Shown: piece by piece, positions 1 to 64,000 of the stretch
Numbering within the stretch: the stretch's first letter is position 1
How the letters are laid out: each line of letters begins with the position of its first letter
Assembly: GCA_023957375.1 (NCBI GenBank)
Contig: JAMLHB010000002.1
Span: 992,001-1,056,000 of the forward strand
Reading direction: 5' to 3'
Length of the DNA stretch: 64,000 nucleotides
Origin: Flavobacteriales bacterium
GTDB lineage: Bacteria > Bacteroidota > Bacteroidia > Flavobacteriales_F > PHOS-HE28
Made by a program: the position numbers and the translations under genes
Notes under the pieces: model-generated
What the model was told of the DNA's origin: nothing
Databases searched by the model: none
What the model saw: the letters and a program-made list of their open reading frames with translations, nothing else

Positions 1-1
1 T

Positions 2-592
2 TTCGGCGGCTTCCCCAAGGCGCTGTTCGAGGTGCAGTACCCGGCGCCCGGCAGACCTGAGCTGGCGGCCGAGGTGAAGAAGAGCATCACCAGCGCCACC
101 GTGGGCCTAGATCACAGCTGGGGCCTGGACCACGGTGCCTGGAGTGTGGTGAAGCACCTGTACCCGAACGCCGATGTGCCGGTGATCCAGATGAGCATCG
201 ACTACTCGCTGAAGCCCGAACAGCACTACGCGCTCGCGAAGCAGATCGCCAAGCTGCGCGATAAGGGCGTGCTCATCATTGGCAGCGGCAACATGGTGCA
301 TAACCTGGGCATGGTGGCCTGGGATAAGCTGAACGAGAGCTATGCCTTCGACTGGGCGGTGGAAGCACGCGCCCGAATGAACCGGGCCATCCTCAGCGGT
401 GACCATGCCTCGCTGGTGAACTTCCACGCGCAGGGCAAGGCCTTCGACCTGGCGATCAACAGCGGCGAGCACTTTTTGCCGCTGCTCTATACGCTGGCGC
501 TCCAGGACAAGGACGAGAAGGCCACGCTCTTCAACGACAAGCCGTTGGCGGGCTCGCTCACGATGACCTCGGTACGCATCGGCAAAGGCTGA
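2..592 (+). CDS. ygiD: 4,5-DOPA dioxygenase extradiol (LigB/YgiD family), 5' partial
   Basis: Only the C-terminal part is present; the reading frame is open to the window edge, so the true start lies upstream. The first visible residues (FGGFPKALFEVQYPAPG) match the segment of YgiD/DODA proteins just after the metal-binding half. The conserved stretches LDHSWGLDHGAW and SGNMVHNLG follow, with a GEHFLPLLY segment near the end. In the family this Zn-dependent enzyme opens the ring of catechols such as L-DOPA; the physiological substrate in most bacteria is unknown. The stop is 3 bases before the next gene, so it is probably cotranscribed with the DsbA-like lipoprotein. Family assignment is firm; substrate is inference. 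Confidence 0.9.
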   Translation, partial: FGGFPKALFEVQYPAPGRPELAAEVKKSITSATVGLDHSWGLDHGAWSVVKHLYPNADVPVIQMSIDYSLKPEQHYALAKQIAKLRDKGVLIIGSGNMVHNLGMVAWDKLNESYAFDWAVEARARMNRAILSGDHASLVNFHAQGKAFDLAINSGEHFLPLLYTLALQDKDEKATLFNDKPLAGSLTMTSVRIGKG

Positions 593-595
593 CCC

Positions 596-1594
596 ATGCA
601 ACGTTTCGCTTTCGCCACCCTCGTCCTATCAACACTCACTTTCCAGGGCTGCGCACAGCCCACCACGGATATGACCAACACAACAAATCCACTCTTCTGC
701 GACCCCGACACCGGTGTATGTGCAGTGCCCGGCATGGACCCTGAAGCGATCGCCACGGATCTAAAGCCTCAGGCCACCGCCACCAAGCCGATCACGCTGC
801 TCTACTTCACCGACCCCATCTGCAGCAGTTGCTGGGGCGCTGAGCCGCAGTTGCGCCGGTTGAAGGCCGAGTACGGTGACGCCATCGACATACAGTACCA
901 CATGGGCGGCCTGCTGCCCTCGTGGGACGTGTACAACAGCGGCGGCATCGGCAAGCCCAGCGATGTGGCCGGTCATTGGGACGAGGTGAGCCCGCACTAC
1001 CGCATGCCCATCATCGGCGATGTGTGGCTGGAGGATCCGCTGCCCAGCAGCTACCCGCCGAGCATCGCCTTCAAGGCCGCCCAGCTGCAGGATCCCGCCA
1101 AGGCTTTGATCTTCCTGCGCCGGCTACGCGAGCAGGTGCTGGTGGAGAAGAGGAACATCACGAAGTGGCCGGTGATCGCCGAAGCGGCCGCCTTCGCCGG
1201 GCTCGATGCCGCACGCCTGCAGAGCGACTACAGCGGAGCCGCCAACGCGCTCTTCCAAGCGGACCTTACGCTGGCGCGTTCGCTCGGCGTGCGCGGCTTC
1301 CCCACCTTCATCTTCAGCAACGAGGCGGGCGAACGGCAGGTGGTCTACGGTGCACGTCCTTACGCGCAGTTCGAGGCGGCGGTGAAGGCGTTGAAGCCGG
1401 ATGTAAAGCCTGCGGCCGTGCCTGCTTCACTCGGCGATCTGATCAAGGAGCATGCTGCGTGGTGCGCAGAAGAGGTGGCCGTGATGCTGGGCATCACGCA
1501 CGAAGCCGCCGAAGGGATGCTGAAAGCCGCTGAGGCCAATGGCGAGCTGCGTGCAGTGCATACACGGAACGGGAGCGTGTGGAACGCCCGTTGA
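596..1594 (+). CDS. DsbA-family thioredoxin-fold lipoprotein
   Basis: This 332-residue protein starts with a lipoprotein signal ending in FQGC (Cys19), so it is probably anchored in the envelope. A thioredoxin-fold redox motif CSSC lies at about residues 76-79 in the context DPICSSCWG, as in DsbA/FrnE-like proteins. A cis-proline segment (VRGFPTFIF) is at about residue 236. The last ~55 residues form a small helical extension resembling a winged helix (inference). It starts 3 bases after the dioxygenase and is followed 60 bases later by an RclC-like gene, which suggests thiol or oxidant chemistry at the envelope. Partner and substrate are unknown. Confidence 0.85.
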   Translation: MQRFAFATLVLSTLTFQGCAQPTTDMTNTTNPLFCDPDTGVCAVPGMDPEAIATDLKPQATATKPITLLYFTDPICSSCWGAEPQLRRLKAEYGDAIDIQYHMGGLLPSWDVYNSGGIGKPSDVAGHWDEVSPHYRMPIIGDVWLEDPLPSSYPPSIAFKAAQLQDPAKALIFLRRLREQVLVEKRNITKWPVIAEAAAFAGLDAARLQSDYSGAANALFQADLTLARSLGVRGFPTFIFSNEAGERQVVYGARPYAQFEAAVKALKPDVKPAAVPASLGDLIKEHAAWCAEEVAVMLGITHEAAEGMLKAAEANGELRAVHTRNGSVWNAR

Positions 1595-1654
1595 TCGGCA
1601 CGTGGGACCACGACCACCACACCTATCGCTGCACCATCACGGACGATAACGACC

Positions 1655-2218
1655 ATGCTGAACGAACTCCTTCAACGCGCTGCACAATTGGACCGCGTGG
1701 GCATGCACCTGCTCCGCTATGGCACCGTGCTGGTGCTGCTGTGGATCGGCGGCCTCAAGGTTTACAAGTACGAAGCGGACGGCATCGTGCCCTTCGTGGC
1801 CAATAGCCCGTTGATGAGCTTCTTTTACCACTTCGATGCCCCGGAGTACAGGCAGTACATGAACAGGGAAGGGCAGGTGGTGCCCGAGAACCGCGCCTGG
1901 CACGAGGCCAACCACACCTATCCCTTCGCGCTCGGACTTGGGGCGGTGATCTGCGCCATCGGCGTGCTCATCGCGCTGTATCCGTGGTTCCCGACACTCT
2001 CCGCGCTGGGCAGCTTCCTCTGCTTCAGCATGTCGCTGGTCACCCTCAGCTTCCTCATCACCACGCCCGAGACCTGGGTGCCGGATCTGGGTGGCCCCGA
2101 GCACGGCTTCCCGTTGTTGAGCGGCGCGGGAAGATTGGTGGTGAAGGATGTGATCATGCTCGGCGCCAGTGTGGTGACGATGGCGGATGCGGCGCGGAGG
2201 GCGCTCACCTCACAATAA
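1655..2218 (+). CDS. DUF417 / RclC (YkgB) family inner-membrane protein
   Basis: 187 residues with about four hydrophobic segments (near residues 20-38, 88-108, 113-135 and 155-175). It closely resembles E. coli YkgB/RclC: the blocks YEADGIVPFVANSPLMSFFY, SLVTLSFLITTPETWVP and HGFPLLSGAGRLVVKD are characteristic of DUF417. In E. coli, RclC belongs to the reactive-chlorine resistance operon rclABC, but its molecular activity is not known. Here the rclA and rclB partners are absent; the neighbours are a DsbA-like lipoprotein and a DODA-type dioxygenase on the same strand. A role in oxidant tolerance is inferred from family and context. Confidence 0.88.
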   Translation: MLNELLQRAAQLDRVGMHLLRYGTVLVLLWIGGLKVYKYEADGIVPFVANSPLMSFFYHFDAPEYRQYMNREGQVVPENRAWHEANHTYPFALGLGAVICAIGVLIALYPWFPTLSALGSFLCFSMSLVTLSFLITTPETWVPDLGGPEHGFPLLSGAGRLVVKDVIMLGASVVTMADAARRALTSQ

Positions 2219-2264
2219 GGCGATGCCTGCTTCCAAGGCCATTGTGGGACGGAGGATGATGTGA

Positions 2265-3716
2265 TCAGAACTCCGCGCTCTTCGGCGTCCGCGGGAAGGG
2301 GATCACATCGCGGATGTTCCCCATGCCCGTAACGAACAGCACGAAGCGCTCGAGGCCCAGCCCGAAGCCGGCGTGCGGCACGGTACCGAAGCGGCGGGTA
2401 TCCAGGTACCACCAGAGCTCTTCGGCGGGCACGTGCATCTCCTTCATGCGGGCCTCCAGCACATCCAAGCGCTCCTCGCGCTGGCTGCCACCGATGATCT
2501 CGCCGATGCCGGGGAAGAGCACGTCCATGGCGGCCACGGTGGTGCCCTTGTCGCTGTACCCGAAATCGCCGGGCGCGTTGGTGCGCATGTAGAAGGCCTT
2601 GATCTTGCCCGGGTAGCCCGTGACGATCACCGGCTTTTTGAAGTGCTTCTCCACCAGGTAGCGTTCGTGCTCGCTCTGCAGGTCGATGCCCCATTCCACC
2701 GGGAACTGGAACTGCTTCTTCTGATGCGGTTTGCTGCGCAGCAGGATATCGATCGCGTCGGTGTAGGTGATGCGCTCGAAGGGGTTGTCGAGCACGAACT
2801 TCAGGCGATCGATGAGGCCGAGCTCAGCACGCTGCTCCTTGGGCTTCGTTGCTTCCTCCTCCTTCAGGCGTGCATCCAGGAACTGGAGGTCGTCCATGCT
2901 GTTGCGCAGCACGCGGGCGATGAGGTGCTTGCACAGGCCCTCCGCCAGGTCCATGTCGCCGTGCAGGTCCATGAAGGCGGCCTCGGGCTCGATCATCCAG
3001 AACTCGGCGAGGTGCCGCGCTGTGTTGCTGTTCTCGGCGCGGAAGGTGGGGCCGAAGGTGTACACCTTGCCCAGCGCGAGTGCGGCGAGTTCGGCTTGCA
3101 GCTGACCGCTGACGGTGAGGCGGCTCTCGGCACCGAAGAAGTCCTCCTTGAAATCCACTTCACCGGCCTCGTTCAACGGCGGGTTCTTCGCGTCCAGGGT
3201 GCTCACGCGGAACATCTCTCCCGCGCCCTCCGCATCGCTGGCGGTGATGATGGGGCTGTGGAAGTAGTTGTAGCCCTGCTGGTCGAAGTACTCGTGGATG
3301 CCGAAGCTCACCTGGTGGCGGATGCGGAAGATGGCGCTGTAGGTGTTGGTGCGGAAGCGCAGGTGGGCGTTCTCGCGCAGGAACTCCAGGCTGTGCTTCT
3401 TCGGCTGGATCGGGTACGCGTTGGGGTCGCTGTCGCCAAGCACTTCCACTTGGCTCACCTGCATTTCCACGCGCTGGCCGCTGCCCTGGCTTTCCACAAT
3501 GGTGCCGGTGCAGCGCACGCTGGCACTGGTGGTGAAGCGGGCGCGCGTGGCTTCATCCACCTGCTCCTGGTTGATCACGCATTGCAGGTTGCGGATGGTG
3601 CTGCCGTCGTTGAGGGCGATGAAGCGGTCGTTGCGGAAGGTGCGCACCCAGCCGGCCACGGTTACGGTGGTGTGGGTGAGGGCAGTGTCGTCCAAGACTT
3701 GTTTGATGGTGTGCAT
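2265..3716 (-). CDS. asnS: Asparagine--tRNA ligase
   Basis: A 483-residue class II aminoacyl-tRNA synthetase charging tRNA-Asn. An N-terminal OB-fold anticodon-binding domain (about residues 10-115, with VAGWVRTFRND) is followed by the catalytic core. Motif 2 is FRAENSNTARHLAEFWMIEPE and motif 3 is GFGLGLERFV near the C-terminus. The GEMFRVST and FSDKGT-like segments are typical of AsnRS rather than AspRS. The ATG at 3716 (MHTIKQVL) was chosen because upstream in-frame sequence is a low-complexity tandem repeat. A possible -7 box (TTCCTTTG on the minus strand) lies at 3834-3841. The gene is convergent with the RclC-like gene. Confidence 0.96.
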   Translation of the reverse strand: MHTIKQVLDDTALTHTTVTVAGWVRTFRNDRFIALNDGSTIRNLQCVINQEQVDEATRARFTTSASVRCTGTIVESQGSGQRVEMQVSQVEVLGDSDPNAYPIQPKKHSLEFLRENAHLRFRTNTYSAIFRIRHQVSFGIHEYFDQQGYNYFHSPIITASDAEGAGEMFRVSTLDAKNPPLNEAGEVDFKEDFFGAESRLTVSGQLQAELAALALGKVYTFGPTFRAENSNTARHLAEFWMIEPEAAFMDLHGDMDLAEGLCKHLIARVLRNSMDDLQFLDARLKEEEATKPKEQRAELGLIDRLKFVLDNPFERITYTDAIDILLRSKPHQKKQFQFPVEWGIDLQSEHERYLVEKHFKKPVIVTGYPGKIKAFYMRTNAPGDFGYSDKGTTVAAMDVLFPGIGEIIGGSQREERLDVLEARMKEMHVPAEELWWYLDTRRFGTVPHAGFGLGLERFVLFVTGMGNIRDVIPFPRTPKSAEF

Positions 3717-3728
3717 GTGGGGAATGCG

Positions 3729-3786
3729 GTGCGAGGGTGATAGGGTGCGAGGGTCATAGGGTGCGAGGGTCATAGGGTGGGAGGGT
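3729..3786. repeat. 16-bp tandem repeat, about 3.6 copies
   Basis: Three full copies of GTGCGAGGGTSATAGG lie at 3729-3744, 3745-3760 and 3761-3776. The first differs from the others at one base. A partial fourth copy runs to about 3786. A second simple-sequence tract (CACTCTTTCACTCTTTCAC) follows at about 3798-3817. The array lies in the 5' leader of asnS on the minus strand, 12 bases before the start codon. Copies are directly adjacent with no spacers, so this is not a CRISPR array. Confidence 0.95.
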
Positions 3787-3932
3787 TGTGTCTCTCGCAC
3801 TCTTTCACTCTTTCACCCCCGCACTCTAAACGGCAAAGGAACGATGGCGGCGGGAATGCGGAGGTACGGCCTTCGAGCCTGTCTATCCTCAAAATCAGGC
3901 CACATCCATCGTGCAGGCACCTCCCGACTTGA

Positions 3933-4580
3933 TCAGATCTTCTTGATGCGGAACACGCCTTTCCCGTTCGTGACCTGCTTGAACTGGCCGTTCTCATCGC
4001 CGTCACGGTAGAGCTTGCAGGTGAAGCTGGCGCGCACCAGTATGCTGCTTGTGCCGGACGAGGGCAACGGCAAGGTCTCTACGATGTGGAACGAGGATCC
4101 CGTTTGCTCGTCACCCCAGAAGGTGGACCACTCCTGTGATCCATCCCACCACGTGACCATGGCGAGGCCGTCGTATGTTTCTGTATCGCCGTAGTCTACC
4201 TGCCCAGTAGGGAAGAAGTTGAAAAACTGAGTGTCGGTTGGTGAACTGCCTTGGAATTGGAAGGTGCCCAAGCTGACACCGAACACAGGGGAGTCGGGAT
4301 TGGACATCGGGTGGATGATGTAGGTATAATGTGCCGTGCTTGAAGCCGGTGGGGTGGCGATGCTCTCCGAATAGTCGGTGTAAGAACCGTAGGCGCTGCC
4401 CTCTGTATATGAGACAGCAGCTCCATCGATCGTCATTTGCACGAAAGGCACGGTGCCAGTAGTGAGCGTGCTGGTACTACTGCCCCCGCCAACTGGGGGA
4501 GTGGGATCTTCGTCCTTCTTGCAACCGCCAAGCAGGATGAGCGTGGCCAGGAAAATGGTGGAAGCGAGTGGGTTCCGCAT
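3933..4580 (-). CDS. Lipoprotein of unknown function
   Basis: 215 residues from the ATG at 4580. An upstream in-frame ATG at 4601 would add seven residues before the signal. The N-terminus is a lipoprotein signal with a LILLGGC lipobox (Cys20), followed by a Pro/Ser/Thr-rich linker. The rest is rich in aromatic and small residues and looks beta-rich, with no catalytic motif that I recognise. The pattern 'GCKK + acidic linker + small beta domain' is common among Bacteroidota surface lipoproteins. It is probably monocistronic, lying upstream of asnS on the same strand and separated from it by the tandem repeat region. Function unknown. Confidence 0.75.
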   Translation of the reverse strand: MRNPLASTIFLATLILLGGCKKDEDPTPPVGGGSSTSTLTTGTVPFVQMTIDGAAVSYTEGSAYGSYTDYSESIATPPASSTAHYTYIIHPMSNPDSPVFGVSLGTFQFQGSSPTDTQFFNFFPTGQVDYGDTETYDGLAMVTWWDGSQEWSTFWGDEQTGSSFHIVETLPLPSSGTSSILVRASFTCKLYRDGDENGQFKQVTNGKGVFRIKKI

Positions 4581-4642
4581 GTCTGTCAGGGTTAGGGTCA
4601 AACATATGCAACGAAACGTGGCGCGATGCGCACCGGAAACAC

Positions 4643-6166
4643 CTATTCCACCAGCATGGGTTGGTATGCGCGGCCTTCGGCACTTTCCAGCGAAACCACA
4701 AAGAGCCCGGGCCGCAGGCCGTTGATGTCCAGCAACTGTGTGGTGCCGCTGAACACTTCCTCCTGCACTACCCTTCCTGCGGCATCGCGGATGCGCAGCA
4801 TGGCCTGCGCCTGTGCCTGATCGCGGCGTACTTCAATGCTGCTGTGCGCGGGATTGGGCCAAACACTAAAAGCCGCGCGGGACAAGCCTTCCGGTATTCC
4901 GGAACAAACATCCACGAACACGGCGGAGCTGTCCGTTGTGCTGCTCGTGCCGCCCGCGTTGGTTACCGTAAGCGTTACCGGCCACGTGCCCGGCAGTGCG
5001 TAGCATACCGTGGGGGTGCTGTCGGTGCTGGTTGTGGGCACACCTCCGGGAAAGGACCAGGACCGCGAGGAGACGCCGTTGGGTGAATGATCAGTGAAGG
5101 TGCTGCATTCGTTCGGACACAGTGTGGGGCTCCCTACGCTGAACGAGGCCACAGGTGCTTCCGGGAGGTGCCATTTGGCGATGCGTTGTGCGGGAATCCC
5201 GCCGGCAGTGGTGAAGCTGCCTCCCACGAAGAGGCTGTCGTGGTATACCTCCATGGTGCGCACATTGTCATTGCAGCCCGTGCCCACCGGCACCCAGGTG
5301 GTACCCGAAAGGCGCGCAATGTGGCTTGGCGTAGTGAAGGCGCCGCCGATGTACAGTTGGTCGCGGTACACGGCCATGGCCGTCACAAAGTCGTTCAAGG
5401 TGCCGCCCACCTTCACCCATTGGCTTCCGTTCCATTTGGCCACGCGGCTGGCGGGCAGGCCGTTGGCCTGGGTGAAGCGGCCACCGATGTAAAGCGTGTC
5501 GCGGAACACGCAATGCGTGAAGACATCATCGTTCACGCCCGCGCCCATGCGGTTCCATGCGCTGCCGTTCCACAAGGCTGTGCGGTTCACCAAGGAATCA
5601 CCGGCATACATGAAATTCCCGCCCACGAAAAGCTGATCACCGAAAGGCAACAAGTCCGTGACCTGGTAGTTACATCCGGTGGTGAGCGGCCCGTAAACAC
5701 TCCCGTCCCAGCGTGCGATGTGCGCGAAGGGTGAAGAGAAGGCGCCGCCCACATACAGCGTGTCCTGGAAATGCGCCATGCTGTATGCCGTGCTGTTGAA
5801 GGAGGAGCTGTTCACCCCGGTGAGGTTGAACATGTTGGTGCCGTTCCAGAAGCGCACCCGTCCGCCATCGCCGATATACAGGGCAGTATCCTTGGCATAC
5901 AATCCGTCGGCGGCCATGAAAGTGATCAGGTTGGCCGCCTTGCTCCACGCACTGCCGTCCCACCGCGCCAAGAAGTAGGAGCTTGAGGTTACCCCCCCGA
6001 TCTGCGTGAAGGTGCCGCCGGCATAAAGTTCATCGTTGAACACTTCCAGCGCATAAACGGCGGAACCTGCGCCGGTGCCTACGGGCGACCACGTCTGGGC
6101 TTGGCCTGCAAGGGGTAAGAGGACCAACAAACCCATCGCAATACATGAAAAGGGAGGAACTGGCAT
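4643..6166 (-). CDS. T9SS type A cargo protein with propeller-like repeats and a PKD domain
   Basis: 507 residues starting at the ATG at 6166, which gives a clean signal peptide (about 23 residues ending in AGQAQ). Longer in-frame starts would bury this signal. Residues ~25-370 contain at least six repeats of the form 'LYxGGxFT...xARWDGSxW', probably beta-propeller blades. A PKD-like domain follows (about 380-430; SFPGGVPTTSTD, WPVTLTVTNAGG). The end is a T9SS type A sorting domain (VWPNPAHSSIEVRR ... GLRPGLFVVSLES). The protein is therefore predicted to be exported and surface-bound or released through T9SS. Ligand unknown. Confidence 0.85.
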   Translation of the reverse strand: MPVPPFSCIAMGLLVLLPLAGQAQTWSPVGTGAGSAVYALEVFNDELYAGGTFTQIGGVTSSSYFLARWDGSAWSKAANLITFMAADGLYAKDTALYIGDGGRVRFWNGTNMFNLTGVNSSSFNSTAYSMAHFQDTLYVGGAFSSPFAHIARWDGSVYGPLTTGCNYQVTDLLPFGDQLFVGGNFMYAGDSLVNRTALWNGSAWNRMGAGVNDDVFTHCVFRDTLYIGGRFTQANGLPASRVAKWNGSQWVKVGGTLNDFVTAMAVYRDQLYIGGAFTTPSHIARLSGTTWVPVGTGCNDNVRTMEVYHDSLFVGGSFTTAGGIPAQRIAKWHLPEAPVASFSVGSPTLCPNECSTFTDHSPNGVSSRSWSFPGGVPTTSTDSTPTVCYALPGTWPVTLTVTNAGGTSSTTDSSAVFVDVCSGIPEGLSRAAFSVWPNPAHSSIEVRRDQAQAQAMLRIRDAAGRVVQEEVFSGTTQLLDINGLRPGLFVVSLESAEGRAYQPMLVE

Positions 6167-6275
6167 GCGAGCAAGATAAGGCTGTGCCCTCACTCTGCGC
6201 GGCGGACATAGCGTCTCGGCGGTGAAACACATTCTTCGCGTGAGGCCGTACGCTGCCCTACCTTTCACGGTTTCC

Positions 6276-6620
6276 ATGCCCGTTGCCTACACCGTTTACG
6301 TCATCGAGCTCAGCCGCAAGGTCTTCACCGAGCACCGCAAGTTCCGCGAGGCCAACCCGCAGTACAACGGCGTGCTGGAGTGCCTCTACGTGGGGCAAAC
6401 GGGCAAGACGCCGCAGGAGCGATTGGCCCAGCACAAGATCGGTGCGCGCACGGCCAGCGGGCACAAGCTCAGCAGCGACATCGTGCGCAAGTACGGGATG
6501 TACCTGCGCCCCAGCCTGTACCAGGACATCGGGCCGCTGGGCCGCGCGGAGGCGTTGGAAGTGGAGAAGGGCCTGGCGCTGGAGTTGCGCCGCAAGGGCT
6601 ACGCGGTGTGGTGGGGGTGA
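6276..6620 (+). CDS. Small GIY-YIG-nuclease-like protein
   Basis: 114 residues from the ATG at 6276, in frame with and preferred over an earlier start at 6222 that overlaps the divergent T9SS gene. The N-terminus (TVYVIELS) followed by CLYVGQTGKTPQERLAQHK resembles the GIY and YIG halves of a GIY-YIG fold, with the usual Gln-Thr after the second motif and a downstream Glu (EVEKGLALELRRKG). No additional domain is visible. Single-domain members act in DNA repair or as mobile-element remnants, but none of that can be inferred here. The gene stands alone between two minus-strand T9SS genes. Fold assignment is moderate confidence. Confidence 0.65.
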   Translation: MPVAYTVYVIELSRKVFTEHRKFREANPQYNGVLECLYVGQTGKTPQERLAQHKIGARTASGHKLSSDIVRKYGMYLRPSLYQDIGPLGRAEALEVEKGLALELRRKGYAVWWG

Positions 6621-6673
6621 AAGGAGGGAATCGTTCGCGGTCCACAGGGAAGTGGACCCCTGCGCCCCGCGAA

Positions 6674-8854
6674 TTACTCCTTCACCACCTTCCGCATGAG
6701 CTGCTGGCCGTTCTGTTCCAAGCGCAGCAGGTATACCCCAGCGGGCCATGCGGAGGCATCCACCATGATCGGCGCATCACCCGTCCGGATGCCGGTATGC
6801 ACCGTGCGGGCCAGCGCGTCGGTCACGGTCAACTGCACTGGGCCGGTGAACGGGGGACTTATCCAAAACGTGCCATCTGCCGGGTTGGGCCACAACCCCA
6901 TGCGCGGGCTGTCGGTTGTGCCCACGCCCGTTACGCCCAGCGCCTCGGTGATGGCGTGGTACGCGTTGAGCTTGCCCATGCCCCAGCGGGTGCTGCCACC
7001 GGGCGGAATGGTGCCCGTCTTGTTGTCGGTAAGCGCCGTGTTGCGGATGATGCCGCGGATCTCCGCCGGGGTAAGGGTGGGATCGGCTTCGAGCAAGAGG
7101 GCCACCGTGCCGGTGGTCGCCGGTGCAGACATGCTGGTGCCGCTGAAGCGTGCGAAGGGGTAGTTGCGCCCCTGGAAGGGTACGGTGAGGATGGACGAAT
7201 AGTCGTTGTCCGTGAACGAGCTGATGGAGGAGGCCACCACCACGCCCGGTGCGGTGATGTCCGGCTTGATCCGCCCGTCCAGCGTGGGGCCGAAGGAGGA
7301 GAAGCCCGCAATGCTGCCGCCGGTGGGGATGCCGGTGGGGGTCCAGGTGGTGGATCCGCAGGCTGCCACGGTGATGGCACTTTCCGTGCAGGCCGGTTCC
7401 CCAATGCCGAAGTTGTGGTCGCCCGCCGTCCATCCGGACAGTCCGCCCAGGAATGCTTGCCCCCAGTTGCCCACGTCGTTGTCCAGCTCGGTCACGTTCC
7501 AGCAGTGCACCGTGCCCTGCGAAGCCGTTACCTGCATCACCACCTTGAGCGCCGTGTTGGTGTTCTTGATGCGCAGGCGGAAGTGCGGCCGTCCGTTCAG
7601 CGGATGCGCAGCCTCCGCAGTGAGGTTGAAAAAGACGGTGTCATTGCCGTTGGTGAGCATGGAATCCACGTAGGCAGGTTGGGTGGCGGTGTGGTACCAC
7701 GGCGTGGCCATATAGAGGTTATTGGAGGCATCCAACACGCGGAAGGAAGCAGAGAACGCCCCGCCCTCCTCACCCCACATCGTCAGGCTTTGGCCCCACA
7801 TGTGCTCATGGGCGCTGTACGGGTAGAACTGCACGCGGCTGCGCAGGGTGTCCCCGGTGAATTCCTTTTGCAAGTGGAAGTTGACGTCGCCGTTGTTGCC
7901 GCCGGAGATGGAGAACACCACGCCATCATCGCTGAACTGGTCCAGCGCTTGGCTGATGAGCGATTGGCCGTCCAAGGTGCCCATGTAGTACAGGCCCCAG
8001 CTCATGTTCACCACTAAGCGCTTGCCGTCCTGCTGGGCTTTTTCCTTCATCCAAGCCACCCCGTCGAGGGCCGCTGCGGCATCCACCAGGAAGGAACAGA
8101 AGAGGAACTGTGCACCGAACGCCACGCCCCGGTAGTTGGTGCCCGCTCCTCCGCCGCCCGCAATGCCCGCCACGTGCGTGCCATGTGTGGCGTAGCTGTA
8201 TACCCCTGCCGTGTCGCTCTGCGCGGCAAGCAGGTCCGTGGGCGTGGTGAACTCCGCGCCGTAGTCAAAGCCCGCCGGTGCAGGGCCGGCCTGGCGGAAC
8301 TGGTCCCAGGCTGCACGCACGCGGTATTGGGTCATCGCGGTATCGTAAAACATCGGGTGCGTATAGTCGAAGCCCCAGTCCAGCACACCGATCAGCACAC
8401 CCTCGCCGGTGTAGGGCTGCGGCAGGTAGATGCCCTGCTGCACGCTATCGGCATGGATCGACCTCACCAACTTGTCCAACGTAGGCTTGGCGATGCCCGC
8501 CAATTCCGCGTAGGCCAACCCGGGGATGTTCCCCACGGCCTCAAGGTGGTGGGCGTCCACACGGAAGGAGAAGATATCGCCGATGCGGGTACCCACATGC
8601 ACCACGGCCGGGTCAACATCAGCCACATTGAACGCATCCTCCACCTTGGCTAAGAATCCCACCATGCAGCGGTCACCCATCAACGCCACGGGATAACGGC
8701 CTTGTAGGTCGGCCGTCAGCTTGTGCGGGTCTGATTGCCGCGCCGCCAGGGCCTGCAGTTCACCGATGGCCACGCGGGTTTCCGCAGGCATCGGGGTTTG
8801 GGCGTGTGCCATGCCCCATGCCAGGGCCAGGACAACGAACAGGTTCCAACGCAT
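6674..8854 (-). CDS. S8 (subtilisin-like) serine peptidase secreted by T9SS
   Basis: 726 residues from the ATG at 8854; a GTG lies one codon upstream. A signal peptide of about 19 residues ends in GMAHAQ. After a propeptide-like region the subtilase triad is visible: Asp in GVLDWGFDYTHP (~159), His in THGTHVAGIAGG (~224) and Ser in FSGTSMSAPATTG (~570). An insertion of about 200 residues lies between His and Ser, as in other Bacteroidota subtilases. The C-terminus is a T9SS type A sorting domain (LWPNPADGTFWIS ... WPAGVYLLRLEQNGQQ). Predicted cell-surface or extracellular protease. It is followed at 8921 by a beta-barrel-like gene on the same strand. Confidence 0.93.
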   Translation of the reverse strand: MRWNLFVVLALAWGMAHAQTPMPAETRVAIGELQALAARQSDPHKLTADLQGRYPVALMGDRCMVGFLAKVEDAFNVADVDPAVVHVGTRIGDIFSFRVDAHHLEAVGNIPGLAYAELAGIAKPTLDKLVRSIHADSVQQGIYLPQPYTGEGVLIGVLDWGFDYTHPMFYDTAMTQYRVRAAWDQFRQAGPAPAGFDYGAEFTTPTDLLAAQSDTAGVYSYATHGTHVAGIAGGGGAGTNYRGVAFGAQFLFCSFLVDAAAALDGVAWMKEKAQQDGKRLVVNMSWGLYYMGTLDGQSLISQALDQFSDDGVVFSISGGNNGDVNFHLQKEFTGDTLRSRVQFYPYSAHEHMWGQSLTMWGEEGGAFSASFRVLDASNNLYMATPWYHTATQPAYVDSMLTNGNDTVFFNLTAEAAHPLNGRPHFRLRIKNTNTALKVVMQVTASQGTVHCWNVTELDNDVGNWGQAFLGGLSGWTAGDHNFGIGEPACTESAITVAACGSTTWTPTGIPTGGSIAGFSSFGPTLDGRIKPDITAPGVVVASSISSFTDNDYSSILTVPFQGRNYPFARFSGTSMSAPATTGTVALLLEADPTLTPAEIRGIIRNTALTDNKTGTIPPGGSTRWGMGKLNAYHAITEALGVTGVGTTDSPRMGLWPNPADGTFWISPPFTGPVQLTVTDALARTVHTGIRTGDAPIMVDASAWPAGVYLLRLEQNGQQLMRKVVKE

Positions 8855-8920
8855 CACTTCGTTGCTTGGGGGTTAAGGTTGGCCCTAGGCTTCACGGATA
8901 GGGCACATCCGGGGTGGTTC

Positions 8921-9616
8921 TCAAAGGGTGAACGTGGCCGTCACGTTCAGCGGCGGCTGGAAGAGGGTGTGGAAACCGCGCGTGGTCAACGTGGCATCGG
9001 GCTGTGGCGCATGGTCGGCATCCATGGGCGTGGTGAAATCACGCTGCTTGCGTTCCGTGGCCACGTAGGCTAAGCTGGTCTCGGTCAGCAGGCTGAAGCG
9101 GGGCGTGATCCGGAAGCGAATGCCCAAGAGCGGGCCCACGGCCCAGTCGGTGCCGGTGGTCTCTTGGCCATAGTAGTAATAGCCACTGGAGTACCGGCGA
9201 TCGGTGTAGGCCCACGACCAGGCGGGCCGGATGTCCAACCCGTAAAAGATCTGCCAACGCTTGGCCAGTTCCTGCGTGCGTTCCACGCCGGCCCGCACAC
9301 TGAACGCGGAAGTCTCCACCGTATAGGTTTCAAACCCCTGGGAGGGCCATGGCCGCTCGTCCTTTGCAACCTGCCCGCCCATGGCAAAACGCAAGTTCCA
9401 GCCTTTGTGGAAACGATAGCGGTAACTGGCCCAGTACAACGACCGGGGTGCCGTCGGTGCATTGCTGTCCACCACAAGGGGACCTGCATATTGGAATAAG
9501 AAGGCACTGACATCCACGCCGATGGAATGCCGGCGCACGGTGTCCGCCCACGTTTGCTGTGCATTGGCCCAGAACGGAAGGCACATCATCATCAATGGCA
9601 CGAACCGAAGCTTCAT
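8921..9616 (-). CDS. Predicted outer-membrane beta-barrel protein, unknown function
   Basis: 231 residues from the ATG at 9616 (MKLRFVPL), with a signal peptide ending in FWANAQ. The reading frame extends further upstream, but that part overlaps the divergent aldo/keto reductase. The body is rich in alternating aromatic and polar residues (LYWASYRYRF, YYYYGQETTG, GPLLGIRFRITPRFSLLTE) and ends in an aromatic-hydrophobic strand (LNVTATFTL), which suits a small outer-membrane barrel. A possible -7 box TACCTTCA lies on the minus strand at 9637-9644. No specific family recognised. Confidence 0.7.
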   Translation of the reverse strand: MKLRFVPLMMMCLPFWANAQQTWADTVRRHSIGVDVSAFLFQYAGPLVVDSNAPTAPRSLYWASYRYRFHKGWNLRFAMGGQVAKDERPWPSQGFETYTVETSAFSVRAGVERTQELAKRWQIFYGLDIRPAWSWAYTDRRYSSGYYYYGQETTGTDWAVGPLLGIRFRITPRFSLLTETSLAYVATERKQRDFTTPMDADHAPQPDATLTTRGFHTLFQPPLNVTATFTL

Positions 9617-9721
9617 GGCTCCCTGGTTTGGAAGGTTGAAGGTAGGCAGCAGAACAAAGCGGCACGCAATAGGCAGGCAATGGTCAACCCCGCTCCCGGA
9701 CGCGGCTCCTACATTGCCCCC

Positions 9722-10666
9722 ATGCAAACAAGGAAGTTGGGCCAAAGTGACCTGCACGTGGCCCCGTGGGCTTTCGGCGGCAATGTCTTCGGGTGGACCG
9801 TGGATGAGCCCACCGCCTTCACGTTGTTGGATGCTTTCGTGGGCAAGGGCTTTAACCTGATCGACACGGCGGATTCCTATCCGCGCTGGGTGCCGGGCAA
9901 CGTGGGCGGCGAATCGGAAACCATGATCGGCAACTGGCTGCATGCGAGCGGCAAGCGCGATGCCATCGTGCTGGCCACCAAGGTGGGCAGTGACATGGGC
10001 GAGGGGAAGAACCTGCGGAAGGAGTACATCCTGCGTGCGGTGGAAGCATCGCTGAAGCGGCTGCGCACGGACCACATTGACCTGTACCAAAGCCATTGGG
10101 ACGATCTGAACACGCCGGTGGAGGAAACCCTTGCGGCCTACGACCAATTGGTAAAGCAAGGCAAGGTGCGCTGGATCGGCGCGTCGAACCTGGCGCCGGG
10201 GCGCCTGCGGCGTTCCATGCAGGTGAGCGGCGGCATGGGCTTCCCGGCCTATGTGTCGTTGCAGATGCGCTACAACCTGTTCAGCCGCGAGGTGTTCGAG
10301 CATGAATATGCCCCGATCTGCGAACAGCATGGCCTCGGCATCCTTACCTACTACTCCTTAGCCAGCGGCTTCCTCACCGGCAAGTACCGCAGCGATGCCG
10401 ACCTCGGCGACCGTGCCCGCAAGGGCGATGTAAAAGCCTACCTGAATGAGCGCGGCATGCGAATCCTCAACGCCTTGGACACTGTTTCCGAGCGCCAAAA
10501 CACCAAGCAGGCTACCGTGGCGCTTGCCTGGCTCATGGCCCGGCCGGGTGTTACCGCGGCCATCGCCAGTGCCACCAAGCTCCCCCAAGTGGAAGAGTTG
10601 GCCTCCGCAGCGGAACTGGTTCTCAGTGAAGAAGACCGGGCGTTGTTGGATACGGCCAGTGCGTAG
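9722..10666 (+). CDS. Aldo/keto reductase
   Basis: A 314-residue NAD(P)H-dependent oxidoreductase of the aldo/keto reductase superfamily ((beta/alpha)8 barrel). The tetrad is visible: Asp and Tyr in FNLIDTADSYPRW, Lys in IVLATKVG and His in LYQSHWDD. The NADP-binding C-terminal segment ITAAIASATKLPQVEEL-like sequence (AIASATKLPQVEELASAAEL) is also present. The ATG at 9722 begins the canonical MQTRKLGQSDLHV; upstream in-frame sequence would overlap the divergent gene. The LGQSDLHVAPWAFGGNVFGW start resembles the YajO/Gpr-type subgroup. Substrate unknown. It stands alone with a short leader. Confidence 0.94.
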   Translation: MQTRKLGQSDLHVAPWAFGGNVFGWTVDEPTAFTLLDAFVGKGFNLIDTADSYPRWVPGNVGGESETMIGNWLHASGKRDAIVLATKVGSDMGEGKNLRKEYILRAVEASLKRLRTDHIDLYQSHWDDLNTPVEETLAAYDQLVKQGKVRWIGASNLAPGRLRRSMQVSGGMGFPAYVSLQMRYNLFSREVFEHEYAPICEQHGLGILTYYSLASGFLTGKYRSDADLGDRARKGDVKAYLNERGMRILNALDTVSERQNTKQATVALAWLMARPGVTAAIASATKLPQVEELASAAELVLSEEDRALLDTASA

Positions 10667-10741
10667 TGAGCCACCTGTGGGGCGCTTGGCCGGCCCGCTC
10701 AGCCCAGTGTTGCCGGGATCCCGCATGTCCGACCAGCCGGA

Positions 10742-10749
10742 TACCTTTG
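10742..10749 (+). promoter_or_regulatory. -7 box TACCTTTG of the DUF6922/AbiEii pair
   Basis: A perfect match to the Bacteroidota housekeeping -7 consensus TAnnTTTG. Only 4 bases separate it from the ATG at 10754, so transcription should begin at or next to the start codon and the mRNA may be leaderless. No convincing -33 element was found at the expected spacing. Confidence 0.6.
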
Positions 10750-10753
10750 AACC

Positions 10754-11047
10754 ATGCCCAAGCCCGAGCTGGACCGCCGCATCTTTTGGGATGTGGACTT
10801 CGACAAGCTGGATTATGATGCCAAGGCGGCGTTCATCATCGAGCGCGTCTTTGAGCGCGGCGATGTGCCCGACATCCGCAACTGTAGGCGGTATTATGGG
10901 GATGAAAAGATCATCGAGGTGCTGCTGAACGCGAAGTTCCTGCCATTGGCCACCCTTCATTTCGTTAGTGCGATCTTCAACAAGCCATTGGCGGAGTTCC
11001 GATGCTACACGCTGAGACAGTCGAACCAGGCACATTTGCCATACTGA
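10754..11047 (+). CDS. DUF6922-like small protein, putative antitoxin partner
   Basis: 97 residues, mostly acidic and helical (FWDVDFDKLDYDAKAAFIIERVFERG ends residue ~35), continuing NCRRYYGDEKIIEVLLNAK. It matches the pattern of small Bacteroidota proteins annotated as DUF6922, which are encoded immediately upstream of AbiEii-type nucleotidyltransferase genes. The reading frame overlaps the next gene by 46 bases, which implies translational coupling. By position it would be the antitoxin or adaptor of the pair, but no DNA-binding motif is visible. Function is inferred from context only. Confidence 0.75.
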   Translation: MPKPELDRRIFWDVDFDKLDYDAKAAFIIERVFERGDVPDIRNCRRYYGDEKIIEVLLNAKFLPLATLHFVSAIFNKPLAEFRCYTLRQSNQAHLPY

Positions 11048-11628
11048 AGCGCCTGATGGGCGTTCCGGCATTGAGCGGCTTTGCGCTGGTCGGGGGTACG
11101 GCCTTGTCACTTCGGCATGGCCATCGGCAGTCCATCGACTTGGATCTTTTCTGCCATGGTGAGTTTGATAGACCACGAGTGGTGGAGGAGTTGAGCAAGG
11201 AGTTCGGTCCGCAGTTCGAATACCGGAGGGACCCGATCAAATGGGCCGCATTCTGCACGATCGGTGGATTGAAGGTGGATATTGTGAAGGACCCGCATCC
11301 ACGAATCCGTGAACTCGAACAGGTGGATGGCATCCGGCTCTATGCCGATGAGGACATTGCACCGATGAAGATCGAGGCCATCTTGCACAGAGGCAAACGG
11401 AAAGACTTCTGGGATCTCGCCGAGCTGCTTGGTGTATACGGGTTGCCGTGGATCCTTGACCGTCATCGGGAGCGATATCCCGATAACTCCATAGCGATCA
11501 GCATACCGTACGCGATCACCTACTTTGTCGACGCGGAGGAAAGCGAAGACCCCGTAAGCCTCAAGGGCCAAACCTGGGAAGGCATCAAGCGGTCCATCTC
11601 ACAGACCGTGAATGACTACCTGAAGTAG
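11002..11628 (+). CDS. AbiEii/MenA-family nucleotidyltransferase (toxin-like)
   Basis: 208 residues of the AbiEii/AbiGii toxin family. The polymerase-beta-like signature is visible: FALVGGTALSLRHGHRQSIDLDLF (about residues 27-50) supplies the GG and paired Asp residues. A later basic helix KIEAILHRGKRKDFWDLAELL (about 120-140) is typical of the family. Characterised members transfer nucleotides to tRNA or other RNA and arrest growth; AbiE is a type IV abortive-infection toxin-antitoxin. The gene overlaps the DUF6922-like gene by 46 bases. The canonical AbiEi winged-helix antitoxin is absent, so this is the Bacteroidota-type arrangement. Confidence 0.85.
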   Translation: MLHAETVEPGTFAILKRLMGVPALSGFALVGGTALSLRHGHRQSIDLDLFCHGEFDRPRVVEELSKEFGPQFEYRRDPIKWAAFCTIGGLKVDIVKDPHPRIRELEQVDGIRLYADEDIAPMKIEAILHRGKRKDFWDLAELLGVYGLPWILDRHRERYPDNSIAISIPYAITYFVDAEESEDPVSLKGQTWEGIKRSISQTVNDYLK

Positions 11629-11651
11629 GGAACGTGCCGAGCCAACCCATA

Positions 11652-11792
11652 GGGCACCTCGAGGTACCTCGAACGGCCGGCACATGCGCTTCTACCAGCT
11701 TGAACCACAAATTAGTCCGATCTGCTTGCTCCTTTTCCACATGACTTCCCCGGATGGCACATGGCGCCTGAGCGAAGTTTTTCGAGGTGCCC
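11652..11792. repeat. 11-bp inverted repeat enclosing ~119 bp
   Basis: GGGCACCTCGA at 11652-11662 is exactly complementary to TCGAGGTGCCC at 11782-11792. The left arm also has an internal CTCGAGGTACCTCGA near-palindrome. The enclosed sequence has no convincing reading frame and is slightly more AT-rich than its surroundings. It lies in the 254-base gap after the AbiEii-like toxin. No target-site duplication was found. It may be a remnant of a small non-autonomous element or chance. Confidence 0.5.
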
Positions 11793-11849
11793 CACAGGCA
11801 ACCATCGGGCGTGGTGGAACCCTGGCTGCCGCACCGGTTTCCGCCACCG

Positions 11850-11857
11850 TACCTTTG
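11850..11857 (+). promoter_or_regulatory. -7 box TACCTTTG upstream of amidophosphoribosyltransferase gene
   Basis: Exact match to TAnnTTTG, with 25 bases to the ATG at 11883. A second weaker box (CACCTTCG) lies between it and the start codon. Confidence 0.6.
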
Positions 11858-11882
11858 CGCTTCCCCGCCACCTTCGCCATCC

Positions 11883-13784
11883 ATGAGCGACGCGATCAAG
11901 CACGAGTGCGGCCTGGCCTTCATCCGGCTGCGGAAGCCCTTGGCGCACTATCAGCAACAACACGGCAGCGCCCTGTACGGCCTCACCAAGCTGTACCTGC
12001 TGATGGAAAAACAGCACAACCGCGGCCAGGACGGCGCGGGCGTGGCCACCATCAAGCTGGACCCCCCACCGGGCACGGCCTTCATCGACCGCGAGCGCAG
12101 CACGGCCAAGGATGCCATCCAATTGATCTTCGGCAGCATCCACCGCGACATCGGGGCGGCCATCGCGGCCCAGCCCGCCCTGGCGCAGGACGCGGAACAA
12201 CTGAAGCACGCTGCGCCGTACGTAGGCGAGGTGCTGCTGGGCCACTTGCGCTACGCCACCTTCGGCCGCGATGAACTGGAGAACTGCCACCCGAGGCGCC
12301 GGTTGAGCAACTGGATCACACGGAACCTGGTGGTGGCCGGCAACTTCAACATGACCAATGTGGACGAGCTCTTCGAACTGCTCGTCAGCATCGGCCAAGT
12401 ACCCAAGGAGCGCAGCGACACCATGACCGTGCTGGAGAAGATCGGGCACTACTTGGACATGGAGAACGAGCGACTGCGCGCCATCCACCACCAATTGGGG
12501 TACAGCGACCGGCAGATCACGAAGATCATCGAGGAGAAGCTCGACGTGAAGAACATCCTCCAACAGAGCGCGATCGACTTTGATGGCGGCTATGCACTGG
12601 CCGGCCTCATCGGCCACGGCGACGCCTTCGTGCTGCGAGACCCGGCGGGCATCCGCCCCTGCTACTGGTACGCCGACGATGAGGTGGTGGTGGCCGCCAG
12701 CGAACGGCCCGCCATTCAAACCGCCTTCAACCTGAAGGCCGGCCAAGTGGTGGAGCTGGACCCTGGCAAGGCCCTGATCGTAAAGAAGGACGGGAGCTAC
12801 GGCACCGAGCAGATCTTGGAACCGCTGGAGAAGCGGGCGTGCAGCTTCGAGCGCATCTACTTCAGCCGAGGCAGCGACGCCGACGTGTACCGCGAGCGCA
12901 TCGCCTTGGGCCGCTCGGTGTGCCCGGCCATCCTGCAGGAGATCGACCACGACTTGGAGAACACCGTGTTCTCCTTCATCCCCAACACCGCCGAGGTGGC
13001 CTGCTACGGCATGCTCAAGGGAATGGAGGATGAACTGGACCGCGTGAAGGAACGGCGCATCCTGGAGCTGGGACCGTCGCCGGACCCGGCCAGGCTGCGG
13101 GCCATCCTCGCGCTGCGCCCGCGCCTGGAGAAGGTGGCCGTGAAGGACGCCAAACTGCGCACCTTCATCACCAACGACAACGACCGCGCCGATCTGGTGG
13201 CCCACGTGTACGACATCACATACGGCACCGTACGTCCCGGGCGCGACAACCTGGTGGTGATCGACGACAGCATCGTGCGCGGCACCACCCTGCAGCAAAG
13301 CATCCTCAAGATGCTGGACCGGCTGGAGCCCCGCAAGATCGTGGTGGTGAGCAGCGCCCCGCAGGTGCGCTACCCCGACGGCTACGGCATCGACATGGCC
13401 AAAATGGGCGATCTGGCCGCGTTCCGTGCCGCCATCTCCCTGCTGCAGGAAACCAAGCAGGAAAACATCATCGACGACGTGTACGACCGCTGTGTGAACA
13501 TGGTGGAAAAGCCCATCACCCAGCAACAGAACCTGGTCAAGGACATCTACCGGCCCTTCACCGCTGAGCAGGTCAGCCAACGCATTGCCGAGATGCTCAC
13601 CCCGCCCGGCCTGAAAGCCGCGGTGTCATTGGTATACCAAAGCATCGAGGGCCTGCATGCCGCCTGCCCGGGCCACACGGGCGACTGGTACTTCACGGGC
13701 GACTACCCCACCCCCGGCGGCAACCGCGTGGTGAACCGCGCCTTCATCAACTGGCACCAGGGCAAGAACGTGCGCGCCTACTGA
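11883..13784 (+). CDS. purF: Amidophosphoribosyltransferase, long Bacteroidota type
   Basis: 633 residues, longer than canonical PurF (about 500). The class II glutamine amidotransferase nucleophile would be Cys9 (HECGLAF) after removal of a short propeptide; KQHNRGQDGAG is the Gln-binding region. The C-terminal phosphoribosyltransferase domain has the PRPP loop VVIDDSIVRGTTLQQ. Canonical PurF makes phosphoribosylamine from PRPP and glutamine in purine synthesis. Many Bacteroidota carry this longer form, with insertions between the two domains (here around residues 60-110 and 380-440). The start at 11883 gives the shortest propeptide. Family is firm; whether it is the sole PurF cannot be told from the window. 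Confidence 0.85.
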   Translation: MSDAIKHECGLAFIRLRKPLAHYQQQHGSALYGLTKLYLLMEKQHNRGQDGAGVATIKLDPPPGTAFIDRERSTAKDAIQLIFGSIHRDIGAAIAAQPALAQDAEQLKHAAPYVGEVLLGHLRYATFGRDELENCHPRRRLSNWITRNLVVAGNFNMTNVDELFELLVSIGQVPKERSDTMTVLEKIGHYLDMENERLRAIHHQLGYSDRQITKIIEEKLDVKNILQQSAIDFDGGYALAGLIGHGDAFVLRDPAGIRPCYWYADDEVVVAASERPAIQTAFNLKAGQVVELDPGKALIVKKDGSYGTEQILEPLEKRACSFERIYFSRGSDADVYRERIALGRSVCPAILQEIDHDLENTVFSFIPNTAEVACYGMLKGMEDELDRVKERRILELGPSPDPARLRAILALRPRLEKVAVKDAKLRTFITNDNDRADLVAHVYDITYGTVRPGRDNLVVIDDSIVRGTTLQQSILKMLDRLEPRKIVVVSSAPQVRYPDGYGIDMAKMGDLAAFRAAISLLQETKQENIIDDVYDRCVNMVEKPITQQQNLVKDIYRPFTAEQVSQRIAEMLTPPGLKAAVSLVYQSIEGLHAACPGHTGDWYFTGDYPTPGGNRVVNRAFINWHQGKNVRAY

Positions 13785-15280
13785 GTTCCGGGAGCGTCCA
13801 GGCCGTCCACATACTTCCTGTCGTTGGCCAGGCGCGGCACCTTGCTTTGGGCATCGTTCATGCCGCGCTCCTTCATCCAGGCCGCGAAGCCGCCGCGCCG
13901 CACCGGCACGATCACCAATGGGCGCAGCACCTTGCCGGTGATCAGGTCTTTGTAGTAGGGATTGCGCTTCTGCAGCGCAGCATCAATTGCTTGCGCAAGA
14001 GCGGCCATGTCGGCGGGCGGTTGGGCAAACTCGATGTGCCACTCGTGGAACGGCAGCCCCCCACCGGGCGGCGCCGCCTGCGGTGCCACGGTGAACTCGG
14101 CCACCTCGCAGGGGTTCAGGGCTACCGCTTCCTGCAAGGCTCCCTCCACCTCCCCGGCGATCACGTGCTCGCCGAAAGCGCTGGTGAAGTGCTTGGTGCG
14201 CCCGGTGACCACAATGCGCGGCGGCACCAGCGATACGAATTTCACCGTGTCACCGATCTCATAACCCCAAAGGCCCGCATTGGTGTTCAACACCAGTGCG
14301 TAGTTCACCCCCAGCTCCACCTCGCCGATGGACAGGCGGCGCGCCCCGGGGTTGCCCACCTCATCGGCCGGAAGGAATTCGTAGTAGATGCCGTTGTCCA
14401 CCACCAGCAACAGGCCCTCGCCGGGCCCTTGGTCCTGGTAGGCGATGAAGCCTTCGCTGGCGGGGAAGGTTTCCACGCGGTCCACCGGCCCGCCGATCAA
14501 GGCTTCCAAGTGGCTGCGGTAGGGGCCGTAGTTCACCCCGCCGTACACAAAAAGCGAAAAGTTGGGGAACACCTCCAGGACGCTGGCCTTGCCGGTGCGG
14601 GCCAGCAGGCGCTCGAAGTACATCTGCACCCAGGCGGGGATCCCGCTGATCAGGCGTAGGTCCGCGTGCATGGTCTCGCCCACGATGGCCTCCACCTTGG
14701 CTTCCCAATCCGTGATGCTGTTGGTGGCGAAGCTGGGCAGGCGGTTCCTCAGCAGGTAGCGGGGCACGTGGTTGGCCACTATGCCGCTCAACCTTCCGCT
14801 GGGGATGGCGCCCTTGCGGTCCAGCACCGGGCTTCCCTGCAGGAAGATCATCTTGCCGCCGGTGAACGAGGCGTTCCCCGTGCGGGCGATGTAGGCCAGC
14901 AGCGCGCGGCGCGCGCTGCCGATGTGGTTGGGCAGGCTGGCCTTGGTGATCGGGATGTATTTGGCGCCGCTGGTGGTGCCGCTGGTCTTGCAGAGGTACA
15001 GCGGCCGACCCGGCCAAAGCACGTCCTGTTCCCCGGCTATAATGCGGTCGATATAAGGACGGAATCCTTCGTAATCGCGCAGGGGCACGGCCTGCACCAG
15101 GCTGGCATGGTCCGTGACGTGCCCCAATCCGTGCTCCTTCCCGAAGCGGGTATCCCTGCCCGTGGCCAGCAGCGCGCGCAGCACGTTGAGCTGCGTGGCT
15201 GCGGGCTGCATCGCCGCCCGCATCGCGCGGGCCGCGGAGCGCTTGGCCCAGAGCATCGCTATGGCGGACCTGATGGACAT
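13778..15280 (-). CDS. GH3 (auxin-responsive promoter) family acyl-adenylating enzyme
   Basis: 500 residues of the GH3 superfamily, which belongs to the ANL adenylating enzymes. Visible signatures are the phosphate-binding loop CKTSGTTSGAKYIPIT (about 98-113), FPASEGFIAYQD, YEFLPADE and the C-terminal hinge/lid segment GRTKHFTSAFGEHVIAGEVE. Plant members conjugate amino acids to jasmonate or auxin; bacterial substrates are mostly unknown. The ATG at 15280 (MSIRSAIAMLW) was chosen because earlier starts overlap the M23 peptidase gene. It begins 4 bases after the stop of that gene, so the two are probably cotranscribed. The 3' end overlaps the convergent purF end by 7 bases. Confidence 0.9.
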   Translation of the reverse strand: MSIRSAIAMLWAKRSAARAMRAAMQPAATQLNVLRALLATGRDTRFGKEHGLGHVTDHASLVQAVPLRDYEGFRPYIDRIIAGEQDVLWPGRPLYLCKTSGTTSGAKYIPITKASLPNHIGSARRALLAYIARTGNASFTGGKMIFLQGSPVLDRKGAIPSGRLSGIVANHVPRYLLRNRLPSFATNSITDWEAKVEAIVGETMHADLRLISGIPAWVQMYFERLLARTGKASVLEVFPNFSLFVYGGVNYGPYRSHLEALIGGPVDRVETFPASEGFIAYQDQGPGEGLLLVVDNGIYYEFLPADEVGNPGARRLSIGEVELGVNYALVLNTNAGLWGYEIGDTVKFVSLVPPRIVVTGRTKHFTSAFGEHVIAGEVEGALQEAVALNPCEVAEFTVAPQAAPPGGGLPFHEWHIEFAQPPADMAALAQAIDAALQKRNPYYKDLITGKVLRPLVIVPVRRGGFAAWMKERGMNDAQSKVPRLANDRKYVDGLDAPGTQ

Positions 15281-15284
15281 GCCG

Positions 15285-16190
15285 CTATTGGAAGGAGATG
15301 TACATCTGCGGGTCGATCGGCGTGCCGCTGCTCCACAGCTCGAAATGCAGGTGCGGACCCGTGGTCTGCTCACCGCTGTTGCCCACAATGGCGATCGCTT
15401 CCCCGGCCTTCACCTTTTCGCCCGGCTTTTTCAACAATACCGCATTGTGCTTGTAGATGCTCACCAAGTCCAGGCGGTGCTGCACTTGGATCACGTAGCC
15501 CGCGTCGCTGGTCCAGCTGGCCAGGATCACGGTGCCGTCCAGGCAGGCCTTCACTGCTTCGTCGGCCTTGGTGACCACATCAATGCCGTAGTGCCCTTGG
15601 CCCGCGTCGAAGGTGCTGGTGACCACCCCGCGCAACGGCGGGAAGAAGAGCAGCCCGGAAAGGCCGAGGCGTTCCAGCGAAGTGGGCGTGCCGGCCGCGT
15701 GCACGCTGTACGCCTCCTCGGCGCGGATCTTCCGGCGCATCAGGCTGTCCGCGCGCGAGGGCTGCAGGTCCGCCGACGACGGTGCCTTCACCGTGGGCAC
15801 CGTCAGCGTGATGCTGTCGGCGGGCATGTTGCCGCTGAGCACGTTCTTCAGGTTGTCGATGTAGGCATCGCGGACGGCCATTAGCTGTTCGAGCGAATCG
15901 GCCGTGAGGGTGGCCCGATAGGCGTTCATCTTCACGCGCTGGTCCGTGTAACCGGGGATGTATTCCTTCAACGGGGTATACACGATCACGGCGGCCACGA
16001 ACAGTGCGTTGAGGATGAAGAGCACCACCGCCAACAGGATCACGTTCATCCGCGAGAGGCGGAAACTGAAGCGTTCCTCATAGGTGGATTCGTTGATCAG
16101 CACGGCGCGGTACTTACTGCGCAGTTTGCGGATCAAACGCCTGCGGCGGAGCTTGCGCCGCTGGCTGGCTGATGGTTGGGCTTCGGCCAT
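15285..16190 (-). CDS. M23-family peptidoglycan endopeptidase, membrane anchored
   Basis: 301 residues from the ATG at 16190; a TTG four codons upstream is less likely because the -7 box sits there. A very basic N-terminus precedes one transmembrane segment (about 48-72; LLAVVLFILNALFVAAVIVY), followed by a helical periplasmic stretch and a C-terminal LytM domain. The zinc ligands are intact: His and Asp in GHYGIDVVTKA and the HLH of TGPHLHFELW. This suggests an active cell-wall hydrolase with a periplasmic active site. The stop is 4 bases before the GH3-like gene. It resembles M23 proteins widespread in Flavobacteriia. Confidence 0.9.
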   Translation of the reverse strand: MAEAQPSASQRRKLRRRRLIRKLRSKYRAVLINESTYEERFSFRLSRMNVILLAVVLFILNALFVAAVIVYTPLKEYIPGYTDQRVKMNAYRATLTADSLEQLMAVRDAYIDNLKNVLSGNMPADSITLTVPTVKAPSSADLQPSRADSLMRRKIRAEEAYSVHAAGTPTSLERLGLSGLLFFPPLRGVVTSTFDAGQGHYGIDVVTKADEAVKACLDGTVILASWTSDAGYVIQVQHRLDLVSIYKHNAVLLKKPGEKVKAGEAIAIVGNSGEQTTGPHLHFELWSSGTPIDPQMYISFQ

Positions 16191-16305
16191 GGGTCCGCGC
16201 AAAGGTGGGGCTTGGATCCGTTCCGGCCGTTCACCTGAAGATCAACGGTCCGGCCCTTGCCTTGCATCAATGCCCCGGGGCTTCACCTCCGTCCAGTCCG
16301 GCAAT

Positions 16306-16313
16306 TACCTTTG
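16306..16313 (+). promoter_or_regulatory. -7 box TACCTTTG upstream of the M1 aminopeptidase gene
   Basis: Perfect TAnnTTTG, 64 bases before the ATG at 16378. A divergent box CACCTTTG (minus strand, 16200-16207) for the M23 gene lies about 100 bases away, so this gap carries two divergent promoters. Confidence 0.55.
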
Positions 16314-16377
16314 AACTACTCTGTGCCGCGCAACCCGGCCCACAAACCACCGGTTGCACACCGATCTGCCCGATGCC

Positions 16378-18321
16378 ATGACGAACCCTGCCTTGCGCGC
16401 CATGCGCATGATCACCTTGGTCCTCCTGCTTCCGCCCGCGCAGCAAGTTGCCTCGCAAATACCATACAACCCCGCCACCGTGGGCCAGATCGCGGAAGCG
16501 GAAAGGCACATTCCGGCACATGGCACCTTGCGCAATGGCGGGCCACCCACCCGCGGTTTCGACATGAAGTACGCACGGTGCGAATGGGACCTGGACCCGG
16601 CGGTGCACTACATCAGCGGATCGATCACCTCGTGGTTCACGGCCACTGCGGAACTGGACCAGGTGGTCTTCGACCTCAGCGACGCCTTGGAGGTGGACCA
16701 GGTAATGATGCACGGCAACGCGCTCACGTTCACCCACGGCCCGGGCACCCAATTGGTGATCGATCTGCCCGCCACCCTGCCCGCCGGTCAATTGGATTCG
16801 CTGACAGTGACCTATCAGGGCGCGCCGCCCAATTCGGGTTTCGGCAGTTTCGTTACGGACACCCATTCGGGCACGCCCGTGCTGTGGACCTTGAGCGAAC
16901 CATACGGTGCCAAGGACTGGTGGCCCTGCAAGGACGACCTCAACGACAAGATCGATTCGCTGGATTGCTTAGTCACCGTACCGATCGGCAACCGCGCCGC
17001 CGGCAACGGGCTGCTGGTGGGCGCGGACACCACCGGCGACCAAGTGACCTGGCACTGGCGCAGCCGCTATCCCATTGCCCATTATTTGGTGGCTACGGCC
17101 GTCACCAACTACCTGGTGGACGAGCAGTACGCCCAGTTGACGGACGGCGATCTGTTGATGCTCACCTATGCCTACCCGGAAAGTTTCAGCAACGCCGTAT
17201 CGGCGGCCACCGCCGTGCTGCCGGTGATCACGCTCTTCGACTCGCTCTTCGGCGCCTATCCCTTTGCCAATGAAAAATACGGCCACGCCCAGTTCAGCTG
17301 GGGCGGGGGCATGGAGCACCAAACCATGAGCTTCATGGGCAGCTTCCACCCGGAGATCATGGCGCATGAACTGGCCCACCAATGGTTCGGCGACAAAGTG
17401 ACCTGCGGCAGTTGGGCGGAACTCTGGCTCAACGAAGGCTTTGCCACCTACCTCAGCGGCTTGAGCTATGAACACTTGGCCCCGTTCTATTGGCCCATTT
17501 GGAAGCGCAACCTGGTGAACCAGATCACCGGCCAGCCCGGCGGAAGCGTGTTCGTCACGGATACCTTGGACAACAACCGCCTGTTCGACAGCCGGCTCAC
17601 CTACAACAAGGCCGCCATGGTGGTGCACATGCTGCGCTGGATATGCGGCGACAGCGCTTTCTACGCCGGCTTGCGCAACTACCTGGACGATCCCGAACTG
17701 GCCTACGGCTCCGTTACCACCGCAGATCTGCAATCCCACCTGGAAGCCGCCTCGGGCCTGGACCTCACGGGCTTTTTGGCGGACTGGTACACCGGCGAGG
17801 GCTATCCCTCCTACACCACCGTTTGGTCACAGGATGACGCGGGCACGGTGACCGTCACCCTCTCGCAGGCCACCTCCCACCCGTCCGTGGATTTCTTCGA
17901 GCTCCCCGTTCCTCTGCTGTTCCTGGGCGAAGGGCAGGACAGCACCGTGGTGTTGAACAACACCACCAACAACCAGGTCTTCAACTTCCATCTGCCCTTC
18001 GCAGTGGATTCCGTAGCCTTCGATCCGGAAATCTGGTTGATCAGCAGGCAGAACATCGTGACCCGCGTGGGGACATCGGAAAGTGGCCAAGGAGCGCTGC
18101 TGCTACGGCCCAATCCGGCAACCGACCGCATCGCCTGGCACGTTCCTGCCGGATTTATCCCGCGTACCTTCCGCGTGTGGGATGCCCATGGGCGCCTATT
18201 GGCCGTCGGAGGCGATGTTCGTTCGGGCCATTTGAACATTGCCCGGCTGGCGCCTGGCGCCTACACGCTGGAATTGCGGGGTGGCACGGATTCCCTGCGG
18301 GCGCGCTTCGTCAAGGAGTGA
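16378..18321 (+). CDS. M1-family aminopeptidase with T9SS sorting domain
   Basis: 647 residues with a signal peptide. The M1 zinc-peptidase signature HELAHQWFGDKVTCGSW, with the third ligand in LNEGFATYL, gives the HExxH-(18)-E arrangement. The substrate-binding motif GGGMEHQTM (an alternative to GAMEN) precedes it. An N-terminal saddle domain covers about residues 60-240. The C-terminal ~75 residues (LLLRPNPATDRIAWHVP ... LAPGAYTLELRGG) are a T9SS type A sorting domain. It is predicted to be an extracellular or surface aminopeptidase, complementing the S8 protease and S9 peptidase in peptide use. The 3' end overlaps the convergent ribE by 11 bases. Confidence 0.93.
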   Translation: MTNPALRAMRMITLVLLLPPAQQVASQIPYNPATVGQIAEAERHIPAHGTLRNGGPPTRGFDMKYARCEWDLDPAVHYISGSITSWFTATAELDQVVFDLSDALEVDQVMMHGNALTFTHGPGTQLVIDLPATLPAGQLDSLTVTYQGAPPNSGFGSFVTDTHSGTPVLWTLSEPYGAKDWWPCKDDLNDKIDSLDCLVTVPIGNRAAGNGLLVGADTTGDQVTWHWRSRYPIAHYLVATAVTNYLVDEQYAQLTDGDLLMLTYAYPESFSNAVSAATAVLPVITLFDSLFGAYPFANEKYGHAQFSWGGGMEHQTMSFMGSFHPEIMAHELAHQWFGDKVTCGSWAELWLNEGFATYLSGLSYEHLAPFYWPIWKRNLVNQITGQPGGSVFVTDTLDNNRLFDSRLTYNKAAMVVHMLRWICGDSAFYAGLRNYLDDPELAYGSVTTADLQSHLEAASGLDLTGFLADWYTGEGYPSYTTVWSQDDAGTVTVTLSQATSHPSVDFFELPVPLLFLGEGQDSTVVLNNTTNNQVFNFHLPFAVDSVAFDPEIWLISRQNIVTRVGTSESGQGALLLRPNPATDRIAWHVPAGFIPRTFRVWDAHGRLLAVGGDVRSGHLNIARLAPGAYTLELRGGTDSLRARFVKE

Positions 18322-18904
18322 GTCGGGCCTCCAGCATCCGCCGCACGTATTTGCCCAGCACGTCAAACTCCACGTTGGCCATGTGGCCCGGCGCCAAGGT
18401 GCGGAAGGTGGTGTGCGCGTGCGTGTAGGGGATCACCGCCACGCTGAATGAGCGATCGTTCAGTGCCGCGATGGTGAGGCTCACCCCGTTCAGGCACACC
18501 GAGCCTTTCTCCACCAGCAGTTCCGCTTGCCCTGGCAGGGAGAAGGAGAACCACCAACTGCCCTGGTGCTCTTGCCGGACAAGGCATTCCACCGTGGTGT
18601 CCACGTGGCCCTGCACCAGGTGCCCGTCCAGGCGGTCGCCTAAGCGGAGGCTGCGCTCCAAGTTCACTTCGTCGCCCGCGCGCAGGGCGCCGAGGTTGCT
18701 GCGCTGCAAGGTTTCCTCCACCGCCGTCACGCGGTAGCGGTCGCCCATCAACTCCACCACCGTCAGGCAAACCCCGTTGTGCGATACGCTTTGGTCCACC
18801 TGTAGTTCGCTTGCCATGGGCGCCTGCACCACCAGGTCCGCATTGGCTCCCTGCCGGCGCACTTCCACCACGCCGCCCACTTGCTCCACAATGCCGGTAA
18901 ACAT
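18311..18904 (-). CDS. ribE: Riboflavin synthase, alpha subunit
   Basis: 197 residues, the usual size, starting MFTGIVEQVG. Two tandem lumazine-binding domains are visible, each with a Gly-Val-Cys/Ser-Leu-Thr motif: SHNGVCLTVVEL in the first and LNGVSLTIAAL in the second; a GHVDTTVEC segment opens the second. The enzyme dismutates two 6,7-dimethyl-8-ribityllumazine molecules to riboflavin. The ATG shares a base with the TGA of the upstream adhesin-like gene (TGATG), so translation is probably coupled to a functionally unrelated secreted protein. No FMN riboswitch was seen; other rib genes are outside the window. Confidence 0.96.
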   Translation of the reverse strand: MFTGIVEQVGGVVEVRRQGANADLVVQAPMASELQVDQSVSHNGVCLTVVELMGDRYRVTAVEETLQRSNLGALRAGDEVNLERSLRLGDRLDGHLVQGHVDTTVECLVRQEHQGSWWFSFSLPGQAELLVEKGSVCLNGVSLTIAALNDRSFSVAVIPYTHAHTTFRTLAPGHMANVEFDVLGKYVRRMLEARLTP

Positions 18905-21564
18905 CAGTTGCGTTGTGCGTGGTTGCCCCCGAGGACATGCACATAACCCTTCAACACTTCGGGCCGCGTGCCGTCCAAGTGCTTGAAGAAAACCGTGCAG
19001 ACATAGAAGTACACGCCGTCCGGCACCGGCTCGCCGGTGTTGCCCAGCGTGCCGTTCCAGCGGATGGCGGGGTCGTTGGTGCTGAACACCTCCTGGCCCC
19101 AGCGGTTGAACACGTGCAGGTCGATCTCCTTCACGCCGCGGTACGGGAAGGGCACGAAGAAGTCGTTCACCCGGTCGCCATTGGGCGAAAACACGTTCGG
19201 CAGTGTATAGGAAGGGCAATTGTCGCCGCATACCTGGTTGCTGAACGCACTTTCATTGCCCACCGAATCGATGGCCGTTACCACATAGCAACCCGCCACC
19301 GAGCTGCCGTCGGTGTGGGTGAACAGCGTGTCCGTGGCACCGGTGATGGTGTGGATCAACACCATTTCGCCGCCCAAGCTGTCGGTGAACCAGATGTTGT
19401 AGCGGTGCGTGTCGTCCGCGCAGTTGTTGTTCGGGTTGGTCCAGGTGAGGGTGTTCAGCGGCAGCTCGCAATCGTTCACCAAAGACAGCGTGGGCGGGCA
19501 GGGCGGCGTAAGATCCACCGGTGATGCGCACACCTCCTGGCTGAAGTTGATCAAGGGCGACACGATGCCCGGGTCGTTGTAGCCGCCGAAGGCCTTTACA
19601 TAGTAGCAGTAGCTCTGTCCGTTCACCAGGCCCGTATCCACGTACACGGGCTCCGTGGTGCTGCCCACGAATGTGAACACCCCCCCGATCTGCCGGAACA
19701 CGTCGAACTGCGTGTTGAGCCAAGGCGTTTGGAAATTGATGTGCAGGGTGACTTGCTGGTCATCGGGTTCCGCCGTGATGAAGACGCTGGACGCCGTGTT
19801 GCCCGGTCCGATCAAGGTATTGCCGTTGCTCCCGTACAGTTCCACGCGGTAGGCATGGCCGTTGGTTCGCGTATCCAGGCCTTGGTCGAGGAAGGCCGTG
19901 TCCGGATTGGCAAGGAAAGGCGATGGATCGCTGGTATGCACGAGTTCCGTGGCCGAGGTGAGGCCGTTGCCGCGGTAAAGCTTGATCAGGTAGGGGCCGG
20001 GAAACTGGAGCGTGTCCAGGTCGTAGGCGTTGCTCCAGCGCACGGTGTCCACGCCTGCGGCCAGGTCGGTGGTTCCCACGCTCACATGCGTCATGATCGG
20101 CACCTCGCGCCTCAGCATGTTGCAGAATTCCTCGCTGGCATAGCTCCGCGCCCCATCGGCGAAGGTGGCCACCACCATGTAGCAATAGGTGACCCCAAAG
20201 GCCAGCCCGGCGTCGGTGTAGGTTGTGCTGTTCAGCCCGCTGGTGCTGCCGATGTACTGGTAGCCGGTATAGGCGGGCACGTCCGTTTCGCAGTGCCCGT
20301 GCACAAAGCCGTAGGAGCCCTGCCTGCGATAGATGCGGTATCCGGTGGCATTGGCGCAGATGCTGGGGTCCCAAGTCAATTCCATCACCGCTCCATTGGG
20401 GATGGCCGAGGGGTTTTCGGGGGCGGGGGCCACCACGGTGATGTTCACCGTCTTATAGTCCTGTAATTGCACGGGGTTGTAGTTGTCCCGTGCATTGAAA
20501 ACCACTTGCCACGGTTGCTGCCTGACATGGGAGCAGTTGGTGTTCCAGGTGAAATTCCCGAAGACGATGTTTTGCGCGGGGTTGGAGCTGAACACCGCCG
20601 GCGAGCTCGCCACTTGGAAGGGCGCCCCAAAGGCGTTCAAGGTGATGGTCTGGCCCGCATCGGCATCTGAGGCCTGCACGGAGAGCGCCACTTGGTCGCC
20701 GGCTTCCACGCAAAGGTCCTGCACGGAAGCGATCACGGGCGGCACGTTGTTGCACGGGCCTACGATCACCTGCATGTCGCGTTCCACCCAACCGATGCTC
20801 ACCCACTGGCCGTTGATCTTGCGCCACTGGCGCACCTTGAAGGCGATGTTGTAGATGCCTGCCTGCTGCGGACTGTTCCATGTGATCGTGCCCGTGGCCG
20901 GGTCGATCGCGTACTGGTTGTTCGGGCCGGGCACCACTTGGTCCGGGAACAGATAGCCTGGAATGGGGTTGCCAATGCCGTCGGGTGGAATGTTCAGGTC
21001 GCCGCCCAAGCATACCATGGGTTCAAAGGAGAGGCTGTCCCCATCGGTGTCGTACGCGCCGGGGTTGTGGACCCAAGGCTGCCCCAAACAGGCATTTTGT
21101 ATGGGGGGGTTCAGGAATTGAGGGGTGCAATTGTTGCCGGCCACGCTTATCACCAACTCGGTTTGCACGCACATCGGCACGTTCACCGACCCGGGGATGT
21201 TCACCACGTCGGCCACGCGGTTGGGATCGATGAACTGCAGCAGGTACACGCCGGGGCCGGGATACACGTGCTGCTGGATGTACAGGTTGCGCTGGGTTTG
21301 GATGCCGGCCACCGTCAATACCGTGGAGTCATCGCGGGCAATGGTGTCCGGCAGGGTGCCATCGCCCCATGTCATCACAAATTCGGGCCGGTCCGCCGGT
21401 GAGTTGGGGTTGGTGTAGGTGATGATGGTGACCTCGTAGGTAAGGCTGCCGGGGCCTCCCACGTGGCACACCAGGATCTCACCGGCCTCGTTGTGCGTAG
21501 CCGAGGCCGATGCCGCCCAAGCCAGCAGCACGGCAACCCATAACGTGCGGAGGAATGCGCCCAT
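18904..21564 (-). CDS. Large secreted protein with T9SS type B (gliding-motility-associated) C-terminus
   Basis: 886 residues with a signal peptide (about 22 residues, ending ASASA). The N-terminal ~250 residues contain a conserved Bacteroidota ectodomain (THNEAGEILVCHVGG at the start of the mature chain, GNNCTPQFLNPPIQNACLGQ, YDTDGDSLSF). A series of Ig/fibronectin-type-III-like beta domains follows (about 290-790). The last ~95 residues (NVFSPNGDRVNDFFVPF ... VFNRWGQEVF) are the gliding-motility-associated CHU_C type B sorting domain. Such proteins are T9SS-exported adhesins or surface fibres. A minus-strand -7-like box GAACTTTG (21573-21580) lies only 8 bases before the start. The stop overlaps the ribE start. 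Confidence 0.9.
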   Translation of the reverse strand: MGAFLRTLWVAVLLAWAASASATHNEAGEILVCHVGGPGSLTYEVTIITYTNPNSPADRPEFVMTWGDGTLPDTIARDDSTVLTVAGIQTQRNLYIQQHVYPGPGVYLLQFIDPNRVADVVNIPGSVNVPMCVQTELVISVAGNNCTPQFLNPPIQNACLGQPWVHNPGAYDTDGDSLSFEPMVCLGGDLNIPPDGIGNPIPGYLFPDQVVPGPNNQYAIDPATGTITWNSPQQAGIYNIAFKVRQWRKINGQWVSIGWVERDMQVIVGPCNNVPPVIASVQDLCVEAGDQVALSVQASDADAGQTITLNAFGAPFQVASSPAVFSSNPAQNIVFGNFTWNTNCSHVRQQPWQVVFNARDNYNPVQLQDYKTVNITVVAPAPENPSAIPNGAVMELTWDPSICANATGYRIYRRQGSYGFVHGHCETDVPAYTGYQYIGSTSGLNSTTYTDAGLAFGVTYCYMVVATFADGARSYASEEFCNMLRREVPIMTHVSVGTTDLAAGVDTVRWSNAYDLDTLQFPGPYLIKLYRGNGLTSATELVHTSDPSPFLANPDTAFLDQGLDTRTNGHAYRVELYGSNGNTLIGPGNTASSVFITAEPDDQQVTLHINFQTPWLNTQFDVFRQIGGVFTFVGSTTEPVYVDTGLVNGQSYCYYVKAFGGYNDPGIVSPLINFSQEVCASPVDLTPPCPPTLSLVNDCELPLNTLTWTNPNNNCADDTHRYNIWFTDSLGGEMVLIHTITGATDTLFTHTDGSSVAGCYVVTAIDSVGNESAFSNQVCGDNCPSYTLPNVFSPNGDRVNDFFVPFPYRGVKEIDLHVFNRWGQEVFSTNDPAIRWNGTLGNTGEPVPDGVYFYVCTVFFKHLDGTRPEVLKGYVHVLGGNHAQRN

Positions 21565-21721
21565 GGAACCGGCAAAGTTCGCGAATTCCGGGCCAAGCCT
21601 TCCTTGGTACCTCCGCCTTTCCCCCGATCACCGGTGCCGTTGCCCGGTATTTCCACATTTTTCCGCGTGGTGTGCGGGCTGGTCCTTGGTTTTTGGCTCA
21701 GGGTTGGCAACTTCGCCCCGG

Positions 21722-23467
21722 ATGGCAAGCGCACACAAAAAGCTCGATGCCCTGCCGGCAACGGCCATCGCGGGCAACGACATCACCAGCAGTTGCCTGT
21801 ACGTGGGTTCCATCGCGCTGATGCATGCGGGCGTGTGGGCGGTAGGCGCGATGTTGCTGGTGGCGGGCGTGTTGTTCCTTTTCCGCAAGATCTACGGCGA
21901 GGTGGTGGGGGCCCTGCCGCTGAACGGCGGTGCGTACAACGTGCTGCTCAACACCACCAACAAGTACAACGCCAGCATCGCGGCTTGCCTCACCATCCTC
22001 AGTTACATGGCCACGGCAGTGCTCAGCGGCACCACGGCCATGTACTACTTGGCATCGGTGGTGCCCGCTGTTCCGGTGCTTTGGGCCACGGTGGTGGTAC
22101 TGGCGGTGTTCATGTTGCTGAGCATCGCCGGCATCGGTGAATCCTCCTTGGTGGCCACGGTGATCTTCATCGCCCACTTGGCGATCATGGTGCTGTTGAT
22201 CCTGGCCTGTGTGTGGTATGTGGCCCGCAACGGTTTCGGCCTGATGCAGCTCAACTGGTCCATGCCCGTGCCCGGCGGACGCGGAGTATTGGTGGCGCTC
22301 TTCCTGGGGTTCAGCACGGCCATGCTGGGGGTTACCGGCTTTGAGTCCTCCTCCAACTATGTGGAGGAGCAGAAGCCGGGCGTTTTCCCGCAAACCCTGC
22401 GCAACATGTGGATCGCCGTGTCGGTGCTCAACCCTTTGATCGTGCTCTGCGCCCTGATGGTGATCCCCTTGGCCTCGGTGCCCGACCACGAGGAATCCAT
22501 GCTGTCGTTCATGGGCTTGAACGTGGGCGGGCGCTGGCTGGCCACCTTGATCAGCATCGATGCGGCGGTGGTGCTGTGCGGGGCCGTGCTTACCAGCTAC
22601 GTGGGGGTCACCGGCCTGATCAAGCGAATGACCTTGGACCGGATCCTGCCGCAGGCCCTGCTCAAGGAGACCAAGCGGGGCAGCTCGCCGCGCATCATCA
22701 TCCTGTTCTTCCTGCTCTGCCTTTCGGTGCTTTTCCTTACCAACGCGGACACCACGGCCTTGGCCGGCGTTTACACCATTTCCTTCCTCACGGTGATGGC
22801 CTTCTTCGCCTTCGGCAACTTCCTGCTGAAGATCAAGCGTGCGCGCCTGCCGCGCCCCGAAACCGCCAGCGTGGCCACGGTGTCCATCGCCACACTGGGC
22901 GTGGTCGCCGCGCTCTATGGCAACATGCGCCTCAACCCCAAGTACCTGGTGTTCTTCCTGCAATACTTCGTACCGGCCATGCTGGTGATCATCATCATGC
23001 TGGGCCGCAAGGTCATTTTGGAGTACCTGATGGTCTGGGTGAGCGGCTTCGTGGAAAGCGTGCCCGGCTTGGCCGTACTGGGCCGCTTCACCATCTCGCG
23101 CACCATCCGCCAGCTCAACCGCCAGGAGTTCGTCTACTTCACCAAGGGCGACGACCTCTCGGTGCTCAACCGCGTGATGATGTACGTGGAGGCCAACGAG
23201 ATCACCCGCAAGCTGAAGATCGTCACCGTGCTCAAGGAGGGCGAACACGTGCGACAGACCTACCGCGACGACATGAAGGTGCTGGACCGCGCCTACCCGG
23301 ACATCAGCATCGAGTTCATCGAGGTACAGGGCGAGTTCGGCCCGGCGCTGGTGCACCGCCTCAGCACGGAGTGGAACATCCCGCCCAACTTCATGTTCAT
23401 CGGCTCACCGGGCGACCGCTTCCCCTACCGCCTGGCCGATCTCGGCGGGGTTCGTCTGATCATCTGA
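21722..23467 (+). CDS. APC-superfamily amino acid permease
   Basis: 581 residues. About 12 transmembrane segments span residues ~20-450; the first contains the substrate/ion-binding-type motif ATAIAGNDITSSCLYV. The region GEVVGALPLNGGAYNVLLNT is typical of APC transporters. The last ~110 residues are hydrophilic (YFTKGDDLSVLNRVMMYVEA ... IEFIEVQGEFGPALVH) and look like a cytosolic regulatory domain. The ATG at 21722 was chosen because an alternative at 21563 adds an unusual Pro/Trp/Cys-rich extension abutting the divergent promoter. The substrate cannot be read from the sequence. The 3' end overlaps the convergent acyltransferase-like gene by 8 bases. Confidence 0.88.
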   Translation: MASAHKKLDALPATAIAGNDITSSCLYVGSIALMHAGVWAVGAMLLVAGVLFLFRKIYGEVVGALPLNGGAYNVLLNTTNKYNASIAACLTILSYMATAVLSGTTAMYYLASVVPAVPVLWATVVVLAVFMLLSIAGIGESSLVATVIFIAHLAIMVLLILACVWYVARNGFGLMQLNWSMPVPGGRGVLVALFLGFSTAMLGVTGFESSSNYVEEQKPGVFPQTLRNMWIAVSVLNPLIVLCALMVIPLASVPDHEESMLSFMGLNVGGRWLATLISIDAAVVLCGAVLTSYVGVTGLIKRMTLDRILPQALLKETKRGSSPRIIILFFLLCLSVLFLTNADTTALAGVYTISFLTVMAFFAFGNFLLKIKRARLPRPETASVATVSIATLGVVAALYGNMRLNPKYLVFFLQYFVPAMLVIIIMLGRKVILEYLMVWVSGFVESVPGLAVLGRFTISRTIRQLNRQEFVYFTKGDDLSVLNRVMMYVEANEITRKLKIVTVLKEGEHVRQTYRDDMKVLDRAYPDISIEFIEVQGEFGPALVHRLSTEWNIPPNFMFIGSPGDRFPYRLADLGGVRLII

Positions 23468-24611
23468 CGGCCCGGGACCGCCACAGGTCCTTGCCGTATA
23501 CGCGGTACCGCTTCCACACCGTACCGCCCAAGCGCTCCAGCTCGGCGCGCATCAGGCGGTTGGTCTCCAGCACCAGGTGGCTGTCGAAATGGGCGTAGCC
23601 GCGCCGGCGGGCTTCCTCCAGTAAGGCGTTCGCCAGCAGGCAGGTGAGCCCGTGTCCTTGAAGGTCCGGTCGCACGGCCCCAAGCAACAGGTTCAATTGC
23701 CGCGAGCGTTTCATGGCGCCCAGCACGTGTATGAAGCCAAAGGGGAAAAGCCTTCCCCGCGCCTTGCGCAGCCCCTCGCCCATGTCCGGCATGCCGACCA
23801 CGAAGGCTGCGGCCTGTGCGTTGCGGTCCACCACCACCTTCACCAACCCGGGGTCCAGCACCGGCATGTATTGGGCGGCGAGCTTGTTCATGGCGGCCTC
23901 GTCCATGGGCACAAAGCCCAAGAGGCCTTTGTAGCTTTCGTTCACCAACCGCAGCACGGGCACTACCCATGGTCGCAAGGCTTTCCGTGAAGCGATCGGC
24001 AACACGCGGTACTCCCCGTTGCACAACAGGCGGTCCGTGATCCGGCGGTATAGGGCCGGCATTTCGCGGGGCACGGTGGTCTTGTAAGCCAGCGCGTCCG
24101 ACACCTTCCCGTAGCCCAGCGCTTCGATGTGTTTGGGCAGGAAGGCCGGGTTGGCGGGCGTGGCCAGCACGGGCGGGTGCTCGAAACCTTCCACCTGTGC
24201 GCCCTGAGGGTCTTTGTCGCTGAGGCCAAAGGGGCCGATGATGCGTTGCATGCCCATGCTGCGCGCCCAGTGTTCCACGGCGCCGATCAAGGCGGCGCTT
24301 ACGGCCGGGTCGTCCACGGTGTCCAACTGATAGAAGCGCGCGGTGCGCTCCCTGTGGATGCGGTTGTGGTTGCGGTGCACAAGGCCCATGATGCGGCCTG
24401 TGCACTGTTTCCCCTGCCAAGCAAGAAAGCGCACCGTATCACAATCGTTCAACACGGTATTCCGGCGGGGATCATGGAATGCATGCTCGTCCGCCCACAC
24501 CGGGGGCACGAAGTTGGGCCGCTGGCCCGGGAGCCGCTCCGGCAAGTGGATGTAGCGCCGCAGGTTTCGGGCATCCTTGACTTCCTCCACACGGAACGGA
24601 GCTGCGGGCAT
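23460..24611 (-). CDS. GNAT-fold acyltransferase-like protein
   Basis: 383 residues. The N-terminal half (FRVEEVKDARNLRRYIHLPE, RPNFVPPVWADEHAFHDP) and the segment ARSMGMQRIIGPFGLS match large GNAT-like proteins of unknown substrate that are widespread in bacteria (YghO-like). The C-terminal part has an acetyl-CoA-binding-like stretch (LLLGAVRPDLQGHGLTCLLA) followed by LLEEARRRGYAHFDSHLVLE. A minus-strand -7 box TATCTTCG at 24627-24634 lies 15 bases before the start, which supports the ATG at 24611. Substrate unknown. Confidence 0.78.
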   Translation of the reverse strand: MPAAPFRVEEVKDARNLRRYIHLPERLPGQRPNFVPPVWADEHAFHDPRRNTVLNDCDTVRFLAWQGKQCTGRIMGLVHRNHNRIHRERTARFYQLDTVDDPAVSAALIGAVEHWARSMGMQRIIGPFGLSDKDPQGAQVEGFEHPPVLATPANPAFLPKHIEALGYGKVSDALAYKTTVPREMPALYRRITDRLLCNGEYRVLPIASRKALRPWVVPVLRLVNESYKGLLGFVPMDEAAMNKLAAQYMPVLDPGLVKVVVDRNAQAAAFVVGMPDMGEGLRKARGRLFPFGFIHVLGAMKRSRQLNLLLGAVRPDLQGHGLTCLLANALLEEARRRGYAHFDSHLVLETNRLMRAELERLGGTVWKRYRVYGKDLWRSRAVR

Positions 24612-24652
24612 GGCATAAGCGCAGGGCGAAGATACCGGGGCGTGTGGAGCGG

Positions 24653-26929
24653 TCAGTCCTTCACCTCCACCACAAAGCGGAAACCGGGATTCCCCTTGTA
24701 CCCCGCCAGCTCTTCTTCAGTGCCTTCGCGGAACACCGCCCGGTCCGGGGGCACACCGGCCTGTTGCAAATAGGCGGCCACCCTGCTGCGGCGTACTTCG
24801 CCCAACTCCTTCACCGCTTGTTGTGCAGCAGCGGCCCCAACGGCTTCCACGCAACGTTCGGCTTCGGCGTTGCCTTTGGTGGCCGGGCTGCGGGCATCCA
24901 GAAAGGCTGAGAAGCTGCTGTCGCGCAGGCTCAGTTCCGTCACGCGCAAACTGTCCGCCTTGCCCAAGGGTGCGTGCAGGCCCAAGTGCTCCATCTTCAG
25001 GCGCCGGGCCGCCCATTCCTCCGTTTCCTGCCGCACATCGGCCACCGGTACCAATGAGGCCCGCAGTTCGGGCTTTTCCTTCAGCAAAGCGGCCAAGGCG
25101 TCCAGCGCCTGGCGCTGTTCCTTGCCTATGGCGGTGGCCAGGGGTAGGAAGCGCACCTCCTCCACGCCGGCATCCTCCTTGGCGCCGAATGCCCCGGCCA
25201 CCAGCTTCACCGGTGCAGCCACTGCCTTCACCACCAGGTTCTTCAGCACTTGCCACACAATGGGCCACGGTTTGAATTCCGGGTCGTTCAGGTCGCCCTT
25301 CACCGGAATGTCCAGGTCTATCTTACCGTGCACGTCTTTGAGCAGCGCGGCGCCGAGCCGCAGGGGCAGCACGTAGATGCCGGTGTCGTGCACGGTGGTC
25401 TTTTTGCCGAATTGCAGCCGGTCCACCCGCAGGTGGTTCCTGCTGTCGATCCGCCCGTCGTGGATGGTGGTGGTGCCTTGATAAGCCAATTTGCCAGCCA
25501 GGATCGGATGTGCGGCATACCAGCGGCTGTATGCATCCAGATCGGGCAGCACCAGGTCGTTCACGGAAAGGTCCGCGGCCACATTGCGGAAGTTCCCGGG
25601 GTCGAACTTGAAGGTGCTCTGCAGCATGCCGCGCCCGTTCAGCCGTGCCGAAGCGGCGAAGTCGGCCGTTCCTCCGGCCGTGGTGATGCGGCTGCTGTGC
25701 ACGCTCAATTGGTCCAGGGTGTAGCGGAAGGGCTTCTCGGGGGTGAAGTCCTCGAATTGCACGGTGCTGTTGGTCACCACCAAGCTATCGGCGGTGTACT
25801 GGTTGGCCACGAATTCCTGGCCCAGCATGCGGATGTAGTCGGCTAGCATCACGAAGATGTTGGCAGGGTCTGCGGCGAATGCGGCCGTGGTGCTGTCGTC
25901 GGTGGTGGCGTCCATCTTCAGCGCCTTGGTCCACGTGTTGCTGCCATCGGCCCATTGCTGGAAGCGGGTTGAGAACCCGTCGATGTGTACACGGGTGATC
26001 CGGAAGAGCTGGTCGCGTGCGTTCAGTGTGTCCAGCACCGTGCGTCCCTGCCGCAGGGCGATCAGCGATTGACCGTCCGCGCCGGTGACCTGCAGTCCAT
26101 TTAGCGCCAGGTTGCCGCTGGCGGCCAATGCGGCGGTATCGGCCCAGCTGTCCTCCAGGTTCAGCCCTAGGTCGAGGCTTCCGTGCAGGGCGGTGGTGTG
26201 CATCAGGTCCTGCAGGTAGGGCAGTAGCGGCTCCAAGGCCAAGGAGAGCAGGTCGGCATGCACGGCATACAGGCTGCGTTCGGTGTCTATCTTGAAGGTT
26301 CCGCCCAGCTCGCCGCCACCGTCGATGGTGAGGTGCAGGTCGAAATCCATCCGTGCATGTTGGGAAGTAATGCAGCTGCAATTGGCCATCAGGCCGGAGA
26401 TGCCGATGGGTGCCTTCAGCAGATCGCTGGCATACACGATCCTTCCCCCGGCAAGCTGGATATCCTCCATGCTGAACAGCACCGGGACGGTGTCCTCCGC
26501 ATCGGCCGTTCCCTCCCCTGCACCCAGTTCAAGCAGGTCGCTGAAATTGAACCGTTCGCCGTGCTGTTCAATGTGGAAATAGGGGTCGCGGATGCGCAGC
26601 TGGCGGAAACGCCAGTGTTTGTTCCGGAACCCGCTCCACAGGTCGCTTTTCACGGAAATGGAGCGCCAGGAGACAAACACTTCGCCGCCGTCCGGTTCCA
26701 TGCACTTCACCCCGTCCAACGCATAAGTGAAGGTGAAGGGGTTCAGGGTGATGCTTTCGATGGTCACCCGGCGGTTGATCCACTCCACGCTGTGTGCCTC
26801 GATGTAGCGCTTCAGCAGGTAGGGCAACAGGTAGGCCGTGAGCCCCAGGAGCAGGGCCACCGTGCCCGCAGCGATCAAAAGCCAGCGCCTCAACCCCCTC
26901 CCCCGCCGGGGTGTTTGTTCGGGAACCAT
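24653..26929 (-). CDS. DUF748 (AsmA-like) envelope protein
   Basis: 758 residues from the ATG at 26929. One N-terminal transmembrane helix (about 15-38; WLLIAAGTVALLLGLTAYLL) is followed by a long periplasmic part in DUF748/AsmA style (VEWINRRVTIESITLNPFTF, RQLRIRDPYFHIEQHG). The C-terminal half contains TLDQLSVHSSRIT, then a DIPVKGDLNDPEFKPWPIVWQ signature near residue 560, and an OmpA-like tail. AsmA-like proteins form long hydrophobic grooves that bridge the membranes and move lipid, which suggests a role in outer-membrane homeostasis. A -7-like box GACATTTG (26935-26942, minus) lies 5 bases before the start. Confidence 0.85.
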   Translation of the reverse strand: MVPEQTPRRGRGLRRWLLIAAGTVALLLGLTAYLLPYLLKRYIEAHSVEWINRRVTIESITLNPFTFTYALDGVKCMEPDGGEVFVSWRSISVKSDLWSGFRNKHWRFRQLRIRDPYFHIEQHGERFNFSDLLELGAGEGTADAEDTVPVLFSMEDIQLAGGRIVYASDLLKAPIGISGLMANCSCITSQHARMDFDLHLTIDGGGELGGTFKIDTERSLYAVHADLLSLALEPLLPYLQDLMHTTALHGSLDLGLNLEDSWADTAALAASGNLALNGLQVTGADGQSLIALRQGRTVLDTLNARDQLFRITRVHIDGFSTRFQQWADGSNTWTKALKMDATTDDSTTAAFAADPANIFVMLADYIRMLGQEFVANQYTADSLVVTNSTVQFEDFTPEKPFRYTLDQLSVHSSRITTAGGTADFAASARLNGRGMLQSTFKFDPGNFRNVAADLSVNDLVLPDLDAYSRWYAAHPILAGKLAYQGTTTIHDGRIDSRNHLRVDRLQFGKKTTVHDTGIYVLPLRLGAALLKDVHGKIDLDIPVKGDLNDPEFKPWPIVWQVLKNLVVKAVAAPVKLVAGAFGAKEDAGVEEVRFLPLATAIGKEQRQALDALAALLKEKPELRASLVPVADVRQETEEWAARRLKMEHLGLHAPLGKADSLRVTELSLRDSSFSAFLDARSPATKGNAEAERCVEAVGAAAAQQAVKELGEVRRSRVAAYLQQAGVPPDRAVFREGTEEELAGYKGNPGFRFVVEVKD

Positions 26930-27052
26930 GGGTGCAAATGTCCGAACTGGAGCGCTGCGCCACCTGCCGGGGCGACCCCGTCCGTGATATTCCACCAGTC
27001 CTGCATAAAGCCTTCAGGAACCGCCCATTAAGCAGGTCCCTTTTCAACTTCG

Positions 27053-27060
27053 TATCTTTG
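27053..27060 (+). promoter_or_regulatory. -7 box TATCTTTG upstream of the small GNAT gene
   Basis: Exact TAnnTTTG with 56 bases of leader to the ATG at 27117. The leader contains a GC-rich imperfect hairpin (GCCGGTGCCGGCAGTACTGC region). Confidence 0.6.
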
Positions 27061-27116
27061 TGGCGCCGGTGCCGGCAGTACTGCTGGCGGTTGCATCCGG
27101 GAACCAACATACAACC

Positions 27117-27419
27117 ATGAGCGATTATACCCAGATCCCGTTGATCAACGACGCAAGTTCGCGCCAGTTCGAAATGGAAGTGGAGGGCCGCATGGCCAAG
27201 GTGGAATATGAACTGAACGGCACCAAAATGTTCCTGACGCACGCCAAGGTGCCCAAGGCACTGGAAGGAAAGGGGGTGGGCGTGGCCATTGTGGAACGGG
27301 TGTTCAATTACATCGAAGAGAACAACCTGAAGTTGGTGCCCATGTGCGCATTCGTCACCGCACACCTGCGCAAGCACCCCGAGTGGAAACGCATCGTGGA
27401 AAAGGGCGTGGAGGTGTGA
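27117..27419 (+). CDS. Small GNAT-family N-acetyltransferase (YjdJ/GCN5-related)
   Basis: 100 residues, the size of the minimal YjdJ/GTNAT-type N-acetyltransferases. The acetyl-CoA loop is KALEGKGVGVAIVERVFNYI (about 56-75) and the family's C-terminal VPMCAFVTAHLRKHPEWKRIV motif is present. The start follows a strong -7 box with a 56-base leader. Acceptor unknown. It stands 80 bases upstream of gltX on the same strand, and gltX has its own probable -7 box (TAATTTCG at 27436-27443). Confidence 0.88.
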   Translation: MSDYTQIPLINDASSRQFEMEVEGRMAKVEYELNGTKMFLTHAKVPKALEGKGVGVAIVERVFNYIEENNLKLVPMCAFVTAHLRKHPEWKRIVEKGVEV

Positions 27420-27499
27420 ACGACGACGGGCCGCCTAATTTCGCGCCCCCGGAAGATCGGGCTTGAAAACATCCCGGGCTGCGGGCCCGGCCGGAAAGA

Positions 27500-29035
27500 A
27501 TGTCGGTACGCGTAAGGTTTGCACCCAGCCCCACGGGGCCGTTGCACATGGGCGGAGTGCGCACCGCGCTCTACAACTACTTGTTCGCGCGCAAGCACGG
27601 CGGGCAATTCCTGCTGCGGATCGAGGATACCGACCAAACGCGGTTCGTGCCGGGGGCGGAGGAATACATCCGCAAGTCTTTGGCCTGGTGCGGCCTGAGG
27701 ACCGATGAGGACCCCTGGCAGGGCGGCCCGCACGGACCCTACCGCCAAAGCGAACGCAAGCACCTCTACCGGTCCTATGCCGAGCAGTTGGTGAAGGAGG
27801 GCAAGGCCTATTATGCCTTCGATACGGCGGATGAGCTGGAAGCCATGCGCGAACGCCTTAAGGCGGCGGGGGCATCAGCCCCCGCCTACAACGCGGTCAC
27901 GCGCGATCACATGCGCAACAGCCTTTCGCTCAGCACCTCCGAAACGCAAGAGCGGATCGACCGGGGCGACGCGCACGTGATCCGCCTGAAGGTGCCCCGG
28001 CAGGCCGAGGTGCGCTTCGAGGACCTGATCCGCGGATGGGTGACCGTGCACAGCAGCCACTTGGACGACAAGGTGCTGTACAAAAGTGACGGCATGCCCA
28101 CATACCACTTGGCCAACATCGTGGACGACCACCTCATGGGGATCACCCACGTGATCCGCGGCGAGGAGTGGCTGCCCAGCGCCCCGACGCACGTGCTGCT
28201 GTATGAGGCCTTCGGGTGGGAAAGGCCCGCCTTCGCCCACTTGCCGCTGATCCTCAAGCCGGACGGCAACGGCAAGCTCAGCAAGCGCGACGGCGACCGC
28301 CTCGGTTTCCCCGTGTTCCCCTTGGATTGGCAGGATCCCGCCACCGGCGAGCGCAGCAGCGGCTATCGCGAACGCGGGTACTTCCCCGAGGCCTTCATCA
28401 ACATGCTGGCCCTGCTGGGCTGGAACCCGGGCACCGACCAGGAGGTCATGTCCCTGGAAGAACTCACCGCCCTGTTCGACCTGGAGCGCGTGCACAAGGG
28501 CGGCGCCCGGTTCAACCCCGAGAAGGCGCGCTGGTTCAACCAGCAGTACCTCCGCCAGCAGCCGGACGCGGAACTAGGGGCCCAACTCCAGCAATTGTTG
28601 GCCACCAAGGGCATTGCCTCCACCGGGGAAAAAGCCGTTGCGGCGGCCGCCCTGCTGAAAGAGCGCGCCACCTTCGCAGCGGACATGCTGGAGGGTGAAT
28701 ACCTCTTCACCACCGGCTCACCCTTGGAGCACAACAGGGAGGCCGTGGATGAGCTGCAAAAGCGCTGGAAGCCGGGTACCGCCGCCGCACTGGCCACCTT
28801 CATCGCCAAGGTGGGCGCCATCACGGTGGCCGATGCTCCCGCATTTGAACAGGCCTTCAACCAGGCGTTGGAGGAGCACGGGTTGAAAATGGGACAGCTC
28901 ATGCCCGCTTATCGGCTGTGCGTGGCCGGGCGGATGCAGGGACCGGGCATGTTCGACGTCAGCGCGATCTTGGGCCGCGATGAAGTGCTTTCCCGCTTGG
29001 AAACCGGCCTGAAGACCGGATCGACATGGGGCTGA
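27500..29035 (+). CDS. gltX: Glutamate--tRNA ligase
   Basis: 511 residues of a class I aminoacyl-tRNA synthetase. The HIGH-type motif is in FAPSPTGPLHMGGVRTALYN (residues 7-26). The KMSKS-type motif is KLSKRDGDRLG (about residue 258), the form usual for bacterial GluRS. The C-terminal ~150 residues are the helical anticodon-binding domain. The ORF overlaps the start of folB by 10 bases, which implies translational coupling. GatA is encoded elsewhere in the window, so whether this GluRS is discriminating or also charges tRNA-Gln cannot be read directly. Confidence 0.96.
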   Translation: MSVRVRFAPSPTGPLHMGGVRTALYNYLFARKHGGQFLLRIEDTDQTRFVPGAEEYIRKSLAWCGLRTDEDPWQGGPHGPYRQSERKHLYRSYAEQLVKEGKAYYAFDTADELEAMRERLKAAGASAPAYNAVTRDHMRNSLSLSTSETQERIDRGDAHVIRLKVPRQAEVRFEDLIRGWVTVHSSHLDDKVLYKSDGMPTYHLANIVDDHLMGITHVIRGEEWLPSAPTHVLLYEAFGWERPAFAHLPLILKPDGNGKLSKRDGDRLGFPVFPLDWQDPATGERSSGYRERGYFPEAFINMLALLGWNPGTDQEVMSLEELTALFDLERVHKGGARFNPEKARWFNQQYLRQQPDAELGAQLQQLLATKGIASTGEKAVAAAALLKERATFAADMLEGEYLFTTGSPLEHNREAVDELQKRWKPGTAAALATFIAKVGAITVADAPAFEQAFNQALEEHGLKMGQLMPAYRLCVAGRMQGPGMFDVSAILGRDEVLSRLETGLKTGSTWG

Positions 29036-29376
29036 TCGAAGTGAAGGGAATACGGGTGTATGCCTACCATGGCTGCCTTTCCGAGGAGGGCCGCATTGGT
29101 GGGCACTACCGCGTGGATGTGGCGGTGGAAGGCGACATGGCGCGTGCCGAGCGGTCCGACAAACTTGCCGACACCATTGACTACAGCCGGGTAACGGCCA
29201 TTGTGGTGGAGGAAATGGCCGTGCGCTCCAAGCTGATCGAGCATGTGGCGGCACGTATCCTTGCGGCCTTGCACAAGGAGTGGCCCCACGGGTTCACTTG
29301 GCGCGTGAGGTTGGAAAAAGAGCATCCCCCCATTGCCGGGGCGGTGGACTGCGTGGTGTACACGGTGGCGGGTTGA
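29026..29376 (+). CDS. folB: Dihydroneopterin aldolase
   Basis: 116 residues, the normal FolB length. The start MGLIEVKGIRVYAYHGCLSEEG matches the conserved N-terminal strand, including the active-site region around the Tyr-His-Gly and Glu; TIDYSRVTAIVVEEMA and the VRLEKEHPPIAGAVD C-terminal block follow. The enzyme cleaves 7,8-dihydroneopterin to 6-hydroxymethyl-dihydropterin in folate synthesis. The gene overlaps the end of gltX by 10 bases and is followed by tRNA-Cys. Confidence 0.94.
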   Translation: MGLIEVKGIRVYAYHGCLSEEGRIGGHYRVDVAVEGDMARAERSDKLADTIDYSRVTAIVVEEMAVRSKLIEHVAARILAALHKEWPHGFTWRVRLEKEHPPIAGAVDCVVYTVAG

Positions 29377-29387
29377 GCTGAACCGTT

Positions 29388-29395
29388 TATCTTCG
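29388..29395 (+). promoter_or_regulatory. -7 box TATCTTCG of tRNA-Cys
   Basis: Matches the TAnnTTCG variant of the Bacteroidota -7 box, 45 bases before the mature tRNA 5' end and 12 bases after the folB stop. Confidence 0.55.
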
Positions 29396-29440
29396 CGGCC
29401 TTGCTGCGGGGCGGGAAGCCCGCCTGTAAATTGAAATACT

Positions 29441-29511
29441 GGTCGCGTGGCCGAGTGGTTAGGCACAGCTCTGCAAAAGCTGCTACTGCGGTTCGAGTCC
29501 GCACGCGACCT
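29441..29511 (+). tRNA. tRNA-Cys (anticodon GCA)
   Basis: A 71-nt cloverleaf can be drawn. The acceptor stem is GGTCGCG/CGCGACC (29441-29447 with 29504-29510). The anticodon stem CAGCT/AGCTG encloses loop CTGCAAA with anticodon GCA. The T arm is TGCGG TTCGAGT CCGCA. The discriminator base is T (29511), as required for tRNA-Cys. The 3' CCA is not encoded. Confidence 0.97.
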
Positions 29512-29518
29512 CTACAAG

Positions 29519-29538
29519 CGCCCCGCCCCGGGGCGTTT
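29519..29538 (+). terminator. GC-rich hairpin after tRNA-Cys
   Basis: A 6-bp stem CGCCCC/GGGGCG (29519-29524 with 29530-29535), a 5-base loop and TTT after it. It lies 8 bases beyond the tRNA 3' end. The short T run makes this a modest intrinsic terminator. Confidence 0.6.
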
Positions 29539-29612
29539 GCCGTTTGCCCACCTTTGCGGGCCCATACCGATCGCGCCCGTTCCACGTTGAGACCTCCGTA
29601 GCTTCGGCCCGC

Positions 29613-31982
29613 ATGCGAACGATCCCCTTCCTGCTGCTTGGCGCAGCCTTTGTGACCATGGCCCCCGGGTTGCAGGCCCAGCCCGCCATCGGCCAATGGC
29701 GCGACCACTTCCAGTACCGCAACACCTTGGCCGTGGTACAGGGTGGCAACAACATGTACTGCGCCACCACCACGGCCGTGTTCAAATACAGCCTGCAAAC
29801 CGGGGAAACGGAACGCTACAACAAGGTGAACCGGCTGAACGACGTGGACATCCTTTCCGTGGCCTGGAACGCCGGTGGGCAACGCCTGCTGGTGGGCTAC
29901 AGGAACGGCAACCTGGACCTGGTGGGGGACCAGGGCACCATCAACATGCCCGACATCAAGCGCAGCAGCGTAGTGGGCAACAAGGGCATCTACTGCATCG
30001 CGGTCCGGGATGACCTGGCCTATTTGGGCTGCGGCTTCGGCATCGTGGTGGTGGACTTGGTGCGCATGGAAGTGAAGGATACCTGGTTGATCGGTCCCAA
30101 CGCCGCCCAGCTGCAGGTCAACAGCATCGCCTTCCACAACGATTCCATCTATGCGGCCACGCAGGCCGGGCTGTACGCCGCATGGCAGGGGGCGGCCAAT
30201 CTTGCGGCATTTTCCAACTGGCACAAGCGTACCGACCTGCCCGGCGCCAACGGAGCCTTCACAAAAGTGCTTGGGTTCAGTGGCCGCTTAGTGGTGAACC
30301 GCAGGGTGAGCGAACAGGAAGAGCTGGACCTTGATACCATCTACTACTACGATGCCGGATGGCAGGTGCTCAGCGGGGCTGCGGGCGGCTTCAACCGCAA
30401 CATCACCGTATCCGGTGATGGGGAGTACCTCACCATCACCGGCCGCAACCGCATCCGTGAATTCAACCAGGGCCTGTCCGAGGTGAACTATATCGACCAT
30501 TTCGGTTCACAAGCATTGAACCCGCATGATGCCCTGCGGACCGACGCGGGCTCGCTGTGGATCGCCACGGCAGGAAGCGGCCTGGTGCAGTTCCATGGCT
30601 TCAACGACTACGCGGTGATCGCGCCCAATGGACCCGCCAACAATACCTGCTACCGGATGGCCATTGCCCAGGATTGGCTCTATGTAACCACCGGAGGCAC
30701 CACGGGCACTTGGGGCTTCAAATACCGCAAGGAGGGCGTGCACTACTTAATGGACGGGCAATGGCACACCACCAACAGAACCAATGACCCGCTCTTTGCC
30801 TCGGGCGCGAACGACTATGGGGAGGCTCTCAACGATGTCCTTGCCGTGCAAGTGGACCCTAACGACGGATCGCATGCTTACGTCTCCAGTTGGGACGACG
30901 GGGTTCTGGAGATGCGCAACGGCCATGGCACGGCATTCTTCGGCCCGGACAACAGTACCCTGCAGCGCTTTCAGAACAGCAGCTCCAACAGCGACCCCAC
31001 CCAGGTGGCAGGTTTGGCCTTCGACGACAAGGGGAACCTATGGGCCACCAACAGCCATTGCACCCAGCCCATCAGCGTGCGGCTTAAGGGTGGGTCGTGG
31101 TACAACGGCAACGTAGGCAATGTGCTGGGGAACAACACCCTGCTGTCGGACCTCATTGTGGCCAAAAACGGGGACAAGTGGGTCATCAGGCCATGGGGGC
31201 ACGGGCTGTTGGTGTACTCCGACAATGAGACGCCCACCCAACCCGGTGACGACCGCGCCAAAGTGCTCACCACCTTCGAAGGGGAAGGCAAACTGCCTTC
31301 GTTGGACGTCCTCAGCGTGGCCGAGGACCTCGACGGTTACATCTGGGTGGGCACCGGCAAGGGCGTGGCCGTGTTCTACAATCCCGACCTGGTATTTTCC
31401 ACCAGCAACTTCGATTGCCAACAGATCCTGATCCAACAGGACGGCAACTGGCAGATCCTGCTGGAAACCGAATCGGTGAGCAGCATCGTGGTGGATGGCG
31501 CCAACCGCAAATGGTTGGGCACCCAAAGCAGCGGCGTGTACTTAGTGAGCGCGGACGGCACCGAGCAGCTTGCCCACTATACCATGGACAACAGCCCGCT
31601 TCCCAGCAACAACATCATCTGCATGGCCATGAACGGAACCACCGGCGAACTCTTCATCGGCACGGACCAAGGCATCGTGAGCTACCGCAGCGATGCCACC
31701 GCGGGATTGAAAAAGGCCGAGTGCGCCAGCGTGTTCCCCAACCCGGTGCGCGAAAACTTCACCGGTCCGGTGGCCATCACCGGCCTGGTGCGGGGCAGCG
31801 ATGTGCGCATCACCGACATGGCCGGCAACCTGGTGTACCACACCGTCTCCAAGGGGGGGCAGGCCACCTGGCCAGTAACCGACATGAACGGGCGGCGCGT
31901 GGCCACCGGAGTATACCTGGTGCTGGCCATGGAGCCCGATGGCGCGGGCAAGTGCAACACCAAGGTGGCCGTGGTGCGGTAA
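29613..31982 (+). CDS. porZ: PorZ-like T9SS attachment-complex protein with two-component-regulator-type propellers
   Basis: 789 residues from the ATG at 29613, with a signal peptide ending in GLQAQ. The N-terminal region begins IGQWRDHFQYRNTLAVVQGGNNMYCATTTAVF, the characteristic start of the PorZ propeller; two seven-bladed propellers of the regulator type follow (to about residue 690). A T9SS type A sorting domain ends the chain (VFPNPVRENFTGPVAI ... ATGVYLVLAM). In Porphyromonas, PorZ sits in the PorU-PorV-PorQ-PorZ complex that attaches cargo to A-LPS. A -7-like box CACCTTTG lies at 29549-29556. recO follows 8 bases later, so the two are probably cotranscribed. Confidence 0.88.
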   Translation: MRTIPFLLLGAAFVTMAPGLQAQPAIGQWRDHFQYRNTLAVVQGGNNMYCATTTAVFKYSLQTGETERYNKVNRLNDVDILSVAWNAGGQRLLVGYRNGNLDLVGDQGTINMPDIKRSSVVGNKGIYCIAVRDDLAYLGCGFGIVVVDLVRMEVKDTWLIGPNAAQLQVNSIAFHNDSIYAATQAGLYAAWQGAANLAAFSNWHKRTDLPGANGAFTKVLGFSGRLVVNRRVSEQEELDLDTIYYYDAGWQVLSGAAGGFNRNITVSGDGEYLTITGRNRIREFNQGLSEVNYIDHFGSQALNPHDALRTDAGSLWIATAGSGLVQFHGFNDYAVIAPNGPANNTCYRMAIAQDWLYVTTGGTTGTWGFKYRKEGVHYLMDGQWHTTNRTNDPLFASGANDYGEALNDVLAVQVDPNDGSHAYVSSWDDGVLEMRNGHGTAFFGPDNSTLQRFQNSSSNSDPTQVAGLAFDDKGNLWATNSHCTQPISVRLKGGSWYNGNVGNVLGNNTLLSDLIVAKNGDKWVIRPWGHGLLVYSDNETPTQPGDDRAKVLTTFEGEGKLPSLDVLSVAEDLDGYIWVGTGKGVAVFYNPDLVFSTSNFDCQQILIQQDGNWQILLETESVSSIVVDGANRKWLGTQSSGVYLVSADGTEQLAHYTMDNSPLPSNNIICMAMNGTTGELFIGTDQGIVSYRSDATAGLKKAECASVFPNPVRENFTGPVAITGLVRGSDVRITDMAGNLVYHTVSKGGQATWPVTDMNGRRVATGVYLVLAMEPDGAGKCNTKVAVVR

Positions 31983-31990
31983 CAACCCCG

Positions 31991-32701
31991 ATGGCACCGG
32001 TCCTGCTGCAGACCACCCGCGCCATTGCCCTGCGCACGTTCAAGCATGGCGACCGGTCCGTGGTGCTGAAGGCCTATACCGAAGCCTTCGGCCTGAGGTC
32101 CTATATGGCGCGTACCGGCAAGCAGGGGTCTGTTCAACCCATGCACCTGCAACCCTTGGCCCGTTTGGAACTGGTGGTGACCGAAAACCGCGAGCGCGAA
32201 CTCCACGCCGTGCGCGAAGCGCGCCTCCTGAAGCCCTACACGGGCATTCCCGCCGATCCCCGGCGGGGCATGGTGCTGCTGTTCACCCAGGAGGTCTTGT
32301 ACCGCACCCTGCGGGAAAGTGCGCCCGATCCTGCGCTCTTCGCCTTTGCCATGGAGCTGCTGGAGGCCATCGATACCGGTGGCAGTCTGGGCCGGTTACC
32401 CTTGGACCTTATGGCCGGGCTCGCACGGCACTTGGGGTTCCTGCCCGAACCTCCACGGCCGGGCCAAGACCGTTTCGACCTGCGGGATGGCTGTTTTTTC
32501 CATGGCCCTTCCCCGCACGCCTTTTGCCTGGGACCCGAGGCCTCCTCGGCATTCGCCCAGTTGCTGGCTCCCGGTCCGCACCGCTTCACACCGGCGGAGC
32601 GGAAAGCCTTGCTGGAAACCTTGCTGGCCTATTTCCGCTTCCACGTGGAAGGTTTCGGGGAACTCCGCTCGCCGGAGATCTTGCACGAACTGCTTCTTTG
32701 A
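31991..32701 (+). CDS. recO: DNA repair protein RecO
   Basis: 236 residues, typical size. The N-terminal OB-like domain begins LLQTTRAIALRTFKHGDRSV and continues VLKAYTEAFGLRSYMARTGK; the helical C-terminal domain ends RSPEILHELLL. The zinc-binding cysteines of some RecO proteins are not evident; only two Cys are seen. RecO loads RecA on SSB-coated DNA in the RecFOR pathway, and SSB is encoded twice elsewhere in this window. The ATG lies 8 bases after the porZ stop; synteny of porZ and recO is common in Bacteroidota. Confidence 0.93.
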   Translation: MAPVLLQTTRAIALRTFKHGDRSVVLKAYTEAFGLRSYMARTGKQGSVQPMHLQPLARLELVVTENRERELHAVREARLLKPYTGIPADPRRGMVLLFTQEVLYRTLRESAPDPALFAFAMELLEAIDTGGSLGRLPLDLMAGLARHLGFLPEPPRPGQDRFDLRDGCFFHGPSPHAFCLGPEASSAFAQLLAPGPHRFTPAERKALLETLLAYFRFHVEGFGELRSPEILHELLL

Positions 32702-32772
32702 ACCCGCACCGGCAAGGCTAAATTCGTGCGCGCCGCGCCTCCGGCAAGACCACTTGGCCACCTGCCCACCCC

Positions 32773-34923
32773 ATGCCCCCACGCCCCCCCTCTTCACCCT
32801 CCGCGAATGGCCAGGAAAACCGGACCGTGGGGCATGGCCCGGCACGCACCGATGAGTTCGCCTGGCTCAAGCTTAGCGAAGAGCAGCGCAATGCGGGGGT
32901 GCCCGATGCACAAACACGCCGGGTAATCGACTTCCTGGAGCACGAAAACGCCCATACCGAACAAGTACTGGCACCGCTTGCCCAGCTACGCCAAACCCTC
33001 TATGCCGAAATGAGGGCCCGGATCAAGGAGGATGACCTCGGGGTGCCGTACCGCGAAAATGGCTACTGGTACCGGTACCGGTTCGATCCCGGGGCGGAAT
33101 ATCCGGTGCACATGCGCGCCCCGGTGCTGGCGGACAAGAACCAGGTGCCGGCCGTATTCACCGACTTCTTAGATGAACCCGCCTTGGCCGCAGAGCACGA
33201 GTTTTTCGACTTGGCCGATTTTGAGATCTCCCCTGGAAACGGGTTGATGGCGTACAGCATCGATACCGTGGGGCGACGACTGTATGAGATCCGGTTCCGG
33301 AACCTGGCCACCGGGGAGGACCTTCCCGACGTGATCACCCACGCCAGTGAGGGGGGCGCCTTTGCCGACGACCGCACCTTCTTTTACGTGCGCAAGGACC
33401 GCAGCCTGCGCAATGCACGGGTATACCGCCACATCATCGGCACCAACCCGGCCTCCGACGAGGAGGTGTTCCATGAAAAAAACAGGGCCTATAGTTGCGA
33501 AGTGTACCGCAGCCGCTCGGACCGCTTTGTGGTCATCACCTCGGAAAGCACGCTCTCCAGTGAACACCGTTTGCTGCGCACCGATGACCCCATGGGCCGG
33601 TTCCAGTTGCTCTTTCCGCGAGAAAGGCGCCATGAGCTCAGCATCATGCATGCCGCAGACTCCGCCGACCCGGCCGGCCCAGGCACGTTCTACCTGCTCA
33701 CCAACTGGAAAGCACGCAACTTCCGCCTGATGCAATGCCCCGGCAACCGCACCGAAAAGAGCGCATGGACGGAACTGGTGCCCCACCGCACCGATGTGCT
33801 GCTGGAGGATGTTGAGGTGTTTGTCGACCACTTGGTGCTCACCGAGCGCGTGAACGGCCTGGTACACCTGCGCATCAGGCAGATCAGCAGCGGCCGTGAG
33901 CACCAAGTCCGGTTCAACGACCCGGCCTACGTGGCCTACGGCGGTACCAACCCGGACCCCGATAGCACCAAGTTCCGATACGGATACAGCTCGCTCACCA
34001 CGCCTTCCAGCATCTTCGAGCATGATCTGCTGGCGGGAACGGACAAGCTGCTGAAGCAACAGGAAGTGGAGGGCGGCTACGATGCGGCGCAGTACATGGG
34101 CGAGCGCATCTGGGCCACGGCGGCGGACGGTGTGCAGGTGCCCATCAGCGTGGTGCACCGCCGCGACCTGCCCATGGACGGCCTGGCACCCCTGCTGCTG
34201 TATGGTTATGGCGCCTACGGCATCACCGTGGAACCCGTGTTCAGCAGCGCCCGGATCAGCCTGCTGGACCGGGGGTTTGTGTTCGCCATTGCCCACGTGC
34301 GGGGGGGGGAGGAACTGGGCCGGGCCTGGTACGAGGATGGCCGCATGGAGCACAAGATGAACAGCTTCAGCGATTTCATCGCCTGTGGCGAGCTATTGGC
34401 CTCTGATGGCCACGCCGACCCCAAGCGGATCTATGCCATGGGCGGAAGTGCCGGGGGGCTGCTGGTGGGCGCAGCAATGAACATGCGGCCCGACCTGTGG
34501 GACGCCATTGTGGCCGAGGTGCCCTTCGTGGATGTGGTGAACACCATGCTCGACCCGGCCTTGCCCCTGACCACCGGCGAGTACGACGAGTGGGGCGACC
34601 CGCGCCAACCCGATGTCTTGCAGCGCATGCTGGCCTATTCGCCATATGACAACGTGCATGATGCCGACTATCCCGCGCTATTGGCCACCACTGGTTTTCA
34701 CGATAGCCAAGTGCAGTATTGGGAGCCTGCCAAATGGGTGGCCCGGCTGCGTGAACACCAAATGGGGGACCGGCCCCTGCTGCTGTGGACCAACATGGAG
34801 GCCGGCCATGGTGGAGCGACCGGCCGCTTCGAGCGGTTGCAGGAAGTGGCCCGCATCTATGCTTTCCTGCTTGGCCGCGCCGCACGCAAGGGGCACGGCA
34901 CGCACGGAATGAACGGCATGTGA
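32773..34923 (+). CDS. S9A oligopeptidase B-like peptidase
   Basis: 716 residues of the prolyl-oligopeptidase family, with an N-terminal seven-bladed propeller (about 90-430) and a C-terminal alpha/beta-hydrolase. The catalytic Ser is in YAMGGSAGGLLVG (about 560), Asp in GFHDSQVQYWEP and His in EAGHGGATGRF; HVRGGEELGRAWYEDGR is the oligopeptidase B segment. The N-terminus is Pro/Ser-rich but lacks a clear signal, so the enzyme may be cytosolic. Oligopeptidase B cleaves after basic residues in short peptides. A weak -7 box (TAAATTCG, 32719-32726) lies upstream. The start is the first ATG of the frame and could be slightly further downstream. Confidence 0.92.
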   Translation: MPPRPPSSPSANGQENRTVGHGPARTDEFAWLKLSEEQRNAGVPDAQTRRVIDFLEHENAHTEQVLAPLAQLRQTLYAEMRARIKEDDLGVPYRENGYWYRYRFDPGAEYPVHMRAPVLADKNQVPAVFTDFLDEPALAAEHEFFDLADFEISPGNGLMAYSIDTVGRRLYEIRFRNLATGEDLPDVITHASEGGAFADDRTFFYVRKDRSLRNARVYRHIIGTNPASDEEVFHEKNRAYSCEVYRSRSDRFVVITSESTLSSEHRLLRTDDPMGRFQLLFPRERRHELSIMHAADSADPAGPGTFYLLTNWKARNFRLMQCPGNRTEKSAWTELVPHRTDVLLEDVEVFVDHLVLTERVNGLVHLRIRQISSGREHQVRFNDPAYVAYGGTNPDPDSTKFRYGYSSLTTPSSIFEHDLLAGTDKLLKQQEVEGGYDAAQYMGERIWATAADGVQVPISVVHRRDLPMDGLAPLLLYGYGAYGITVEPVFSSARISLLDRGFVFAIAHVRGGEELGRAWYEDGRMEHKMNSFSDFIACGELLASDGHADPKRIYAMGGSAGGLLVGAAMNMRPDLWDAIVAEVPFVDVVNTMLDPALPLTTGEYDEWGDPRQPDVLQRMLAYSPYDNVHDADYPALLATTGFHDSQVQYWEPAKWVARLREHQMGDRPLLLWTNMEAGHGGATGRFERLQEVARIYAFLLGRAARKGHGTHGMNGM

Positions 34924-34930
34924 TCCCGGC

Positions 34931-35161
34931 CTACCCGGCCAAGCGCTCAGCCAGCAGGATGTCCTCCAGCACCATGGGCATCACCTCCATGGGCCGGTGC
35001 GGTTCACGGCGCGAACGTTCATACTCCCCGATGGTGGCGAAATACAGGCGGCATTCGTCATTGGTCTCCACTTCCCACACCACGCCGTACACCTCCCTGC
35101 CGCTGCGCAAGCGGAACCGACAATGCGCATGCATGTATTCCCGGATGTTCGGTAGGCCCAT
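34931..35161 (-). CDS. Small conserved-looking protein, unknown function
   Basis: 76 residues, convergent with the S9 peptidase gene. It is rich in charged and aromatic residues, beta-strand-like (RLRSGREVYGVVWEVE, CRLYFATIGEYERSR) and has a helical tail, but no family was recognised. A minus-strand -7 box TACCTTCG at 35178-35185 is 16 bases before the ATG, and the palindrome at 35218-35233 lies about 57 bases upstream. Promoter and codon use like its neighbours support a real gene. Confidence 0.65.
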   Translation of the reverse strand: MGLPNIREYMHAHCRFRLRSGREVYGVVWEVETNDECRLYFATIGEYERSRREPHRPMEVMPMVLEDILLAERLAG

Positions 35162-35217
35162 GGTGCATTGTTTGCACCGAAGGTAGCATGGGCCACCCTG
35201 CCCCGGAGGGTGAAAAC

Positions 35218-35233
35218 ATCAACGATCGTTGAT
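35218..35233. promoter_or_regulatory. Perfect 16-bp palindrome ATCAACGATCGTTGAT
   Basis: A perfect inverted repeat in the 92-base gap between the lytic transglycosylase stop and the small gene at 34931-35161. Closely related sequences occur in three other intergenic places of the window (36791-36806, 55842-55857 and 63982-63997). It has the form of a dimeric transcription-factor site; the protein is unknown. Confidence 0.55.
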
Positions 35234-35253
35234 AACCCCGCCAAGGATTTCCC

Positions 35254-36729
35254 TCAACCCTTGTCCACCGCCACCTTGATGCGCTTGCCCACCTTCAAAT
35301 GGCGCGTGTTCATCTCGCCGTTCAGCCGCCGGATGTCCTCCACGGTAACTCCCGGATAGTTCTTCGCGATCTCCCACAAGGTGTCGCCTGGCTGAATGGT
35401 GTGGTAGATGTAATCCCTGCTTTCCGCGCCGGCCCTGGCTTCTTCGTTCCCACTGGCGGCTTGCTGCGGGGTGGCTTCCGCTGGCTTGTGCAGCACCAAC
35501 CGCTGGCCAATATGGATGCGGTCGCCATGGATCTGGTTCCACCGGCGGAGGTCGTGCACGCTCACCCGGTTGCGCTGTGCGATCAACCCCAGGGATTCCC
35601 CCTTGCGCACCACATGGAAGCTGCGCCCCGATGGTGCCTGTGTTGCCTGCGGTGCCCGGGCCGATGCCGTTGCGGGCGCCGGTGCGGTTAGGTCCGGTTG
35701 GTAGCTGCGCGAAATGGAATCCTCACCCTGGATGAATGCCGCCACATACTGTACCGGGAGGTACACGGTGGCCGGCCATTTCATCTCCGGCACCACCCCC
35801 AACTTGAACACCGGGTTGAGGTCGCGCAGCTCTTGCGCCGGGGCGCCGATGATGGCCGCGAGCGTATCCAGCACCAACGGATAGCGCACGTGCACCGTGT
35901 CCACTTCGTACGCACAATAGTTGGGGATCACCGGGAAGATGTTGTGTTCCGCAGCGTGGTTGAAGATGTAGTTCACCGCAATGAACGCCGGGACGTAGCC
36001 GCGTGTTTCGCGGGGCAGGAAGTCGTACACCTTCCAATAATCCAAGGTGCCGCCCGCGCGGCGCACGGCCTTGTTCACATTGCCCGGCCCGCAGTTGTAT
36101 GCCGCCAGGGCCAGTTCCCAATCACCGAACGCCTGGTACAGGTCTTTCAAGTACCGGCAAGCGGCATCCGTGCTCTTGTAAATGTCGCATCGCTCATCCA
36201 CATAACTGTCCGAGCGCAGGCCGTACAACTTACCCGTACCGATGATGAACTGCCAAAGCCCCACGGCCGCCGCACGGGAGCGGGCTCCGGGATACAGCGC
36301 ACTTTCCACCACGGCCAGGTACTTCAGCTCCTGGGGCAGGCCGTAACGGTCCAGGGCTTGTTCAAAAACCGGGAAGTACAGTTGCGCCAGCCCGAGCATG
36401 CGCGCGGTTTGTTCCTGCTTGCGCTGGGCGTACATGTCGATGTAGGCACGCACCGGCTGGTTGTACGTGAGCTTGAAGGGGGTGCGTTCATCCAAGGCCA
36501 ACAGACGCTCCCGATAGGATTCCTCGGGCCATGCGGGCACCTCGCCCGGGGCATAGCCGTGTACGTTCAGTTCATCACGGTCCGTGACGAAGGGGTCGTT
36601 CTTCAGCCATGGCAACCGGCTAAGCTCATCAATGCGTTCCAGCACGGGATCGACGGGCAAAAGCGCGTCTTGTGCAACTACGCCCGCCGGAAGGGCGAGC
36701 AGCGCCAATATCAGGTGTCGGATGTGCAT
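35254..36729 (-). CDS. Membrane-bound-type lytic transglycosylase with two LysM domains (MltD-like)
   Basis: 491 residues with a signal peptide of ~19 residues. The SLT domain (about 110-260) shows the catalytic Glu in VESALYPGARSRAAAVGLWQF and the motif ELALAAYNCGPGNVNKAVRR. Two C-terminal LysM domains bind glycan: GRSFHVVRKGESLGLIAQR (about 370) and YIYHTIQPGDTLWEIAKN (about 440). It cleaves peptidoglycan glycan strands to 1,6-anhydro ends in the periplasm. A minus-strand -7-like box GATATTCG (36738-36745) lies 8 bases before the start. It forms part of the envelope block with gatA, tatA and the EnvC-like gene. Confidence 0.93.
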   Translation of the reverse strand: MHIRHLILALLALPAGVVAQDALLPVDPVLERIDELSRLPWLKNDPFVTDRDELNVHGYAPGEVPAWPEESYRERLLALDERTPFKLTYNQPVRAYIDMYAQRKQEQTARMLGLAQLYFPVFEQALDRYGLPQELKYLAVVESALYPGARSRAAAVGLWQFIIGTGKLYGLRSDSYVDERCDIYKSTDAACRYLKDLYQAFGDWELALAAYNCGPGNVNKAVRRAGGTLDYWKVYDFLPRETRGYVPAFIAVNYIFNHAAEHNIFPVIPNYCAYEVDTVHVRYPLVLDTLAAIIGAPAQELRDLNPVFKLGVVPEMKWPATVYLPVQYVAAFIQGEDSISRSYQPDLTAPAPATASARAPQATQAPSGRSFHVVRKGESLGLIAQRNRVSVHDLRRWNQIHGDRIHIGQRLVLHKPAEATPQQAASGNEEARAGAESRDYIYHTIQPGDTLWEIAKNYPGVTVEDIRRLNGEMNTRHLKVGKRIKVAVDKG

Positions 36730-36790
36730 GGGGGATGCGAATATCGCAATTCATACGTGGTTGGGCCGGGGATGTTGTGCTGGCAACTGC

Positions 36791-36806
36791 CAACGATCGA
36801 TCGTTG
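36791..36806. promoter_or_regulatory. Palindrome CAACGATCGATCGTTG
   Basis: A perfect 16-bp inverted repeat, 61 bases upstream of the lytic transglycosylase start and just past the gatA stop. It shares the half-site CAACGATC with the palindrome at 35218-35233, with the two halves moved 4 bp further apart. Confidence 0.5.
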
Positions 36807-36837
36807 AGGGAATGCCGGAAGCGCGTGGCCGTGGCCC

Positions 36838-38244
36838 CTATGCGCCAAACACCTGCCGCGCCACCGCCAACAACCGCTCATCCCCGAACGGCTTGGCCAT
36901 CAACTGGATGCCGAACGGCATGCCGTTGGAGTGGGTGCCTGCGGGGATGGAAATGGCGGGCACCCCGGCCAGGTTGGCCTGCACGGTAAAAATATCCTGC
37001 AGGTACATGGCCACCGGATCGCTGATGTGTCCGTGTGGAAATGCCGTAATCGGGCATGTGGGGGTGAGCAGCACATCGCATGCCGCCAGGTCGCGGAGGG
37101 TGTTGTCACGGATCAGGCGCCTCACCCGCATGCCTTGGGCGTAGTAGGCATCGTAATAGCCCGCGCTCAGCACAAAGGTGCCCAACAGGATGCGGCGCTT
37201 CACTTCGGGACCGAAGCCCTGGGAGCGGCTTTTCCGGTAGACCTCCTCCACCCCGTGTGCATCCTTGGCCCTGTGGCCATAGCGGATGCCGTCGAACCGG
37301 GCGAGGTTGCTGCTGGCCTCGGCGGTGGACAGGATGTAATAGGCCGGCACGAACAGGTCGGCCAGGGCCAGTTCCATGGGCACCACTTCGTGGCCTTCAT
37401 CGCGCAAGCGGTCCAGTTGTTGGTGCACGTGGGCCTTGATCTCCGGGTCCATGCCCGCATGGTCCAGGCAGTGGGTGTAATAGCCCACCTTCAGGCGCTT
37501 GGGCACCTCCGCGGTCCCGAAGGGCACGTGGCTGCTGGTATTGTCCCTTTCATCGGGCCCTGCGATCACCTCGTAGACGCTCTGCACATCGCGCACATCG
37601 TGGGCCAAGGGCCCGATCTGGTCAAACGAGCTGGCAAAGGCAATGAGGCCGTAGCGGCTCACTCTTCCGTAGGTGGGCTTGAACCCGGCTACCCCGCAGA
37701 ACGATGCCGGCTGGCGAATGGACCCGCCCGTGTCGCTCGCCAAGGCGATGTGGCAGATACCGGCCGCCACCGATGCGGCGGCACCTCCGCTGCTTCCGCC
37801 GGGAACCCGCGCGGCATCGTGCGGATTGCCCACCGGCCCATAGGTACTGGTCTCGTTGCTGGAGCCCATGGCGAACTCGTCGCAATTGGTGCGGCCGATG
37901 ATCACCGCGTCGGCGGCCAACAGGCGCTCCACCACCGTGGCGCTGTACGGGCTTGTATACCCCTGCAGCATGTGGGAGGCGGCGGTAACGCGGTGTTCCG
38001 CGTAGCACAGGTTGTCCTTGATGCTGACCACCGCACCGGCCAATGCGCCGGCCTCGCCCTTGGCCCGTTTCGCATCCACTGCGGCGGCTTGCTCCAAGGC
38101 GCTTTGTTCAAAAAGCTCCGGGAAGATGTTCAGGTGGGCTTTGGCCTTGGCCTGTTCCAGGGCCGCACGGGTGATGGCGGCCACATTGGTCAACCCGGAA
38201 GCCAACGCCTTCTTGGCCTCGTGGAACGTACGGGGCATGACCAT
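36838..38244 (-). CDS. gatA: Asp-tRNA(Asn)/Glu-tRNA(Gln) amidotransferase subunit A
   Basis: 468 residues of the amidase-signature family. The Ser-cisSer-Lys triad is visible: Lys in AGAVVSIKDNLCYAEH, Ser in GGSSGGAAASVAAG and Ser in ASDTGGSIRQPASFCG. GatA releases ammonia from glutamine for the GatB kinase/amidase; gatB and gatC are not in the window. Start choice is uncertain: ATG at 38244 or 38238, or a TTG at 38265 that overlaps the tatA stop. The gene directly follows tatA and is probably translated from the same message. asnS is also present, so the complex may mainly serve Gln-tRNA formation (inference). Confidence 0.92.
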   Translation of the reverse strand: MVMPRTFHEAKKALASGLTNVAAITRAALEQAKAKAHLNIFPELFEQSALEQAAAVDAKRAKGEAGALAGAVVSIKDNLCYAEHRVTAASHMLQGYTSPYSATVVERLLAADAVIIGRTNCDEFAMGSSNETSTYGPVGNPHDAARVPGGSSGGAAASVAAGICHIALASDTGGSIRQPASFCGVAGFKPTYGRVSRYGLIAFASSFDQIGPLAHDVRDVQSVYEVIAGPDERDNTSSHVPFGTAEVPKRLKVGYYTHCLDHAGMDPEIKAHVHQQLDRLRDEGHEVVPMELALADLFVPAYYILSTAEASSNLARFDGIRYGHRAKDAHGVEEVYRKSRSQGFGPEVKRRILLGTFVLSAGYYDAYYAQGMRVRRLIRDNTLRDLAACDVLLTPTCPITAFPHGHISDPVAMYLQDIFTVQANLAGVPAISIPAGTHSNGMPFGIQLMAKPFGDERLLAVARQVFGA

Positions 38245-38261
38245 GTTGCCGATGCGCGCGC

Positions 38262-38423
38262 TCAAGGTTTATCGGACGGCGTTGCGTCGTCCTTCTGGGC
38301 GTCCTTGAATTCCTTCATGCCCCTGCCCAGTCCACGCATCAGTTCAGGTATCTTCTTGCCGCCGAAGAGCAGCAGAAGCAAGGCGATGATGAGGATGATC
38401 TCCGTTGGACCTATTCTTCCCAT
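38262..38423 (-). CDS. tatA: Twin-arginine translocase subunit TatA/TatE
   Basis: A 53-residue protein, read here from sequence: it starts [20 protein letters not shown]. An N-terminal transmembrane helix is followed by the [21 protein letters not shown] amphipathic helix of TatA, then a short charged tail. TatA oligomerises to form the pore for folded proteins in the Tat system. tatB-/tatC-like genes are not in the window. A perfect minus-strand -7 box TACATTTG (38464-38471) lies 40 bases upstream. gatA follows within 20 bases or overlaps. Confidence 0.93.
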
Positions 38424-38463
38424 GGTGCTGCGGCGACCGGTGATAGATGGCCGTCCGGAAGGA

Positions 38464-38471
38464 CAAATGTA
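38464..38471 (-). promoter_or_regulatory. -7 box TACATTTG of the tatA-gatA operon
   Basis: Exact TAnnTTTG on the minus strand, 40 bases upstream of tatA and about 45 bases past the stop of the EnvC-like gene. It suggests that tatA-gatA can be transcribed independently. Confidence 0.6.
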
Positions 38472-38517
38472 GTGCGTATGTCCGACCCCCGCCGGCTTCC
38501 GTTCCCGGGCAGGCAGC

Positions 38518-39795
38518 CTACTGCATGATCCAAGCGGCCGGGTTCACTTTTTGCAGTTGGCCGTCACTGCCGATCTTCCAGATCTCCAGGTGGGCCGTAC
38601 TGGCCCCGTCCTCGGTCATCACCGTACCCACCACCTGTTTGGTGTCCACCTTATCACCCTTGTTCACCGCCACGTCCCGCAGGTTGCTGTACACGGTGCG
38701 ATAGGCGCCGTGGCTGAGCATCACCGCCTTTCCCGCACCTGGGATCACAATCACACTGCTGACCTCACCCCGGAAGATGGCCCGCACCGGTACGCCGGGG
38801 TTGCAACCGATGTCCAAGCCGTTGTTCTCGATCTGGATCCCCTTGAGCACGGGGTGGGGCTGCTTGCCGAAACTGCTGGTGATGGTGCCTTTTTCCACCG
38901 GCCAGGGCAGTTTACCCCTGTTCTTCTCGAAATCGGCGTTGAGCTCCTTGGCCTCGGGCGTCAGTGAGAAGCCGGTGGCGGCCTTGGCTGCCGGGCTGGA
39001 AGTTTTGTTGGCGGCGGCCCTGCTGCGCGCGATCTCGGCCTCGATCGCCTTGCGGATGGCCGCGGCCAGTTCCTGGCGCTGCCGCTCCTGCTTGGCAAGG
39101 GTCTGTTTCAGCTGTCCCTCCTGCTTGCGCAATCCTTCCAGCGCGCCCTGCTGTTCTTTTTTGTCCTGGGCCAACTGGCGGGCTTCGCCCTGTTGCCGGT
39201 TCAACAAGGTGGACTTGTCCCTGCGGGTGTCCTCAAGTGCACCCACCTTTTCCTCCAACTGCCTGCGGGTATCTCCGATCAGTTCGGCCTGTTGGCTTCT
39301 GTGCCGGGCCAGTTGGTCCAGGTACCTGGACCGCCTGAAGGCCTGTGCGAAGCTTTCGGCCGCGAAGATGTAGCTGAGCCGGTCGTATGCGCTGCGGTTC
39401 ATGTAGGCGAACTGCACCATCCGTGCATATTCCTGCTTCAGGTGTTCCAGTTCGCCCTCCAGGTGGTGGATGCTGTCCCTCCCGTCCTGTATGGATCGAT
39501 CCATCCGCACCAGTTCACCGTTCATGGCCTGGATCAGCTCTTGGCGCTGTCCGATCTGCGCATCCAGCAGCTGCACCTGCTGCTGTGTGTTGCGCTGGGC
39601 GTTCCGCGCCTTGTCCAGCAGCGCACTGGTCTGCTTGATCTGCGCATCCAAGGCATCCTGCTTTTTCTGGAGCTCCTTCCTGCTCTGGGCCTGGGCGGGC
39701 ACTAAGCAGGCGGCCAGCAGCACGGCGGTGGCGCACCGCCTAATCCAAGCGGCCGAACTTCGCCGGTATGCGGAAAGGCAGTGCATTGGGCTCAT
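38518..39795 (-). CDS. EnvC-like murein hydrolase activator with degenerate LytM domain
   Basis: 425 residues: a signal peptide (ending PAQAQ), a long coiled coil (about 38-270) and a C-terminal LytM/M23 domain. The zinc-binding residues are not conserved: the His-x3-Asp site reads NNGLDIG and the HxH site reads TAHLEIW. The protein should therefore activate an amidase rather than cleave peptidoglycan, as EnvC does at the division site in E. coli. The start lies 56 bases inside the DUF4292 gene; no later Met would preserve the signal peptide, so the overlap appears real. Confidence 0.88.
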
Positions 39796-40639
39796 TGATC
39801 ACGATGCGGTCCAGGTGGATGCTGCCGCCGGCGCTCTGTCCGGGTGCCGACAAAGAAAGGGCTACCCGCTTTGGAATGGAATAACCGGAGATGGTTGTGC
39901 GGTCCATATAACGCACATCGGCCTGTTGATCGTGCACCAGATCGCTCACCATCACACGGTTCAACTGCAGGCTGTCCGGGTCCATCCAGTATTTGTACAC
40001 CACGGTTTCACGGCGCTCGGCCTGCCTGAGGATGCGCTCCAGCCGTTTTTCGCGTAGGTCCTTATTGTCCGGCAAGGTGTCCCACGGGGCGATCTCCTCC
40101 GCTGCGCGGATGAACTTGCGTCGTTCGCGCACGGCCAGCGAGTACATGCCTTCCTCCCTGCCGCTGCGGTACTTTTCCGTGGTGTCCAGCCCCATGGGCA
40201 GGCCCAGGAGGGCATCCTGCAACAGGCGCAGCCCGGGCCGCACGCCGAAGCGCGCTTGTGCCTGGTCGTTCGTGCCGGTCCAATACTGGTCGTGCAGCTT
40301 GTCGATGAACTTGAGCGAATCAGGCGTAAGCAGCACACGGGCCACTTCAATGCCCAATGCAGGGGTGACGCTGACCCAAATTGCGCTGTCGCGCACCAGG
40401 CGCAAATGGGCCTTGAAGCTTTTCCGCTCCCCGTGCATTTCCATGGAAATATCGGCCTTGGCCGCGAGGTGCCCCGGCACATGTGCCGCTGCGGCGGCAA
40501 GGCGGTCCACCAGTTGGGCGGCACTGCGCGGGTGCAGGTCGCGGGGAGCCGCGGCCGCGTCGGCCACCGCCCTGCTTCCGCGGCAGGCCAACAAGAACAT
40601 GGAGGCCCCCAGGACGGCGATCTGGAAGCGCCCCCTCAT
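39740..40639 (-). CDS. DUF4292 lipoprotein
   Basis: 299 residues with a lipobox (MFLLAC, Cys19). The body matches DUF4292, a Bacteroidota family related in fold to LolA/LolB-type lipid-binding proteins (the relation is general knowledge, not tested here). Characteristic blocks include KADISMEMHGERKSFKAHLR and LTPDSLKFIDKLHDQYW. It begins with ATGA overlap at the end of the TPR gene and overlaps the EnvC-like gene by 56 bases. Its place in the envelope operon suggests a role in lipoprotein or cell-wall assembly; function unproven. Confidence 0.88.
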   Translation of the reverse strand: MRGRFQIAVLGASMFLLACRGSRAVADAAAAPRDLHPRSAAQLVDRLAAAAAHVPGHLAAKADISMEMHGERKSFKAHLRLVRDSAIWVSVTPALGIEVARVLLTPDSLKFIDKLHDQYWTGTNDQAQARFGVRPGLRLLQDALLGLPMGLDTTEKYRSGREEGMYSLAVRERRKFIRAAEEIAPWDTLPDNKDLREKRLERILRQAERRETVVYKYWMDPDSLQLNRVMVSDLVHDQQADVRYMDRTTISGYSIPKRVALSLSAPGQSAGGSIHLDRIVINEPNALPFRIPAKFGRLD

Positions 40640-42396
40640 TCCACCAATTTGCCCTTATCCACCTTGCGGTCGATCAGTTCGCTGGCACCGCCGGCAGCCT
40701 GTGCCTTTTTCCACTGTTCCACGGCGCCGGCTTGGTCGTTCAGCTTGTACAGGATGTCGCCGTAGTGCTCCAACAGCACGCCTTCCGGCGCCGGGCTGGC
40801 CTTGATGGCCTTCTCCTGCCACTGCCTGGCCTCCCCGTATTTCCCCAGTTTATACAGGACCCATGCGTACGTGTCCATGTAGGTGGCCGTACCCGGGGCC
40901 AGTTCGTTGCTCCTGCGGCTCATTGCCTCAGCCTTGTCCAGCCGTTCACCGCGCACGCTGAGGTAATAGGCCCAGTTGTTCAGCACACCGGCGTCGTCCT
41001 TGTTGATGGCCAGCACGCGTTCGTATGCCGCATCGCTCTTTGCGTAGTCCTTCACCTCGTTGTACGTGTCGCCCAGCAGCCCGAGGAACTGGGCCTCCAA
41101 CGGCTTGTTGTCCACCACCATATCACGCCCCTGCACCAAGGCTTCGATCGCCTGGTCGTACTGCTTGAGCTGGTTGAGCGCGATGCCGTCGTACAGGAAC
41201 GGTTCGGGCTGCGAGGGGAAGAGTTCCGCGGCGGCCGCGGCATCCTGGTGCAGTGAGGTCCAATCCTGCAGTTGCAGGTCCAGTTGCAGCAGTGCGCCCC
41301 AGATGGGGAACTTGTCGCGCTCATGCACCAGTGCCTGGCGGAATGCATCGCGGGCTTCCTTCGGCTTGTCTTCCCGCATGAAGAAATCGCCTTCGATGGA
41401 GCTGGGCTTGCCGGATTCGGGATGGGCGGTCTTCATCACCTGGATGAGGGCATGGCTCTGTTCCACCAATTTTTGCCCCGTGCTGTCCGGCATCCCTTGG
41501 CCGCTGGCCTGGTAGAAGCCCAGCAACAACTGCATCTTGGGGTCGATGTCCAGGTCCGGGTCGGCAAATGCTTCGCGCAACTGCACGAATCCTTTGTCGT
41601 ACTCCCCCTCGTCGTAGTACAGCTGAGCCAGGGAGATGCGCGTCATGCTGTCGTCCGGGTCCGCCGCCAGGGCCTTGTGGTAGAGGTCCAGCGCCTTGTC
41701 CCTTTGGCCGAGCTCCATGTACACCTCGGCGAGCATGCCCATGTAGCGGTTGTCGTCGGGCTGTTCCGCCATGGCCCGTTCCAGCAGGCCGCGTGCCTTC
41801 TCCAACTGGCCTGCGCCCACGAGCATTTCGAACTCGCGTGTCACCAATTCCTCGTTCGTTCCAAATTGCTTCTCCAGGTCGCGGTACACCTTCTGGGCCT
41901 CGTCCACGTTGCCTTGCCTGGCCAAGACCTCGGCCAGCCCGAAATACACCTCGTAGCGTTCCGGCCATTTGTTCAGAATGCCCCTGTACGCCTTGGCCGC
42001 CCCTCCCAGGTCGCCCAGTTGGCTGCTGAGCTCGGCCAGCAGGAAGCGGTACCAAATGTTGCCGCCATCCGCCTCCACGGCCTTCCGGGCCATGGCCAAG
42101 GCCTCATCGCCCTGCTGTGACTGATGAAGGATCTTCGCCAGCTCGAACATCGCAGCCGCGTTCGACGGATCGAGCTTGATCACGCCGCGATACAACTGCA
42201 CCGCCTTGCCTGGATCTCCCTGCAACTTTGCGTTGGTGGCATCCAAGTAGAGGCGCATCACCTGGGCACGCTTGTCCTTGGGTGCCGCAGCCCGGCCCTC
42301 CACAGCCGCTGCATTGCCGCCATCACCCACTGTCTTTGCCCCCGCACAGCCCAATAGCAGCAGGAGGGACAAAAAGGGGATCAGTGCGTTCTTCAT
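40636..42396 (-). CDS. TPR-repeat lipoprotein
   Basis: 586 residues from the ATG at 42396; a TTG/GTG-type start five codons upstream is less likely. The lipobox is LLLLLGC (Cys17). At least ten tetratricopeptide repeats (about 50-560) with the W-LG-Y-A-F-A-P pattern are seen, for example YRFLLAELSSQLGDLGGAAK. Such lipoproteins act as envelope assembly scaffolds. It starts 8 bases after the nucleotidyltransferase gene and ends with ATGA overlap on DUF4292, so the three are one transcription unit. Confidence 0.9.
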   Translation of the reverse strand: MKNALIPFLSLLLLLGCAGAKTVGDGGNAAAVEGRAAAPKDKRAQVMRLYLDATNAKLQGDPGKAVQLYRGVIKLDPSNAAAMFELAKILHQSQQGDEALAMARKAVEADGGNIWYRFLLAELSSQLGDLGGAAKAYRGILNKWPERYEVYFGLAEVLARQGNVDEAQKVYRDLEKQFGTNEELVTREFEMLVGAGQLEKARGLLERAMAEQPDDNRYMGMLAEVYMELGQRDKALDLYHKALAADPDDSMTRISLAQLYYDEGEYDKGFVQLREAFADPDLDIDPKMQLLLGFYQASGQGMPDSTGQKLVEQSHALIQVMKTAHPESGKPSSIEGDFFMREDKPKEARDAFRQALVHERDKFPIWGALLQLDLQLQDWTSLHQDAAAAAELFPSQPEPFLYDGIALNQLKQYDQAIEALVQGRDMVVDNKPLEAQFLGLLGDTYNEVKDYAKSDAAYERVLAINKDDAGVLNNWAYYLSVRGERLDKAEAMSRRSNELAPGTATYMDTYAWVLYKLGKYGEARQWQEKAIKASPAPEGVLLEHYGDILYKLNDQAGAVEQWKKAQAAGGASELIDRKVDKGKLVE

Positions 42397-42403
42397 GTGC
42401 ACG

Positions 42404-43411
42404 TTAACCAATGGCGCAGTCGTCGCCCACGCTCAGGTCCATGGCGCGGCCCTGCACCCTGGCCCGTTCGCCCAACATGCTGTTGGCCACCACGGCACCG
42501 GTTATCGCCGCCTGCCCGCCGATGATGGCATTGTCCACCACGCTGTTCCTGATCACGGCACCTGCCCCGATGGACACGTACGGGCCCACCACGGCATGTT
42601 CCAGGGTGGCGCCTTCGGCAATGAAGCACGGCGGCACCACCACGCTGGCCTTGAGCTTGGCCCCGGGATGCACCAAGTGCTTCTCCGCCTTGATGTGCTC
42701 GAGCACCCGGGCGTTGGTGTCCACCATAGCGTCCTTGTTGCCGCAATCCATCCATGCGTCAACGGCGCCCGCCTTGAAGCGTGCCCCCTTGGCCTTCATG
42801 TTCTCCATGGCATTGGTCAACTGGTACTCGCCCTTCTCGCGGATGTCGTTGTCGATCAGGTACTGCATTTCCTTGCGCAGGCGTTCGCCATCGGCGAAGT
42901 AGTAGATACCGATGATGGCCAGGTCGCTGACGAACTCGGCGGGCTTCTCCACAAAATCGGTAATGATGCCCTGGTCGTCCAGTTGCACTACGCCAAAGGC
43001 GCGGGGGTCCTCCACCTTGCTCACCCAGATCACTCCGTCGCAATCAGCGTCCAACTTCATTTCAGCCCGGAAGAGTGTGTCGGCAAAGGCTACCAGGATG
43101 CGGCCCTTCAGGGCGGGTCCCGCGCACAGGATGGCATGGGCGGTGCCCAGTGCTTCCTGTTGATGATGGATGGTGCCTTTGGCCCCGATGCCTTGTGCAA
43201 TGGCCAGCAAGCGCTGTTCCACGGCAGACCCAAAGGCCGGGTTGGTCACAAAGGCCACCTCTTCCACAGGCTCCCCGGCCACCTTGGCCAGGTCCTCCAC
43301 CAACCGTTGCACAATGGGTTTGCCGGCAATGGGCAACAGGGGCTTGGCCGTGGTGTGGGTATGCGGACGCATCCGCTTGCCCATACCGGCCATGGGGACG
43401 ATGATCTTCAT
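42404..43411 (-). CDS. Sugar-phosphate nucleotidyltransferase with left-handed beta-helix tail
   Basis: 335 residues. The N-terminal nucleotidyltransferase fold has the signature MKIIVPMAGMGKRMRPHTHT and the KPLLPIAGKPIVQRLVEDL loop; the metal-binding Asp is in VAFADTLF and the EKP motif in DFVEKPAEF. The last ~80 residues show hexapeptide repeats (APVSIG-like: VVGPYVSIGAGAVIRNS). It probably makes an NDP-sugar for envelope glycans; the sugar cannot be told. It lies between dut and the TPR gene. Confidence 0.9.
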   Translation of the reverse strand: MKIIVPMAGMGKRMRPHTHTTAKPLLPIAGKPIVQRLVEDLAKVAGEPVEEVAFVTNPAFGSAVEQRLLAIAQGIGAKGTIHHQQEALGTAHAILCAGPALKGRILVAFADTLFRAEMKLDADCDGVIWVSKVEDPRAFGVVQLDDQGIITDFVEKPAEFVSDLAIIGIYYFADGERLRKEMQYLIDNDIREKGEYQLTNAMENMKAKGARFKAGAVDAWMDCGNKDAMVDTNARVLEHIKAEKHLVHPGAKLKASVVVPPCFIAEGATLEHAVVGPYVSIGAGAVIRNSVVDNAIIGGQAAITGAVVANSMLGERARVQGRAMDLSVGDDCAIG

Positions 43412-43428
43412 TCAAGGGTTGGGGTCGG

Positions 43429-43899
43429 TCAATGTGTGCCGGTGTGGCCGAAGCCCCCGGCACCGCGTTCAGAGGCGCAAAGTTCCGGCATTTCCTCGAA
43501 ACGGACCTTGATGTACCGGGAAATGACCATTTGCGCAATGCGCTCACCATCCTTCACCTCGAATGGGGCTTTTCCATGATTGATCAGCAGCACGCGTAGT
43601 TCGCCCCGGTAATCGGCGTCCACCGTGCCGGGGCTGTTCAGCACCGTGACCCCGTGCTTGAAGGCCAATCCGCTGCGCGGCCTTACCTGTGCCTCGGTGC
43701 CTTCGGGCAGCTCGATGTACAGGCCTGTGGGGATCATGGCAAAGCCGCCCGGCTCCAAGGTCAGCGGCCCGTCCAGGTTGGCACGCAGGTCCACGCCGGC
43801 ACTGTGCCCGGTGGCGTGTTCAGGCAGCGGGTGGCGGCTCTTGTTCACCACACGCACGGTGGCCACGGCAGCCTTTGTGGGTTGTTCTTCCTCGGGCAT
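43429..43899 (-). CDS. dut: dUTP diphosphatase
   Basis: 156 residues from the ATG at 43899. All five dUTPase motifs can be found: [40 protein letters not shown] and the C-terminal [11 protein letters not shown] (with His in place of the usual Ser of GFGSTG). The trimeric enzyme hydrolyses dUTP, keeping uracil out of DNA and supplying dUMP. The start was chosen over upstream in-frame codons because a -7-like box CACCTTTG (43904-43911) sits 4 bases before this ATG. It heads the minus-strand envelope operon. Confidence 0.95.
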
Positions 43900-43994
43900 G
43901 GGGCAAAGGTGGGTACAATGTGGGAACAATGCGGAATCACGGGAAGGCGAAGGGGAAAACCGCCCCGGCGCCACGAATAGGTGCCGCCACCCAT

Positions 43995-44028
43995 GAGGAA
44001 GGGGCCCGGTTTCCCGCGCCCCTTCCTC
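43995..44028 (-). terminator. Hairpin downstream of ssb (first copy)
   Basis: An 11-bp perfect stem GAGGAAGGGGC/GCCCCTTCCTC (43995-44005 with 44018-44028) with a 12-base loop, 21 bases beyond the ssb stop. No T-run follows, so it may be a factor-assisted terminator or an RNA-stabilising hairpin. Confidence 0.6.
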
Positions 44029-44049
44029 GATCCGTGCATGGCCGACTGC

Positions 44050-44421
44050 CTATGCGGCCGCTTTGGCAACAGCGGCATCTGCGCGCTTGGGCAGGGTGAT
44101 CATCTTGAAGTCGTTCATCACCACCTCGGTCACCAACCGCTTTACGCCGTCCTTGCCCTTGTACGTTCGGTGCACAATGCGGCCTTCCACCATCACCGGC
44201 ATGCCCTTGGTGAGTAAGAGGCCCACCTGCTCGGCGGTGCGGCCCCAGGCCACCACGGTGTGCCATTGGGTATCGGTCACCCGTTCGCCTTCGGTGTTCA
44301 GGTAGCTTTCATGGGTGGCCAAGCTCATGCGGGAAACTTTGCGGCCCGTGGCGATCTCGCGCACTTCGGGGTCGAAGCCCAGGTTGCCGATCAGTCGTAC
44401 GTGGTTGTTCTGCGTTCTCAT
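44050..44421 (-). CDS. ssb: Single-stranded DNA-binding protein, first copy
   Basis: 123 residues: an OB fold with HVRLIGNLGFDPEVREIATG at the start and WHTVVAWGRTAEQVGLLLTKG in the middle. The acidic DDDIPF-type C-terminal tip is missing; the chain ends in Ala/Lys-rich VAKAAA, so interactions of the usual SSB tail with repair proteins may be absent. A second, divergent copy lies at 48034-48402 with a matching upstream region and a similar downstream hairpin. The two copies flank the sigma factor operon. Confidence 0.93.
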   Translation of the reverse strand: MRTQNNHVRLIGNLGFDPEVREIATGRKVSRMSLATHESYLNTEGERVTDTQWHTVVAWGRTAEQVGLLLTKGMPVMVEGRIVHRTYKGKDGVKRLVTEVVMNDFKMITLPKRADAAVAKAAA

Positions 44422-44478
44422 GGTGTTGAGGATTTAGGGGTTTTTCGTTCTGCAAGACCGCTGTGGTCCGTTGCCGTT

Positions 44479-44488
44479 GCAAACATTC
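44479..44488 (-). promoter_or_regulatory. Conserved GAATGTTTGC element upstream of ssb (first copy)
   Basis: Identical to the element at 48463-48472 upstream of the second ssb. It resembles a -7 box (AATGTTTG against TAnnTTTG) and lies 57 bases before the ATG. A second shared block, CCGGATCG (minus), follows at 44504-44511, at the same distance as in the other copy (25 bp between block starts). Confidence 0.55.
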
Positions 44489-44520
44489 AGTGCACCACAA
44501 TCCCGATCCGGTTGATCTTG

Positions 44521-44554
44521 CATTTGTAATCGTTCATAGCCGGTTGCTGTCGTT
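44521..44554 (-). promoter_or_regulatory. Four 10-bp-phased AACG-type motifs upstream of ssb (first copy)
   Basis: Read on the minus strand, the tetramers are AACG, ACCG, AACG and AATG, starting exactly 10 bp apart (plus-strand CATT 44521, CGTT 44531, CGGT 44541, CGTT 44551). They lie about 100-130 bases upstream of the ATG, on one face of the helix. The same array, with perfect copies, precedes the second ssb. Direct repeats with one-turn spacing are typical of OmpR/PhoB-type activators (inference). Confidence 0.6.
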
Positions 44555-44697
44555 TGTGCAACGACACGTGGTTTTGGAGGTTCGGGCTGGGTTAACCCCG
44601 CAGACATTCCCGATCCGTGCGCCCCTAGGAACCTGGTCCTATCTTTCAGCATCTTCTTTTTCACCCCACAGGCAGCGTTGGGCTCCAACCCCGTGTC

Positions 44698-45297
44698 TTG
44701 CCTTTGGAAAAACACCCGAGCCGACCGGTGCCTGAGCTGGATGAATACGAGCTGGTCCGTGGATGCTTGAGCGGGAGCGGCCGCGCTGAAGAGGCGCTGT
44801 ACGCCCGCTACGCACCGCGCATGTTCTTCGTATGCCTGCGCTATGCCCGCGACCGGGCCGGAGCGGAGGACATGCTACAGGACGGCTTCATCCGGGTGTT
44901 CGACAAATTGGGCACATTCCGCATGGAAGGCTCACTGGAGGGATGGATACGCCGGATCATGATCACCACCTGCATCAACCATCTGCGCAAAGGCTGGGTG
45001 TACCACGAGGTGTCCGTGGCCGAGGAGGCGAACGACCACGCCGTGATGCCGCAGGCATTGGGCGACATGGGGCACGACGAGCTGCTGAGGCTGGTACAGG
45101 CCCTGCCTGATGGCTACCGGGCGGTGTTCAACCTATACGCCATTGAGGGGTATGGCCATGCGGAAATTGCCGCGCAACTGGGGTGCAACGAGGGCACCTC
45201 GCGCAGCCAGTTGGCCAAGGCGCGGCGGGCGTTGCAACGCGGAGTGGAACAATTGAACAGCACGAAAAGACATGAAGGAGCACCATCCGATCGATGA
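44698..45297 (+). CDS. ECF-type RNA polymerase sigma factor
   Basis: 199 residues as read from a TTG at 44698; a GTG at 44728 is an alternative, and the N-terminal ~25 residues are uncertain. Region 2 is visible as EEALYARYAPRMFFVCLRYA to DMLQDGFIRVFDKL, with WIRRIMITTCINHLRK (2.4). Region 4 is VFNLYAIEGYGHAEIAAQLG with a helix-turn-helix. This is the arrangement of Bacteroidota ECF sigma factors. The next gene overlaps by 26 bases and encodes its probable anti-sigma factor. A TATCTTTC box (44640-44647) lies upstream. Confidence 0.9.
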   Translation: MPLEKHPSRPVPELDEYELVRGCLSGSGRAEEALYARYAPRMFFVCLRYARDRAGAEDMLQDGFIRVFDKLGTFRMEGSLEGWIRRIMITTCINHLRKGWVYHEVSVAEEANDHAVMPQALGDMGHDELLRLVQALPDGYRAVFNLYAIEGYGHAEIAAQLGCNEGTSRSQLAKARRALQRGVEQLNSTKRHEGAPSDR

Positions 45298-46741
45298 GCT
45301 GTTTGCCCACGCCTTGGGCGATGCGTTAGCGGCACCCCCGGCAAGGGTGTGGCGTGGCATCGTGCGCCGCAGGGGGTACAGGCGCCCCGGTGCGCAGCGC
45401 CGCCGGGGCTGGTTACTGTTGCTGCTGTTGGTGGGCGGAACAGCGGGCTGGTGGTTGGGCAGTGGCAACGGCCAACAAGCCCTGCACCCGGCGCAAATGG
45501 CCAGGACCACGGAGACCGGCGGGATCGTTGAACCTGCGGCGGCCACCAGCACTTCCAAGGAGGCTGCGACCATGCCCCAGGCGGCCACGCCTGCCGCAGC
45601 CAAACGTCCTGCAACTACGGATACCACTGCGGTAGCCGAAAGCAAGCCCTTTGCTGCAGCCCCCCGGCTTCGTGGGGACCTTGGGGAAAAAACGGCCCCT
45701 ACTTCACACCCGGGTGCCGCGCAAGAAAAGCGCGACATCCCCGCAATGCATCCGGCACCGGGGTCGAAGGGCGGCCAGGTGGCCATTTCCCCAGTTGCTC
45801 CCGCCCCCGCGGCAGCTTCGACGCGATCGGACGAGGCCCACCTTCGGCCGGGCCGTGCGGAGCCGGAGAACAGGCCGGAAACGGCAGCTGGTAGCGCGTT
45901 TGCACCTGTTGTTCCCGTGCTGCTGGCAGACCCAGGCGCAGCACCTGTCCGGTTGGCGGTGCTCCGGGCATCGATCCCCGGGGTGGCGGCCCCGGGGCCC
46001 AACACCCCTCCTGATCCGGTCCATCGCGGTCCGCGACGTGCCATATGGGTGGCTGCCACGTCGGGCCTGTTCACGGAAAAGCGGCGCTGGAAGGGCACCA
46101 ACGACACTTGGATTCGCGCCTTGGAAGGCACCGAAGTACCGCACCCGGCCACTACCATGGGCGTGCTGGTGGGCTTGGAAGGCCACCGTGGATGGAACGT
46201 GGCGGTGGGCTTGGAGTACGGCGTTTCGCGGTACGACTTCCACCATCTGGACCGCTACATGGGCCAGCGCGATTCACTGGTGCAGTATGTGGTCACCTTC
46301 AACTCGCAGGTGGTTTCCAGCCATACGGAAACAGTGGGCACGTATGGGGAAGTGCAGCAGCGCGTGGCTGCGGAGAACCGTTTCAGCACCTGGCGGGTGC
46401 CTGTGGAACTGGGCTGGCACAAGGGCTTTGGCCGCTTCCACGCGGGTATGCGCGCCGGCCTGGCCGCCGAGGTGAACCGGATCCGATCGGGTGCCACGCT
46501 GGCCATGGCGGACGGCGGGGCCCGCAGCGTTGACGCCACCGACCACACCACCGTGCTGCTGGGTGGCACGTTGGCCGCCGACCTTGGCTATGCGATCACC
46601 GAGCAATGGGGATTGTGGGCCACGCCCACGATCGGAAGCGGCCTGTTTCCTTTGTCATCCACAAATGATGCACCCTATGCCCTACCCCGGCGTTTCGGCC
46701 TCCGCCTGCGCCTGGCCTACACCCTGAAGCCATCGCACTGA
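45272..46741 (+). CDS. Candidate dual-membrane-spanning anti-sigma factor (TM helix + linker + beta-barrel)
   Basis: 489 residues. The N-terminal ~45 residues are cytosolic and basic (MKEHHPIDELFAHALGDALA), placed as a short anti-sigma domain would be. One transmembrane helix follows (about 46-62; GWLLLLLLVGGTAGWWLG), then a ~200-residue Ala/Pro/Thr-rich low-complexity linker that could cross the periplasm. The C-terminal ~220 residues look like an outer-membrane barrel (AIWVAATSGLFTEKRRW, NVAVGLEYGVSRYDFHHL, FGLRLRLAYTLK at the end). This matches the architecture of the 'dual membrane-spanning anti-sigma' proteins known from Bacteroides (Dma). It overlaps the sigma gene by 26 bases and the next gene by one base (TGATG). 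Confidence 0.75.
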   Translation: MKEHHPIDELFAHALGDALAAPPARVWRGIVRRRGYRRPGAQRRRGWLLLLLLVGGTAGWWLGSGNGQQALHPAQMARTTETGGIVEPAAATSTSKEAATMPQAATPAAAKRPATTDTTAVAESKPFAAAPRLRGDLGEKTAPTSHPGAAQEKRDIPAMHPAPGSKGGQVAISPVAPAPAAASTRSDEAHLRPGRAEPENRPETAAGSAFAPVVPVLLADPGAAPVRLAVLRASIPGVAAPGPNTPPDPVHRGPRRAIWVAATSGLFTEKRRWKGTNDTWIRALEGTEVPHPATTMGVLVGLEGHRGWNVAVGLEYGVSRYDFHHLDRYMGQRDSLVQYVVTFNSQVVSSHTETVGTYGEVQQRVAAENRFSTWRVPVELGWHKGFGRFHAGMRAGLAAEVNRIRSGATLAMADGGARSVDATDHTTVLLGGTLAADLGYAITEQWGLWATPTIGSGLFPLSSTNDAPYALPRRFGLRLRLAYTLKPSH

Positions 46742-47880
46742 TGCATCTGCACCGCCCGTCCCCCCGCAACTGGTGCGCCTTGGCCTTGGCCTTGGCGGGC
46801 GGCTCCGCAGCGGCCCAACCGATGTGCGACAGTCTGCACACTGCGGACTTCACCTGGCAGGCCGTGGGCGGCACCACCATGGCTTTTGCGGCCACGCCGC
46901 CAGCCCAAGGCACGATCGCTTATACAGAATGGGCCTTTGTGGGCGATGGTTTCCAGGATTGGAGCGGGGCCGTACTGCCCGAGTATGCCTTCCCCTACCC
47001 TGGCGACCATGCGGCCTGCCTGTTGGCCACCGTGTGGGACCCGCTGCAAGGGCAATGCATTTCAGCGGTCTGCCATGTGGTGCCCGTGCCGGTGGACAGC
47101 AATTGTGCGGGCGTACTGCCAGCATTCACCATCGACGTGCAAGGCGACAACATCCTCTTTATCGACCAAACGCAATCGGACCAAGCGATCACCGTGGTAC
47201 ACTGGGATTTTGGCGACGGCTCCTCGTCCGATCAGCCAGCGCCCACCCATGCCTATGGTACGGGCGCTTTTGAGGCTTGCCTCACGGTTGCCAGTGATCA
47301 GTGCGTGGCCACCACGTGCAATTGGATCTACCTCGGGCCCTCCAACGTGCCTTGCGACGAGGTACTGCAAGCAGTGGTGAACGTCGTACAGGCGGGCCCC
47401 GGCATCGCTTGCTTCAACCACAGCACCACCTCGGGCATGGAGCACTCCATCAGTTGGGATTTCGGCGATGGTGCCACGGCCGTGGGCAGTCCGGTGGTTC
47501 ACGTGTTTGAAGATGAAGGTTACTTTCAGGTTTGCGCCACCGTGGACACGTGGGGGCCCTTGGCGTCCGACACCTGCACGGCCACCACCTGCACCACAGT
47601 GTATGTCTTTTCGGCCGCTGCCGTGGGTGAAGCCGACGAGCGGGGGATGCGGGCCTTTCCCGTGCCCTTCACCGAGGTGCTGTTCGTGGAGGGCCTGCCC
47701 GCCAATGCACGTTGGGAACTGATGGACGTGCAAGGCCGCAGGTTGCGGGAGGGGATCGCAGCCCATGCGGGCACCCTGGCGGTTCCCTGCGGGCCGCTGG
47801 CTCCCGGACAATACCTGCTCCGGGTTGCCACGCCCGGCAAGGTTGAAGTGCAACGCGTGGTGAAGTGCGGTAGCGATTGA
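46741..47880 (+). CDS. PKD-domain protein with T9SS type A sorting domain
   Basis: 379 residues; a signal peptide (about 25 residues, ending GGSAAAQ) precedes an N-terminal beta domain with several Cys residues. Two PKD-like domains follow: VVHWDFGDGSSSDQPAPTHAY (about 155-200) and SISWDFGDGATAVGSPVVHV (about 235-280). The C-terminal ~75 residues (RAFPVPFTEVLFVEGLP ... APGQYLLRVATP) are a T9SS type A sorting domain. The ATG overlaps the stop of the anti-sigma-like gene (TGATG), so this surface protein is in the sigma operon and may be the gene it controls or an extracellular signal partner (inference). Confidence 0.85.
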   Translation: MHLHRPSPRNWCALALALAGGSAAAQPMCDSLHTADFTWQAVGGTTMAFAATPPAQGTIAYTEWAFVGDGFQDWSGAVLPEYAFPYPGDHAACLLATVWDPLQGQCISAVCHVVPVPVDSNCAGVLPAFTIDVQGDNILFIDQTQSDQAITVVHWDFGDGSSSDQPAPTHAYGTGAFEACLTVASDQCVATTCNWIYLGPSNVPCDEVLQAVVNVVQAGPGIACFNHSTTSGMEHSISWDFGDGATAVGSPVVHVFEDEGYFQVCATVDTWGPLASDTCTATTCTTVYVFSAAAVGEADERGMRAFPVPFTEVLFVEGLPANARWELMDVQGRRLREGIAAHAGTLAVPCGPLAPGQYLLRVATPGKVEVQRVVKCGSD

Positions 47881-47980
47881 TCTTGGGCATGTACCCGGGC
47901 GGTTGCGGGCCTGCTGGGTTCCGTACAGCGCCACGCATGGGCATGCGCGCATTGAACCGGTTGGGCCAAGCCTGCAAATG

Positions 47981-48015
47981 GCGAAGGGCCGTGGCATTCC
48001 GCCGCAGCCCTTCGC
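47981..48015. terminator. Hairpin between the PKD gene and ssb (second copy)
   Basis: A 9-bp stem GCGAAGGGC/GCCCTTCGC (47981-47989 with 48007-48015) with a 17-base loop, lying 18 bases past the second ssb stop and about 100 bases past the PKD gene. It can serve the convergent genes in both directions. It parallels the hairpin behind the first ssb. Confidence 0.55.
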
Positions 48016-48033
48016 CCTTGGGAAGATCCGATG

Positions 48034-48402
48034 TTAAGCCGCCTCGGCCTCGGCCACCTTGGCCTCCATCACTTGGAAGCTGTTCATCACCACTTCGGTG
48101 TAGTAGCGCTTCTGGCCGTCCTTGCCCTCATAGCTTCCGTGGGTCAGCCGTCCAATAACGGCCACCCGGGTTCCTTTGGACAATTGCTCGGCCGCCTCTG
48201 CGGCCTGGCGCCCCCACACCACAATGTTGTGCCACTGCGTGTCTTCCTTGGCCTGCCCGTCCCCAAAGGTGAACCGCTCGTTGGTGGCCATGCTGAAGCG
48301 GGCCAGCTGCTTGCCGTTGTCGAACTTGCGCAGTTCCGGGTCCTTGCCGAGGTGGCCGATCAGTTGTACGCGGTTGGGGTTCATTTTCTCGTTGGTTTCC
48401 AT
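48034..48402 (-). CDS. ssb: Single-stranded DNA-binding protein, second copy
   Basis: 122 residues from the ATG at 48402; an in-frame ATG at 48426 would add eight residues and one at 48384 would remove six. The start was chosen because its distance to the shared GAATGTTTGC element (60 bases) matches that of the first ssb (57 bases). The OB fold shows NRVQLIGHLGKDPELRKFDNG and WHNIVVWGRQAAEAAEQLSKG. Like the first copy, it lacks the acidic C-terminal tip and ends AEAEAA. Sequence identity with the first copy looks moderate, so the copies are old paralogues rather than a recent duplication. Confidence 0.92.
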   Translation of the reverse strand: METNEKMNPNRVQLIGHLGKDPELRKFDNGKQLARFSMATNERFTFGDGQAKEDTQWHNIVVWGRQAAEAAEQLSKGTRVAVIGRLTHGSYEGKDGQKRYYTEVVMNSFQVMEAKVAEAEAA

Positions 48403-48462
48403 GGTTTGTTGGTTTTTGGCGTTCATGTGTTGGTTTGTTCCGATCGGTTGTTCTTGGCCGGT

Positions 48463-48472
48463 GCAAACATTC
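48463..48472 (-). promoter_or_regulatory. Conserved GAATGTTTGC element upstream of ssb (second copy)
   Basis: Identical in ten bases to the element before the first ssb, again followed at 25 bp by CCGGATCG (48488-48495, minus strand). A -7-like box is likely; 60 bases separate it from the chosen ATG. Confidence 0.55.
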
Positions 48473-48503
48473 CACCCTCCCCGGCGCCGATCCGGCCAGT
48501 GAA

Positions 48504-48537
48504 CGTTTGTAGTCGTTCATAAGCGTTGGCATCCGTT
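48504..48537 (-). promoter_or_regulatory. Four perfect 10-bp-phased AACG motifs upstream of ssb (second copy)
   Basis: Plus-strand CGTT occurs at 48504, 48514, 48524 and 48534, exactly every 10 bp. The stretch TTTGTAGTCGTTCATA is nearly identical to TTTGTAATCGTTCATA before the first ssb. The divergent universal stress gene begins at 48626, so the array could also act in that direction. Confidence 0.65.
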
Positions 48538-48591
48538 TGTTGTCGGCTCCGGCCTCTGCCCGATCCCATTTCTTCCTGGTCGATCCCGCGC

Positions 48592-48599
48592 TATCTTCG
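48592..48599 (+). promoter_or_regulatory. -7 box TATCTTCG of the universal stress protein gene
   Basis: TAnnTTCG variant, 26 bases before the ATG at 48626. The phased CGTT array ends about 55 bases upstream of it. Confidence 0.55.
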
Positions 48600-48625
48600 C
48601 CACCCACCCCAACGCACCACCAGCC

Positions 48626-49462
48626 ATGAGCACACAAAAAAGGATCTTGGTCCCCACCGACTTCACCAAGGTGGCCGATTGTGCCATGAACCATGCGGCG
48701 GCCTTGGCGGAGCGCATGGGTGCCGACTTGGACATCCTGCACATTGTGGCCCGGCAGAACGAGCTGGAGGAGGCCCGGGAGAAGGTGAAGCTGGAGGTGG
48801 AGCGTGCCAAGCGGTGGAGCAGCCGCATCAAAGTGAAGCCGCAAGTGCGGGTGGGTTCGGTGTACGACGAGATCGGCAACACGGCCTCGGAGATCGGCGC
48901 GGAGCTGATCATCATGGGCACGCACGGCATGCGGGGCATGCAGTTCGTTACGGGCAGCCGGGCATTGCGGGTGATCACCAACGGGAAGGTCCCGTTCATC
49001 GTGGTGCAGGAGCGGAACATCCGCGAGAATGGCTACGGCAAGATCGTGGTGCCCATGGACCTCCAGCGGGAGACGCGGCAGAAGGTGGCCTTGGTGGCGG
49101 AGATCGCCCAGTACTTCAACAGCAAGGTGTACGTGATCACGCCCCGGGAATCGGACGAGTTCCTGCACCGGCAATTGGAGAACAACATCCGCTTCGCGGA
49201 GCAGTACTTCGGTGAGCGGAACGTGGAACTGGAGGCCACCATTGCGGAGGTCGACAGCAGCAAGTTCGTGGAGGCCGTGATCCAGCATGCCATGAAGGTG
49301 GATGCGGACCTGATCACGATCATGAACTTGGCTCGCGGCAACATCTTCGGCGTGCTGGGCGTGCCGTACGAGCAGGAAGTGATCACCAACGAGGCGATGA
49401 TCCCGGTGATGCTGCTGAACCCGCGTGAATCGGTGGGCGGCAGCGGTTGGAGCTTCCAATAG
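48626..49462 (+). CDS. Tandem universal stress protein (UspA)
   Basis: 278 residues with two UspA-like domains. The first (1-~145) opens KRILVPTDFTKVADCAMNHA and contains the ATP-binding-type loop IIMGTHGMRGMQFVTGSRA. The second (~150-275) opens GKIVVPMDLQRETRQKV, and its nucleotide loop is degenerate (LITIMNLARGNIFGVLGVPY). Proteins of this two-domain form are common in Bacteroidota and respond to nutrient or redox stress; the exact role is not known. It is convergent with the SpoIIE phosphatase gene and divergent from ssb. Confidence 0.9.
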   Translation: MSTQKRILVPTDFTKVADCAMNHAAALAERMGADLDILHIVARQNELEEAREKVKLEVERAKRWSSRIKVKPQVRVGSVYDEIGNTASEIGAELIIMGTHGMRGMQFVTGSRALRVITNGKVPFIVVQERNIRENGYGKIVVPMDLQRETRQKVALVAEIAQYFNSKVYVITPRESDEFLHRQLENNIRFAEQYFGERNVELEATIAEVDSSKFVEAVIQHAMKVDADLITIMNLARGNIFGVLGVPYEQEVITNEAMIPVMLLNPRESVGGSGWSFQ

Positions 49463-49477
49463 GGGCGGGTGCCGCAG

Positions 49478-51262
49478 CTACAGCTGCATGCCCATCACCA
49501 GGATGTCATCCACTTGTTCCTGGGTGCCCTTCCAAGCGTTGAAGGCTTGTTGGAGCAGTGCTTTTTTCCGTTCAGGCGGCTCGGGGCTGATGCGCACCAG
49601 CAGGTCCCTGAACTGCCGGTAGCGGAACTTTTTCCCTTTTGGCCCCCCGAACTGGTCGGCATAGCCGTCGGAAAAGACGTACACCGCATCCCCTGGCCTC
49701 AATTGTTCGCTATGGCCCTTAAAGGCGCCGGGCTGCTGTACGAAGCCCCCGATGGGCATCTTGTTGGGGGCGAACTGCAGCAGCTCACCCTCCCGCACCA
49801 CATACAGCGGGCAGTTGGCTCCGGCGAACTCCAGCACCCCGGTCCGGCTGTCGAAGCAGCACAGGGCCATGTCCATGCCATCGCGCACATATTGGTCCCG
49901 GTCCTTGTGCAGGGTGTCGAACGCAATGCGGTTAAGCTGGTCCATGGCTTCATGGGGCACGGTGACGCCGCGTTCCTTCACCACCTGGTTTAACGCATTG
50001 TGGCCCACTATGCTCATGAATGCACCAGGTACGCCGTGGCCGGTGCAATCCACGGCTGCAAAGACCACCTTCCCGCCGATGGCTTCCACCCAATAGAAAT
50101 CACCGCTGACGATGTCCTTGGGGCGGTACAGCACGAAACTGCCCGGTAGCAGTTCGGACAGGCGCTGGTCCGACGGCAGGATGGATTCCTGCAGTCGTTT
50201 GGCGTAGCGGATGCTGTCGGTTACGTTCTTGTACAACTCCACCACACGCCGACTTTGGCGTTCCACCTCATCTTTTTGCCGCACGGTTTCCTCGGTACGC
50301 TCCCTGACCTTTTCCTCGAGCACCCGCTCGCGCTCGCCCAGTTCCTTGCGCATCATCAGCAGGGCGTGGCCCAGCACGTCCTCGTTGCTCAGCGGCTGGT
50401 ACTCCGCTTTGAAATTTCCCGCTGCCAAGGCATGGGAGAAGTCGGTGGTGCGTTTCAGCCCGTCCACCAATCCGCTCAGCGCCTTGGACATGTCGCCGAT
50501 CTCATCGTTGCGGGCATTGATCTTCGTGCGCGGGAACACGCCGCGGCCCAGCTGGAGCAGCACCGCACGCAGGCGCCTCACTGGCCCCACGATGCCCTTG
50601 ACCATCAGGATGGCGATCACCGTACCGATGATCACCAGGGCCGAACCCAGGTACAGCACGAAGAAGCGCAGCGAATTCAGGCTGCGGATCATGCCGTCCC
50701 GCAAGGCCTCGCGCTTGCGCCCCTGCCCGTCCAGCAGTGCATCGAGGTCGGCCAGCACCTTATCGGTCTGCACGTCCAATGCCCCTCCTTCCTCGGCGAG
50801 GTCGCGTGCGTTGAAATAGGCCACGGGGTCCTTGTAGCTCTCAAAGGTGGGCAGCATGTGCTTCACGCTGTCGTGCAGGGCGAAGAGCCCGCTCATATCG
50901 TGGAAGGTGCGCGACATGAGCGCCACCTCGTCCTTGTCCCAGGCTTCTTGCAACGTGTCGATGCGGTCCAGCAGGGCGGGCAGGTCGTTGGAGGTGAGCT
51001 TGACCAGGGCGGTTTTCTCCGGTGCATCGGGGATGCTCTCCACCAGGGCCCAGTGCTTCACCAGGGTGCGCGCGTTGACCACCAGGTTGCGCAAGCGCAC
51101 CAAGGCATCCACCGAGGGTCCGTAAACGCTGTTGATCTGCGTGTTGATGGACCGGCTGCGCTCAATGGTGCGGTTGGTGAGCACCACCACCACCAAGGCG
51201 AAGAAGATGAACAGGCCAAAGCCCATTCCGATGCGGCGCCCGATGGTCATCCGGATCTTCAT
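49478..51262 (-). CDS. HAMP-domain membrane phosphatase, SpoIIE/PPM family
   Basis: 594 residues. Two transmembrane helices (about 12-30 and 200-220) enclose a ~170-residue helical periplasmic sensor region. A HAMP linker (VKGIVGPVRRLRAVLLQLGRG) and a coiled coil (about 300-360) follow, then a PPM/SpoIIE serine phosphatase domain (~375-594). Metal-binding motifs are visible: SGDFYWVEA, VDCTGHGVPGAFMSIVGH, YVFSDGYADQFGG and VDDILVMGMQL. It would dephosphorylate an anti-anti-sigma-like (STAS) partner, which is not in the window. The start ends 9 bases after the TPR gene, so it is the last gene of an operon with YfiR and TPR proteins. Confidence 0.92.
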   Translation of the reverse strand: MKIRMTIGRRIGMGFGLFIFFALVVVVLTNRTIERSRSINTQINSVYGPSVDALVRLRNLVVNARTLVKHWALVESIPDAPEKTALVKLTSNDLPALLDRIDTLQEAWDKDEVALMSRTFHDMSGLFALHDSVKHMLPTFESYKDPVAYFNARDLAEEGGALDVQTDKVLADLDALLDGQGRKREALRDGMIRSLNSLRFFVLYLGSALVIIGTVIAILMVKGIVGPVRRLRAVLLQLGRGVFPRTKINARNDEIGDMSKALSGLVDGLKRTTDFSHALAAGNFKAEYQPLSNEDVLGHALLMMRKELGERERVLEEKVRERTEETVRQKDEVERQSRRVVELYKNVTDSIRYAKRLQESILPSDQRLSELLPGSFVLYRPKDIVSGDFYWVEAIGGKVVFAAVDCTGHGVPGAFMSIVGHNALNQVVKERGVTVPHEAMDQLNRIAFDTLHKDRDQYVRDGMDMALCCFDSRTGVLEFAGANCPLYVVREGELLQFAPNKMPIGGFVQQPGAFKGHSEQLRPGDAVYVFSDGYADQFGGPKGKKFRYRQFRDLLVRISPEPPERKKALLQQAFNAWKGTQEQVDDILVMGMQL

Positions 51263-51271
51263 GGATGGCGA

Positions 51272-52174
51272 TCACTTGTCCTTTCCCTTCAGCTCGTCGT
51301 GCCTGAGTTCCTCGTAGAGATGGCGGTAATGCCGGCTCTGCTCCTCATCCTGCAGGCTGTAATGGATACCCTCCAGGCCCAGGATGGTTTCGGGCCGGGC
51401 GGGCCTCATGCGGTGCGCCTTCAGCATGTAGGGCAAGGCTTGGCTGAAAAATTCGCGGCTGGCCTCCTGGATCTGCTGCAGGCTGGGGATGTCATTGTCG
51501 GCGGAGATGCGCTGGATGTTGTACACGCCCCGGTTGTAAAAGAGCGTGGCCAGGTTGTAATTGGCGCCGTAGTTGGAACTGTCCAGTTGCAGCACGTGCA
51601 TGTATACGGCCACGGCCTTGTCGTACCACTTGAACTGGGTGCGGTCTTCGGCAAAGAGCTTCACGTACACGGTTCCAAGCGCGTTCCAGTACTCCACGTC
51701 CTGCGCGGTAAGCACAGTGTCCGGCGCCATTCTTCTCACGGCTTCGCCGTACTTGGCGTAGAGCCCGATGGCACGTTCGGGTTGCAGTTCGCCCAAGGCG
51801 CGGGCCACGTCGTTGTAGATGGTCTTGGCAAGGAACCAGTACGCCGGCACGCTGCTGGCGGCAAACTGGCGTTCATGGTCCTGCTGGTTCGCGGTGTACA
51901 GGCTGGCCAAGGCCTCGTCGCGCAGGGTGGCTGCTTGTTCCCCTGCGGTTTCCTTGTAGAGGTCCTTGTAAATGAACCCGCGGAGCACCCACAGTTCGGC
52001 AGTGCTTGCCAGGGCCGGGTCCTTCGCGGCCTCGTCCGCCAAGCTCCGCGCGGTTTTCAGGTCCCCGGCGCGATAGGCTTGGTTGACACGGGCCAGCATG
52101 TCGCCCTGGGCCAGTGCGCCCGTGGCGAGCAGCACGGTGCCGACAACTATGGAGAGGGTGCGCTTCATGGTCAT
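51272..52174 (-). CDS. Periplasmic TPR-repeat protein
   Basis: 300 residues with a signal peptide ending ATGALAQ. Several tetratricopeptide-like helical repeats (about 25-270) can be seen: ARVNQAYRAGDLKTARSLAD, VYMHVLQLDSSNYGANYNLA. No lipobox. It starts with ATGA overlap on the YfiR-like gene and ends 9 bases before the phosphatase gene. The position suggests a periplasmic link between the YfiR-like protein and the sensor region of the phosphatase (inference). Confidence 0.85.
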   Translation of the reverse strand: MTMKRTLSIVVGTVLLATGALAQGDMLARVNQAYRAGDLKTARSLADEAAKDPALASTAELWVLRGFIYKDLYKETAGEQAATLRDEALASLYTANQQDHERQFAASSVPAYWFLAKTIYNDVARALGELQPERAIGLYAKYGEAVRRMAPDTVLTAQDVEYWNALGTVYVKLFAEDRTQFKWYDKAVAVYMHVLQLDSSNYGANYNLATLFYNRGVYNIQRISADNDIPSLQQIQEASREFFSQALPYMLKAHRMRPARPETILGLEGIHYSLQDEEQSRHYRHLYEELRHDELKGKDK

Positions 52175-52731
52175 TCCACCACTTTATCGGCCAGTTGTCT
52201 CAAGGTAAGCCCCACATCGATCCGGTGCTTGTCCGCGTTGGCCATGCTCAACTCGTACTTCAACGTGTTGCGCGCCGCCAGGAAGTTCACAACCGCTCCG
52301 TGGTTGAGGGCATCGGGAAAATCGGTGACCACCAAGGTGGACCGTGCATTGGGCTGCTTGAGTATCCCGGGCAGCAGCGCCCGGTCGATCCCGGGTACGA
52401 AGAGGATGTGGCAGCGGTCCACCTCCGGCAGCTCAGGGAGCTTGCGCACTTCGATGGGCTGTTTGCCGATGGAGCGGTTGGCGTACTTGTTCACCAGTTC
52501 CTGGTACAGGTTGTCGCTGCCCATCACCCCGATCACGAAGGGCCCGTTCCGCATGGCGGGATCGCGCCACTGGACCAGCTTGGCAATGTTGTAGATGTAA
52601 CTGGCCTGGATCATGGCCGTGGTGTCCTTGTCCGGCTCGCGCTGCTGTGCGGCGCCCCCGAGTACCGCGGCCAGCAGCAAAAGCAGGCCTCCCGTGGCCA
52701 GGGCAAGCAGGGGATGGCGGCCCCTTCGCAT
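52171..52731 (-). CDS. YfiR-family (DUF4154) periplasmic protein
   Basis: 186 residues from the ATG at 52731; an ATG at 52773 is possible but makes the signal peptide too long. The signal ends GGAAQQ. The DUF4154 domain is seen in ASYIYNIAKLVQWRD, then FVIGVMGSDNLYQELVNKY, RKLPELPEVDRCHILFVP and the C-terminal NFLAARNTLKYELSMANADK. In Pseudomonas YfiR represses the cyclase YfiN from the periplasm. Here no diguanylate cyclase is linked; the operon instead ends with a HAMP phosphatase. A box TACCTTGG (52786-52793, minus) may be its promoter. Confidence 0.88.
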   Translation of the reverse strand: MRRGRHPLLALATGGLLLLLAAVLGGAAQQREPDKDTTAMIQASYIYNIAKLVQWRDPAMRNGPFVIGVMGSDNLYQELVNKYANRSIGKQPIEVRKLPELPEVDRCHILFVPGIDRALLPGILKQPNARSTLVVTDFPDALNHGAVVNFLAARNTLKYELSMANADKHRIDVGLTLRQLADKVVE

Positions 52732-52910
52732 GTTGTCGGGGCCTCCGAATGGGCGGGGGAAGTATTGATCCATTCTTCCGGCACGCCAAGGTAGGCCGCC
52801 CCTCCATGGTGCGCGTTCCTCGCCAGCCCGTCTATCCACAAGGCCGTGTGCATGACGGAGGGCCCCGAGGTTTTTCGGGCCTGCAAAGGGAGGTCCGTGG
52901 ACCGCCTGGC

Positions 52911-53420
52911 CTACTGGGACTTGGCACCTTGGCCCTTGCCGCCCATCAGGTCGCGGTCAAAGAGGTACAGCCCGGCCTTGTCATTGCCAATGAGGTTGAG
53001 CTTGTCCAGCAGGGTGCGAGCCAACCGCTCCTCCTCGATCTGCTCGGCCACGTACCACTGCATGAAGTTGTGGGTGGTGTAATCCTTCTCCTTCAGGCAC
53101 AGGTCCACGATGGCGTTGATGTCCGCGCTCACTTCGATCTCCTGCTGGAGAATGCTCTTGAACACGTCCATGATGTTCTTCATCCCGGCGGGAGGCTTCG
53201 GCAACGCGGGTACCACGGCATGACCCCCCCGCTCATTGATGTAGTGCATGAGCTTCAGGGTGTGCATGCGCTCCTCGTCGCTGTGGCTGTATAGGAAGGC
53301 AGCAATGCCCTCCAAGCCCTGCACTTCGGCCCAAGAGGCCATGGCCAGGTAGATCTGGCTGCTGATGGCCTCCTTGGCCACCTGCGCATTGAGCGCCTGT
53401 TCCACTTTTCTCGATACCAT
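52911..53420 (-). CDS. ftnA: Ferritin (non-haem)
   Basis: 169 residues, typical of prokaryotic FtnA. Ferroxidase ligands can be found: Glu in AKEAISSQIYLAMASWAE (about 17), the EERMH pair (about 50-53), Glu in LQQEIEVSADINAIVD (about 93) and the EQIEEE helix (about 126). The protein stores iron as a 24-mer in the cytosol. A -7-like box TAATTTCA (53455-53462, minus) is 34 bases upstream. It is 179 bases upstream of the YfiR operon and appears to be its own unit. Confidence 0.93.
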   Translation of the reverse strand: MVSRKVEQALNAQVAKEAISSQIYLAMASWAEVQGLEGIAAFLYSHSDEERMHTLKLMHYINERGGHAVVPALPKPPAGMKNIMDVFKSILQQEIEVSADINAIVDLCLKEKDYTTHNFMQWYVAEQIEEERLARTLLDKLNLIGNDKAGLYLFDRDLMGGKGQGAKSQ

Positions 53421-53530
53421 CCGGATGTGTTGGTTTTTGTTCGGACCGACGCGGTGAAATTAGCATGCGCGGTACCGGTGATGTAACGGTTTCCGTAAAA
53501 ATCACCACTGCCAGGCAGATTGCCGTACCC

Positions 53531-54094
53531 TCATTTTTGATTGCAGGTGTTCATGGCCCGCTCAATGCCGATCAGACCGAACTGCAACACGGCCTTGCCC
53601 GCCTTTTCGATGTGGTCCGCCAAGGTTTCCTGTTCCTGCGGGCTCCATTCTCCCAGCACGTAGTTCACTTGCTTGCCCTTGGCAAATTCGTGCCCGATGC
53701 CGAAGCGCAGCCTGGGGAAGGCTTCGGTGCCCAGCAATTCAATGATGTTGGCAAGGCCGTTATGCCCCCCGGCTCCTCCCCCGGCACGCAACCGGATCTT
53801 GCCAAAAGGCAGGGCCAGGTCGTCCGTGATGACCAGCACCCCGTCGGCCGCCACGCCCTCCTTTTCCATCCAGTAGCGCACAGCCTTGCCACTGAGGTTC
53901 ATGAAGGTTTGCGGCTTGATCAGGGTGAAGGCGCGGCCCTTGTGCCTGAACCGGGCCACATCGGCATAGCGCTCCTGCACGAATCCGGTTTCAAAGAAGC
54001 GGGCGAGCGCCTCCACGGTCAGGAACCCGATGTTGTGCCTGGAATTGGCATATTCAGGGCCTGGATTGCCCAAGCCTGTGACAAGGTATTTCAT
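53531..54094 (-). CDS. pth: Peptidyl-tRNA hydrolase
   Basis: 187 residues from the ATG at 54094 (MKYLVTGLGNPGPEYANSRH). The catalytic His is in NSRHNIGF (about 20), with Asn in MNLSGKAV and Asp in ITDDLALPFGKIRLR; GGAGGHNGLANI is the conserved loop. It recycles peptidyl-tRNA released from stalled ribosomes. A minus-strand -7 box TACTTTCG (54105-54112) sits 10 bases before the start and directly follows the rplY terminator hairpin. Confidence 0.95.
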   Translation of the reverse strand: MKYLVTGLGNPGPEYANSRHNIGFLTVEALARFFETGFVQERYADVARFRHKGRAFTLIKPQTFMNLSGKAVRYWMEKEGVAADGVLVITDDLALPFGKIRLRAGGGAGGHNGLANIIELLGTEAFPRLRFGIGHEFAKGKQVNYVLGEWSPQEQETLADHIEKAGKAVLQFGLIGIERAMNTCNQK

Positions 54095-54104
54095 GCTGGG
54101 GCCG

Positions 54105-54112
54105 CGAAAGTA
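54105..54112 (-). promoter_or_regulatory. -7 box TACTTTCG of pth
   Basis: TAnnTTCG on the minus strand, 10 bases before the ATG. The rplY hairpin ends at the preceding base, so terminator and promoter are back to back. Confidence 0.6.
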
Positions 54113-54137
54113 CAAGCCCCGCTCGGGGCGGGGCTTG
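54113..54137 (-). terminator. Terminator hairpin after rplY
   Basis: A 10-bp perfect stem CAAGCCCCGC/GCGGGGCTTG (54113-54122 with 54128-54137) with a 5-base loop. It lies 32 bases beyond the rplY stop on the minus strand. Confidence 0.75.
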
Positions 54138-54169
54138 CGTATGGAGGGTCAAGGGCGCAGGCCCGAAGG

Positions 54170-54811
54170 TCACTTCTTCGCGGGTGCGGCCTTTTCCGCA
54201 GCAGCGGGTGCAGCAGGTGCGGCAGCAGGTGCCGCGGCGGTGGCGGTGGCGGTGGCAACCTCGGCCTCCTTCTTGGCCATTTTCACGCTGGCCACCACAT
54301 CACCGGGCTTGCCCAGCACGATGACGCCCGGCAGCTTGATGTCGCCCACATGGATGCTCTTGCCCACGTCCAGGGTGGTCACGTCCAGCTCGATCAGGTC
54401 GGGCATGGATTCAGCCTTGCCCCGGACCTGCAACTTACGGATGCTTTGGTTGAGCTTGCCGCCCTTGCGCACCCCGGCGCTTTGCCCCTTCAGGCGTACA
54501 ACCAGGCCCAGGCTGATGTCCTTGCCGGGCTGCACTTCCATGAAGTCGCAGTGGATCACGGCATCGGTCACCGGCTGGAACTGCTTGTCCTGTACAATGG
54601 CCGTGTGCTTTTCCCCTTCAATGTCCAATTCCACGCGGTGTGCCAAGGGGGAGTGGATGATCTTGTTCAGTGCGGGTTCATCCACGCTGAAATGGACAAT
54701 GCCATTGCCTCCGTACAGGACGCAGGGGACCTGCTTGTTGCGGCGGACGATCTTGGCCCCGCTGGAGCCTTTGGCTTCGCGCCGCGTGCCGATGAGTTCG
54801 ACGTTCTTCAT
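54170..54811 (-). CDS. rplY: Large ribosomal subunit protein bL25 (long Ctc-type)
   Basis: 213 residues of the long bL25/Ctc form. The N-terminal 5S-rRNA-binding domain starts NVELIGTRREAKGSSGAKIV with VPCVLYGGNGIVHFSVDE; the TL5-like C-terminal domain covers ~95-180. The last ~40 residues form a low-complexity Ala/Pro-rich tail ending PAKK. It begins 12 bases after prs, so the two are probably one operon, a pairing often seen in bacteria (prs-ctc-pth). Confidence 0.95.
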   Translation of the reverse strand: MKNVELIGTRREAKGSSGAKIVRRNKQVPCVLYGGNGIVHFSVDEPALNKIIHSPLAHRVELDIEGEKHTAIVQDKQFQPVTDAVIHCDFMEVQPGKDISLGLVVRLKGQSAGVRKGGKLNQSIRKLQVRGKAESMPDLIELDVTTLDVGKSIHVGDIKLPGVIVLGKPGDVVASVKMAKKEAEVATATATAAAPAAAPAAPAAAEKAAPAKK

Positions 54812-54823
54812 TTGCCTCTGTTG

Positions 54824-55783
54824 TTATGCGATGATGAAGTGGCTGCTGATGCTTTCGTGCTGTTGCACGCGCCGGATGACATCGGCGAACAACTGCGCCA
54901 CGGACAGTTGCTTGATCTTGGGTGTTGCCTGCAGTTTTGCCTGGGCGATCGGTATGGTATCGGTGACGATGAGCTCCTCGAGCGCGCTTTCCTGGATCCG
55001 CTCGAAGGCCGGGCCGCTGAGCACGGCATGGGTGCACATGGCACGCACGCTGCTTGCGCCCTGCTCCATCATCATGGCGGCAGCCTTGGTGAGGGTGCCG
55101 GCGGTGTCCACCATGTCGTCGATCAGCACCACGTCCTTGCCTGCCACGTCGCCGATCACGGTCATGCTGTCCACCTTGTTGGCCACCTTGCGCTGCTTGT
55201 AGCAGATGGCCATGTCCACGCCCAGGTGCTTGGCATAGGCATTGGCCCGTTTCGTTCCGCCGGTGTCGGGTGCGGCCATCAACAGGTTGGGCAGGCGGAG
55301 GCCTTGGATATGGGGCAGGAAGATGCTGCTGGCAAAGAGGTGGTCCACGGGCACCTCGAAGAAGCCCTGGATCTGGTCCGCGTGCAGGTCCATGGTCATG
55401 ATGCGGTCCACGCCTGCGGCGGTGAGCATGTTAGCCACTAATTTGGCGCCGATGCTCACCCGGGGCTTGTCTTTGCGGTCCTGACGGGCAAACCCGAAAT
55501 AGGGCATTACGGCTACGATGCGCTGGGCACTGGCCCGTTTGGCAGCATCCACCATCATCAGCAACTCGAACAGGTTGTCACTGGGCGGCATGGTGCTCTG
55601 CACGATGAAGACCACGCTGCCGCGCACGGTTTCCTCGTAGCTGGGCTGGAATTCGCCGTCGCTGAAACGGCTTACGGTCACCTCGCCAAGCTTCTGCCCG
55701 CGCTCCGCCGCAATGCGCGCGGCCAACTCCCGCGTGGCGGTGCCACCGAAGATCTTTGCCCTGTCGTTTGCCTGCAGCTCCAT
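54824..55783 (-). CDS. prs: Ribose-phosphate pyrophosphokinase
   Basis: 319 residues from the ATG at 55783 (MELQANDRAKIFGGTATREL). Visible motifs are the RFSDGEFQPSYEETVRG segment, the ATP-binding FGFARQDRKDKPR flexible loop, the KRANAYAKHLG region and the PRPP loop VVLIDDMVDTAGT. It makes PRPP from ribose-5-phosphate and ATP, feeding purine synthesis (purF is also in the window). A longer in-frame extension upstream is noncoding. The -7 box TACATTTG (55817-55824, minus) has a TTG -33 element at 19 bp that overlaps a palindrome. Confidence 0.96.
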   Translation of the reverse strand: MELQANDRAKIFGGTATRELAARIAAERGQKLGEVTVSRFSDGEFQPSYEETVRGSVVFIVQSTMPPSDNLFELLMMVDAAKRASAQRIVAVMPYFGFARQDRKDKPRVSIGAKLVANMLTAAGVDRIMTMDLHADQIQGFFEVPVDHLFASSIFLPHIQGLRLPNLLMAAPDTGGTKRANAYAKHLGVDMAICYKQRKVANKVDSMTVIGDVAGKDVVLIDDMVDTAGTLTKAAAMMMEQGASSVRAMCTHAVLSGPAFERIQESALEELIVTDTIPIAQAKLQATPKIKQLSVAQLFADVIRRVQQHESISSHFIIA

Positions 55784-55816
55784 TCCATTGGGGGTCTCAG
55801 CCCCGCAAAAGGGCCG

Positions 55817-55824
55817 CAAATGTA
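55817..55824 (-). promoter_or_regulatory. -7 box TACATTTG of prs, with -33 TTG at 19 bp
   Basis: Perfect TAnnTTTG on the minus strand. The TTG of the -33 element is at 55844-55846, giving exactly 19 bases between elements, the standard Bacteroidota spacing. The -33 lies inside the palindrome-like ATCAACGATCGTGGAT (55842-55857). It is the best complete promoter in the window. Confidence 0.75.
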
Positions 55825-55841
55825 ATGATCGTCCGCCGGTT

Positions 55842-55857
55842 ATCAACGATCGTGGAT
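55842..55857. promoter_or_regulatory. Near-palindrome ATCAACGATCGTGGAT at the prs/rnr divergent promoter
   Basis: Matches the perfect palindrome at 35218-35233 in 15 of 16 bases. It covers the -33 element of prs and lies about 70-85 bases before rnr. A factor bound here would cover the prs promoter. Confidence 0.55.
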
Positions 55858-55928
55858 GGGATCTTTTTCGGCCCGTCCGGGCGGGCCATTCCCCGGCACC
55901 CCCGCAATTCTTGCCAACTTCGCGCCCC

Positions 55929-58235
55929 ATGAGCAGGAAGAACAAGCTGCGCCGCGCGGAAGGCCCCGCCGCGAACGACCTCCTGGCGCTGGTCCGGGAG
56001 GCCGGGCCCACCGGCATCACCGCCCAGCAACTGATGCTGAAGCTGGGCTTGGACAAGCGGGAGCGCGACCTGCTCCAGGAAGTCCTCGGCGGCCTGATGG
56101 CGAAGGGCAAGGTGGAGACGGCCAAACGCGGGCGCTACGTGGCCGGCGGAAGCCGGCCACCCGAAGGCAAAGGCGGCGGCATGGAGGCCCTGCTGGACAT
56201 TATCGCCAGCGGGGCCGGCTATGCCCGCTTAGGCACGGGGGGGGAGGATGTTTACATCCCCGAACACGCGGTGGGCACGGCGCTCCACGGGGACAAGGTG
56301 CTGATCCGCGTGCAGCACGGCCGCAGCCGGCCCGAGGGCAAGGTGCTGCAGGTGCTTGAACGCCGGCGCACCCGCTTTGTGGGCAAGGTGGAAAAGCAGG
56401 GGCAGCAATACGTGCTCCGCGCGGACGACCAGAAAATGAACCGCCCGCTGCTGATCCCGCAAGAGAGCCTCCACGGAGCGGCAGCGGGTGAAAAGGTGGT
56501 GGCCGAAATGGCCGAGTGGACCAACCCCCGCGAAATGCCGCGCTGCAGCGTGGAGAAGGTGTTGGGCAAGGCCGGTGAGCACGAAGTGGAGATCCACGCC
56601 ATACTTGCCGAATTCGACCTGCCCGCGGAATTCCCCCAGGCCGTGGAAGAAGCCGCCGAGGCCATTCCCGCCGGGATCAACCAGGCAGAGATCACCCAGC
56701 GCCGCGACGTGCGCGGCATCACCACCCTCACCATCGACCCGGCGGATGCCAAAGACCTGGACGATGCCCTCAGCGTGCGCAAACTTCCCAACGGCCGTTG
56801 GGAAGTAGGCATCCACATCGCCGACGTGAGCCATTATGTGCGGCCCGGCAGCCCCGTGGACAAGGAAGCCGCCGCCCGCGCCACCAGTGTGTACTTGGTG
56901 GACCGCGTGGTGCCCATGTTGCCGGAGCGCCTCAGCAACAACCTCTGCTCGCTCAACCCGCACGAGGACAAACTGAGCTTCAGCGCCATTTTCGAACTGG
57001 ATGGCAAGGCCCGCGTCCACGCCGAGTGGTTCGGGCGCACCATCATGCGCAGCGACCAGCGCTTCGCCTACCACGAAGCCCAAGCCTTGATCGACGGCGG
57101 TGAGGGGGAATTCAAGGAAGAGGTGCTCACCCTCTACGAACTCTCCAAAGTGTTGCGCAAGGACCGCATGGACAACGGCGCCTTGGAGGTAGGCGGCAAC
57201 GAGGTGAAATTCCGCCTGGACGACCAAGGCCGCCCCTTGGAGGTGTATGAAAAGGTGATGGGGCCCGCCAATTGGCTCATTGAGGAATTCATGCTGTTGG
57301 CCAACAAGCAGGTGGCCGCCTCCATCAGCCGCCGCAAGGGTGGCGCTCCACCGTTCGTGTACCGCATCCACGACCTGCCCGACCCGGAAAAGGTGCAGCA
57401 ACTGCGCATGCTGGCCAAGAGCTTTGGCCACGAGCTGAAGACCGACGGGCGACCGGAAGACCTGCCCAAGGCCATCAACGCGCTCATGCACAAGATCAAG
57501 GGGAGCGAGGAGGAGAACATCCTCAAGCAGCTCACCATCCGCTCCATGAGCAAGGCCATTTACAGTACGGACAACATCGGCCATTACGGCCTGGCCTTCC
57601 GCGATTACACGCACTTTACCAGTCCCATCCGCCGCTACCCGGACCTGATGGTGCACCGCGCCATGGCCCATTACCTGGCCGGCGGAAAGGCCCTGAACAA
57701 ACAAGCGCTGGAACTAAGCTGCGTCCACAGCTCGCAGATGGAAAAGCGGGCCGCCGACGCCGAGCGCGCCAGCATCCGGTTCAAACAGGCGGAATACATG
57801 CTGCAGCGCTTGGGGCAGACGTTCGCGGGCATCGTCAGCGGGCTTACGTCCTGGGGCATGTACGTGGAGCTGGCGGAGAACAAGTGCGAGGGCATGATCG
57901 CCCTGCGCGACCTGCCCGGCGACCACTACTCCTTCATACAGGAACAGTACACCGTGGTGGGCCAGCGCACCGGCCGCCGCTTCCGTTTGGGCGACGAGCT
58001 GCAGGTGATGGTGCGCAGCGTGGACATGGAGAAACGCACCGTGGATTTTTCCTTGGTGGATGAAGTGGGAATTCCCATGCAACCATCCTCAAGGGGCCGG
58101 GGCTTATGGGATGAAACCCGGCCCTACCCGGCTTCCGACGGCCACGGCCGCCGCAAGGGTTTCCGCAGCGCAAAGGGAACCGGCTCCAAAAAGGCCAGGA
58201 AGGAAAAAAGTGGCAAGGGAAAGAAGGGGCGGTAG
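55929..58235 (+). CDS. rnr: Ribonuclease R
   Basis: 768 residues from the ATG at 55929. Order of domains: an N-terminal winged-helix (ITAQQLMLKLGLDKRERDLLQ; ~15-75), two OB/cold-shock domains (~85-240), the RNB catalytic domain (~260-600; TIDPADAKDLDDALSV holds the active-site Asp cluster) and the S1 domain (~655-735; GLTSWGMYVELAENKCEGMI). A Lys-rich basic tail ends the protein (KKARKEKSGKGKKGR), which in E. coli RNase R helps unwind structured RNA. It is divergent from prs; the -7-like CAACTTCG (55915-55922) is 6 bases before the ATG. Confidence 0.96.
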   Translation: MSRKNKLRRAEGPAANDLLALVREAGPTGITAQQLMLKLGLDKRERDLLQEVLGGLMAKGKVETAKRGRYVAGGSRPPEGKGGGMEALLDIIASGAGYARLGTGGEDVYIPEHAVGTALHGDKVLIRVQHGRSRPEGKVLQVLERRRTRFVGKVEKQGQQYVLRADDQKMNRPLLIPQESLHGAAAGEKVVAEMAEWTNPREMPRCSVEKVLGKAGEHEVEIHAILAEFDLPAEFPQAVEEAAEAIPAGINQAEITQRRDVRGITTLTIDPADAKDLDDALSVRKLPNGRWEVGIHIADVSHYVRPGSPVDKEAAARATSVYLVDRVVPMLPERLSNNLCSLNPHEDKLSFSAIFELDGKARVHAEWFGRTIMRSDQRFAYHEAQALIDGGEGEFKEEVLTLYELSKVLRKDRMDNGALEVGGNEVKFRLDDQGRPLEVYEKVMGPANWLIEEFMLLANKQVAASISRRKGGAPPFVYRIHDLPDPEKVQQLRMLAKSFGHELKTDGRPEDLPKAINALMHKIKGSEEENILKQLTIRSMSKAIYSTDNIGHYGLAFRDYTHFTSPIRRYPDLMVHRAMAHYLAGGKALNKQALELSCVHSSQMEKRAADAERASIRFKQAEYMLQRLGQTFAGIVSGLTSWGMYVELAENKCEGMIALRDLPGDHYSFIQEQYTVVGQRTGRRFRLGDELQVMVRSVDMEKRTVDFSLVDEVGIPMQPSSRGRGLWDETRPYPASDGHGRRKGFRSAKGTGSKKARKEKSGKGKKGR

Positions 58236-58254
58236 AACTGCAAACCTCCACCGG

Positions 58255-58419
58255 ATGCCCTCCAAGCGCCTCCTCTTCGCATTCCTTGCTGTTCTCGCAG
58301 CTTTTCAGTTATTGGCTGCTTTCATCCACCACCGGGTTGGCGTGCGGCTATTTGTGCCCTTCGCCATAGGCGCAGGGGTGGCGTTCTGGGTGACGTGGAC
58401 GAACCAACGCAAAAAATGA
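58255..58419 (+). CDS. Small two-TM membrane protein, unknown function
   Basis: 54 residues: MPSKRLLFAFLAVLAAFQLL begins a transmembrane helix (about 6-24), and a second hydrophobic segment (about 32-50; LFVPFAIGAGVAFWVTW) precedes a basic tail. It starts 19 bases after rnr, in a short gap before the convergent LytTR gene. It is below the size many gene callers trust; the coding signal is the conserved two-helix pattern plus position. Function unknown. Confidence 0.6.
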   Translation: MPSKRLLFAFLAVLAAFQLLAAFIHHRVGVRLFVPFAIGAGVAFWVTWTNQRKK

Positions 58420-58445
58420 ACCGCATTGGACCACGGGGGTCCGAA

Positions 58446-58473
58446 CCGGCGCAAGCTGTGTCCTTTGCACCGG
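58446..58473 (-). terminator. Hairpin downstream of the LytTR response regulator
   Basis: Minus-strand stem CCGGTGCAA/TTGCGCCGG with one G.U wobble (58446-58454 with 58465-58473), a 10-base loop, starting 7 bases beyond the stop. No T-run follows. Confidence 0.55.
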
Positions 58474-58480
58474 AAACTAC

Positions 58481-59236
58481 TTACACCAGATTCAGGCGCT
58501 TGGCCAAGTCATCCTTGTAGCTGCCGCCGATGGGAACGATCTTCTTGTCATTCTCCAGGATCAGGTTGGGCTGCTCAATGGCGGTGATCTTGTCAATGCG
58601 CACGATGAAGGAGCGGTGCACCCGCATGAACTCGTTCTGGGGCAGCTTGGCCTCGATGTCCTTCATGGTGCTGTGGATGGTGTATCGGGTGTTCAGTGTG
58701 TTGATCACCACGTAGTCCTTCAGCGCCTCAATGAAGTAAATGTCGCTCATCCGCAATTTCACCATGCGGCTGTTGCTCTTCACAAAAAGCAGGTCCTTGT
58801 TTCCCCCTTGGCCTTCCACCAGGTTGAACAGCATATCCCGTTCCTTCAGCACCTCGGCCTCTTTCTTGTGCTTGTACAGGGCCATTTCGATCGTGGTGTG
58901 GATATCGATCTCCTTGAACGGCTTGATGATGTACCCGTAGGGCTGGGTGACCTTGGCCTTGCTCAATGTGCTTTCGTCGGCGTAGGCGGTGAGGAAGATC
59001 ACCGGGATGTTGGCCTCGGCGCGTATGCGGGTGGCGGCCTCAATGCCGTTCATCTCCCCCTTGAGCATGATGTCCATGAGGATGATGTCGGGCTTGGCCT
59101 CCAAGGCCAGGGACACGGCAGCTTCACCGGTGGCGGCTGCGCCCACCACGTTGTAGCCCAGCTTCTTCAGGCTTTGCTGGATGTCCTTGCTGACGATGCT
59201 CTCGTCCTCCACTACCAGTACGTTGATCTGCGCCAT
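58481..59236 (-). CDS. LytTR-family response regulator
   Basis: 251 residues. The REC domain (1-~120) has the phosphoacceptor Asp in PDIILMDIMLKGEMNG (about 56), the acidic pair in VVEDESIV and the Thr/Lys switch residues in FLTAYADEST and IIKPFKEID. The C-terminal LytTR DNA-binding domain (~150-250) begins LLFVKSNSRMVKLRMSDIYF and continues FMRVHRSFIVRIDKITAIEQ. It is paired with the histidine kinase immediately upstream: if the kinase frame is restored the spacing is only 9 bases. Target genes are unknown; LytTR proteins bind pairs of ~9-bp direct repeats. Confidence 0.95.
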   Translation of the reverse strand: MAQINVLVVEDESIVSKDIQQSLKKLGYNVVGAAATGEAAVSLALEAKPDIILMDIMLKGEMNGIEAATRIRAEANIPVIFLTAYADESTLSKAKVTQPYGYIIKPFKEIDIHTTIEMALYKHKKEAEVLKERDMLFNLVEGQGGNKDLLFVKSNSRMVKLRMSDIYFIEALKDYVVINTLNTRYTIHSTMKDIEAKLPQNEFMRVHRSFIVRIDKITAIEQPNLILENDKKIVPIGGSYKDDLAKRLNLV

Positions 59237-59245
59237 GGTGCTCGC

Positions 59246-62200
59246 TCAGGTATGTTCAAAAGTAATCAAATAGGAAGTTCCGTTGTTTCCGGTGCCGTTG
59301 ATCTTGAAATGGTTCCGCCCAATTGGTTCATCAGCACCTGCACCAGCTCCATGCCCAACCGGCAATCGCGCCCCTCGGTGTACCCGGCCGGAAAGCCCGC
59401 GCCGTCGTCCGATAGGGTGATGCGAACAAGCTCGTTTTCCTTGTGCAGCGTAAGGTCAACCCGACCCTCGCGGCCATCGGGGAAGGCATGCTTGAGGGCA
59501 TTGCTCACCAGTTCATTCAGCACCAGTCCGCATGGTATGGCCCGGTCCAGGTCCAGCATCAGCGGCTCCAGTTGGGTGTGCAGCTGGATGCGCCCGCCGA
59601 GCGAGAAGCTCATCATCAGGTTGGTGCACAGGCGCTCGAGGTAGTTGGCCAGGTCCACTTGGGCGAAGTTGCGGCTCTGGTACAGGCTCTCGTGAATGAA
59701 GGCCATGCTTTGGATGCGCCCTTGGCTTTCACGCACCAGTTCCCTGCACCGTGGCTCGTCCTCTACGTGTGCACGCTGCAGGTTGAAGATGCTGCTGATG
59801 ATCTGCAGGTTGTTCTTCACGCGGTGGTGCACCTCCTTGAGCAGGACTTCCTTCTCACGAAGGTTTGCGATCAGGTTCTGTTCGTTCTTCTTTTTCTGCG
59901 TTACGTCGTGCGCCAGGCAGCTGATCTCGTGGATGGCCCCGTCGCTGTAAATGGGGCTGATGAAGAATTCAATCCAGATCTCGGAGCCGTCGGCGAGCTT
60001 CATCACGTTTTCATGGTGGCGGGGGGTCCCTTTGAAGGCGCCGTTGTACATCTTCAGAAGCTTCCGATCCAGGTCGGACGGCACCTCGCCCAGGAAAGTC
60101 TCCCTGAGATTGTCGCCGACATTGATCTGCCTGCCGAAGCTGATTTCGCCCACCTGCCTGAAATGCTCGTTGCATGCGGTGATCCGGAACTCGCGATCCA
60201 TGCTCCAGATCATCACGTCGGCACTGCTTTCGAAGATGGCCTTCAGCCTGGCTGATTGCTCCTGTGCCCGCAGCTCGGCCTCGCGTTCCGCCGTTACCTC
60301 CAAACCGATCCCGAACACCTCCTCCACTTGGCCATTGGCATCCAGCACGGGGCTAAGGTGGATCTGGTTGAACACGCGTTTACCGCTGGTATCGGTCAAT
60401 CTTGTTTCAAACTGGACTTTGTTTCCCGCAAAGGCCTCTTCGTATTTCCCTTTCCAGAAATCGTGGTACTCGGTGGGTGCAAAAAGCTCGCGCGGCTTGT
60501 TCGGGTCCAAATTGATCTGTGGTGCCTTGCCGTGCAGCCGCACGATCATGTTATGATACCCCTTGTTGAAGCTGGTGAGGGCGATGCGGCGGTCCACCGT
60601 CCAGAACATATGGTCGCTGCTTTCGAACAAGGCCTTTTCCTTGGCGGCATGCTTGAACAATTTGACCTGGGCCTCGTGTGCGGCGGTAATGTCGCGAATG
60701 ATGCTCCGCACACCCACCGGCTTGCCGTGCTCAACGCGCACGGTTGAGATGCCTTCCACCAAGATCTTCCGCCTATCCTTGGCCAAATAGTGGGCTTTCC
60801 ATCGCTGCGGTACTTTTTGGCGGTCTGTTTCCCGGTACCAGTTCCGCACCTTTTCCGCCGTCCCTTGGTCCGCCATCAGGTCAACTACCCGTAAGGACTT
60901 CAAGTCTTCCTCCGAATAGCCCAAGGCATTCATCCACGCCTTGTTCACGAAGGTGAACCTGCCATCCAGGTCCGTGCTTTGAATCAGGTCCGTGGCATTG
61001 TCCACCAGGTCGCGGTAGCGCTCTTCGCTAAGGCGCAAGGTCTCCCGGTCCTTCTTTGCCTGTGTCACATCCCTGCTCACGCCCATGCTTCCCAGGGACC
61101 TTCCCTCCTCGTCGCGCAGGCGCGACGCCGCCACGAAGCTGGTGAACTCGCGGCCATCCTTGGTGATGTTGCGCACCTCGCCCGCATAGGCGCCATAACG
61201 GTCCATCTCCCGCTGCACCCGGTCGTAATCCATCGGGTCGGCGTACAGCAGCCGCGAAGGCTTTCCGATGACCTCTTCCTGTTCATAGCCGAACTTGATG
61301 GTGGCCGCAGGATTGAATTCGGAAATGATCCCTGCGGAATCCACCGCTACGATCATGTCCAGCGAGCTATCGATCAGGCTTTTGGACAAGCGCCTGCTTT
61401 GCTCCAAGGCTTCCTGCGTACGCTGGTGCTCCTCGATCTCCTTCCGGAGCGAGGCGTTCATCTCCTCGGCCAAGGTGGCACGCAGGCGTTCCTGCATCAG
61501 GCTCCGTTCGGCCTCTACATCCTGCAGGCTGATCCGGAAAGCGGGCTTTTTCATGTAGACCCCCCCCAGTGCATGCGCCAAAAGAGGTGTTCGGCCTGTC
61601 TGGCCAAAGCCAATGGGCATGGTAGCGGATGAACCCCCTTCGACCAACCCGTCCAACAGTTGTTTGAAAGCCTCCCGTTGATCAGCCGCCACCAGGTCCA
61701 TGAGGTTGGCACCCAGCAGGGCCATGCCGCCTGCCATGGCCTCTGCGGCGGGGTTGGCATACACCACCTTGCCGTCCTGTACCATGAGGATGCCGTCCCT
61801 GAGCTGTTCAGCAAGTTGTCTGTAGTTGTCAGCCAAGATCCGCTGCTCCTGTTCAGACCGGCGCAAGGCGCTAATATCGATCACCACTCCTTCAATGACC
61901 GATGCTTTTCCGGGTGCCTCGTGCAAGATCACCTTTTCCAGCACGTGCACCTGTCGGCCGCTACGGTGCTTCAGGAGAATCTCGTAATCGTCCAGCTTCT
62001 TGTGCTCCAAGAGCTCTTCCAAATACCGTTGGCGCTCATCGGCATCAACATACAAGCGCCCAGCGGGCACGGCCATCAACTCTTCCGCACTGGCATAGCC
62101 CAGCAAGTTGGCCAAAGCCTGGTTGCAATCCAGGATGCGTCCAGTGAGCGTAGTACGGAAAAGCCCAAGCAGCTCGCTGGTGAACAAATCATCGTACCGG

Positions 62201-62298
62201 TGCCCGGCAGGTACCTGCCGGCCGGAATGCTCCGGCTCACCCGTTCCACCATGCCGCGTGCCTCCTGGCTGCGGATCGTGCACTTGGGGGTTGTTCAT
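59246..62298 (-). CDS. Multi-PAS HisKA_2 histidine kinase with apparent C-terminal frameshift
   Basis: About 1010 residues, with six PAS domains (about 35-145, 150-270, 300-410, 425-535, 545-660 and 675-785) and no transmembrane helix, so probably a cytosolic sensor. The HisKA_2 phosphoacceptor is in LLKEVHHRVKNNLQIISSIF (about 805), followed by an HATPase with LNELVSNALKHAFPDG (N box) and DDGAGFPAGY. As read, the chain ends abruptly after LMNQLGG with ISRSTAPETTELPI (stop 59266). Slipping back one base gives NHFKINGTGNNGTSYLITFE and a stop at 59246, a normal ATPase ending. The start at 62298 overlaps the MORN gene stop (ATGA). Confidence 0.9.
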
Positions 62299-63911
62299 GG
62301 CACCGATCCCGCCGGCTCGTAGGGGGGCGGCAGTTTTGCGTCGTTCAACTTCATTTCGCTGCCGTCCTTGTAACGGATAGTGAGCAGAAGTGTTCCATCC
62401 TCGTTGAAATAGTTGAAATCGCCCTGTTCCAGGCCCGCGATGTATTTTCCTTCCAACTTCAACCTTCCGTTCGGCCAATACCATTTTTGCTTTCCATCCC
62501 GCGCACCGGCCACAAAGGAGCCGGTGAAGTATTTGCGGCCGTTGTCGTACGTACTGGCCCAAGGCCCACTGCGCAGGCCATCCCTGTATGCACCCTTGTC
62601 GGTGTGGCCGTTCACATGGTAGGCCCACTCACCATCCTTCAACCCGTCGATGTATTGCCCTTGTAAGATCACTGTCCCGTCCGCTGCGTATTCCACGGAT
62701 GTGCCATCCTCCCTGCCTTTCCGGTAGTGTTCCTCCCGGTGCAGCTGGCCTGTTGGGTAAAACCATCTCCACTCGCCTTGCGGTAAGCCTTCCCGGTAAT
62801 TGCCCTTCTGTTCCACCTCCCCGCCGCGGTGGTAGAAGGTCCACAACCCTTCCTTCCTTCCTTCCACATAAGAGCCTTCCGCCCTTTTTTCCCCGGTTGC
62901 GTAGTATTCCGTCCAAGGGCCGTTCATGGCGCCGGCCTCGCTTACTGCACCAGTGGCCACTATCCGGTCGTCCCGGTAGATGGAAGCATCCACCGGCTTT
63001 CCGCTTGCATCAAAATCCCTGAAAAGCCCTTCCTTGCGGCCACCTTTGGTATAGCTGCCGATGCTGGACACTGTGCCATTGGAATGGTAGGTATTGCGCA
63101 GGGTGAGCAATACCGTTTCCTGGGCATCCGGCAGCAACTGGTCCTGGTCATACTTGGCCAATTCGAGCAGGTTCCCCTGCTTGTCATACTCCTTGAAGAT
63201 GCCCTGCCGCCTGTCATCCACGAAGCTTCCCTCCCACTTCAGGTTTCCATTGGGGTAGTAGCCTTGCCAGGGGCCTTGGCGCAAATGGCCCTCATCATAC
63301 CGGTTGATCTCGCGCCTGCGCTGAAGCACCCCTGCGCGCCAATCGGTAATGGTGATGGGCCGTCCATCTTCGCCATAAACGTAGGCCTTGCCCTCCTCTT
63401 TGCCTTGCTCGAAATTCACCACGCTCGCCACGCTTCCATCCGGATGGAACGTGCGGCTGGGCCCATTTTTCACATCCTGTTCGAAGTGTTCCTCGCTTAC
63501 CAGGATACTGTCCGGCGCATACTTGCGCTGCGCGCCGTCCTTGTGGCCATGCGCATACTGGATCGTGCTGGTCAGCTCACCATCAGGGCCGTAAAAGGAC
63601 CATGTTCCGTCCAGCTGGTGTTGAACGCGGCTTCCCTGGCTCTTGAGCATGCCATCTTCGTAGTAGGTGCGCCAAAGCCCTTCCGGTTTGCCGTCCAAGA
63701 GCGATCCTTCACTGCTAACCCTCCCATCGGGGTAAAAGTACTGTTTGAACCCGGTCTCCACCTGTGCCCAGGTACCGCTCCACGATGCACACATCAGTAT
63801 TATCAATACTTTTTTAAAAAGAGAATGATGGTATAGTATAGGCTGTTCATCTTGTTGATGAACAAGGGGGTCCTTTGCCGCCGGTTTCGACTTGTTGCAA
63901 GCGATCAACAT
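62295..63911 (-). CDS. MORN-like repeat protein (antitoxin-like YwqK repeats)
   Basis: About 538 residues from the ATG at 63911. At least 15 repeats of ~23-25 residues with the pattern 'G-x-W-x-x-Y-Y-x-x-G-x-L/K-x-x-G-x-Y' (for example GKPEGLWRTYYEDGMLKSQG, GEWAYHVNGHTDKG) are visible. This is the toxin-antitoxin YwqK-type MORN variant. A hydrophobic segment (VLIILMCASWSGTWAQ, roughly residues 35-50) looks like a signal peptide, so the true start may be nearer to it; no ATG lies there, hence low start confidence. It is cotranscribed with the kinase (ATGA overlap) and may be its periplasmic ligand sensor (inference). Confidence 0.8.
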   Translation of the reverse strand: MLIACNKSKPAAKDPLVHQQDEQPILYHHSLFKKVLIILMCASWSGTWAQVETGFKQYFYPDGRVSSEGSLLDGKPEGLWRTYYEDGMLKSQGSRVQHQLDGTWSFYGPDGELTSTIQYAHGHKDGAQRKYAPDSILVSEEHFEQDVKNGPSRTFHPDGSVASVVNFEQGKEEGKAYVYGEDGRPITITDWRAGVLQRRREINRYDEGHLRQGPWQGYYPNGNLKWEGSFVDDRRQGIFKEYDKQGNLLELAKYDQDQLLPDAQETVLLTLRNTYHSNGTVSSIGSYTKGGRKEGLFRDFDASGKPVDASIYRDDRIVATGAVSEAGAMNGPWTEYYATGEKRAEGSYVEGRKEGLWTFYHRGGEVEQKGNYREGLPQGEWRWFYPTGQLHREEHYRKGREDGTSVEYAADGTVILQGQYIDGLKDGEWAYHVNGHTDKGAYRDGLRSGPWASTYDNGRKYFTGSFVAGARDGKQKWYWPNGRLKLEGKYIAGLEQGDFNYFNEDGTLLLTIRYKDGSEMKLNDAKLPPPYEPAGSVP

Positions 63912-63981
63912 GATATGCACAGCGCCGTGCAGGGGTGGATTGCTGCGGCCGTGTGAAGATAGCGCACAAAGCACCATGCCG

Positions 63982-63997
63982 ATGAACGATCGTGCAC
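63982..63997. promoter_or_regulatory. AACGATCG-containing element upstream of the MORN-kinase operon
   Basis: Sequence ATGAACGATCGTGCAC, sharing the AACGATCGT core with the palindromes at 35218, 36791 and 55842 (12 of 16 positions match the first). It lies about 70 bases upstream of the chosen MORN start, at the window edge. Confidence 0.4.
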
Positions 63998-64000
63998 AAC

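Follow-up and report, generated by a model that had tools for sequence, protein, structure and literature searches.

A phased decamer array before two tail-less ssb genes points to a class-wide regulatory module with a probable zinc-finger regulator in Bacteroidia

The two single-stranded DNA-binding (SSB) protein genes in the analysed window (a 64,000-nt stretch of a Flavobacteriales genome), ssbA and ssbB, are preceded by a common array of about six same-strand decameric repeats. Comparison across Bacteroidia points to a class-wide regulatory module that consists of this operator, a defined promoter geometry and a probable regulator, namely, a small protein with a zinc-finger signature. Little is known about the control of single-stranded DNA (ssDNA) handling in Bacteroidia beyond the LexA-like proteins, and the module, with its named candidate gene and defined operator, provides an entry point to this subject. 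A search of open-access papers brought up no published description of either the array or the protein.

Both genes lie on the minus strand and encode short SSBs, of 123 aa for ssbA (44050..44421) and 130 aa for ssbB (48034..48426), with clear matches to the OB-fold SSB domain PF00436 (E-values of 8e-29 and 7e-32; 100 and 110 bits, respectively, against a cut-off of 26). As judged from the translations, neither protein carries the DDLPF-like acidic tip found at the C-terminus of housekeeping SSBs, and both have alanine-rich tails instead. The third SSB of this genome is of the housekeeping type (G000:C3) and its gene is not accompanied by an array. In other families, the array is borne by the genes for short tail-less SSBs (109–116 aa) but not by those for long SSBs with a DDLPF-like tip.

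The putative ssbA operator array spans 44505..44563 on the minus strand, with CG (or TG) at 44563, 44552, 44542, 44532, 44522 and 44510 (steps of 11, 10, 10, 10 and 12 bp), and its putative ssbB counterpart spans 48489..48545 on the same strand, with CG at 48545, 48535, 48525, 48515, 48505 and 48494 (steps of 10, 10, 10, 10 and 11 bp). The end-to-end mean step is thus 10.2 to 10.6 bp, close to one helical turn. The units follow the consensus CGNNTRYRAA on the coding strand; most of them contain AA or AAA at the 10-bp phase, and the best conserved columns of the array include C and G. An earlier note on this DNA had described four phased motifs in each leader (CGTT at 48504, 48514, 48524 and 48534 before ssbB; CATT, CGTT, CGGT and CGTT at 44521, 44531, 44541 and 44551 before ssbA) and two shared downstream blocks, GCAAACATTC at 44479 and 48463 and CGATCCGG at 44504 and 48488, 25 bp apart in either copy. 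All these positions and spacings proved correct. The phased repeats thus stand, whereas their number has to be revised from four to about six, with additional units U1 (CCG at 48545 and TCG at 44563) and U6 (CCGGAT at 48494 and 44510), the array closing with an 11-bp (ssbB) or 12-bp (ssbA) step into CCGGAT. The blocks themselves are better read otherwise: CCGGATCG as the last unit of the array, at the -33 position, and GAATGTTTGC as a -7 promoter box.

The exact four-unit pattern has a single match in the window and a single occurrence in the entire 3.83-Mb genome. When up to three mismatches are allowed, the window contains four matches, all inside the two leaders, against 0.49 expected, and none of 100 shuffles reached this number. 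Consistently, a 60-column array profile run against the whole genome (E ≤ 0.3) retrieved only the ssbA and ssbB leaders, so that the pattern is indeed more common before ssb than expected by chance. Across 29 aligned leaders, the mean information content is 0.86 bit per column in the array, as opposed to 0.26 for the spacer and 0.11 for the upstream region; the array has not drifted along with the rest of the leader, and this conservation supports the proposal that the shared architecture, with its direct repeats on one face of the helix, is under selection.

In each leader, a spacer of weak conservation separates CCGGAT from the downstream GAATGTTTGC (minus strand, 44479..44488 for ssbA and 48463..48472 for ssbB, with TTTG at 44480-44483 and 48464-48467, respectively), which is conserved at the class level and fits the Bacteroidota -7 box, with the consensus TAnnTTTG placed at -12 to -5 (PMC9723704). 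With the box set at these positions, the array extends from about -88 to -31 and CCGGAT falls at the -33 position. The TTTG lies at a single fixed distance from the array in all 29 aligned leaders, with one additional nucleotide in the ssbA-type leaders. A TTG located 17–23 nt upstream of the -7 box is present in only two of the 29; its absence from the other 27 fits a promoter that requires an activator.

Within the genus, the array was found in nearly all ssbA and ssbB leaders read, including those of extra ssbA copies located elsewhere (L049, L051), and the reversed-pattern control yielded 0–1 matches per genome. The presence of a common array before both paralogues, genus-wide, bears out the suggestion that the two SSBs are co-regulated. 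In a sample of 149 genomes from the class, a 97-column array profile had matches in 90 at E ≤ 0.1 and, under the stricter threshold of E ≤ 0.01, in 81, and the best match was directly upstream of a short tail-less ssb in all 30 genomes for which it was read. In some families, added arrays precede the genes for UvrD-like, RecQ and Pif1-like helicases, PDDEXK_2/Rpn nucleases, a PolB-type exonuclease, DUF2851, DUF2779 and DUF1016 proteins, a tyrosine integrase and ComM (six of the proteins were identified by Pfam and the others named by eye), which suggests a wider DNA-processing regulon in those families, outside this genome. A link of the array to recombination, repair and uptake genes, close to what the earlier note had envisaged, is thus seen in other families, but not in this organism, in which the array precedes ssb genes only. 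A competence regulon was rejected as a general rule: comM is preceded by an array in a single family (that of G037), and none was seen before it in those genus members that were read. Leeuwenhoekiella and Sinomicrobium, which were picked for their array-less short ssb copies, were dropped as counter-examples because both genomes carry an array elsewhere; both also encode the zinc-finger protein described below. A UvrD-like helicase gene is preceded by a stretch of about eight or more decamers, unusual in its length (L251:1968-2083; G122:C43). In G037, G130 and G144, many extra profile matches map to dispersed intergenic repeats and were excluded from the regulon. These repeats (L195-L205, L207-L209, L307, L308), which are many-copy, array-like decamer runs in three unrelated families, look like mobile carriers of the operator.

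The candidate regulator was recognized in several families as the product of the gene located across the array from ssb, in divergent orientation; it is a protein of about 125 aa with an N-terminal treble-clef zinc-finger signature. Its copy in this genome lies outside the window (G000:C1:1087067-1087465, minus strand; L341) and has no array upstream; in the surrounding region (L433, G000:C1:1085500-1089500), it follows a gene for an L31-like ribosomal protein, named by eye. Among the first 39 genomes, the candidate is encoded in every array-bearing one, whereas, among the array-negative ones, it is absent from five and partial or broken in two. In the sample of 149 (array at E ≤ 0.01), 79 genomes have both, two the array only, seven the protein only and 61 neither, that is, 79 of the 81 genomes with the array encode the protein, as opposed to seven of the other 68 (Fisher p 4e-31, uncorrected for ancestry and hence overstating the independence of genomes that share descent). 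Stronger evidence of the association comes from recurrent adjacency: the candidate gene is located within 300 bp of an array in 31 of 76 genomes, representing 20 families, against 0.03 expected, and is divergent in 30 of the 31. Where the candidate's gene is not beside ssb, arrays are found before that gene itself (G029), and the paralogue loci L385 and L386 also have arrays upstream. In a Saprospiraceae genome (L384, G178), a diverged copy of the candidate is preceded by changed decamers (AACGGTTCCG-like, with the 10-bp period), which suggests co-evolution of operator and protein. In G121, arrays are present and the candidate protein was not detected. In a phylum-wide draw, all strong matches to the candidate came from the class Bacteroidia. 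The earlier note had suggested an activator of the OmpR/PhoB or a similar type. Control of the OmpR/PhoB type is not supported: the neighbourhoods that were read contained no such gene next to the array, and the operator has a period of 10 bp. The best candidate is instead the treble-clef zinc-finger protein, which is probably the regulator of the array.

The candidate protein has no match above the curated Pfam or NCBIfam cut-offs, and sub-threshold similarity is limited to a treble-clef resemblance, for example, to DUF2116 and YacG. Searches with Foldseek and against PDB sequences, NCBIfam and PHROG revealed no confident relative, and the MerR-type HTH family was matched neither in Pfam at E ≤ 0.1 (four members) nor in NCBIfam at E ≤ 1. 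The model of the full-length protein has a pLDDT of 82 and that of the isolated C-terminal domain a pLDDT of 91. Structural matches are weak (best Z of 4.6; Foldseek E > 0.1), the N-terminus resembling the YacG/MYND treble clefs and the C-terminal domain having winged-helix domains (RctB, CodY, RepE) among its best hits. The predicted structure fits a DNA-binding role.

From the observed array, its conservation, its nearly exclusive placement before tail-less ssb genes, the promoter spacing and the genomic association, we infer a likely mechanism, whereby the array is a multi-unit operator to which the zinc-finger protein binds in head-to-tail fashion, activating the genes for tail-less SSBs. 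The regulator would be a small, Bacteroidia-specific protein composed of an N-terminal treble-clef zinc finger, a long helix and a compact, winged-helix-like C-terminal domain. Its protomers would line up head to tail along one face of the helix, each on a CGNNTRYRAA decamer, and the resulting filament would end on CCGGAT, at -33 of a sigma-A promoter with a TTTG -7 box and no TTG at -33, a position that, we propose, brings the regulator into contact range of RNA polymerase. Most likely, the genes for tail-less SSBs would thereby be activated whenever ssDNA needs handling, in the course of uptake, recombination or repair. On balance, we lean towards the broader view that the protein represents a new family of transcription factors, combining a treble clef with a winged-helix-like domain, restricted to the class Bacteroidia and forming a filament on 10-bp repeats, which would be the switch that ancestrally controlled tail-less SSBs and would, in certain families, also govern a wider recombination, repair and uptake regulon distinct from SOS.

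The main rival to activation is repression by the same protein through the same operator, with the filament covering the -33 region, blocking RNA polymerase at ssb and, where divergent, at the protein's own gene, and being released by ssDNA or by a metal or redox signal sensed through the zinc finger. The array does reach the -33 position and, in many families, is located between the divergent genes for the regulator and ssb, a common layout for repressors; nevertheless, the lack of TTG from 27 of the 29 promoters and a distance between array and box that is more exact than simple occlusion demands render this reading rather unlikely. Given that the first-sample genomes without the candidate had long SSBs only, its presence in that sample tracks the type of SSB as well as the array. 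Less probably, therefore, the protein could act together with the tail-less SSB instead of binding the array, although the arrays before non-ssb genes and before the gene of the protein itself argue against this. A decidedly improbable alternative is that a classical regulator of the LytTR, OmpR/PhoB or MerR/BldC type binds the array, the zinc-finger protein being a linked accessory of the tail-less SSB. BldC is known to bind direct repeats head to tail (PMC5859096), and the opposite-strand unit resembles part of the LytTR consensus, with a mean of 0.55 matches per leader compared to 0.03 in shuffles. However, a LytTR operator consists of two 9-bp repeats spaced by about 21 bp, whereas 33 of 60 leaders have no match to the consensus and only two contain a pair, at 20–22 bp, and a LytTR reading of the unit was rejected; furthermore, it is the zinc-finger gene that accompanies the array in 20 families, and arrays also precede this gene itself.

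Autoregulation, with the tail-less SSB recognizing the array itself, for example, in a melted region, would agree with the nearly exclusive occurrence of the array before ssb in the genus but conflicts with the arrays that precede non-ssb genes and the zinc-finger gene in other families, and recognition of duplex sequence is not known for SSBs; we consider autoregulation highly improbable. Hardly more credible is a protein-independent, UP-like element, in which 10-bp-phased short A-runs bend the DNA: such runs are present in most units, yet C and G figure among the best conserved columns and the occurrence of the array is tied to that of one particular protein gene.

The activation model invites comparison with several known systems. 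Iteron-binding initiators, such as RctB and RepE, bind tandem same-strand sites, and their winged-helix domain is the nearest, if weak, fold match of the candidate; by contrast, they are replication initiators without a treble clef, and the match, at a Z of 4.5 or less, is accompanied by no sequence relationship. In Bacillus, the competence protein SsbB is a second, tail-less SSB alongside the tailed housekeeping SSB and is controlled by ComK. The tail-less SSBs described here likewise coexist with a housekeeping-type one, but ComK boxes differ from the array and, in this genus, comM lacks it. BldC, a 68-aa MerR-like winged-helix protein of Streptomyces without a zinc finger, forms cooperative head-to-tail multimers on a variable number of direct repeats at whiI and smeA-ssfA, each repeat combining an A/T run with a C-G step and a four-repeat site covering 36 bp, that is, 9 bp per repeat (PMC5859096). 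The candidate is similarly small and associated with a variable number of same-strand direct repeats, on which head-to-tail binding is our proposal; unlike BldC, it has a treble clef and no MerR match, its repeats are decamers, it is confined to Bacteroidia and its target is ssb. The LexA-like SOS repressors of Bacteroidetes, which share with the proposed regulator the phylum and a link to DNA-damage genes, recognize the palindromes GGA-N5-TCC and CTAA-N5-TTAG, and ssb is among their predicted targets in several species (PMC8565304). An SOS/LexA reading of the array was ruled out, as these palindromes occur in three and none of 60 leaders, respectively.

Several minor observations concern the surroundings of the ssb genes. 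An ECF sigma factor gene (window positions 44698-45297) is divergent to ssbA and is backed by membrane-protein and PKD genes; this order is kept across the genus, and the extra ssbA copies mentioned above have the array without it. Some congeners carry tandem short ssb genes (L017, L018, L024, L057), the second of which lacks a separate array and probably relies on the promoter of the first. In one congener, the ssbB leader is split by an insertion of about 4 kb that includes a transposase-like gene (L038, G006:C54, ~10500-14600), leaving part of the array beside Usp and the promoter half beside ssbB.
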